A stretch of DNA of 31,060 nt from positions 1 to 31,060 of the IMG/VR virus record IMGVR_UViG_3300037537_000287; one strand, given 5' to 3'. This document shows, one piece after another, positions 1 through 31,060 of the stretch. Below the pieces are notes generated by a model. That model was given only the letters and a program-made list of their open reading frames with translations, did not search any database and had not been told where the DNA came from. The stretch comes from a virus. Made by a program: the position numbers and the translations under genes. Position 1 is the first letter of the stretch, and the number at the start of each line of letters is the position of its first letter.

Positions 1-1163
1 TCAAGATACTTGACGTGTGCGTTAGTTGAGTCTCCACGCTCAATCTCAATACCGCCATCATCACTTGGTGTACCTGTTTCTCCATAGTTCAGAACGATGA
101 GAGAATCACCGAGATTTACTTCCACAGCGTTCTTTGTGGTTGTGGTTCCCTGAATTGTCATGTTACCATTAATGTTTACGGTACAATCATTCCCTGAGTC
201 ACCAATAGTTAGGGTATCATCCCCTGTGAGTGATGCTAAAGCTGTAGCAACATTACCTTTATCAGTTACATCAGCCGATGCCTCAATAGCATCTAACTTG
301 TCAAACAATCCTGTAGACATAACTCCTGCAACACTTGTTGTGGCAGTTGCAATAGTAAAATCGTCAGCACCGCCATCAGAAGTAATGTTTACCACGGATG
401 TACTTGCGGTTCCTGCTGATAATACCGTTGATACATTAGCGGAAGTAAATGTCCCCGAACCGTTAGAACAGACATTGTCACCTGTGACATCTGCCAATGC
501 TGTGATAGCACCTAACTTATCAAACATTGCGCTATTCATCACGCCCGTTACTGATGTGGTTGCAACAGGTATAAGAACATCATCTGCTCCCCCATCGGAT
601 GTAAGGTTTAGTGCTGTGGTGCTATTCGTCCCTACACTTAATGACGTTGATACATTTGTGTTCTTCAATGAGTTAGCTGTAATTGCTGATGCCTGAGCAG
701 AAGTGATTGTCGTTTCAGTAGTCGTGGCAGAATTACCGTTAATGGAACCTACAATCGTAGTGCTAAATGTCTTTTCACCTGCAATTGTTTGGTCGCCTGA
801 TGTATACACTCCATTCGTAACCGACCCTGCATTACCCGTTACTGTAGTCTGTACTAAATTAGGTTTAGTGTTGACAAAAGTCACCACTTGGTCAGCAGTA
901 GTTTCTGTACTAATACCATCCCCACCCGTGAAGGTGAGCGTTTCAGAATCAGCCACCACAGTAGTGTTGGTATCTGTATCACAGCCAACCGTCCATGTGG
1001 TTTGACCGTAGGTGTCGGCTGTCCCTGCCGGGGTTAGCCAAGTACCTGCCTCACTTAAGAAGGTGGTAGTGGTTGAACCATCTCCTGATAAAGATGCGAC
1101 TACATTTGAATTTTTGTAGTCCGTATCATTTGCATTCGTTATGATTCTATTCCATGTTCCCAT
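1..1163 (-). CDS. Phage tail fibre-like repeat protein, 3' end cut by window edge
   Basis: An open frame reads leftwards from ATG at 1163 to the window edge with no stop, so at least 387 residues are present and the C-terminus is missing. AGGAG lies about 7 nt upstream of the ATG and supports this start. The protein is rich in Thr, Ser, Ala, Gly and Asp. It contains two diverged repeats beginning near residues 184 and 256, each with a TSDGGADD segment, then a TTSV.GVM segment and an FDKL.AI...ADVT segment. An upstream FSTTIVGSINGNSATTT stretch is typical of phage fibre shafts and marine phage receptor-binding proteins (established knowledge of the type). It probably forms a trimeric beta-structured fibre contacting the host surface; this is inference. 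It follows the 169-residue structural-type gene with a short gap at the distal end of the late operon. Plus-strand open frames at 160-1005 are its shadows. Confidence 0.72.
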   Translation of the reverse strand, partial: MGTWNRIITNANDTDYKNSNVVASLSGDGSTTTTFLSEAGTWLTPAGTADTYGQTTWTVGCDTDTNTTVVADSETLTFTGGDGISTETTADQVVTFVNTKPNLVQTTVTGNAGSVTNGVYTSGDQTIAGEKTFSTTIVGSINGNSATTTETTITSAQASAITANSLKNTNVSTSLSVGTNSTTALNLTSDGGADDVLIPVATTSVTGVMNSAMFDKLGAITALADVTGDNVCSNGSGTFTSANVSTVLSAGTASTSVVNITSDGGADDFTIATATTSVAGVMSTGLFDKLDAIEASADVTDKGNVATALASLTGDDTLTIGDSGNDCTVNINGNMTIQGTTTTKNAVEVNLGDSLIVLNYGETGTPSDDGGIEIERGDSTNAHVKYL

Positions 1164-1187
1164 TATAGGACTCCTTTTTTATGTTAT

Positions 1188-1697
1188 TTAACTGTCATCA
1201 CGATAGAGATATAATTCATTCGAATCAAACACAACACTTCCAACCGTTGGAGATGTTGTGGCTCTATTTGTTTCTTCAAAGTCTATTTCCTTGACACCAA
1301 TCTTACCTTTTGAATCTACTGAGAATATATCTGATGTACCGACACGCAGTTTAAACACCGTGCCCGTAGTCCCTTCAGTAACGTTAAATAGATACTGATT
1401 GATTGAGTCAAGATTAATTGTGTTTCCAATGTATAGGTCATTAACAGAAAGGTCACCATCTATGCTGACCTTAGTTTCGCTAACCTGTATAGGCAACGGT
1501 ATTCCTTCACCGTCCCTGAGAAATTTTAATTCACCCGTTAAACCTTCAGAGTTATACCCTGTACGGTTTACAGTAATCAGGTCTCTATATATCTCCGATA
1601 TAGTAAAATTTGATAAGTCCGTTCCTGCAACACCCGTGAAACTATAATCAGACGGGCTGTTTGGGTCAGGACTTGGTGCTATAGGTGAGTCAGCCAT
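1188..1697 (-). CDS. Hypothetical fibre/tail-associated protein
   Basis: The frame encodes 169 residues starting at ATG 1697, with a weak AAGGGA upstream. The N-terminus is Pro/Ser/Asp-rich (PIAPSPDPNSP). The rest alternates short hydrophobic and polar stretches typical of beta-rich fibre modules, with KVSIDGDLSVNDLYIG near residue 77 and GSVVFDSNELYLYRD at the C-terminus. The latter resembles the trailing part of phage fibre and collar domains. It lies between the giant virion protein and the fibre protein, so a distal tail or fibre-joining role is likely by position. One GTTTAAAC site (1349-1356) falls inside, read as V-F-K-L. I do not recognise a named family. Confidence 0.65.
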   Translation of the reverse strand: MADSPIAPSPDPNSPSDYSFTGVAGTDLSNFTISEIYRDLITVNRTGYNSEGLTGELKFLRDGEGIPLPIQVSETKVSIDGDLSVNDLYIGNTINLDSINQYLFNVTEGTTGTVFKLRVGTSDIFSVDSKGKIGVKEIDFEETNRATTSPTVGSVVFDSNELYLYRDDS

Positions 1698-1731
1698 TTC
1701 TTATATTATCCCTTATTCCCTTTTCATCCAC

Positions 1732-4700
1732 TTAAAAAAAACTTTTACTGCGCCTTGTTTTTTTATTGTATTTCTTTTCCATAATAGCCCCACGCCTTGC
1801 TCCCGGTAAGTCTCCAAGGTCTTGAATAATCGGGATATCACCAAACCAACCCTCATTCCAAAAGTAAACGTGTTTCCCCAAAAGTGGTATATGCCTGTAA
1901 ACCCTCAGACCTTTCTTCCTGAGATGTTTTCCCACACCACGGGAGCCTGATTTATTGTAAGCCTCACCCACACCTATAACGTCCCTTAAGATTATATCGT
2001 CAAATGCACTCCCTACAGGCGGTGAAATCGTCTTAGCAATTGCAGAACTCAAGCCTTCTCTCTTCATTGTCCAAAATGTGAATCTACTTAATCCTATTGT
2101 TTTTAATAAGTTGGACACAACCCTGTCAGACAGTTCAGGTTCTGTGTCTCGTATCATATTCTTAATTTCATCTGCTCCCATCTCTGCCAATAATAACACG
2201 AATATAAGCATTGAAATTTTCTGAGCCTTAGCAAGGTGGTACATATTAGCTGTCTTAATATTGCCCTTCTCTCTTTCAATCTGTTGCAGATGGTCTAAGT
2301 ATTTTATCTCGTCCTTATATACATCGAATCTCTTAATCATAAATGTTTTTAACTGATAAAATATTCTACCATTAGGTGATTTAAGATACTTAACAGGGAC
2401 TTCAGACTTGCCAACAGGTTGTACTTTAAGTAATTCTGTATAAGCGAGAAGTTTAACCATCTCAGTTTTTTCACCTGATATCAGGTCTGTTAGTATTTGA
2501 CTCACTTCATTAGAATCAAACGCATCGTTTAAACGCCACGTTAGTTCTTGAAACTCACTACCAACGCCCTTTCGAGCGATTCTTCTCATATTGTCAATCG
2601 TGGCATTCACGGTTGTGTCTTTACCGACTTGGTCTAATTTCTTAACACCGACTACTGTAAACACAAAATTGAGAACATTACTTAATACGGTATTGTTTGG
2701 TTTCATCTCCTCAGCAATAACATCAATACCTAAATCTTGCTTGGTAATATAATTTTTTGTGAATCCACCCCTATTTCCCATAACCAATGACTCTATAAAT
2801 CTTGGCAAGGTTCTTAATACACCCGTTGGAATCCTAAGCAAACCTTTATTGCCTGACCTCCAAACGGACAGACCTATGTCTGCCAACTGAGTAACAGCCG
2901 AGAACACACTACCCATAGCATCTATATAACCGATAGTCCTTATGTTCATGTTTAATGTACTACCGGGGTCACGGTTAAAATACGCCCTTAATAATTCCTG
3001 AATTCTATCTGCAAGTTTAGGGTCTACCTTATAGTCAGTTAAAGCCCTGACCATAAAGCCGTCAATCATGTGCTCTACTCCCATCATTGGCAGACCGTTC
3101 ATTGCCTGTTCTTGCCTTGAGATTTCTTTTATGAACTTAAACGCTGTGGCTTTATTTGTAAAGGTTGTGGCTGAAACTCTTGCATTGGTTAATTTGTTAA
3201 ACACACGGTACTGACTCTTGCCGGGGAGTTTCCTGATTTGATATTTGTTAGAACCCAAAAATTGCTTTGACATAATAGCCTCAGAAATACGAACACTATA
3301 AATCCCCAATGATTTATGTAGTGGTTCATAGAAGGTATTTGCCTCATGGTTTAGCTGTGAAATCTTACGAACCTTTAGATTGTTTGGCTTAGATGTATAG
3401 TGTCCTGCACGTCCCAACAATACTGTTTGAGCCAACTCCACCATTTCTTCTTCCCTGAGAAGTCTTCCCTTCTCGTTCTGAACATCGGTAATCGTTTCTT
3501 CGATTGCATCTGCATCTTCCTGACCAAAATAGTCTTTAATGAAAGTCAGGAGATTCACATGGTCATTGACAACCCGTGGCATATAGTTTCTCACAAATCC
3601 TGCATCGTATCCAACATCTTCCAATTGCTGTGCTATGATGTTTAAACGGCTCCGTACCTGTAAAACAGACTCATACAATCCATACTGTTCAAGCAATGGT
3701 TTAATTAAATCAATGTTACCGTTCTTTAACTCCAAGTCTATCTTTAAGTAATCACGCTTAAGTTGAATGTTCTTTGGGCTTTTCCTTACTTTTTTCTCCA
3801 TAGATTTTAACCCCTTAATCAATGGGCTAAATTCTTCCATATTTGCATTGCCGAATTTTTGAGACCTGTATTGGTACTTCCTAAAGAGAGTAGGGAACTT
3901 GTGGTGAATCTTCCCAATGGCGGTACTAAATGTATTGAGAAAGTCAGATGCCTTAGTCCTCGCATATAATTTATCATGTAACTTAATACGAGCCTTTTGT
4001 TTCGTAGTCTTTTTCTTGTCGAAATAAATTTCATAATCCTCAGTTTCTTTCGTCTGATTGAAACTTATTCTTCCAAGTTTGGCTCCTTCAGTACCTTCGG
4101 CAATAACCGACTTATATGGTCTCTCGCCACCTGTTGTATCACCCTTAGCTTTCTTGGGCTGAGGTTCAGGCTTTGCAGGGTCTTTAAGACCGGTAAAGGT
4201 GCTATCTCCCTTTCTGATTTCTTGTCTGACTTTTGCGTAACCGGCATAATCGGATTCTCCTAATGGTTTTTGCCCTCTTGCGTTTTGAAGTTTAAAGAGT
4301 GCTTTTTCGGTGTACCATAAGAGTGCCTGAACCTGACGTGCGGTTAATGGCTTTCCACCATTAACGTCAGCAAACGCATCGGTCACTCTTTGGTCGTTTG
4401 ATATGTTATTAATTGCTTGTCTAAATAATAAGAAGTTTTGCCTGTTACCCGGCTTTATATATGTGGTTGCGACTTTGTCATTGATTGAGAAGAATTTATT
4501 GCCCATCTTTTTAACCACATCTGCATTGGTCAGTTTAAACGGCTCACCCATCCATCGGTTAATAGCACGGGTCATCCATAAGTCCATAGTTGACATATCT
4601 TCCGAGCCTAAGATGTTCATCACAAAAGAACCAACCTTGCTACCAAAAACTTCTGCACCGTAAACGCCCATCTTGTCTAACTCATAACCATATCCTTTGC

Positions 4701-7700
4701 TTTTTTCGGTAAAAAACAATGGCTCTGCTTCTTCATTTTCGGTCAAGAACCTGTTCATTGCATCAACTTCTTCAGGAGAATGTTTTTCCATCAGCCAATC
4801 TATGGCATTATTTATATTACCTTCTTTTAGTTCTGCGAGTCTGAAGAACTGTTCTATGTTACCTGCTATTGCAGACTCTAAACCAATTAGCCTACCATCC
4901 TCTGCTGACTTAAATGTGGCTGATGTACCGCTTTTATTCCATTTGAAATCGGGTTTTCCATATAGTTCTATGTGCTTTAATATTTCAACAGCAATGTTAT
5001 AGTTGATATCTACAGCCTTATTAGGGGATGTTAAAGCTAACAGAACACGGGCTAAACGTTTCTTATCGGGGTTGTTTTTAAGAGTTGGAACCTCCGTGTT
5101 CTCTAAAATCTTTAATGCATCATCTACTTTACTACCATACCAATTGAGAGATGTGTCAATAAAATCAGGCATACCCTTACCGTCAAATTCAATCTCAGCT
5201 AACGCATCCCATACAGCCTGATTTTCTTCTACTAATTCTGTAACTCCAATTTCTGTAATCCGAGAAAGCCTTTCATCAAATTCTTCCTTGGTCAACATTC
5301 TACTTTGTAATCCCCTCTTTGTTACCTTGGTTGCTAAACCTAACTGTTGTTCTAATTGGTCTATACTCATCATAGAAACCGTAGCGGTAGATACCTGTTT
5401 TTTACCTTTAAACACCCACCTGTCACCGTGGTCGGTCATGTTAGACTCAGAGAATAATCCACTATGTGCTTTGGATATAGCCATCTGTCTCTTCATCACC
5501 CCTTTTTCATTAGCCTTCCAAACAATTTTTCCATCTTCGCCACGTTGATATACATCAGTACCAACAAGTAATTTTTTAAGTGTTTCCTTCCGTGCTTTTC
5601 CAAGATTCTTCGGCAGGTATAAAGTAAATTCGCCATCGGGTTTCATTTTCCTATAAGCATCAGTTAAGCCTCTCATAAAGACTTTCATTCTTATTGTACC
5701 TTCCATTTTCAATGGAACAGATTCTGCCGATGGAATGATAAAGCCCAACCTCGCACCATCAGGTGGAGTAGGCATATCCCTGTCTTCCAAAAGGTCTAAT
5801 GGTTCCGGGTCACCTTCTTTCCATGTAGTGGTCAGGGTTCCCTCACCTCTCTCAGGCTTTAAACTGAGACCAATTTGCTCACCACCGAAAATGGTTCCAT
5901 TGGCATCTTTCTTTTGCTGTTCCTTATATGCTATGATATGTTCATTAACCTTAACAACAGCCTCTTTCTTAGAGTATCCTAATAGCCCTCCACCACCAAC
6001 GGAACTTTCATAATTGTCAGGAACACCTTCAAATTGGTTCTCTTCTTCATATATCCAATACCATCCCATACCCTCTTCATAAGTTCTGCCAATAACTATC
6101 TTTGAGAATCCGTCATTCTTGGTTGGGTTATAGGTATGTATGGGGTTGCGAGTGTCATCCCTTTCACCCGGTGCGTATTCAGGTTGGGAACGTTTAAACG
6201 ACTCAGCCTGAATATTGTTCTTCTCTGCCCTTCGTTGTTCCTGAAGTATTCTAAGAGCCTCTTGCTGTGGCTTGTGCTTTTTATTAATCAGGTCTAATAT
6301 GTCACCAATTTGTTGTTGTGTTAGGTTAATAGTATAAGGGGTTAATAACTTAGGATTCGTTTGCTCATATATAGTAGCAGTTCTATCATCCTGCAAAATA
6401 ACAAACTGTGCTATGTCAGATATATCCCTACTGACAATCTCTGCTGTCTTCATTACTTCGTCTATAGGAACGCCTGTATCCTGCCCTTCAAATAAAACAT
6501 AGCCGTCTACCACGCTTTTAACACGCATTGGTTCAGGACTTCCTGACCACCTGACAACATCACCCATCCTAATCATTGCCTTTTCTTCTTCTGATTGCGT
6601 TTCAGGTAAATCACGGTATTTCTCTAAAGCCTGTACAACAGCAATATCTTCGGTGGGTCTTTGTTGGGTAAGTGCAGGTAGTGTTTCTTCACCAATCCGT
6701 TCTTCCTTCTCTCCTAAGTTTTGACTATCCTTAAACTGAGTGATTAGGTTTTCGCCCGTAACGGGCATAATGAATTCTTGTTCAAACATAGCACCCAAGG
6801 TAGTTGGTATTGTCACATCACCAATTTGTTCCTGTGATTGTTGTGTCGATGGGGATGAATCTGTAATGTTTAAATAGTTATATGTGAACGCCTTACTGAA
6901 TAACTCCCGACCCGTCAATTGACTGCCTTTTCCTTGGGTTCGTTGTATCCAAGCCTGTATTTCATTGTACAGGTCGGGGTTAGTAATTGATAATCTATTG
7001 TACATAGCCTCCACAATATCTTCCATAACGGCTGTTGCTGTTGCCGTATTTCCAAAGACTACTGATACATCACCTGTTCCCCTGTCAAATATGTTTAGTG
7101 CATCAAACTGTAATTCAAACTGTTCACCGCCTAATTCATTGTTATACTTTGGGCTCGATTCTTCTAATTGAAGACCCTGCTTTTTAAAGTCTTCAATGTA
7201 ACCACCATACCCCATTGCATCTAATTCTTTGTCGCTATATACTTGGCGAATCGCTTTATCTGTAAAACCTATTTTTATTTTTTCAGCCAACGCAGGTAGG
7301 TGTGTTACCTGAGCAAGAAATTCAGAGAAGTCACCGAAGTCTGCGGACATAGAGTCCATTGCCTCTTTCTTATTCTGATACTTAATATATTGGTCTTCTA
7401 ATATTCGATTAACTTCAGCATCACTATATGTTTCAGGGTTCATTGTGACACCTGCTAAACCAAAGAAACCACCACCAATAACGCCCATAGCGAATGCACG
7501 TTTCGTGTCACTATCCATTTTCCTTATGTCTAAAACTAAATCAGGGTCAGCAATCTCATCATTAACGGATGCACGTCCTAACTCCTGTGCATATTCCTGC
7601 CATACTTCTTCATAACCTTCCGCTAAAGCCCCTGCCGGGAACTTGCTCCTGTTAAACCATTTAGCAAATCCTTGGGAGTGTTTAAACGGTAGCTTACCAA

Positions 7701-8949
7701 ATAGTGTATACATTTGTAACATATCCACAGCGACAAGTTTCATCTCTTCTTTAAAGACTCTTTGAGCACCCGTACCGGCTTGTTCATTAGAGTAGCCCTG
7801 TTCTTTTAATTCATTCCAAACAGCACCTGCCTCCATAACGCTTTCTGCACCCCTTGATGTTGCACCGGCTGAGACAGCCTCCGTAATGCCCTTCCAAAGG
7901 TTAAATGATTTTCCTGCCTGATAACCTGTCTTAGTACCTTCATACGCTTTTTTAGTCGCCAATAATCTCTGTCCCATCCTTGAGCCCTTATAAGCCAAAC
8001 CGCCCAACCTTGCGCTACCAAGAGCAGGGATTAATAGAGACATAACAGATGGAATAATCTGCGGTGCTTGTGTTATCCAAAAGTCTTGTGCTATAGCGTT
8101 TCTCTCAGGAGTTCCATCAGACCACATATCAGCAAAGTTAAAATCGGCTAATTCAGGATGAACAGCGTAAGTATTCCCTGCGACTATATCACCACCAACT
8201 TCCTTCATCCAATCTGCTAACATATTAGCACCCGGTGTCTTACCCACGCTAAATGCGTTATCGAGCCATTCCAATCCACCGCCCGTATCTATCATTAACT
8301 GTCCACCGGCTAACTGCATAGAATCCCATACACCCTGCGCTACGCCCTCCTGTCTCCAATTTTTTTGCGTTGGAATCTTGCCTTTCTTTTTTTCAAGTTG
8401 TTGAATGAAAGTACCAAAGTCTATTGCACCGCTTTCTGCGTTTTTATTTATATCAGACTCTGCAAATGGAAAATGCTTAATTAATTGTTCCTTATACTCT
8501 TCCATCTGTAGGATATTATTCATATCCCCAATGGCAGAACCTAATTCACTCCGTTGCGTTTCTACACCAATTTCACGTTCTAACACACCTGCGTAGTTCT
8601 GAACCTTCGCTTTCTGCTTGTCGCTTAATTCATTAAAGGGCTTATGGTTATAACCTAAAGTATAATTCATAGCAAATTCCATCGTATCACCATTTGCTTT
8701 ATCCCAATGCGAATCAATGATGCGCTCACCAACCGCAGTTCCGAGCTCTAATGCAGGGAACAAGGGACGTATATAGTCACTCCCATCTTCAGCACGAAGT
8801 AACTTGGGATGTTTAAGTACCCCATAATCATCCATCCAATTAGCATAAGTACCTATGCCGTAAGGATTGTTCTCCCAATCTCCTCCCGGCTCTTCAAAAG
8901 CGGTATTCTCCGCTAATTTTACGCCACGGTATATATGGTCATTTCCCAT
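1732..8949 (-). CDS. Giant virion-associated (ejection-type, large polyvalent) protein
   Basis: The frame encodes an intact 2405-residue protein, the largest in the window. Its position after the tail genes and its layout match the giant internal/ejection proteins of podophages and the 'large polyvalent protein' class. Features that fit: a hydrophobic segment near residues 290-315 (IIPSVMSLLIPALGSARLGG), a VMEAG...ELKEQGYSNEQA segment near 375, LAEGYEEVWQEY near 445, a Gly-rich hydrophobic stretch AMGVIGGGFFGLAG near 490, and a C-terminal third with AVTQLADIGLSVWRSG, LKTFMIKRFDVYKDEI and one membrane-type segment (MLIFVLLLAEMGA). I see no confident lysozyme or protease catalytic motif. Such proteins are packaged in the capsid and enter the cell with the DNA (family knowledge); the exact role here is unknown. 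The ATG start lacks a clear Shine-Dalgarno and begins 3 nt after the upstream stop, suggesting coupled translation. Five GTTTAAAC sites lie inside. Confidence 0.75.
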   Translation of the reverse strand: MGNDHIYRGVKLAENTAFEEPGGDWENNPYGIGTYANWMDDYGVLKHPKLLRAEDGSDYIRPLFPALELGTAVGERIIDSHWDKANGDTMEFAMNYTLGYNHKPFNELSDKQKAKVQNYAGVLEREIGVETQRSELGSAIGDMNNILQMEEYKEQLIKHFPFAESDINKNAESGAIDFGTFIQQLEKKKGKIPTQKNWRQEGVAQGVWDSMQLAGGQLMIDTGGGLEWLDNAFSVGKTPGANMLADWMKEVGGDIVAGNTYAVHPELADFNFADMWSDGTPERNAIAQDFWITQAPQIIPSVMSLLIPALGSARLGGLAYKGSRMGQRLLATKKAYEGTKTGYQAGKSFNLWKGITEAVSAGATSRGAESVMEAGAVWNELKEQGYSNEQAGTGAQRVFKEEMKLVAVDMLQMYTLFGKLPFKHSQGFAKWFNRSKFPAGALAEGYEEVWQEYAQELGRASVNDEIADPDLVLDIRKMDSDTKRAFAMGVIGGGFFGLAGVTMNPETYSDAEVNRILEDQYIKYQNKKEAMDSMSADFGDFSEFLAQVTHLPALAEKIKIGFTDKAIRQVYSDKELDAMGYGGYIEDFKKQGLQLEESSPKYNNELGGEQFELQFDALNIFDRGTGDVSVVFGNTATATAVMEDIVEAMYNRLSITNPDLYNEIQAWIQRTQGKGSQLTGRELFSKAFTYNYLNITDSSPSTQQSQEQIGDVTIPTTLGAMFEQEFIMPVTGENLITQFKDSQNLGEKEERIGEETLPALTQQRPTEDIAVVQALEKYRDLPETQSEEEKAMIRMGDVVRWSGSPEPMRVKSVVDGYVLFEGQDTGVPIDEVMKTAEIVSRDISDIAQFVILQDDRTATIYEQTNPKLLTPYTINLTQQQIGDILDLINKKHKPQQEALRILQEQRRAEKNNIQAESFKRSQPEYAPGERDDTRNPIHTYNPTKNDGFSKIVIGRTYEEGMGWYWIYEEENQFEGVPDNYESSVGGGGLLGYSKKEAVVKVNEHIIAYKEQQKKDANGTIFGGEQIGLSLKPERGEGTLTTTWKEGDPEPLDLLEDRDMPTPPDGARLGFIIPSAESVPLKMEGTIRMKVFMRGLTDAYRKMKPDGEFTLYLPKNLGKARKETLKKLLVGTDVYQRGEDGKIVWKANEKGVMKRQMAISKAHSGLFSESNMTDHGDRWVFKGKKQVSTATVSMMSIDQLEQQLGLATKVTKRGLQSRMLTKEEFDERLSRITEIGVTELVEENQAVWDALAEIEFDGKGMPDFIDTSLNWYGSKVDDALKILENTEVPTLKNNPDKKRLARVLLALTSPNKAVDINYNIAVEILKHIELYGKPDFKWNKSGTSATFKSAEDGRLIGLESAIAGNIEQFFRLAELKEGNINNAIDWLMEKHSPEEVDAMNRFLTENEEAEPLFFTEKSKGYGYELDKMGVYGAEVFGSKVGSFVMNILGSEDMSTMDLWMTRAINRWMGEPFKLTNADVVKKMGNKFFSINDKVATTYIKPGNRQNFLLFRQAINNISNDQRVTDAFADVNGGKPLTARQVQALLWYTEKALFKLQNARGQKPLGESDYAGYAKVRQEIRKGDSTFTGLKDPAKPEPQPKKAKGDTTGGERPYKSVIAEGTEGAKLGRISFNQTKETEDYEIYFDKKKTTKQKARIKLHDKLYARTKASDFLNTFSTAIGKIHHKFPTLFRKYQYRSQKFGNANMEEFSPLIKGLKSMEKKVRKSPKNIQLKRDYLKIDLELKNGNIDLIKPLLEQYGLYESVLQVRSRLNIIAQQLEDVGYDAGFVRNYMPRVVNDHVNLLTFIKDYFGQEDADAIEETITDVQNEKGRLLREEEMVELAQTVLLGRAGHYTSKPNNLKVRKISQLNHEANTFYEPLHKSLGIYSVRISEAIMSKQFLGSNKYQIRKLPGKSQYRVFNKLTNARVSATTFTNKATAFKFIKEISRQEQAMNGLPMMGVEHMIDGFMVRALTDYKVDPKLADRIQELLRAYFNRDPGSTLNMNIRTIGYIDAMGSVFSAVTQLADIGLSVWRSGNKGLLRIPTGVLRTLPRFIESLVMGNRGGFTKNYITKQDLGIDVIAEEMKPNNTVLSNVLNFVFTVVGVKKLDQVGKDTTVNATIDNMRRIARKGVGSEFQELTWRLNDAFDSNEVSQILTDLISGEKTEMVKLLAYTELLKVQPVGKSEVPVKYLKSPNGRIFYQLKTFMIKRFDVYKDEIKYLDHLQQIEREKGNIKTANMYHLAKAQKISMLIFVLLLAEMGADEIKNMIRDTEPELSDRVVSNLLKTIGLSRFTFWTMKREGLSSAIAKTISPPVGSAFDDIILRDVIGVGEAYNKSGSRGVGKHLRKKGLRVYRHIPLLGKHVYFWNEGWFGDIPIIQDLGDLPGARRGAIMEKKYNKKTRRSKSFF

Positions 8950-8952
8950 TAA

Positions 8953-9999
8953 CTATTTCTGTCTAAAAACTAATTTTCCCTGAGCATTTACTTCAACGGT
9001 TTCACCTTCATCAACTAATCCATCTGCCATCGCCTGTTTATGCTGTCTCACAAGGTCAGCGTTTTGCTTGTCCGTTAACTGAGAAAACGTATCTACGCTC
9101 TGATGCATTGTTGGCATAGAACCGGCAGTTATTCCACCTTTAGTTCGTGTGAGCATATCTGTCGTTGGGTCTCCAATCTTATCGTAAGACCGAGATAGCC
9201 CTTCATAATACTGCTTTGGGTGTTTTGGCTTAATCAATTGGAGTTCCCCCGTCTCACCCGGTATAGCAGAAGGGTCGTAGTTAGGGTTCATACTAACTAA
9301 TCCCGATATGGGATGCCTTTTGTCATAACCGAATTTAAACATCTTATCTTTATCGAGACCTTCCATCTTGTAAAATTCGTCCTCCGAAAATCCTGTTTCG
9401 GATTTGACCACATCAGAAACCGTCTTCCCATCGACCTTTATTTTGTCAGTTTTATCATCAACTTCAATCTTCCTTGGTGGGTCTTGTCCATTAGACTTAT
9501 CGGTCTGCTGTGCATTTTTAGCCCTCGCTACATCCGTTTTATCGTACTCAGAACTTGCTTTTACTTGAGGCAAATATCCTTGCATGACCAAACTTCTTAA
9601 TTGTATTGTATTTTGATTTTCCTTCTCAAGTCGAATATACTCTTGCATGGAAATTTCTACCTCTTCCCCATACAGACCTTGTTCACTTCCACCTGATAGT
9701 TGCGGACGTACATAATGCACATCGCCTCTCTTGAAAATATTCTTTTTTGGATTCTTGCCATCGAATTCAGAAATCATTGTAAGGGCGTTAATGTATGTTT
9801 CATAAAACTTAGTCTGAGCCTCAGCACCTGCCTTATACTCTTCAGCCTCATACCCACGTTTATCAGCATCAAACTTCGCATCATATATTCGTTCCTTACT
9901 TTCGCTCTGCCCTTTATATATACGCTCGGTACTCAGGTTTTTGTCCATCGCCCGTCTTCGTAATAGTTCCTGTTCAAATAGTAAATCAATTGCGCTCAT
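8953..9999 (-). CDS. Hypothetical late virion protein with N-terminal coiled coil
   Basis: The start is placed at ATG 9999 (348 residues), because its ATGA overlaps the TGA stop of the preceding gene and an AAAGGAG site lies upstream. An in-frame GTG three codons earlier is less likely. Residues 1-70 are highly charged and helical, rich in Glu, Arg, Lys and Ala (FEQELLRRRAMDKNL, RGYEAEEYKAGAEAQTKFYE), suggesting a coiled coil. The middle is Lys/Asp-rich (DDKTDKIKVDGKTVSDVV). The C-terminus is polar and Gln-rich. The position between the tail proteins and the giant ejection-type protein suggests an internal virion or tail component. I do not recognise a family. Confidence 0.65.
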   Translation of the reverse strand: MSAIDLLFEQELLRRRAMDKNLSTERIYKGQSESKERIYDAKFDADKRGYEAEEYKAGAEAQTKFYETYINALTMISEFDGKNPKKNIFKRGDVHYVRPQLSGGSEQGLYGEEVEISMQEYIRLEKENQNTIQLRSLVMQGYLPQVKASSEYDKTDVARAKNAQQTDKSNGQDPPRKIEVDDKTDKIKVDGKTVSDVVKSETGFSEDEFYKMEGLDKDKMFKFGYDKRHPISGLVSMNPNYDPSAIPGETGELQLIKPKHPKQYYEGLSRSYDKIGDPTTDMLTRTKGGITAGSMPTMHQSVDTFSQLTDKQNADLVRQHKQAMADGLVDEGETVEVNAQGKLVFRQK

Positions 10000-10631
10000 T
10001 TTTTCCACTCCTTTAACATCCTTAAAATTTCCGAGTTGTCATCACTCGGTGTGAGGTATGGATGTTGTGGGTTATTCCCCGGATTAGGATTAGTACCACC
10101 ACCACCTGCAAGATTCTGATACTGACCGCCCGTTTCAGCCATTCCACCAAAGCCCCCAATCATTTTATCAAATCCGGCAGACCTTGCATCTTTATCACGC
10201 TGTTCAATCATCTGTTTAAGAGCAAACTGTTTTTCTTCGGCAACCCTCTTATCCTGCCTATTTGTCTCACCAACTCTCTCTGTGGTTCTTAAACTTTGCG
10301 TAGCAATATCGTCTGTAGTCTTAGCAACTTCCTGTACACCTATCTGATTTGCAACCACAGAATCGTCCATACCCGTAAAAGCAGTTGCACCCCTTGATTT
10401 GTCAATAACACTACTAAGTTGTTGCTGTGGAACACGACCCGACCTTATAAGCATTTCCTGTAGTTTTCCCTTAGAAATTAAATCAGTAGACATCCTTTCC
10501 TTTAAACTTTTAATCATAGCGTTTTCGGATTTGGATGCAGGGTCACCAAGTAACCAATCTTTTCCACCTGAATAAGCGTTTGCACCGCCCTGAATCATCT
10601 TTTGCAATGCCATTAGTTCTAAACCTGTCAT
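9996..10631 (-). CDS. Hypothetical internal virion-like protein
   Basis: The frame encodes 211 residues with GAGGTAA upstream of ATG 10631. The N-terminus MTGLELMALQKMIQGG is hydrophobic to amphipathic. A helical charged region follows (about 95-150, rich in Glu, Arg, Lys and Gln). The tail is Gly/Asn/Pro-rich (GGGGTNPNPGNNPQHPY), and the C-terminus is a short helix ending EWKK. A short hydrophobic N-terminus plus a helix plus a Gly-rich tail is common in small podophage core or ejection proteins, but this is only resemblance. Its TGA stop overlaps the next start (ATGA), so the two are probably co-translated and may work together. Confidence 0.6.
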   Translation of the reverse strand: MTGLELMALQKMIQGGANAYSGGKDWLLGDPASKSENAMIKSLKERMSTDLISKGKLQEMLIRSGRVPQQQLSSVIDKSRGATAFTGMDDSVVANQIGVQEVAKTTDDIATQSLRTTERVGETNRQDKRVAEEKQFALKQMIEQRDKDARSAGFDKMIGGFGGMAETGGQYQNLAGGGGTNPNPGNNPQHPYLTPSDDNSEILRMLKEWKK

Positions 10632-10635
10632 AATA

Positions 10636-10905
10636 TTACCTCGTTAATAATTGTTCGGTTACTTCTGTTAATCCTGTCATAAATGTCCTTCCATCGTGCT
10701 TAACATATAATCGCATCTCATCTTCATTAGGGTATATGGTTGTGCCTGAATCAGGAGTTCCAAACACCCCTTGGGATAAGTAAACTAACATAAAATCCCC
10801 ATTGGTCATTCGTGATATCTCATTGATATCGTTGGTGATAAGAACATGACCTTGAGCCCCGAAACTCTCCGATTGTGTAAACCGTAAGTCATCTGCTTTG
10901 CTCAT
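10636..10905 (-). CDS. Hypothetical small late protein
   Basis: The frame encodes 89 residues. The start ATGA at 10905 overlaps the TGA of the upstream gene, indicating coupling. The sequence is mixed alpha/beta (HVLITNDINEISRMTNGDFM, then YLSQGVFGTP and RLYVKHDGRTF). There are no cysteines, membrane segments or known motifs. It resembles small virion decoration or adaptor proteins only by position between tail genes. Confidence 0.6.
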   Translation of the reverse strand: MSKADDLRFTQSESFGAQGHVLITNDINEISRMTNGDFMLVYLSQGVFGTPDSGTTIYPNEDEMRLYVKHDGRTFMTGLTEVTEQLLTR

Positions 10906-11402
10906 TCGTCATCCACTTCAATTTCAATTCCATATATAAGACAATAATTATTGTTCTGCATAGTCGTTTGAATTTTTAGTTGTATTGAACGGGCTCGTGT
11001 AAACAGTCTCTTATGTACCATTTTTTGTATAGCAACGGTTCCGAGAGTTCCCGTTCCGGGAAATATCAGAACACCTGCACTTCCACCACTTATATCATCT
11101 ATATAGTCTGTGTAAACACTCACGGTTACATCACCCTTAGATTTATAGTTCAATCTAATACGCCTAATCTTTTTAGGCTGTTCATATGTTCCAATCGGGA
11201 ACCACTTAGTTTTTCTTATTGCAAGATATTGCTCATCGCCATTATTCACCGTGTCTGCAATTTGGTCAACACTTCTCATTCTCCAAATCCCCATAGCACC
11301 GGTCGCTGAATAGTCAGTTGCAGGTGGAAACCCAATTGCTGATGATGATAGGTATCCCGGTATCGGTATGAAAGGTTCGGTTTGGTAATTGCCTTCTGAC
11401 AT
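10902..11402 (-). CDS. Hypothetical beta-rich tail protein
   Basis: The frame encodes 166 residues. AGGAT lies upstream of ATG 11402, inside the stop region of the preceding gene. The C-terminal two-thirds have a beta-strand pattern (KKIRRIRLNYKSKGDVTVSVYTDY, cited in part; ARSIQLKIQTTMQNNNYCLI) resembling carbohydrate-binding or jelly-roll modules that often follow phage beta-propeller tail proteins. It is probably a partner of the 1408-residue tail protein encoded just upstream. The family is not recognised. Confidence 0.6.
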   Translation of the reverse strand: MSEGNYQTEPFIPIPGYLSSSAIGFPPATDYSATGAMGIWRMRSVDQIADTVNNGDEQYLAIRKTKWFPIGTYEQPKKIRRIRLNYKSKGDVTVSVYTDYIDDISGGSAGVLIFPGTGTLGTVAIQKMVHKRLFTRARSIQLKIQTTMQNNNYCLIYGIEIEVDDE

Positions 11403-11406
11403 AATT

Positions 11407-14400
11407 TTATCCTACTTGGTCGTAATGTGGAGTGTATCCTGAAGGGTGAGCCATTTGGGCGTATGCTGTATCTTCTGAATTTGGGAAAGATGTTGAGGAA
11501 CTCATTAGAAATATTTCAGGAAATGAACCAAAAGGTTCGTCACCCGTTGTAAATGTCTGTGTCAAAGTCGGTAGGTCATTCCCCTCACCATATGATACAC
11601 AAGGAACATCACCGGCATTGCAATCAACAGATAGAAGCCAATAGATATAAATATATGGAACACCATAAACACCTGTCCCTGTCATTTTCAATGGCTTATA
11701 CTTTGCTTGGTCACTCACATATCCCCATACTTTATACTTTCTAAACATTAATGTAGCAGGGGAATGATTGCCCGGATTTTTCATAATATCCATTATGATA
11801 GTACCCTCATCTGAAACGTGTATATCACCGGGGTCTTGAGATTGCGCACCTAACCATGTGAAAAAATTCGCCCTATCACCGGGGCTGTCATGTATAAGAT
11901 TATCTGCCCAATACAAATTATCATCGTCATCAGGGTCACTTGCAATAACCGTTGCCTCGGAAGGCGGTGGGTCAACGGTGGTATCTTCAAATACACAACT
12001 CCCATCATCATAATTAACGGTTGCATCGTAGTTTGTTGCAAGTGGGTCAGTACATCCACCCGTACCTGAACCTGTACCTGTATCTGCGTGTTCTACGTTA
12101 AAATCTGCGTATTTCCTCCACCATAAAATATCCGTCCAATATATATACCAAGAGTTATATCCGTACTCAAAGTCTGCTTTTAGGCATGGAGTATTATTAC
12201 TCTGAGCCTTAATAATAATAGTACGAGATTTTGCCGTGTTAGTGACTACTACAGGGTCATCGGGAGAGCCCGTATTAAGTTCCCAAGTTTGAAAATCACC
12301 TAAAATATATGGTTCGTACACGTTCCCATCTTCGGTCTGTTCAATTAATTTGTGTAATTCTGCCTGTAGAAAAAACGCATAAACTTCACTACCGGGTACG
12401 GGGTAATTTTCATCACCATTTTCGTCTGTAGGTGTAATATAATTATAGACAGGCATGAATCTTGTAGTGCCTGTTATAAGCCCCGTATTCCAATGAGAAC
12501 TGTCCAACATTTTAAGTTTACATTGAACGAATGGTCTATTACTACCCGTAACCTCGAAGAGATTACAATTATCATCAAGGATTTCTAACGCCACATAAGA
12601 GTAATTTACATCTACGCTATTGACTTGTGGAACGTATAACCACCCATGTTCAAGTTTAAGATTAGACGAAGAAAAATCATCCTCTTTCAACAATACATAA
12701 TCTTTATGATTATTAAAGAATGCAGTACCCGTTCTCCTGTTCCCGTAAAATGTAGTTGAATCATTGTGACCATAAAACCACATGGAACTAAATCCGGGTG
12801 TTGGTGATACTGCCGACTCGGTTGCAGGTCGTGAAATCGCAAAAGATGGCGGTATACTATTATATGCATCACCGGAATCAACACCTGTAACTGTGACAGT
12901 ATATGCGCTATCAATTCCGTATCCTGATACGGTCATGCCCACTTTAATGCTTGATTCAATATCCGCACCACTCTTCCATTCGACCGCTGAACTATCCACA
13001 GTAGTTGCAACATTAAAATAATTAGTCGCCCCTAATTTGTCTGAAACATCCTCCATAGAGTCATAAACTTCGATAAGGTCGTTCCATGAAGAGTCCTGAT
13101 AACCTTGGTCAAAATCAAAACTTGGGTCACATGGGTCATCAGGGTCATCACTTGTATCATCGTCATTGCTCGAACCATCAGCCCTATCAAGAACAAGATG
13201 GGTGTTATCCATAAAATATGTTTGACCATCTTCACCGGCTACCATCGAAGAAACCCTACCTTGGTACGAAGACCTATTCCATTCGTCTGACCTGATATTA
13301 TATTCCCAAACAATTCTTTTATCATTGCCAAACCTAAATAAGACCACCTCGTTTAAACTGTCATACTGAGCAATCGAATTTTTTAAATCAGGGTTAGCAA
13401 GATATGTATCCAATATTGCATCGCCTATGTCTTTTACACGAAACATAGCATCAAGTTTATAAATATTACCACGACCGCAGAAGTACATATAGTCTTCAAC
13501 CTTTACTATTGATTTGGGAGCAACACAACCTACGTTCTCATTAGACTCGACAACCTGATATGACTTAGGGTCTGATGTTGGTATTCTCAGACGGTATAGT
13601 CCGTAATCCATAAACACAGCTAAAGAATCACCCATACTTTTTAGACCCTGTATTCCACCACCCTGTGGGTCTCTCAACCTGATATAATTTGCAATAGGTA
13701 TTATTGATGGCATACCTGACTCAGAAAATAAAATCATATCATCATGTTCTTCGTGCTCATCTCTTGGCTCAAGAATTACATTAGCCACGAACAGCCTACC
13801 ACCGTGATAAGCACTATACTTCCACCTGACATCAAACTTAGTTTTTGAAGATAGTGGTGGCATACTTTTGTCAATGTCACCTTTATCTAAATAATCCACG
13901 GTAACTACATTAGTCGCAATAGTGTAGTCAACGGCATCATCTAATGTCACCCTTATGGTGTCACCGCTTACAATAGTAGCAGAGCCATTTGATGGGCTTG
14001 TTTGCAAAGTAGAAGTTAACCAACCCGTACTCGAATCATCTAATATGGACAGCCAATTAGTGCCGTGGTCAGCCATTGTCATCGTATAGTTTGTTGTTCC
14101 ATCATCAGTTGTATCAACCTCTACCGATGCACCGAGATGTGTATTTGGCTCGGCAAATAAATCTTCTTTGAAGTACAACTTATTTGTTCCCATATAGCAG
14201 TTGGAAAAGTAAAAACTTTTCTCACCTTCTGTTTGAAGACCAACATTGGATGCTGATGTGCTACGGTCGTAGGTGCACTTAACCCACAGATACACACCGT
14301 CCATATTTTCCCATCCATTTTGAGAATTATAGGCGTGTTCATACGCCTCATCATGTGTGGTCATTGAATATAAGAGTTTACTTCCCCAACCTGTTGCAAA

Positions 14401-15633
14401 CAGGTCATCCCAATCAGCAAGTGATAAATCCTGTGCAAGGGTGTCTTCGTTACTTGATTGTGAAAAAGGTGAAGACACAGAGAAATAATGGTCTTCGTCA
14501 TTAATGACTATCTTATCACCTAATTGGTCAGGGCGTTCAGCGAACAATGAGATAAAGACATTAGATTCGTCTACATCGGTATACACCCCGGAAGACGACT
14601 TTGAGTAATACCCTACACGCTCACCACCTGATTGCTGTGCGTTTATTTGATAAATCAAAGTGTTCATAGGAAAGAACGTGGAATTTGGTGAAAAGATAGC
14701 GTATCTACTATTTAACCCCGTTGATACTGTATCGTCAGCATCTGAAACGCTCACAATTGCTTGTTCATTCGCCCCTTTTGGAGCCCTAAAGTTTATCTGT
14801 TTAATGTTCCTATAACTAAGCGGTACACCAACCGAAACAGGAGCACGGTATATTTTGATACCTGTCATATTGCGTGGCATATTTGCTTTATCTAACTCAA
14901 CTGAGATTTTAACCTGTTGGGGGTCACCACCTATTAATGCACCTGATGATACTGATAAATCGGGATTGAGTGGAAGTTCGTTTACTCCGTTAAATAGAGG
15001 TGATGCATTATATCTATAAGTGCCATCAGGCAGGAGACCGGAGTCAGTATTTGATGAAACAGAAACTATAAATGTTTGCGGATAACTTGGTATAGCACGG
15101 TTAAGATACGTTCCCGTGGGTATAGTAAACTTTGCGCCAAAGATTTTCCTATCTTTTATACGGCTCATCAGTAGCGAATCTTGGTCTAAGCCCATATTAA
15201 GTAAGACAGAACTACCAAGGGCAGTAAACGATATTGTCTTAGGTATTGTTCCGTATAAAGTTTTTACCCAATCGGTGGAATAACCAAATGTAGAAGAGGA
15301 ACTGTTATCAGAACCCATCGGAATTACACCATCGTAACTATCAAGATTGCTAAAATTCGTAAGGTCAGCGTTTAAACGGAACAGTATACCACGCCTATTA
15401 CAGTATCCTAAAAACTCATAGCCATTCTCAAGGTCAGGATGAGACCATAGGAATATGGAATTTATTCCACGAGTACCATCTATAAAATTTAAGGTTGCAC
15501 CATCTCTTAATCTTAATATACCCGGTGTGGAGGTATTAAAGTTGGCTGATGCAGGGCTTAGCTGTTTTTGTAGGTCAGCCGGGTCTGCGTTAGAAACAAC
15601 GCTACCGAATATTGGAAGTTTTATCAGGCTCAT
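11407..15633 (-). CDS. Large beta-propeller-like tail (hub/stabilisation) protein with GCTDP motif
   Basis: The frame encodes 1408 residues, and ATGA at 15633 overlaps the stop of the adaptor gene. Residues about 25-50 (ANFNTSTPGILRLRDGA) and the central region about 655-815 (GGIQGLKSMGDSLAVFMDYG, then GCVAPKSIVKVEDYMYFCGR, then VWEYNIRSDEWNRS) match the pattern of podophage tail proteins of the P22 gp10 / T7 gp12 functional class, built from repeated beta blades. Near residues 1192-1216 there is GCTDPLATNYD...DDGSC, a calcium-type Asp-rich motif familiar from Bacteroidota surface and secreted proteins and unusual in a phage tail protein. The C-terminal part is Asp/Gly/Trp-rich and may contact the host. 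It is much longer than the T7 and P22 counterparts, consistent with added C-terminal domains. Two GTTTAAAC sites lie inside, both read as Leu-Asn. Confidence 0.75.
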   Translation of the reverse strand: MSLIKLPIFGSVVSNADPADLQKQLSPASANFNTSTPGILRLRDGATLNFIDGTRGINSIFLWSHPDLENGYEFLGYCNRRGILFRLNADLTNFSNLDSYDGVIPMGSDNSSSSTFGYSTDWVKTLYGTIPKTISFTALGSSVLLNMGLDQDSLLMSRIKDRKIFGAKFTIPTGTYLNRAIPSYPQTFIVSVSSNTDSGLLPDGTYRYNASPLFNGVNELPLNPDLSVSSGALIGGDPQQVKISVELDKANMPRNMTGIKIYRAPVSVGVPLSYRNIKQINFRAPKGANEQAIVSVSDADDTVSTGLNSRYAIFSPNSTFFPMNTLIYQINAQQSGGERVGYYSKSSSGVYTDVDESNVFISLFAERPDQLGDKIVINDEDHYFSVSSPFSQSSNEDTLAQDLSLADWDDLFATGWGSKLLYSMTTHDEAYEHAYNSQNGWENMDGVYLWVKCTYDRSTSASNVGLQTEGEKSFYFSNCYMGTNKLYFKEDLFAEPNTHLGASVEVDTTDDGTTNYTMTMADHGTNWLSILDDSSTGWLTSTLQTSPSNGSATIVSGDTIRVTLDDAVDYTIATNVVTVDYLDKGDIDKSMPPLSSKTKFDVRWKYSAYHGGRLFVANVILEPRDEHEEHDDMILFSESGMPSIIPIANYIRLRDPQGGGIQGLKSMGDSLAVFMDYGLYRLRIPTSDPKSYQVVESNENVGCVAPKSIVKVEDYMYFCGRGNIYKLDAMFRVKDIGDAILDTYLANPDLKNSIAQYDSLNEVVLFRFGNDKRIVWEYNIRSDEWNRSSYQGRVSSMVAGEDGQTYFMDNTHLVLDRADGSSNDDDTSDDPDDPCDPSFDFDQGYQDSSWNDLIEVYDSMEDVSDKLGATNYFNVATTVDSSAVEWKSGADIESSIKVGMTVSGYGIDSAYTVTVTGVDSGDAYNSIPPSFAISRPATESAVSPTPGFSSMWFYGHNDSTTFYGNRRTGTAFFNNHKDYVLLKEDDFSSSNLKLEHGWLYVPQVNSVDVNYSYVALEILDDNCNLFEVTGSNRPFVQCKLKMLDSSHWNTGLITGTTRFMPVYNYITPTDENGDENYPVPGSEVYAFFLQAELHKLIEQTEDGNVYEPYILGDFQTWELNTGSPDDPVVVTNTAKSRTIIIKAQSNNTPCLKADFEYGYNSWYIYWTDILWWRKYADFNVEHADTGTGSGTGGCTDPLATNYDATVNYDDGSCVFEDTTVDPPPSEATVIASDPDDDDNLYWADNLIHDSPGDRANFFTWLGAQSQDPGDIHVSDEGTIIMDIMKNPGNHSPATLMFRKYKVWGYVSDQAKYKPLKMTGTGVYGVPYIYIYWLLSVDCNAGDVPCVSYGEGNDLPTLTQTFTTGDEPFGSFPEIFLMSSSTSFPNSEDTAYAQMAHPSGYTPHYDQVG

Positions 15634-16817
15634 AACACATTATATGTCAAATCACTTACAACCATTGTGCCGGAACCCGTGCCCTTTCCGCTTATCTGCG
15701 ACCTGACCGCCTCTCTGTTAGCATAATACCTATTCATAAATCTATCGCTCAATTCAAAATCCCCTTCTTCTTCTGCTAAACATCCTTTAGCATAATCACA
15801 TAAGTACAAATGATACGCATCACCTATTTGTGGTTCCAATAAATCACCATCAGTAGGTGTAATTACAGGTGTGGTGAGTGTAGCCCTTGCCCCTAAGCCC
15901 AAACTGTCCCATGTGATGCTCAGTTCTGAGAGTGTCTGTGAACTTGCAACCTGTAAATCATATTCATCATCCACGGTATACAAAGACTCTCCAACATCGA
16001 ACTCATGTGGGAATGCGCTCGTTTGTGAGACTATTGTCCCTGATGATAAATGACCTGCCCCTGTCCACCCGGATACGCCTGTTAATGATGATGAACCAAT
16101 AGATTTCCCCGTATATGTAAGTGTTTGTGTTGCATCAGCAGAATCTGTAAAAGTGACAGTACCCGTGATATCAAAATACTGAACACTCAATAAGATTATT
16201 GCGGTCACACCATTAATTTGACTAATCCCTATTGAAGACTTGTTTGTGATAACATTAGCAGAAGTGGAATAGTCCTTTAATAGTAACTCACCACGCTTAA
16301 TGTCGTTAGCATCACGAACTATAGTTGCAGTTGTTCCCTCTGCATTCTGCACTTTAGTACCTGCTTTAAAAAAACCATTGCTTAAATCTTTATACCCAAC
16401 CCTTCTATACGACACACCCTTTTGTGTAGGTTGTGGTTTGGCTATATATTGAAAATTCAAAACACTATCAGAAGTTGGATGTGGAACCAAAATTATTTGG
16501 TCGTTTGTAATGCTATAAAATCTTGGACTACCTGTACGCTCTACACCGGCACGTTTCATTCTTGGTTCCTGATGCCGGTAAGACTCTAAAGACCTATCAT
16601 CATATGTAACAGAAGACTTTAGTTCAATAAAATCAGATGGTAAGGCGGTAAACTTCTCAATATTATTAATAACTATACTTCTATCCCTGACTAAGCATTT
16701 TGTAAAAAAAGCCATATCTGACTCAGCCTCTTCAAGAAACTTTCGAGCCATAGCTTTATTATGTGGGTTAGTCCCAAACTGTAAAACAACTCTATCTGTT
16801 AACTCTGCCCATGTCAT
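15630..16817 (-). CDS. Head-tail adaptor / tail tube-like protein
   Basis: The frame encodes 395 residues, and ATGA at 16817 overlaps the preceding stop. N-terminal residues 1-110 (WAELTDRVVLQFG, FLEEAESDMAFFTKCLV, FTALPSDFIELKSS) and the C-terminus (DAYHLYLCDYAKGCLAEEEG, then FMNRYYANREAVRSQ) match the helical adaptor family of podophages (T7 gp11 / P22 gp4-like functional class). Residues about 150-310 form a Thr/Ser/Gly-rich beta insertion that is absent from minimal adaptors. It should sit under the portal and connect to the tail hub (family knowledge). Position right after another adaptor-like gene supports this. Confidence 0.7.
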   Translation of the reverse strand: MTWAELTDRVVLQFGTNPHNKAMARKFLEEAESDMAFFTKCLVRDRSIVINNIEKFTALPSDFIELKSSVTYDDRSLESYRHQEPRMKRAGVERTGSPRFYSITNDQIILVPHPTSDSVLNFQYIAKPQPTQKGVSYRRVGYKDLSNGFFKAGTKVQNAEGTTATIVRDANDIKRGELLLKDYSTSANVITNKSSIGISQINGVTAIILLSVQYFDITGTVTFTDSADATQTLTYTGKSIGSSSLTGVSGWTGAGHLSSGTIVSQTSAFPHEFDVGESLYTVDDEYDLQVASSQTLSELSITWDSLGLGARATLTTPVITPTDGDLLEPQIGDAYHLYLCDYAKGCLAEEEGDFELSDRFMNRYYANREAVRSQISGKGTGSGTMVVSDLTYNVL

Positions 16818-17656
16818 AACTGACTCTGTTTTTTTGTAGCATCCATATCTTTTACCTTAGCGTTTAAGTTCCCTATAATATCATTTGCTTTTCCATAATG
16901 CTCACCTGCTCTTGTCGGTGAACCGTCTGCGGATAATAACTCCGAACAAGCAAAATAGACAATAGCCTCGTGAGAGATACTTGCAAATTCGGGCTCATCA
17001 AGATTTAATGCAGTAATAGTCCGTGGTTTTTTATAATACATAATGTGAATCTCGCCAAATCTCGGTAGGTCAGCAGGGAGCATACTATACCTGACCTCAT
17101 TAACGCCTGAATTTGTAACCCCTGTGCGAATAAATACCGGGGAATCACCTGCCGGTGTATACATATAAGAATTCTCTAATTCATATCTGCCTAATTGGTC
17201 TGTGATATGAATCCAAACAATAGACTCGGGGATACTTGCGCCATAATCGGCTATACTATTGGGGACTAAATATGCCGATTCAATTTGGTCATACATTAGT
17301 TCGTGACCTGTTTGCCCGGTAATTGGGTCACTCGTTAATTGATTTAAGTCAATATATCCATTCCAATTATACGCAGGAGAAATGCTCGATACACTTGTAC
17401 CCGGAGACATAGAAGTCGTACTATCCGTTAAATATTTATCTTCTTCGTTTAAGTGGCTATTAGCAACTGTATCATACGTTGTAACATTAACGGTCTGTTC
17501 ATGTAACAAGCGAGATAAATACTGCTTATCCAAGAAAGCAGGTATTTTCTGAACTGCTGTATTAATTGCCTTAGCTACATCGGCAACAGAATATACAGAT
17601 GCATCCTTGTCCTCCAACCTCATTTGTACCTGATTTCTAATCTCTATTAAGTTCAT
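16814..17656 (-). CDS. Head-tail connector/adaptor-like protein
   Basis: The frame encodes 280 residues. The N-terminal helix pattern (EIRNQVQMRLEDKD, VADVAKAINTAVQKIPAFLD) and the C-terminal segment (ISHEAIVYFACSELLSADG) match phage connector/adaptor proteins with a middle beta region. The ATG has no visible Shine-Dalgarno, and a strong hairpin (17669-17694) lies 13 nt upstream. Expression may therefore be set by read-through from the capsid gene or by RNA processing. It is the first tail-side gene after the capsid. The exact connector class is uncertain. Confidence 0.65.
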   Translation of the reverse strand: MNLIEIRNQVQMRLEDKDASVYSVADVAKAINTAVQKIPAFLDKQYLSRLLHEQTVNVTTYDTVANSHLNEEDKYLTDSTTSMSPGTSVSSISPAYNWNGYIDLNQLTSDPITGQTGHELMYDQIESAYLVPNSIADYGASIPESIVWIHITDQLGRYELENSYMYTPAGDSPVFIRTGVTNSGVNEVRYSMLPADLPRFGEIHIMYYKKPRTITALNLDEPEFASISHEAIVYFACSELLSADGSPTRAGEHYGKANDIIGNLNAKVKDMDATKKQSQL

Positions 17657-17668
17657 ATTTTTGCAGTA

Positions 17669-17694
17669 ATGGGGGCGTGTTTAAACGCCCCCAT
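17669..17694 (-). promoter_or_regulatory. Hairpin after capsid gene with GTTTAAAC in loop
   Basis: A perfect 10-bp stem (ATGGGGGCGT with ACGCCCCCAT) closes a 6-nt loop inside GTTTAAAC. It lies between the capsid stop and the next start, in the leftward transcript. No T-tract follows, so it is not a classical intrinsic terminator. It more likely stabilises the capsid mRNA 3' end or partly attenuates the tail genes. Confidence 0.7.
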
Positions 17695-17727
17695 GTATGT
17701 TAATTGGTTATTTGATTAACTAACCGA

Positions 17728-18768
17728 TTATGTAACGGTAGTGTAATCTGTAGGAAGACCATAAAATTGACCTACTGCTTTCGCACGATTACTACATACC
17801 ATCTGTCCCATCCAAAGGATGTGACCGGTACGAACATCTTGGTCAACCGGGGCTGTGAATCCTGTGAAGGAAAAATTAGCCTTACGATTATGTTTCATCT
17901 TCAAATACTCCTCGTTGATGAAATACATATCACCATCAGGACATGAAGGGTCTACCACTAAAGGAACACCACGATACATCATGTTAGTGAAACCGGCATC
18001 TGCAAGTTCGCCCGAGGACATTCCTGTCCTTTTCTTATCAGACAAATGCTGTTCATATGCATCAAAGATAACCTGATTCCCAACAATAATTGAAGGGCGG
18101 TCACCCGAATCCCTTGACATCGCTTCCCAACCTTCACGGGCTATGGTGTCAAAGTTAATTGCAAAGTTATCGAAGTCCGCAGTCGTACCGGAATCAATCC
18201 GAGTGTCGGCTGAAAGGTCTTTTTCAAAAGCACCTTTCCACCATGAGTGAGTTCCAACTGCTAAACCACCGAGTCCACCGGCATGTCCGGCAGGGTCAGA
18301 TTGGGATGCAACGTCACGAAGAGAAACAAAGTCCTGTTCATCATCTGTGTTTGCACTTCCAAACAGTACATTAGAGAATTTCTTCGCTAATGACTTTTCT
18401 GCGGTTTTCATCTTTGCGCCCAACAAGTCAACCAATTTCTCAGGTGATGCGTTTACACGCTCTTCATACCCGGAAATTGTTATTGATGCGTGAGCCTGAG
18501 CCCATGAATACTGAGCATCAATATAGTTCTCGTTAGGTTCAATGGTCAGGGTATCATACTTTCGATAGAAACCAACTGCTGAACTGTCAGCATATTCAAT
18601 TGGTTGATGAATCTTGTTACCTGATGCATTGGCAGTTGACTTAGCAAGAAAACGAGATAACATTACACTCTTCTTCTTGATATTGTCAACCAATTTTGGA
18701 ACATACTGTTCCTTTGTTAAGGCTGTCAGACCGACATAATCGACTGAACTACCTGTTGCTTGTGCCAT
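17728..18768 (-). CDS. Major capsid protein
   Basis: The frame encodes 346 residues, with AAGGAGT well placed upstream of ATG 18768. It directly follows the scaffold gene and precedes the adaptors, the usual place for a capsid protein. The sequence fits phage HK97-fold capsid proteins of the podophage type: an N-terminal helix-rich arm (LTALTKEQYVPKLVDNIKKK), then QPIEYADSSAVGFYRKYDTL, a spine-helix-like segment around residues 105-135 (NASPEKLVDLLGAKMKTAEK), a NFDTIAREGWEAMSRD segment, and a C-terminal IVGNQVIFDAYE...YRGVPLVVDPSCPDGDMYFIN pattern common in capsid proteins. Unlike many genes here it contains no GTTTAAAC. Confidence 0.85.
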   Translation of the reverse strand: MAQATGSSVDYVGLTALTKEQYVPKLVDNIKKKSVMLSRFLAKSTANASGNKIHQPIEYADSSAVGFYRKYDTLTIEPNENYIDAQYSWAQAHASITISGYEERVNASPEKLVDLLGAKMKTAEKSLAKKFSNVLFGSANTDDEQDFVSLRDVASQSDPAGHAGGLGGLAVGTHSWWKGAFEKDLSADTRIDSGTTADFDNFAINFDTIAREGWEAMSRDSGDRPSIIVGNQVIFDAYEQHLSDKKRTGMSSGELADAGFTNMMYRGVPLVVDPSCPDGDMYFINEEYLKMKHNRKANFSFTGFTAPVDQDVRTGHILWMGQMVCSNRAKAVGQFYGLPTDYTTVT

Positions 18769-18779
18769 CTAAAAACTCC

Positions 18780-19739
18780 TTATTCGTTTTTAAATAATGA
18801 ATAGTGTCCATCGAGAGCAATCTTAGAAATCGCATCAAAATCATCCGCAATAGGGATGGGTGTGTCACGAGAACCCTTAGTCGTCTTGGTTACTTCGGGT
18901 TGTTTCTTCAAACGATTCGCCTCTTCGACTTGTTTTACTGCCTGAGATAAAACCGATTCATCGTTAGCGGTAGCTGAAGCAAAGACATATGCATCTTCCA
19001 AGTCCAATCCCTTGTCCAATGCAGTATGCAGAACGCTATTTAAAGCAGAGTCATTATTACCAAGTTCGGGATGCTTTACAACTAATTCCTGTACATCACT
19101 TTCAACTTGATTTCGTGCCTCCATCTGCAAGAGTCTTGTTTCCAATTGTTCCACCCGGTCGGTAGATTCTGAGTCGGGTGTCACTTCTTCCGCAATAACA
19201 TCTTCGGTTTGTGACAGTTCACCGTAGTTGCTGAGTTGTTTAAACAGTTCATGGTCTTCACCGAGATACTCCTTCATGTCTCCATCAATCACGGAATTTA
19301 GAGATTCAACAATCTTGTCAAAACTCTTACGTTCCTGAGCAACGTCCTGAGACTTTTGGGTATTCGACCTTTGCCAATCATTTCTGTTATTTAACGACTC
19401 AACCGCTTGGGCTAATTCATCAGCATCGTATTCTTGCCCATCTAACTCGAAAACATATTCGTCTTCTTCCGATTCTGTTTGAACTTCTGTGGTTGGTGAC
19501 TCTTGTTCCGGCTGAGTAGTTTGCTCGGGTTCTGCTTGTTCCTGAGATTCTATTTCAGCAGTAGCTGTGTCTTGGCTATCAACTTGTACGGGAGCAGACT
19601 CTTCGGTCGTAGTGCTTGAAGACATTGATGAAGTATCATCTTCATCGGATGAATCAAACAGATGACCTGCTTGGTCGCTCGTTAATGATATACCGTACTC
19701 GTTGTCAGACGGGTCAATTATTAATTTTTCACTTGACAT
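18780..19739 (-). CDS. Capsid assembly scaffold protein
   Basis: The frame encodes 319 residues, very acidic and Gln/Ser/Thr/Glu-rich in residues 25-100. A helical, charged middle carries the heptad-like VEQLETRLLQMEARNQVE near residue 195. AGGAG lies upstream of ATG 19739. Position between portal and capsid, strong acidity and predicted coiled coil are hallmarks of podophage scaffolds (family knowledge). It should assemble with capsid subunits inside the prohead and leave before packaging. One GTTTAAAC (19238) is read as L-F-K-Q. Confidence 0.8.
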   Translation of the reverse strand: MSSEKLIIDPSDNEYGISLTSDQAGHLFDSSDEDDTSSMSSSTTTEESAPVQVDSQDTATAEIESQEQAEPEQTTQPEQESPTTEVQTESEEDEYVFELDGQEYDADELAQAVESLNNRNDWQRSNTQKSQDVAQERKSFDKIVESLNSVIDGDMKEYLGEDHELFKQLSNYGELSQTEDVIAEEVTPDSESTDRVEQLETRLLQMEARNQVESDVQELVVKHPELGNNDSALNSVLHTALDKGLDLEDAYVFASATANDESVLSQAVKQVEEANRLKKQPEVTKTTKGSRDTPIPIADDFDAISKIALDGHYSLFKNE

Positions 19740-19778
19740 ATATACTCCTAATTTCGTTTAATTTCCTGTTTAGTCATT

Positions 19779-21626
19779 TTAGTTTTTTAGTAAATCCTGT
19801 GCCTCTGCAATAAGTTCAGGGTTCTTTTTTAAATTAGCCATCATTTCATCCTTATTACGACCAAACTTTGCCGTTATATCAGGAGCCTGTTGACTCATTT
19901 CCTGAGCCATCTTCTCCATTTGCGCCTCTTGTTCAGCTTTCTGTTCTGCCATGCGCTTAATTAAGGATTCCTTTTGTGGCATATTTAAATTTTGAATAAT
20001 ATATTCAGGGTCAGTAATTATCCCCATCTGTGCTAACTGCATAATCTTGTTTTCTTGGAACTGCCTATTCTCAGGCAAAGTTGAACCTAATCGAGTGCGA
20101 ACCATAATGTCCTTATTTTTAAACAGTAAGCCCATCACTTCACGATATTCCATCTTACCCGTACTATGCTGAAATGGAATATTAATCCACTTTGTTCCAA
20201 GCTGTTTAAACATAGTCAGCCATAACTGTCCTAAGTTCTGTAGAGCCATTTCTACGCTCCGAGCCTTATAGTCAATCTTAGAACTACTTGCCTTTTGATA
20301 AATCTGTGCCTGTATACCACTCGTTACATTCGTATCTGCCTTACCTTGCGTAGCCTTATTAACCCCTGACACGGTTTCAAACATATCTAATAATAGATTG
20401 TATAGGTTAAAAACATAACTCGGCATACTTGCAGGGGATTGCATAGTGACCTGTCCTGCTCCACGCTTACGAATGATTTGCCCCGGTTTATTATGTATTT
20501 GGTCTTGAACATCTGCTGTTTGGTCAACGACCCACATAGGATTAGCCATAAGGTGTACGTTGTCCATTACCTGTGATGCTATCCTATCCATAGCAAGGTT
20601 TAAATGCTTTAACCGTTTCGGTTCAGGTCTACCCCAAAACTGATGAGCGGAACCCATGTTTTTCATGTGTATAAAAGGGAATGGGTGTGAAATATGATTA
20701 CTTTGCGTGAAAAACGGGTACTTTGACTCGCCATCAAACAATAACACATTTCCTGCTATACAAACCTTCCTAACTCCTTCAATATCTTTTTTATTATCTT
20801 CATCTTCGGGGGCTCCATCTTCGGCACTCGCCATATGATTCTTGGAATTGTCCCTGATATAGCACTCAATAAATAGAACCGACTCTTCTTGGTCTGCATA
20901 AGCCTGAGATTTTGCTTTATAAAGATTTGTTTGACCTGCTGAATTCTCAATAGCAATAGGGTGGTCACTACTCGTTTGTCCCTGTGTTTTGTGGGCACGG
21001 TATTCAGCTAAATCATTATCGCTCCTGACAAATTGACCTTCATCAGGGTACATCCTACGAACTTCATACAAAGGCATAGGAGATGCGTAAATAACCCACT
21101 CAGCGTTTTCTAATTTGGTCGCACTTGGGTTAACAAAGAAAGTAAACGGGTCAACAACGTCACAATCAGGAAGGTCATCGTATTGGTTATATGTAACCTT
21201 TAATAAACCTGTCCCGTAGACTAAGTAGTCTAACAGCAGTTCTGATATCAGATTCTGCATATCCCGTAATTGCCAAAACTCATCCATTACAGCCTGTAGG
21301 GTTTCTGACATTGCGTAATCTACCGGGTCATTACCTACCGCCATTACATCAAGTTTAGGTGGTTGGGAATTCAAAATCGGAATCATTGTATCAATTGAAG
21401 ACCCGATTAAATCTATAGTCAGCTTATTGCGGAATTCGGGCATATTCACGTTCTCCCAATGATGACCGTGGTATAAAGCCTCTGCCTCACGCCATTCCTG
21501 TACCACAGCCTCTCTCGAATCGTGAGACAATTGGAACATCCCCATTACCTTAGCAATAACCTGTTCATCTTGTTTAGATGGTAGATACTCGCCCTTTGGG
21601 GATTGCCCCATATATTTTGTAGCCAT
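19779..21626 (-). CDS. Portal protein (P22-type)
   Basis: The frame encodes 615 residues. The start overlaps the stop of the 80-residue gene (TAATG). Characteristic segments: EWREAEALYHGHHWE near residue 45, FRNKLTIDLIGSSIDTMI, LVYGTGLLKVTYNQYDD near 150, VDPFTFFVNPSATKLENAEW near 175, and PFPFIHMKNMGSAHQFWGRP near 330, all typical of P22-like portals. The C-terminus is a long Gln/Glu/Met-rich helix (KRMAEQKAEQEAQMEKMAQE), like the P22 portal barrel. It forms the dodecameric DNA channel at one capsid vertex and docks the terminase (family knowledge). Its place between terminase and scaffold supports the call. Confidence 0.9.
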   Translation of the reverse strand: MATKYMGQSPKGEYLPSKQDEQVIAKVMGMFQLSHDSREAVVQEWREAEALYHGHHWENVNMPEFRNKLTIDLIGSSIDTMIPILNSQPPKLDVMAVGNDPVDYAMSETLQAVMDEFWQLRDMQNLISELLLDYLVYGTGLLKVTYNQYDDLPDCDVVDPFTFFVNPSATKLENAEWVIYASPMPLYEVRRMYPDEGQFVRSDNDLAEYRAHKTQGQTSSDHPIAIENSAGQTNLYKAKSQAYADQEESVLFIECYIRDNSKNHMASAEDGAPEDEDNKKDIEGVRKVCIAGNVLLFDGESKYPFFTQSNHISHPFPFIHMKNMGSAHQFWGRPEPKRLKHLNLAMDRIASQVMDNVHLMANPMWVVDQTADVQDQIHNKPGQIIRKRGAGQVTMQSPASMPSYVFNLYNLLLDMFETVSGVNKATQGKADTNVTSGIQAQIYQKASSSKIDYKARSVEMALQNLGQLWLTMFKQLGTKWINIPFQHSTGKMEYREVMGLLFKNKDIMVRTRLGSTLPENRQFQENKIMQLAQMGIITDPEYIIQNLNMPQKESLIKRMAEQKAEQEAQMEKMAQEMSQQAPDITAKFGRNKDEMMANLKKNPELIAEAQDLLKN

Positions 21627-21868
21627 TAAGCCCTCGCTGAATTTGAACTAACAATAAATTCCATTGCGCTCTCTGAGTCTACTTCAAAGCAGACTCCTAT
21701 CTGAAAACACCTATTCCAAGAATTCTCAAACTCTCTTGAAGTATATTCACTCTTTTCACTCATTTGAATAATGAGGTCATCCCGTTCTTCGGCATCAGCA
21801 TCAGACAAAGTGATATCAGTAATCCACTTGCCATTAGTGTTTAAACGTTGTCTAACAGAATATTTCAA
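21626..21868 (-). CDS. Hypothetical small protein between terminase and portal
   Basis: The frame encodes 80 residues, overlapping the end of the terminase gene by 4 nt and the portal start by 1 nt, so it is tightly coupled to both. It is acidic and mixed alpha/beta (DADAEERDDLIIQMSEKSEY, then CFQIGVCFEVDSESAMEFIV). No known motif is visible. GTTTAAAC at 21839 is read as R-L-N. A packaging or portal accessory role is suggested only by position. Confidence 0.65.
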   Translation of the reverse strand: MKYSVRQRLNTNGKWITDITLSDADAEERDDLIIQMSEKSEYTSREFENSWNRCFQIGVCFEVDSESAMEFIVSSNSARA

Positions 21869-23241
21869 CTCTGACCTACAGCGGTATATGTATCATTGCC
21901 GTTCAACATCTTATCAATCTCCTTCTCCATCCATGACTTTTCCACGACATAATGCGGTTTCCCGATATGCATCAAACCGTACCTTAAACTATCTAATGCG
22001 TGGTCTGCGCCATGAGTATCCAAGTCCTCTACTTTAGACTTACTATAAATAGCGGTCGTGAATTCCTTAATTAAGTTTTCACAGTTATTAAAGATTTTAA
22101 TATCTGCCCCCTTCTCATCCTTATCTTTTTCTTTAAGGTATTCCCGTATCAAGTTCCACCCACTCATCCTGTCATTATTAGCCCGTATGGTAGCAACACC
22201 GCCAAATAACATGATATCTGCTATGGACATATTAGAAGGGGCGACCGTATCGCTCCTGTTTGTATTCTGTGGATTTCTAATGGATGTGGAAGGGTCAATA
22301 ATAGTAGCCATATATTCTTCATCACCTGATAATTCTTTAATCTCTTTTATATGATATGCCAACTCTTTCCCTGCCTGATAATGCTCACGGTACACAAAGA
22401 CATTTTGGTCATAATCAACAGCAAACCACAGACAACACATAGGTGCTTTATACCCATAATCTATACATCTATATTTATACCAACCCTGTGGAATCTCTTG
22501 GGGTTCTATTACATGAAGGGAGCGTTTAAACGTACTGAAGAACTGACCTTGGAATACATCCCAATCACCGTCTAACCACATACGTCTTAATTCATCAGGC
22601 AAACTTTCTAACTGCTTTACATAATCGGGGTCAGCCTCTATAAGCGTTGGATTGTCATATATTTTAGCAGGGATAAACACCTGATTTCTACCGCCCTTAC
22701 CTTTAATAACTTCATTAGGATTAACAACAAACCTGTCCTTAACCCATTGGTGACCTTGTCCACCGGGATTTGTAGTTAGAAATATACGGGGTTTCAACTC
22801 TTTATGCGGAGACCTAACTGCGGATGCCACCCTTTCAAACTGCAATTCTTCAGGTATCAGGGTGACTTCCTCGATAAGAAGTTTGTGATATTGGTGACCA
22901 AGATACTTCTCAAATGCTGAATCTTCTGATAAGTGCCCGGTGCGAATCTTTGCACCGTTTGAGAAACGGAACTCAGTAGGATTACCAACGGCACTAACAT
23001 CAAGAAACCTGTAAAAATATTTAGCCCTATCAATCCAATCCCGAAGGTCATCATAATTACGTCTAAGCACAAGTGCACGATACTGACTATGATGAAGGTA
23101 TTCGGGGTCAACAAGCCACGCCAACCCTGCCTCTGTTTTACCGCCACCCCTTGCACCTCCGTATAATACTATATGAGCATCGACAGCCAAAGCAAATGTT
23201 TGCTGTCCTTTGTGGGGTCTCCATATGATATTTTCCTTCAT
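21865..23241 (-). CDS. terL: Terminase large subunit
   Basis: The frame encodes 458 residues. The ATPase domain shows a Walker A GGARGGGKT at residues 28-36, Walker B LLIEE at 121-125 and the coupling motif TTNPGG at 156-161. The C-terminal nuclease shows the expected acidic positions: CIDYGY near 255, IIDPSTS near 313 and HGADHALDSLRYG near 420 (RNase H-like fold). It packages DNA through the portal and cuts the concatemer (family knowledge). It begins immediately after the stop of the small membrane protein gene. The length is normal for the family. Confidence 0.95.
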   Translation of the reverse strand: MKENIIWRPHKGQQTFALAVDAHIVLYGGARGGGKTEAGLAWLVDPEYLHHSQYRALVLRRNYDDLRDWIDRAKYFYRFLDVSAVGNPTEFRFSNGAKIRTGHLSEDSAFEKYLGHQYHKLLIEEVTLIPEELQFERVASAVRSPHKELKPRIFLTTNPGGQGHQWVKDRFVVNPNEVIKGKGGRNQVFIPAKIYDNPTLIEADPDYVKQLESLPDELRRMWLDGDWDVFQGQFFSTFKRSLHVIEPQEIPQGWYKYRCIDYGYKAPMCCLWFAVDYDQNVFVYREHYQAGKELAYHIKEIKELSGDEEYMATIIDPSTSIRNPQNTNRSDTVAPSNMSIADIMLFGGVATIRANNDRMSGWNLIREYLKEKDKDEKGADIKIFNNCENLIKEFTTAIYSKSKVEDLDTHGADHALDSLRYGLMHIGKPHYVVEKSWMEKEIDKMLNGNDTYTAVGQS

Positions 23242-23433
23242 TTATTTTTTTAAGATTCTAAAAAATCTTACATAAATCCAAAGACAGAAACCCATAAAAA
23301 CTAAACATACTACAAGATAATCTAAAACAGGATTATCATCTCCCGTATCTACAGAACCGATAGGGGTGTGGATGCTTATTTTATTGATTTTTGGTGGAGC
23401 ATCATCAACCTTAAATATTAAGCTATCCTGCAT
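23242..23433 (-). CDS. Small single-pass membrane protein (possible holin-type)
   Basis: The frame encodes 63 residues. A polar N-terminal 37 residues is followed by one hydrophobic helix (LDYLVVCLVFMGFCLWIYV, about 38-56) and a basic tail RFFRILKK, giving an N-out, C-in type topology. The gene abuts terL with no gap. Small membrane proteins next to podophage terminase genes are often holins or pinholins, but one helix and no neighbouring endolysin in the window leave this open. No clear Shine-Dalgarno is visible; translation may be coupled to an overlapping upstream frame. Confidence 0.6.
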   Translation of the reverse strand: MQDSLIFKVDDAPPKINKISIHTPIGSVDTGDDNPVLDYLVVCLVFMGFCLWIYVRFFRILKK

Positions 23434-23624
23434 TTTTGATATTTTTTATACAGCCCAACTGCATTTCGGAAAGACGAACAAGAAATACATAGGTATATAC
23501 CACGGGTATACCCCAAGAAGTGCTTACGTTCTCTTTCCGGGGTTGGGGGGTCTCTAAAAAAGTTAGCACAAAAAGTCTGCCTCATTAACAAAGTAGAGCA
23601 TGACATGTGTACGGGCGTAGGCAT
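23418..23624 (-). CDS. Candidate small Cys-containing protein
   Basis: An open frame of 68 residues ends inside the start of the membrane protein gene. It contains RDPPTPERERKHFLGYTRG, then C-x2-C (LCISC) and a final KKYQKCRIA, which could bind zinc. The first ATG has AAGGAG but 16 nt away. An internal ATG at 23585 (55 residues) has no Shine-Dalgarno. A competing frame overlaps its 5' part (23563-23688). I cannot decide which frame is translated, and it may be neither. Confidence 0.3.
   Translation of the reverse strand: MPTPVHMSCSTLLMRQTFCANFFRDPPTPERERKHFLGYTRGIYLCISCSSFRNAVGLYKKYQKCRIA
23492..23513. promoter_or_regulatory. Pair of adjacent 10-bp palindromes
   Basis: GGTATATACC (23492-23501) and GGGTATACCC (23504-23513) are both perfect palindromes with centres 12 bp apart, about one helical turn. 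They share the core G-G-T-A-T-A...T-A-C-C. They lie upstream of the membrane protein and terL genes. This looks like a tandem operator, but no partner is identified, and the stretch may also be coding in a leftward frame. Confidence 0.4.
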
Positions 23625-23688
23625 CCACGGATGGGGGTCGCTCCTTATCTTTTTTCCGCACCTGTGCCGATTCGTTTAAACGTCTCAC
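23563..23688 (-). CDS. Candidate 41-residue protein from GTG
   Basis: The frame runs from GTG 23688 and reads RRLNESAQVRKKDKERPPSV, then DAYARTHVMLYFVNEADF. Amino-acid use looks protein-like, and the GTTTAAAC site at 23674 is read as R-L-N as in genuine genes here. There is no good Shine-Dalgarno, and it overlaps another candidate frame, so support is weak. Confidence 0.25.
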   Translation of the reverse strand: MRRLNESAQVRKKDKERPPSVDAYARTHVMLYFVNEADFLC

Positions 23689-23719
23689 TACGTCACTCAG
23701 CCCCCGTCAATACAGTACT

Positions 23720-23741
23720 ATTATACATAATACATATTATA
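23720..23741 (-). promoter_or_regulatory. Possible leftward promoter -10 boxes
   Basis: In the leftward direction two perfect TATAAT boxes occur (complement of 23736-23741 and of 23720-23725) in an AT-rich stretch downstream of the terS-like gene. GTATAATATGT around the first is repeated on the plus strand at 24492-24502. No good -35 hexamer is visible, so this is only a candidate promoter for terL and the downstream late genes. Confidence 0.3.
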
Positions 23742-23769
23742 CGCAATGATTATGTCGGGGTACTGAGCC

Positions 23770-23783
23770 CCTATATATATAGG
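23770..23783. repeat. 14-bp palindrome after terS-like gene
   Basis: CCTATATATATAGG is a perfect palindrome lying 2 nt beyond the stop of the small terminase-like gene. A related 13-bp form (CCTATAATATAGG) is at 24530-24542 on the other side of the divergent region. It might be an operator or a weak hairpin. A 22-residue leftward frame starting in the ATGA of the terS-like stop would run through it. Confidence 0.4.
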
Positions 23784-23785
23784 TG

Positions 23786-24118
23786 TCATGCATCAGCCCT
23801 TGGCTCCTTAACTATAATGTCAGCCTCTCCCCTACCCTGCTCAGTATCTATGTGTACTAATTTCTCAGGGAGTACAATCACACCTGTTCTGAGACCATCT
23901 CCTTCTATCTTCAACTCGGATGCTTTCAACTGCGGTGCTATCCTGTCCATCAATATTGACATGGCTCTCATCTGATTCTTGTGCAGGTCATCCAACGCTA
24001 TGTCGAACACCTTTTGCACTAAGTCCAACGTTTTCGGGTGGTTACGAATCATCTCACCGAATTTAGATGCGTTCTTGCCTGTTGGATTACCCGACTTGCC
24101 CTGTTTAAACGTTGCCAT
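23786..24118 (-). CDS. Probable small terminase subunit (DUF5681-like)
   Basis: The frame encodes 110 residues. The N-terminus FKQGKSGNPTG (4-14) is the hallmark of DUF5681-type phage proteins, which often sit at the small terminase position. A helical middle (about 20-75) and the C-terminal GLRTGVIVLPEK segment also match these. It is the first gene of the leftward late operon, two short candidate frames upstream of terL. It should recognise phage DNA for packaging (inferred from position and family). AGGGA lies about 9 nt upstream of ATG 24118. GTTTAAAC at 24103 is read as F-K near the very start. Confidence 0.7.
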   Translation of the reverse strand: MATFKQGKSGNPTGKNASKFGEMIRNHPKTLDLVQKVFDIALDDLHKNQMRAMSILMDRIAPQLKASELKIEGDGLRTGVIVLPEKLVHIDTEQGRGEADIIVKEPRADA

Positions 24119-24146
24119 AATAAAAAATCCCTGCCCTTACTCTGCT

Positions 24147-24345
24147 CTCGAGCGGTTAATTGGAGCCCTATTTTAAAATCATTTCACCGCTCATCCCCTT
24201 TTTATTTCTCGAGAGTAAACACCGTTTAAACGTTAAACCCCTTGTTTAACTCGATATACTTGTTTATACTCTCATCCCTCAACGGAACACGGGGGACGCT
24301 TTTTGACATTCAAACCGGGTTTTCGAAACCTAATCTCTCTCGAGA
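24147..24345. promoter_or_regulatory. Three CTCGAG-cored palindromic sites
   Basis: CTCGAG occurs at 24147-24152, 24208-24213 and 24339-24344. Two copies extend to TCTCGAGA. They bracket the candidate promoter at 24242-24270 and the start region of the late operon, an arrangement expected for operators of a phage repressor or activator. Confidence 0.4.
24242..24270 (+). promoter_or_regulatory. Candidate rightward sigma70-like promoter
   Basis: TTGTTT (24242-24247), a 17-nt spacer and TATACT (24265-24270) give a good -10 and a half-matching -35 for the rightward operon. Transcription would begin near 24277. A GTTTAAAC site ends 11 bp upstream of the -35, and TCTCGAGA sites flank it. Confidence 0.45.
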
Positions 24346-24510
24346 ATAACTACCTCTTCCAAGGGCGCAAGGCAAGAGTTCGAAACCCACCCCGATGATG
24401 GGCGGTTCTCAGGTAAAGGACAATCGACAGACACAAAATTCAAGATTGACTCCGCAGGTGACCATCGGGTAGAAGTCCCACAAGATACGCAGTATAATAT
24501 GTGGTCTGCT

Positions 24511-24537
24511 GTGACATCAAATTATGGCTCCTATAAT
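24511..24537 (+). promoter_or_regulatory. Second candidate rightward promoter
   Basis: GTGACA (24511-24516) matches TTGACA at five positions, and a perfect TATAAT is at 24532-24537, but the 15-nt spacer is short. The -10 lies within CCTATAATATAGG. Another TATAAT at 24493-24498 lacks a -35. The start would be about 100 nt before the first tRNA-like module. Confidence 0.3.
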
Positions 24538-24641
24538 ATAGGGGCTTAGGGAGGTTGGTGGATTTGGTGATGCAGAATGTGGCTCAGGTCGTAAGACGTG
24601 ACGAGTAAGGGACTTTATCCTTAAAATTTGTATGTGTTTAT

Positions 24642-24726
24642 GGGGTAGTCAGGAGATGAATTCTGAATGCAAGTTTCCAATTTATTGTGACAGCATAAGG
24701 TGGCTCGAAACCACTCTACCCCACTA
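24642..24726 (+). ncRNA. tRNA-like structure 1 (full-size, degenerate)
   Basis: A 7-bp acceptor stem GGGGTAG/CTACCCC (24642-24648 with 24716-24722) is followed by a discriminator-like A and CTA. The T-arm has stem GGTGG/CCACT and loop CTCGAAA (24699-24715), abutting the acceptor as in a tRNA. The 50-nt remainder holds a D-arm-like hairpin TCAG/CTGA (24649-24666) and a weak ATGC/GCAT arm with an inner CAA-TTTA-TTG hairpin. No proper anticodon arm is seen, so I do not call a functional tRNA. It sits just before the SprT-like gene as the first of six such modules. Confidence 0.65.
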
Positions 24727-24781
24727 CGACAGTATGTCGTTTAAACAGTACCTTAAAACACACAAAAACAAGGAGTCAGAA
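24726..24781 (+). promoter_or_regulatory. Leader 1: hairpin plus CA-rich ribosome loading site
   Basis: A perfect hairpin ACGACA/TGTCGT with loop GTA (24726-24740) begins in the last base of CTA. GTTTAAAC (24739) starts in its 3' arm. An unpaired AAAACACACAAAAACAAGGAG leads to ATG 24782 (motif cited in two parts: AAAACACACA and AAAACAAGGAG). Same design as leaders 2-6. Confidence 0.7.
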
Positions 24782-25549
24782 ATGACCAAAAAAACAAAAA
24801 CACCTGCTGTTAAGCCGGTCAAAAAAGTGAAGAAAGTCAACCCCTTGAAAACTCAAATTCGTGAGAAGTGGTTAATGACATTCATCAAAGAGGCGCAGAA
24901 GACAATCTTTACACCTGCCGGAATCAAAGTTCCGCTGAAGAAGATTAAAATCACCTGTGGGTTTCCACCCAAGGGTGGCGCACGGTCGGTTGCAATTGGC
25001 GTTTGTTATCCCACTCATAAAGGGATGCCATATAATCAATTGTTTATCTCGCCAAAATTGGGCAAGAAAGACATGCCGGACTTATGCGATACAATCATCC
25101 ACGAAGTTTTACATGCTGTGGACAATTGTGTGCATGGACACAAAAAAGCGTTTGTGGCTATGGCTAAAGCCTGTCATCTCGAAGGCACACCATATAAAGG
25201 TCGCAAGGAATCTTTCAGGGCAACACGCCTCACGAAGAAAGGTAAAGCCATCGTGAACAAAATTGTCAAGAAAATTGGAACCTATCCGCATAAAGAATTC
25301 GTGCCATTTTGGACGAAGGATTCTACCCGGATGATTAAACTCCAATGCACTAACAACCATCCTTTGGAGCCACAGGTAGCACGGATGTCCCGTGCTCAAA
25401 TTTACCGTGGACTTCCAATGTGTGGAGTATGCGCTTTAATGGATGACGATTATGGTAACCCTACCATGAGTCCGATGTTCCCTGTACCAAATGGGAGAAA
25501 CCCTGAGTTCGATGCGGAAGAAATCAAACTACCGTTTGACTTGGATTAA
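24782..25549 (+). CDS. SprT-like zinc metalloprotease
   Basis: The start is ATG 24782 (255 residues) with AAGGAG just upstream; an earlier in-frame ATG at 24632 would run through the tRNA-like module and is rejected. HEVLH at residues 107-111, with further His at 118 and 120, gives the zinc site of the SprT/Spartan family. The N-terminus is very Lys-rich (about 1-22) and may bind DNA. The C-terminal region has CTNNH and CGVC cysteines that resemble the zinc ribbon of SprT proteins. Family members cleave DNA-bound proteins (Spartan), but phage members are uncharacterised. It is the first gene of the rightward operon, so it is probably expressed early; it could remove host proteins from DNA. 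That role is inference. Confidence 0.8.
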   Translation: MTKKTKTPAVKPVKKVKKVNPLKTQIREKWLMTFIKEAQKTIFTPAGIKVPLKKIKITCGFPPKGGARSVAIGVCYPTHKGMPYNQLFISPKLGKKDMPDLCDTIIHEVLHAVDNCVHGHKKAFVAMAKACHLEGTPYKGRKESFRATRLTKKGKAIVNKIVKKIGTYPHKEFVPFWTKDSTRMIKLQCTNNHPLEPQVARMSRAQIYRGLPMCGVCALMDDDYGNPTMSPMFPVPNGRNPEFDAEEIKLPFDLD

Positions 25550-25564
25550 GTAGCACGTCACAAC

Positions 25565-25609
25565 AGCCCTGAATGGTTAATGAGAGTTCGATTCTCTCGC
25601 AGGGCTCTA
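25565..25609 (+). ncRNA. tRNA-like structure 2 (mini, acceptor plus T-arm only)
   Basis: Acceptor-like stem AGCCCTG/CAGGGCT (25565-25571 with 25600-25606), a 10-nt linker, then a T-arm GAGAG/CTCTC with the canonical loop TTCGATT (25582-25598), one unpaired G, and CTA (25607-25609). D and anticodon arms are absent. The structure begins 16 nt after the protease stop and leads directly into leader 2. Confidence 0.75.
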
Positions 25610-25652
25610 CGGCAACTATGCCGTTTAAACACACACACAAAAGGAACACATT
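25609..25652 (+). promoter_or_regulatory. Leader 2: hairpin plus CA-rich ribosome loading site
   Basis: Perfect hairpin ACGGCA/TGCCGT with loop ACTA (25609-25624), GTTTAAAC at 25623, then a CACACACA stretch and AAAAGGAA before ATG 25653. Confidence 0.7.
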
Positions 25653-26012
25653 ATGAGAACACTTCATAATTTTGCCGACAACCGAGTTGGTGCATTAGTA
25701 GGTCTTACAAGACTTGTTGCAGATGAATTTGTAGCAAGAGTAGTTTCATCAGTTAAGGCTCGGAATGACATGGCTCTTCAGGACTATAACTTTGACTATG
25801 TTGCAACTCAGCATATAGTCAACGGTGACCTGAGAATATGTCACAATGACTCGCCCGGTTATAGCATAGAAGAGTACAGTTACTCAGGTGGAGCCGATGC
25901 GCCACCAATACATGGTGAATTGATAACCTTTTACCTGAAGTGCAACTTGGGTACAGACAAGAATGTAACATACTTCCTGTCTTCTTTGGAACACTACTCA
26001 GAAGTTAAGTAG
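25653..26012 (+). CDS. Hypothetical early protein
   Basis: The frame encodes 119 residues, with AAAAGGAA upstream of the ATG. The N-terminal half is helical (LVGLTRLVADEFVARVVSSV). The C-terminal half is mixed (LRICHNDSPGYSIEEYSYSG, LITFYLKCNLG). There is no membrane segment or known motif, and I do not recognise it. It has its own tRNA-like module on each side, suggesting it is released as a single-gene mRNA. Confidence 0.65.
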   Translation: MRTLHNFADNRVGALVGLTRLVADEFVARVVSSVKARNDMALQDYNFDYVATQHIVNGDLRICHNDSPGYSIEEYSYSGGADAPPIHGELITFYLKCNLGTDKNVTYFLSSLEHYSEVK

Positions 26013-26022
26013 GATTAGGTTA

Positions 26023-26070
26023 GCTGTGGACGGTCAAGTTATCCGGGTTCGATTCCCGGGCACAGCACTA
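26023..26070 (+). ncRNA. tRNA-like structure 3 (mini)
   Basis: Stem GCTGTG/CACAGC (26023-26028 with 26061-26066), a 14-nt linker, T-arm CCGGG/CCCGG with loop TTCGATT (26043-26059), extendable by a T-G pair, then A and CTA. The loop and closing sequence are indistinguishable from a bacterial tRNA T-arm, while the D and anticodon arms are missing. It starts 11 nt after the upstream stop. Confidence 0.75.
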
Positions 26071-26115
26071 CGGTCACAAGACCGTTTAAACACACAAACA
26101 AAAAGGTAAAGTAAA
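26070..26115 (+). promoter_or_regulatory. Leader 3: hairpin plus CA-rich ribosome loading site
   Basis: Perfect hairpin ACGGTC/GACCGT with loop ACAA (26070-26085), GTTTAAAC at 26084, then ACACACAAACAAAAAGG and ATG 26116. Confidence 0.7.
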
Positions 26116-26550
26116 ATGACACAAAACATAAACAATGTTGTACTTGTCGATTACAAAACAAAAAACCGAGTTGGGCACAAACGTGCTAAGGTTACATTAC
26201 TGAATGATGCATCTCTTGAAATCTCGCTACCAAATGGAGATTTATGTAGAGTATACTCGAGTGACGATGGTGAATACTGCTCAGTTGAAATAAGTTCATT
26301 CTCAAATAGTGAGATGACAGCACCTACGGTAGAAATGGAAGAATCATCCGTGACCTGCACTAAGTACGGGAAGGAAAAAGATGGTTTTTTAGTGAACCAA
26401 CGGAAGGAAATTGCCATTCGTAACGGGAAGGCATACTTCAACAGAACGACCGTTGAAATTACCGTCTCAGACAAGTTCTGCCCTGCGGAACAGCACAGGG
26501 ACTTAGACCCATCTATTGTACAACAATGTCTACCAAACGCTACAGCTTAA
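26116..26550 (+). CDS. Hypothetical early protein
   Basis: The frame encodes 144 residues, with AAAAAGG upstream of the ATG. It is beta-rich (NNVVLVDYKTKNRVGHKRAK, then LEISLPNGDLCRVYS) with polar linkers. Four cysteines are scattered without a zinc pattern. No family is recognised. It is flanked by modules 3 and 4. Confidence 0.6.
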   Translation: MTQNINNVVLVDYKTKNRVGHKRAKVTLLNDASLEISLPNGDLCRVYSSDDGEYCSVEISSFSNSEMTAPTVEMEESSVTCTKYGKEKDGFLVNQRKEIAIRNGKAYFNRTTVEITVSDKFCPAEQHRDLDPSIVQQCLPNATA

Positions 26551-26564
26551 GACCATAGCGTTTA

Positions 26565-26613
26565 AACGGGACAATATGAACTTTGACAGGCTCGAAACCT
26601 GTGTCCCGTTCTA
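26565..26613 (+). ncRNA. tRNA-like structure 4 (mini)
   Basis: 8-bp stem AACGGGAC/GTCCCGTT (26565-26572 with 26603-26610), a 13-nt linker, T-arm ACAGG/CCTGT with loop CTCGAAA (26586-26602), then CTA. A GTTTAAAC site (26560-26567) ends within the 5' side of the acceptor stem. It starts 15 nt after the upstream stop. Confidence 0.75.
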
Positions 26614-26657
26614 TGAGCACTCTGCTCATTAAAACACACAAACAAAGGATGGACAAA
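26613..26657 (+). promoter_or_regulatory. Leader 4: hairpin plus CA-rich ribosome loading site
   Basis: Perfect hairpin ATGAGC/GCTCAT with loop ACTCT (26613-26629), then TAAAACACACAAACAAAGGA before the start. The GTTTAAAC of other leaders is replaced here by ATTAAAAC. Confidence 0.7.
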
Positions 26658-26900
26658 ATGATAAAAAGACTATACAATGCAATGCTAAAATTGGTTGGTA
26701 AGCACTCAAACGTTCAAGCACCGAAAGGCGCAGAAATGCTAATTGCTAACCCGGTGGCTCCACCAAGATTGAGCCACATGAGTTTGAGTTCCGTAGAACA
26801 CTCAGACACTCGGCAGAACGCTAACCGAAGTAGTCGAATAGCCAAGAAACGTAAAGCCCTGAAAATTAGCAACGCCTCAAAGCGTTTAAACAGAGCATGA
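26658..26900 (+). CDS. Hypothetical small basic protein
   Basis: The start is placed at ATG 26658 (80 residues). The AAAGGA site is 3 nt from an ATG at 26649, too close, and about 9 nt from this one; a further upstream frame would run through the tRNA-like module. It has an amphipathic N-terminal helix (IKRLYNAMLKLVGKH), a polar middle and a Lys/Arg-rich C-terminus (SSRIAKKRKALKISNASKRL) suggesting nucleic acid binding. Its TGA overlaps the next ATG (ATGA). GTTTAAAC at 26884 is read as R-L-N-R. Confidence 0.6.
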   Translation: MIKRLYNAMLKLVGKHSNVQAPKGAEMLIANPVAPPRLSHMSLSSVEHSDTRQNANRSSRIAKKRKALKISNASKRLNRA

Positions 26901-27232
26901 GCGACCACATGGAAGTTCCTGATTATATGGATGGGATTGACATCCCCGTTGAAATTAATGGGGAGTGCAAGTTTATGAAAGACCTTGGCGAGAATAACCA
27001 TATGGGAGTTTATAACCTAATCTGCACTAAGCGAGACCTTAGCCTATTCATTAAGGGAATAACACCAAGCAAGGTGTTCAGGTTAAAGCACGTCAAACGT
27101 TACTTTGGAATTACAGGCAACGCCAAGGTGCTACACGCCAAACTTCGATACATTTACGAAACCGTATTCAGCCCCGAACAAACAAACGATGCAATCTTTG
27201 TCGGCGAGGAGAGTAATGAAATAGAAATGTAA
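26897..27232 (+). CDS. Hypothetical early protein
   Basis: The frame encodes 111 residues. It starts in the ATGA overlap with no Shine-Dalgarno of its own, so translation is probably coupled. The N-terminus is acidic and Met-rich. A central KGITPSKVFRLKHVKRYFGI and the following basic helix (NAKVLHAKLRYIYETVF) could contact nucleic acid. The C-terminus is acidic. Not recognised. Confidence 0.6.
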   Translation: MSDHMEVPDYMDGIDIPVEINGECKFMKDLGENNHMGVYNLICTKRDLSLFIKGITPSKVFRLKHVKRYFGITGNAKVLHAKLRYIYETVFSPEQTNDAIFVGEESNEIEM

Positions 27233-27237
27233 CACAT

Positions 27238-27283
27238 AACCCGGATTGGATTTTAACAGGTTCGATTCCTGTTCCGGGTTCTA
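27238..27283 (+). ncRNA. tRNA-like structure 5 (mini)
   Basis: Stem AACCCGG/CCGGGTT (27238-27244 with 27274-27280), an 11-nt linker, T-arm ACAGG/CCTGT with loop TTCGATT (27256-27272), extendable by one A-T pair, then CTA. It begins only 5 nt after the upstream stop codon. Confidence 0.75.
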
Positions 27284-27327
27284 TGGGCACAATGCCCATT
27301 ATAAACACACAAATAAGGAGAGTCGTT
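27283..27327 (+). promoter_or_regulatory. Leader 5: hairpin plus CA-rich ribosome loading site
   Basis: Perfect hairpin ATGGGC/GCCCAT with loop ACAAT (27283-27299), then TATAAACACACAAATAAGGAG and ATG 27328 (read here as TATAAACACACAA then ATAAGGAG). It lacks GTTTAAAC. Confidence 0.7.
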
Positions 27328-27540
27328 ATGGCTGAAGAAAAGAACACTAACACGTTCGAAATCGACCTAACCCCTTCATGGAAAACCGTGATGAAAGTTA
27401 TAACCATGCTCATAGAATCTAATTCTAAGGCGAGTATGTTTAAACAAGTTGGTCATTGCCAATGTTCTCCATTCCAATACATTAGTGATGAATTATCACA
27501 GGTAGGAAATATATTGGATAGGGAAAAAGCAGATGGTTAA
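27328..27540 (+). CDS. Hypothetical small protein
   Basis: The start is ATG 27328 (70 residues) with AAGGAG upstream; an earlier in-frame ATG at 27283 lies in the leader hairpin and is rejected. The sequence is polar with a central helix (WKTVMKVITMLIESNSKA) and two close cysteines (GHCQC). GTTTAAAC at 27438 is read as M-F-K-Q. It overlaps the next gene by 8 nt. No family is recognised. Confidence 0.6.
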   Translation: MAEEKNTNTFEIDLTPSWKTVMKVITMLIESNSKASMFKQVGHCQCSPFQYISDELSQVGNILDREKADG

Positions 27541-27850
27541 TTATCCGTGTGTGGAAACGAGAGTGAAGTTCGCTCTCCAATACGCCACGGATTGCCCTAA
27601 GTATATCGTCTTAAGGAACGGAAAGATTAAAGAAGTTCCAAGGTCGGTATCAGAAAGGGATAAGCGCAAGTGGTGGACTCCTGAACAGGAGCCATCTATG
27701 TTTGGGAAAACACTTGTGGATTGTGGTTTTCTTCAACAGATGTCAGGGAAAGGTAGCCCGTGGCGTTTTGTCAAACATTACTTTTGTCAAGGCACACGGG
27801 TATATCCATACCTATCTGAGAACATCATAACTACGGAGAAATTGCCATGA
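27533..27850 (+). CDS. Hypothetical basic protein
   Basis: The frame encodes 105 residues, with AGGG upstream of ATG 27533 inside the preceding gene. Tyr, Lys and Arg are frequent (SVSERDKRKWWTPEQEP), with a compact C-terminal region (GSPWRFVKHYFCQGTRVYPY). No recognisable domain. The ATGA overlap with the following gene indicates co-translation. Confidence 0.6.
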   Translation: MVNYPCVETRVKFALQYATDCPKYIVLRNGKIKEVPRSVSERDKRKWWTPEQEPSMFGKTLVDCGFLQQMSGKGSPWRFVKHYFCQGTRVYPYLSENIITTEKLP

Positions 27851-28056
27851 GTAAAGCAATCTCCATTGACGACTTGCCCGATGCAGTTCGTGGGCGCATC
27901 ATAAAAGATGCAGGAATTAAGCCCGTTAAACAACACAGCATGAAGATGGACGAAGTGCGGTCGAAGGCTATATTGGTTTTACAGCCAATAGCCGGGTTGG
28001 GAAAGTCAGATAGAAACCGGGTGTTGAAACACGCCCAAAGAATGAATGAACTCTAA
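27847..28056 (+). CDS. Hypothetical small helical protein
   Basis: The frame encodes 69 residues, with CGGAGAA upstream and ATGA coupling to the previous gene. A DLPDAVRGRIIKDAGIKP stretch and the C-terminal basic helix (SDRNRVLKHAQRMNEL) suggest a small DNA- or protein-binding helical domain. Not identified. The stop codon lies in the loop of a hairpin (28048-28064). Confidence 0.6.
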   Translation: MSKAISIDDLPDAVRGRIIKDAGIKPVKQHSMKMDEVRSKAILVLQPIAGLGKSDRNRVLKHAQRMNEL

Positions 28057-28064
28057 GTGAGTTC
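28048..28064 (+). promoter_or_regulatory. Hairpin spanning a stop codon
   Basis: GAACTC/GAGTTC, a perfect 6-bp stem with a 5-nt loop holding the TAA stop. A second arm pair ACAAGGG/CTCTTGT (28074-28080 with 28099-28105) follows. This gap has no tRNA-like module, unlike the other gaps of the operon. Confidence 0.4.
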
Positions 28065-28101
28065 TGTAAACAGACAAGGGTAGCAAAGGAGAGTCAATCT
28101 C

Positions 28102-28209
28102 TTGTTAAACAACATAACACTCACCTTTGAGCAGATTGTATTATGGCTCAAGGGTGAGTTTAATATCCGCAGAATGTGGAAAAGGATAGCCCTAATATGG
28201 ACGTTATAG
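28102..28209 (+). CDS. Candidate 35-residue leader peptide from TTG
   Basis: The frame starts at TTG 28102 with AAAGGAG 10 nt upstream and ends inside the start of the ribbon-helix-helix gene (13-nt overlap). The product has an amphipathic-hydrophobic pattern (LTFEQIVLWLKGEFNIRRMW). Nearly all of its middle is the 14-bp inverted repeat at 28119-28159, so it could be a regulatory leader peptide for the next gene. The evidence is the Shine-Dalgarno and the overlap only. Confidence 0.4.
   Translation: MLNNITLTFEQIVLWLKGEFNIRRMWKRIALIWTL
28119..28159 (+). promoter_or_regulatory. Long inverted repeat before the RHH-like gene
   Basis: ACTCACCTTTGAGC pairs with GCTCAAGGGTGAGT (28119-28132 and 28146-28159), 14 bp with a single T-G mismatch (a G-U wobble in RNA), around a 13-nt loop. 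It lies 37 nt before the ribbon-helix-helix gene and could be its DNA operator or an RNA attenuator. Confidence 0.55.
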
Positions 28210-28391
28210 ACCGTTACTCGTATAAGCCTAAGACTAAGTATGCCCGTGAAAAGGTAACTGATGTCAAGTTTATCAAAACGGAATTAACAGAAATGGATTG
28301 GAGACAACTCCGGTCTGTTTCGACCGCTAACGGAATTCCCGTACAGCGGTTAATAGGACAAGTGCTTAGGGATTTTATCCACAAGCTGTAG
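28197..28391 (+). CDS. Ribbon-helix-helix-like DNA-binding protein
   Basis: The start is ATG 28197 (64 residues) with AAAGGA upstream; an in-frame start at 28176 is less favourable. After a polar, basic N-terminus (1-20), residues 22-28 form a strand (DVKFIKT), 31-44 a helix and 47-62 a second helix (PVQRLIGQVLRDFI), the layout of RHH repressors of the Arc/CopG class. Such proteins bind palindromic operators as dimers. The adjacent long inverted repeat or the dispersed YGTTTAAACR palindrome are candidate targets, by inference only. Followed at once by a 14-bp palindrome (28391-28404) containing GTTTAAAC. Confidence 0.55.
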   Translation: MDVIDRYSYKPKTKYAREKVTDVKFIKTELTEMDWRQLRSVSTANGIPVQRLIGQVLRDFIHKL

Positions 28392-28404
28392 CCGTTTAAA
28401 CGGC
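28391..28404. repeat. Extended 14-bp form of the GTTTAAAC palindrome
   Basis: GCCGTTTAAACGGC is a perfect 14-bp palindrome starting at the last base of the RHH-like gene and ending 2 nt before tRNA-like structure 6. It is among the longest symmetric copies of the dispersed motif. Confidence 0.6.
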
Positions 28405-28406
28405 TT

Positions 28407-28483
28407 GGGTGTGTAGCAGGTATATTGGTGATTCAACAAGATTTATTGTCACCGTGTAGGTTCAAATCCTACCACACCCACAA
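28407..28483 (+). ncRNA. tRNA-like structure 6 (full-size, degenerate)
   Basis: 7-bp acceptor GGGTGTG/CACACCC (28407-28413 with 28473-28479), TA at positions equivalent to 8-9, T-arm GTAGG/CCTAC with loop TTCAAAT (28456-28472), then A and CAA. The total length of 73 nt is tRNA-sized. The middle folds best as one arm GGTGA/TCACC with an inner CAA/TTG pair rather than as D and anticodon arms, and no 7-nt anticodon loop is formed. Its inner segment shares ATTTATTGT with structure 1, suggesting common descent. Confidence 0.65.
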
Positions 28484-28484
28484 G

Positions 28485-28531
28485 ACGGGGCAACATTGCT
28501 CCGTTTAAACACACAAACAAAGGAGTGAGAT
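28485..28531 (+). promoter_or_regulatory. Leader 6: hairpin plus CA-rich ribosome loading site
   Basis: 8-bp hairpin ACGGGGCA/TGCTCCGT with one G-U pair and loop ACAT (28485-28504), GTTTAAAC at 28503, then ACACACAAACAAAGGAG and ATG 28532. Confidence 0.7.
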
Positions 28532-29014
28532 ATGCAACTCACAAAGACAATAACCTTCTCAGTTGAGACGGCTGAAATCTATTGCCTATTGCCTTACAAA
28601 AATGGGCATTGGGTATACCTTGCCAACATAGACGAACTCTGCGAGAATACCGTGATGGAATTCTTGGAGATGAACGTTGGAGATTGGTACTGCGGTCGAG
28701 CAGGAGGAACAGCCACAGGTGATTGGGCTATATGCTCAGGGATGGACACTAACGATGAAGATTCGTTCTTGAAACGACTACGGGATATGTTACACTTAAC
28801 ACTTACCGACCGTTTACAGGACAGATACCATGAAGAGTTATCGGGAATCAATAGTCTGTCATCGGAACCAAATCCTGACACCAAGGAATGCTACGAAACA
28901 AGCATGACCTGTTTAAACGGTATACAGGAATATTGTGAAGAGTTTAACCCCTTCGACAATAACGATGTCATGTTGCAATGGGAAGACGATGACCAAGAGT
29001 TAACGTCCTACTGA
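28532..29014 (+). CDS. Hypothetical acidic early protein
   Basis: The frame encodes 160 residues, with AAAGGAG upstream. It is acidic overall, with a beta-rich N-terminus (TFSVETAEIYCLLPY, HWVYLANIDELCE), a central WYCGRAGGTATGDWAICSG, and a Glu/Asp-rich C-terminus (FNPFDNNDVMLQWEDDDQE). Its acidity recalls phage inhibitors that mimic DNA, but nothing specific supports this. GTTTAAAC at 28911 is read as C-L-N-G. The stop overlaps the next start (TGATG). Confidence 0.6.
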   Translation: MQLTKTITFSVETAEIYCLLPYKNGHWVYLANIDELCENTVMEFLEMNVGDWYCGRAGGTATGDWAICSGMDTNDEDSFLKRLRDMLHLTLTDRLQDRYHEELSGINSLSSEPNPDTKECYETSMTCLNGIQEYCEEFNPFDNNDVMLQWEDDDQELTSY

Positions 29015-29223
29015 TGCAACTTACCTATGCGGTTAGAAAGCGTAGCTATGGCTATCAGGTGGTCGCATTCACCTGTGTAACAATGAGAAACGGTGCAACA
29101 CGAAGTCATCCCATGACCGGAAGAGCAGAGACCGATGTTGAAAACGGGTGTTTTAAAGCCCGTAAAGATGCTGAAGTCCTTGCTATGGAATTGGAGTATG
29201 ACCAAATGTTCACAAAGGAGTAA
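29014..29223 (+). CDS. Hypothetical small protein
   Basis: The frame encodes 69 residues, coupled to the preceding gene by a TGATG overlap. Basic beta-type N-terminus (YAVRKRSYGYQVVAFTCVTM), acidic helical C-terminus (FKARKDAEVLAMELEYDQMF). Not recognised. Confidence 0.55.
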   Translation: MQLTYAVRKRSYGYQVVAFTCVTMRNGATRSHPMTGRAETDVENGCFKARKDAEVLAMELEYDQMFTKE

Positions 29224-29225
29224 CA

Positions 29226-29429
29226 ATGCATTATGACGACAACTTTGGCAATTGGGAAGAACCCGAATGTCAAGAAGACAGGGAAGAGAAACGTAAGTTC
29301 TATAAGCAGGTGCAGGATGCATCTGTTTGGAAAGTATGCTCTCTCTGTGACCAAGAAGTAAAACTGCTACCGCACTATGATAAGTGTGATTCCTGTATGC
29401 GCAAGTTAGAGAGTGGTATGGAGTGGTAA
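29226..29429 (+). CDS. Small zinc-ribbon protein
   Basis: The frame encodes 67 residues, with AAAGGAG upstream inside the end of the preceding gene. The acidic N-terminus (about 1-20) is followed by C-x2-C (38, 41) and C-x2-C (54, 57) separated by 12 residues, a zinc-ribbon layout. It may bind nucleic acid or a host protein. It is the last gene before the terminator. Confidence 0.6.
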   Translation: MHYDDNFGNWEEPECQEDREEKRKFYKQVQDASVWKVCSLCDQEVKLLPHYDKCDSCMRKLESGMEW

Positions 29430-29443
29430 AGTAAGGATAAAGC

Positions 29444-29486
29444 AAAGCCCCAATAGGACGTTTAAACGTTCTGTTGGGGCTTTTTT
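29444..29486 (+). terminator. Intrinsic terminator of the rightward operon
   Basis: A stem AAAGCCCCAA/TTGGGGCTTT continues inwards with two G-U pairs to a TTTAAA loop (about 17 bp in all) and is followed by T6. The GTTTAAAC palindrome (29460-29467) forms the tip. With its A-rich 5' flank it can also act weakly on the converging leftward transcript. Confidence 0.9.
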
Positions 29487-29524
29487 CATTTGTCGAACCT
29501 TCCCTATATTGAGTTCAGTTCAAC

Positions 29525-29559
29525 TTTAGAATACCCAAGTGCCAACCCGGTACTCTAAA
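29525..29559. promoter_or_regulatory. Imperfect hairpin at the end of the leftward block
   Basis: TTTAGA-A-TACC pairs with GGTA-C-TCTAAA (29525-29535 with 29549-29559), 10 pairs and one mismatch, around a 13-nt loop. It includes the stop codon of the leftward gene and lacks a T-tract. It may protect the 3' end of that mRNA. Confidence 0.45.
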
Positions 29560-29752
29560 TCTTCAATAGCTTAATGACCTTTTGATAAGCATCCACCTTA
29601 CCTGCGCTTTCACCATCGTGATATCCTCGTGCCTCACAATCGTCCTGTTCCCACCTGTCGAACCATTGACCCCGTTCTTCCTCAAATGACGGGAGCCACT
29701 CCTGTTCTAAAATTAAGTCCTTAAGAATGTCAATTATCTCCGTGCGTGTCAT
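29555..29752 (-). CDS. Hypothetical small acidic protein
   Basis: The start is ATG 29752 (65 residues) with ACAGGAG upstream. A longer frame from 29836 reads through an inverted repeat and lacks a Shine-Dalgarno. Helical and acidic (TEIIDILKDLILEQEWLPSF, then WFDRWEQDDCEARGYHDGES). No known family. It is the last gene of the leftward block. Confidence 0.6.
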   Translation of the reverse strand: MTRTEIIDILKDLILEQEWLPSFEEERGQWFDRWEQDDCEARGYHDGESAGKVDAYQKVIKLLKI

Positions 29753-29760
29753 AATAAACT

Positions 29761-29789
29761 CCTGTGTTAAGTGTGTTTGATAACACAGG
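29761..29789 (-). promoter_or_regulatory. Hairpin overlapping the Shine-Dalgarno of the last leftward gene
   Basis: A perfect 9-bp inverted repeat CCTGTGTTA/TAACACAGG with an 11-nt loop. In the leftward RNA its 3' arm contains the ACAGG of the ACAGGAG ribosome site, so folding would hide part of it. A translational control role is inferred. Confidence 0.5.
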
Positions 29790-29801
29790 ATATTATGGCA
29801 A

Positions 29802-29843
29802 AGTATAGTAAAAAACAGGAACGTCAACGTTGTCATATGTCAA
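29802..29843 (-). promoter_or_regulatory. Possible leftward promoter
   Basis: Read leftwards, TTGACA (complement of 29838-29843) and TTGACG (complement of 29822-29827) are followed by TATACT (complement of 29802-29807). The nearer pair has only a 14-nt spacer, so the match is imperfect. It would drive the last leftward gene alone. Confidence 0.3.
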
Positions 29844-29856
29844 CAGGGTAGTGGCA

Positions 29857-30105
29857 CTAACCACTTAATTTACCTGCCTTTTGTAACTCGTGATACCTAA
29901 CCCTTAGAGCCGATAAGACCCGTTTAAAACGAGATGGCTCCAAGTTCTCCAACCCTTTAGAGTAGTTAAAATCAATCCTAAGAACCCAAAGACACCGCCT
30001 TATCCCAATCAAATCACAGGCAGTATTCCACTTAACAATGCAATCTTTCCATGCAGGGTAGTCGTAGTATTGTTCTATGTCGTCCTGTTTAAACGGTCTG
30101 TGCAT
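29857..30105 (-). CDS. Hypothetical small protein
   Basis: The start is ATG 30105 (82 residues) with AAGGA 6 nt upstream; an in-frame TTG two codons earlier is less likely. Trp/Tyr-rich N-terminus (QYYDYPAWKDCIVKWNTACD), basic helical C-terminus (RFKRVLSALRVRYHELQKAG). It overlaps the preceding gene by 31 nt, and the GTTTAAAC site (30087) is translated in both: F-K here and L-N there. Not recognised. Confidence 0.55.
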   Translation of the reverse strand: MHRPFKQDDIEQYYDYPAWKDCIVKWNTACDLIGIRRCLWVLRIDFNYSKGLENLEPSRFKRVLSALRVRYHELQKAGKLSG

Positions 30106-30338
30106 CCACAATCCTTTCTTCTTTTTCCCAAAGTTGGGAAGTCAGAATATCTACGAATCCGTTTATGACCGTCCCACCAAACTTCTTCCCAAGCGCAATC
30201 ACAAGTTGCGCAGGTATAAATCTGTTTATCCGTGAGCATTTTTTTTGGAGACAGTACACCCTTTGAACGCTTTTTCTTAAGGTGTTCGGTTTGAATGAGT
30301 TTAACAACCCAAGCTATCCCGTCAGTTTTCTTTTTCAA
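30075..30338 (-). CDS. Cys-rich, probably zinc-binding small protein
   Basis: 87 residues if started at TTG 30338, which overlaps the preceding gene by 17 nt; no better start is seen upstream of the Cys cluster, and an ATG at codon 34 lacks a Shine-Dalgarno. C43, C46 and C48 (CATCDC) and C77 and C79 (CGC) could bind zinc. The N-terminus is Lys-rich. Function unknown; the start is uncertain. Confidence 0.5.
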   Translation of the reverse strand: MKKKTDGIAWVVKLIQTEHLKKKRSKGVLSPKKMLTDKQIYTCATCDCAWEEVWWDGHKRIRRYSDFPTLGKRRKDCGCTDRLNRTT

Positions 30339-30579
30339 TCACAGGCTTATCCGCTACCACATTTCCATTATAGTCCATTCCATCAACTTCGACAATCTCG
30401 ACTTCACCCATAGCCTTCCGCTTGGCAGAGACCTCATCTAATAAACGTGTTGCTACCATCCTATCCTGCGTATTAATGGCAACGTCTTTAGCTACAATCA
30501 GGCTTAAGCCCTTCAATATGGTATTAACTCCTAATTGGTCTACCTTGTACAGCACCTTCTGTTCCTTACTTTTTTCCAT
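30322..30579 (-). CDS. Hypothetical small helical protein
   Basis: The start is ATG 30579 (85 residues) with GAGGAA upstream; the longer frame from 30654 has no ribosome site. An N-terminal helix (VDQLGVNTILKGLSLIVAKD) and a middle helix (DRMVATRLLDEVSAKRKAMG) precede an acidic tail. Not recognised. It overlaps the start of the Cys-rich gene and the end of a 36-residue gene. Confidence 0.6.
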   Translation of the reverse strand: MEKSKEQKVLYKVDQLGVNTILKGLSLIVAKDVAINTQDRMVATRLLDEVSAKRKAMGEVEIVEVDGMDYNGNVVADKPVIEKEN

Positions 30580-30676
30580 ACTTATTCCTCTGCTTTTCCA
30601 TCTCCTTATCCATACACCATGTACAGCCAACAACCACAAACCCAAGGAATACAAGTAAGCATATTATTTCAATCAT
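30566..30676 (-). CDS. 36-residue membrane protein or lipoprotein
   Basis: The frame from ATG 30676, with GGAGG 6 nt upstream, overlaps the stop of the nuclease gene (ATGATTGA) and the start of the next gene by 14 nt, a tight operon fit. Residues 1-18 are strongly hydrophobic (MIEIICLLVFLGFVVVGC) and end in a lipobox-like VVGC. The rest is charged (MDKEMEKQRNKYGKK). It could be a tiny lipoprotein (spanin-like) or a single-pass membrane protein; the lack of N-terminal positive charge argues somewhat against a classical signal peptide. Confidence 0.55.
   Translation of the reverse strand: MIEIICLLVFLGFVVVGCTWCMDKEMEKQRNKYGKK

Positions 30677-31060: not shown

Follow-up and report, generated by a model that had tools for sequence, protein, structure and literature searches.

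Mitochondrial transcripts offer one of the closest described parallels to the phage operon analysed here. In tRNA punctuation (PMC4394434), tRNAs lie between the genes of a polycistronic RNA, which is cut there by RNase P and RNase Z. The non-tRNA substrates of bacterial RNase P include tmRNA, 4.5S RNA, the 3′ tRNA-like structures of plant viruses and operon mRNAs, and phage M3 RNA, the phage-derived C4 RNA and T4 gene 32 mRNA are its phage substrates (PMC11143913). In cluster K mycobacteriophages, the repeated SAS/ESAS elements, which contain inverted repeats, are found just 5′ of some non-structural genes (PMC3203893).

The window, a viral stretch of 31,060 nucleotides (IMG/VR record IMGVR_UViG_3300037537_000287), carries six repeated tRNA-like modules, M1 to M6, in its rightward operon (Table 1). 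As in mitochondria, an intergenic tRNA fold sits in polycistronic RNA with very short gaps; cuts by RNase P and RNase Z are predicted here. Most of the phage elements nevertheless lack an anticodon and cannot be translation tRNAs; they also differ in belonging to bacterial-virus operons, in having a hairpin and ribosome-binding site directly downstream, and in that their cleavage is putative. The modules resemble the non-tRNA substrates of RNase P, phage RNAs and operon mRNAs included, in being tRNA-like RNA that the enzyme may recognize, but those substrates are single elements, whereas here arrays of independent copies mark gene after gene. The tRNA-like domain of tmRNA has an acceptor stem, a T-arm and a stemless D-loop, without an anticodon arm. 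The phage elements share this make-up; unlike tmRNA, they have no tag reading frame or pseudoknots, span ∼45 nt, are multicopy and usually do not encode CCA. ARAGORN and Rfam returned neither a tmRNA model match nor a tag reading frame in the window, and the Rfam search gave no match there to bacterial Y RNA (YrlA), which joins a Ro-binding stem to a tRNA-like module. SAS/ESAS are alike in being repeated elements with inverted repeats before a subset of genes, but their primary sequence is conserved whereas the stems of the phage elements differ. An ESAS identity was tried for TM4 (cluster K) and rejected, as its right half (TM4 30000-52797) gave no match to model R2.

Table 1. Positions of the tRNA-like modules, their hairpins and the associated genes in the window
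Feature	Positions	Strand	Description
M1 tRNA-like element	24642..24723	+	acceptor 24642-24648/24716-24722, 7/7 bp; discriminator A 24723
M1 T-arm	24699-24715	+	loop CTCGAAA
M1 CTA and abutting hairpin	24724..24740	+	A-CGACA-GTA-TGTCG-T; first paired base is nt 3 past discriminator
SprT-like protein gene after M1	24782..25549	+	weak Pfam match
M2 minimal tRNA-like element	25566..25606	+	6/7 acceptor, linker ATGGTTAAT, T-loop TTCGATT
M2 CTA and abutting hairpin	25607..25624	+	fold
Gene after M2	25653..26012	+	no assigned function
M3 minimal tRNA-like element	26023..26067	+	6/7 acceptor, linker ACGGTCAAGTTAT, T-loop TTCGATT
M3 CTA and abutting hairpin	26068..26085	+	fold
Gene after M3	26116..26550	+	no assigned function
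M4 minimal tRNA-like element	26566..26610	+	7/7 acceptor ACGGGAC/GTCCCGT, T-loop CTCGAAA
M4 CTA and abutting hairpin	26611..26629	+	fold
Gene after M4	26661..26900	+	no assigned function
M5 minimal tRNA-like element	27239..27280	+	7/7 acceptor ACCCGGA/TCCGGGT, linker TTGGATTTTA, T-loop TTCGATT
M5 CTA and abutting hairpin	27281..27299	+	fold
Gene after M5	27328..27540	+	no assigned function
Palindrome AGCCGTTTAAACGGCT	28390..28405	+	directly 5′ of M6
M6 long tRNA-like element	28407..28480	+	7/7 acceptor GGGTGTG/CACACCC, T-loop TTCAAAT
M6 CAA and abutting hairpin	28481..28506	+	fold
Gene after M6	28532..29014	+	no assigned function

A scan of the window for a T-loop, a T-stem and an acceptor of at least 6/7 bp recovered all six modules that the original prediction had placed before genes of the rightward operon, with slightly shifted starts. 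Each has a full 5-bp T-stem with a tRNA T-loop and the tRNA-typical G53-C61 closing pair; the acceptor is complete in all but M2 and M3, which have one mismatch each. The proposed order also holds in all six: acceptor stem, T-arm, discriminator, CTA (CAA in M6), hairpin, Shine-Dalgarno leader and ATG. Acceptor and T-arm are present in every minimum-energy fold, and the last A of CTA/CAA is always the first paired base of the hairpin. In sixty first-order Markov shuffles the mean was 0.48 sites and the maximum 2, against the six observed; sites with a 7/7 acceptor averaged 0.13, against four in the window. One further plus-strand site, at 262, passes the threshold and is unrelated to the modules; the minus strand of the window held no site with a full T-stem.

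The modules are not conventional tRNAs. ARAGORN called no tRNA among them, and only M6 exceeded the cut-off of the Rfam tRNA model (30.7 bits versus 29). M2 to M5 lack the D-arm and anticodon arm, with inserts of 9–13 nt, while the inserts of M1 (50 nt with two small hairpins) and M6 (42 nt, without a regular anticodon arm) fold otherwise than those arms. The parts retained across the elements (acceptor, T-arm, a linker GG and C74) are those that tRNA end-processing enzymes read, and the part lost, the anticodon arm, is that needed for translation. Since minimal forms have no anticodon arm, the released element would not be a functional tRNA, as it is in tRNA punctuation proper.

M2 to M6 begin 16, 10, 15, 6 and 15 nt after the preceding stop codon. 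The predicted start 5–16 nt past a stop holds for M2 to M6 (6–16 nt); M1 is preceded not by a gene but by a ∼500 nt non-coding leader, too divergent for alignment. A sizeable operon gap (28057-28175) is without a module. In the window, its relatives and mycobacteriophages, the fold sits in intergenic gaps on the coding strand. Pairing in the hairpin begins at nt 2–3 past the discriminator in 13 of 14 modules of the window clade; in mycobacteriophages it begins at nt 4 in 16 of 25 modules. The window-clade spacing would be expected if a cut after the discriminator leaves a protected mRNA 5′ end, and layout and hairpin spacing together fit tRNA punctuation.

Among 18 minimal modules, 93.5% of stem positions are paired against 54.8% in shuffled sequences, and the covariation score is 1.02 against 0.21, a value reached in 0/500 shuffles, although in both comparisons the rows were partly picked for pairing. 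Pairing played no part in the choice of 22 mycobacteriophage copies, which were anchored by sequence: 119/121 acceptor and 110/110 T-stem positions are paired. Acceptor shuffles of this set average 61–66% paired, and none of 5000 reached the observed value. Relatives of the window phage retain the module; its stem sequences differ there, yet the pairing is intact. The covariation noticed within one operon extends across phages, with compensatory changes present in related phages and no uncompensated disruption of the stems. On these comparisons the modules, repeated before genes of one operon, are tRNA-like and selected for their structure.

The original prediction knew of no other phage operon organized in this way; the organization in fact recurs in relatives and in unrelated phages. 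In L005, L010 and L293-L296, relatives within the window clade, operon genes are preceded by a full module whose stems have new sequences, and the M1 position is occupied in L005 and L010. A strict scan had suggested that modules were absent from terminase relatives L005-L011, a result overturned when reading the sequence showed an M1 equivalent with a variant T-loop. Models R1 and R2, of which M2 is a training member, overlook long-insert and some 6-bp-acceptor forms. Prophage DNA, a crAss-like phage and a large phage family that probably infects Bacteroidota also carry the element; hosts are uncertain because only six contigs were found, mostly metagenome bins. Most gaps of one operon are occupied by it in three cultured phages of Mycobacterium smegmatis, with 10/18 gaps of at least 60 nt in Fowlmouth, 11/16 in Cuke and 12/17 in Indlulamithi. 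In one case (L275), the whole gap from stop codon to next ATG is element. Two of eight matches in Bacteroidota genomes are real minimal elements; the other six were rejected as 3′ halves of tRNA-Ser/Leu. No R2 match was found in 299 genomes from the same phylum as genome G301, a negative of little weight because the stricter filters used miss the elements of G301 itself, and blastn with a tRNA-Leu-like element matched only tRNA T-arms. Many mutually unrelated bacterial viruses carry the elements, and covariation in the predicted fold, position, strand, hairpin spacing and recurrence are all directly observed. Searches of the open-access literature turned up no prior description.

The modules probably act as minimal punctuation elements of tRNA-like form, at which host RNase Z and/or RNase P cuts. 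Each is predicted to fold like half a tRNA, the acceptor and T-arm stacked coaxially into a helix of ∼12 bp with a short linker, usually carrying a D-loop-like GG able to dock on the T-loop, and with the anticodon domain mostly missing. Host tRNA-processing enzymes would cut the polycistronic phage transcript at every element. An RNase Z cut 3′ of the discriminator would give the downstream message a 5′ end of 1–3 unpaired bases, a hairpin and a ribosome-binding site; a cut by RNase P would fall at the first base of the acceptor, just past the upstream stop codon. With RNase Z alone, the tRNA-like fold would stay on the upstream message as a protected 3′ end. We infer cleavage, the identity of the enzymes and any effect on stability or expression. 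Several points speak against cutting. The structured 3′ trailer near the cut could hinder RNase Z. E. coli-type bacterial RNase P relies on a 3′ CCA contact, according to work cited in PMC4919922, and CCA is mostly absent from the elements. An RNase P cut right past the stop would leave an unstructured upstream 3′ end unless a hairpin stood there, and a hairpin before the element is present in some phages only. The palindrome AGCCGTTTAAACGGCT is a possible 3′ hairpin of the message upstream of M6; it also counts among 28 GTTTAAAC sites.

A folded intergenic element could also protect or insulate without being cut. Modules that only block exonucleases or keep neighbouring genes apart in translation are an unlikely alternative: the hairpins abut the element and any stable intergenic fold could serve, yet this leaves unaccounted for a specific tRNA acceptor/T-arm, T-loop, GG linker and C74 that persist while stem sequences drift. 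Somewhat less likely, the modules may bind a tRNA-binding host factor (EF-Tu, the CCA-adding enzyme, a synthetase or, as a decoy, RNase P) in a regulatory or sequestering role. The elbow fold is a general tRNA-protein contact and copies are many per genome, but the freely varying discriminators and acceptor sequences of a single phage point to no one synthetase identity, and near-fixed spacing abutting each gene suggests a role in cis. It is more doubtful still that the elements mark joints at which small genes recombine or form mosaics, a role proposed for T4 promoter stem-loops and illustrated by integron attC sites. In the related phages L017 and L023, homologous elements stand before different genes, and two near-identical tRNA-Glu genes precede two genes of Calle_1; stems mostly differ within one genome, however, offering scant homology for recombination, and selection for pairing, T-loop and C74 would have no cause. 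Minimal forms do occupy places equivalent to those of true tRNAs and tRNA-Leu-like elements, but functionless decay of tRNA genes is very improbable since it would break stems that are nearly perfectly paired and maintained by compensatory change.

Punctuation by minimal elements, if correct, would extend to bacterial viruses a principle that organizes mitochondrial transcripts, with genes of one transcript expressed as separate single-gene messages, and the reduced form would reveal what the processing enzymes require. Evenly balanced, in our judgement, is the broader proposal that an undescribed, widespread class of anticodon-less mini-tRNAs forms a general RNA-processing code of tailed phages in several bacterial phyla, one cassette yielding a 3′ end and the next hairpin-capped 5′ end, and so separately stable mRNAs. 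Punctuation would give a cause for many unexplained 85–100 nt gaps in phage operons, and presence in cultured M. smegmatis phages makes it directly testable. Recognition of the elements aids the correction of gene starts and may account for some puzzling annotations of tRNAs and pseudo-tRNAs in phages, and the cassettes could become tools to split synthetic operons.

The kind of site that holds a minimal element can also hold a true tRNA, and an origin of the elements from tRNA genes is plausible. Matches in L018 were rejected as modules, being ordinary tRNAs of a jumbo phage. The CTA or CAA is not special to the modules, because C-T-A or C-A-A also stands after most genuine tRNA genes in a jumbo phage and in a Bacteroidota genome bin.

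A geometric scan that asked for a T-loop, a T-stem and a 7-nt acceptor paired at 6 or more positions recovered all six tRNA-like modules that the original prediction had placed in the rightward operon. The sole other pass with a full T-stem was site 262 on the plus strand, and the minus strand of the window held zero such sites. By Markov shuffles, a mean of 0.48 sites is expected by chance, falling to 0.13 if the acceptor must be perfect, as it is in four of the six modules. Downstream of each module come a discriminator, then CTA or CAA, whose last A is also the first paired base of a hairpin, and after the hairpin a CA-rich leader, a Shine-Dalgarno (SD) sequence and ATG. The insert between acceptor and T-arm measures 9–13 nt in M2–M5, with a GG like the D-loop G18-G19 in three of these, 50 nt in M1 and 42 nt in M6. 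ARAGORN made zero tRNA calls, and M6 alone among the modules reached the Rfam tRNA cut-off.

Starts of the tRNA-like modules in the window
Module	Start	Strand	Source
M1	24642	+	geometric scan
M2	25566	+	geometric scan
M3	26023	+	geometric scan
M4	26566	+	geometric scan
M5	27239	+	geometric scan
M6	28407	+	geometric scan

Other features of the window bear mention. A structured-looking non-coding leader of ∼400 nt (24220–24640) separates the leftward terminase operon from M1; it has counterparts in the relatives L005 and L010, too divergent for alignment, and an Rfam search gave no match. The 8-bp palindrome GTTTAAAC occurs at 28 sites in 31 kb (1349 to 30722), in coding and non-coding DNA, including 3′ of several modules, with zero copies in the terminase relatives L005–L011; it may serve as a dispersed operator or as some other recognition site. 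The SD leaders argue against a Bacteroidota host for the window phage.

Related phages were expected to carry the module with compensatory changes, and such changes were found in the window clade and in two further cases described below (L017/G002 and L148). The terminase relatives L005 (79%) and L010, L007 and L011 (76–78%) each have one module, which the strict scan did not pick up, ahead of the gene that opens the divergent operon; a deeper search added L293–L296 (62–76%), with one or two each. Pairing is kept across the clade while the acceptors are wholly different (GGGGTAG/CTACCCC, GCCTAGG/CCTAGGC, CCCTCGA/TCGAGGG, GGGTCAA/CTGACCC, AGGTAAT/CTTACCT and AGGTAGT/CCTACCT). The L295 and L296 acceptors, listed last, differ by an A-T to G-C exchange. 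On the L010 contig, a partial T-arm element (L025, G003:C1:12539-12578) lies just 5′ of a terminator-like hairpin.

Among cultured phages, blastn led to Mycobacterium phage Fowlmouth, and Fowlmouth to Cuke and Indlulamithi. R2, a model of the minimal element, gave 38 matches at E ≤ 1, some partial, in six phage stretches totalling 116 kb. Gaps of at least 60 nt were occupied by an element or a tRNA in 10 of 18 cases in Fowlmouth, 11 of 16 in Cuke and 12 of 17 in Indlulamithi, counts that include one or two tRNAs each; inspection by eye shows variant forms in several of the remaining gaps. The distance from the upstream stop to the element is usually 5–12 nt in these mycobacteriophages. The annotated starts of Fowlmouth gp47 (L378:5840), Indlulamithi gp53 (L380:10981) and Cuke gp52 (L381:6065) each fall within a tRNA-like element or immediately 5′ of one; the true starts probably lie further downstream. 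In Cellulophaga phage Calle_1, two near-identical tRNA-Glu genes (L375:21686-21757 and 24139-24210) directly precede genes 38 and 43, and a tmRNA overlaps the annotated start of gene 47.

Across 18 minimal modules, many of which had been found by pairing, 93.5% of cells were paired, versus 54.8% with 3′ letters shuffled and 38–51% when slid, and the covariation score was 1.02 versus 0.21. A less biased set comprised mycobacteriophage elements anchored solely on the linker motif, the T-loop and the discriminator-C. Its 22 non-redundant elements, not fully independent because the three phages are related, pair at 119 of 121 acceptor and 110 of 110 T-stem positions. With 5,000 shuffles per register, acceptor means were 61% and 66% and maxima 93% and 91%, against an observed 100% and 97%. 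That the structure is real and under selection is, in our judgement, virtually certain.

Uncultured phages extend the distribution. Pattern searching found three modules in L017, a 51-kb contig that is unrelated to the window and bears promoter-like motifs that read as Bacteroidota type. In its relative L019/G002, a homologous module precedes a different gene, its T-stem changed in a compensatory way from GACGG/CCGTC to GAGGG/CCCTC; in L148, two paralogous modules likewise differ by a compensatory T-stem change. Among 80 contigs related to the L017 primase, further minimal elements occur in L060, L062, L066, L071 and L095, and equivalent places are also occupied by genuine tRNAs or by tRNA-Leu-like elements that lack a regular anticodon arm. 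Requiring C[TA]A in these contigs gave 8 sites on one strand (three minimal elements, four overlapping ARAGORN tRNAs and one tRNA-like, in L078), zero on the other and zero in ten shuffled sets. Of 121 sites from a second pattern search, ARAGORN called 66 as tRNAs; the other 55 include minimal elements with linker AATGGTT and a tRNA-Leu-derived class. Because that search demanded CTA and a start codon, its rows are no evidence for either. At least one element each occurs in crAss-like phage cr131_1, mycobacteriophage Tiger and saliva phage D_HF2_7, directly 5′ of SD and ATG in the last. A separate recurrent tRNA-Leu-derived element, AGTCAGG-TGGCGGAATTGGTAAACGC...ACAGGTTCGAATCCTGT-CCTGACT-A-CTA, whose middle varies and which lacks a regular anticodon arm, precedes phage genes in L139, L140, L152, L157, L159, L165, L167, L170, L172 and L229. 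Contigs L120, L122, L124 and L372–L374, binned as an Aliivibrio genome, carry a phage primase of the L017 type along with several minimal elements, and are probably phage contigs inside that bin.

In mycobacteriophages, C follows the purine discriminator in 34 of 34 elements, with two acceptor registers allowed and C not required in the search, and position 75 is usually one of G, T and A. Because real tRNA genes of a jumbo phage and an Aureispira bin behave alike (C74 in 103 of 111 in the bin, which seems to include phage contigs, with CTA commonest), CTA/CAA appears to be the usual terminus of tRNA genes without encoded CCA. CCA inhibits cutting by RNase Z, which fits CTA/CAA in its place.

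The acceptor/T-arm part kept here is the part that RNase P and RNase Z bind, and the anticodon part lost is the one that serves translation. Bacterial RNase P tolerates extensive tRNA truncation (PMC4919922). The hairpin's first paired base is nucleotide 2 or 3 past the discriminator in 13 of 14 window-clade modules, and this near-fixed 3′ spacing, there and in mycobacteriophages, suggests that the main cut would fall after the discriminator, by RNase Z, leaving a hairpin-capped 5′ end. In some L017-like phages (L060, L062 and L095), a hairpin adjoins the 5′ side of the element instead, a placement consistent with cleavage by RNase P that would leave the hairpin at a 3′ end. We infer, with moderate confidence, that tRNA-processing enzymes cut the elements.

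Such arrays were not found described in the open-access literature searched; an earlier report may exist among subscription papers and preprints, which lay outside that scope. The nearest in layout are the SAS/ESAS of cluster K (PMC3203893); R2 had zero matches in the right half (30000–52797) of the cluster K phage TM4. Among 296 genomes of the phylum of the Aureispira bin, R2 gave eight matches, six of which were rejected as 3′ halves of tRNA-Ser/Leu. The remaining two are minimal elements, so these chromosomes seldom carry the element, and the copies examined are in phage DNA. The first is in what reads as the early operon of a Mu-like prophage. The second is in a contig with phage structural genes; its acceptor directly follows the stop TAA, and the A of its CTA doubles as the first base of the ATG that follows.
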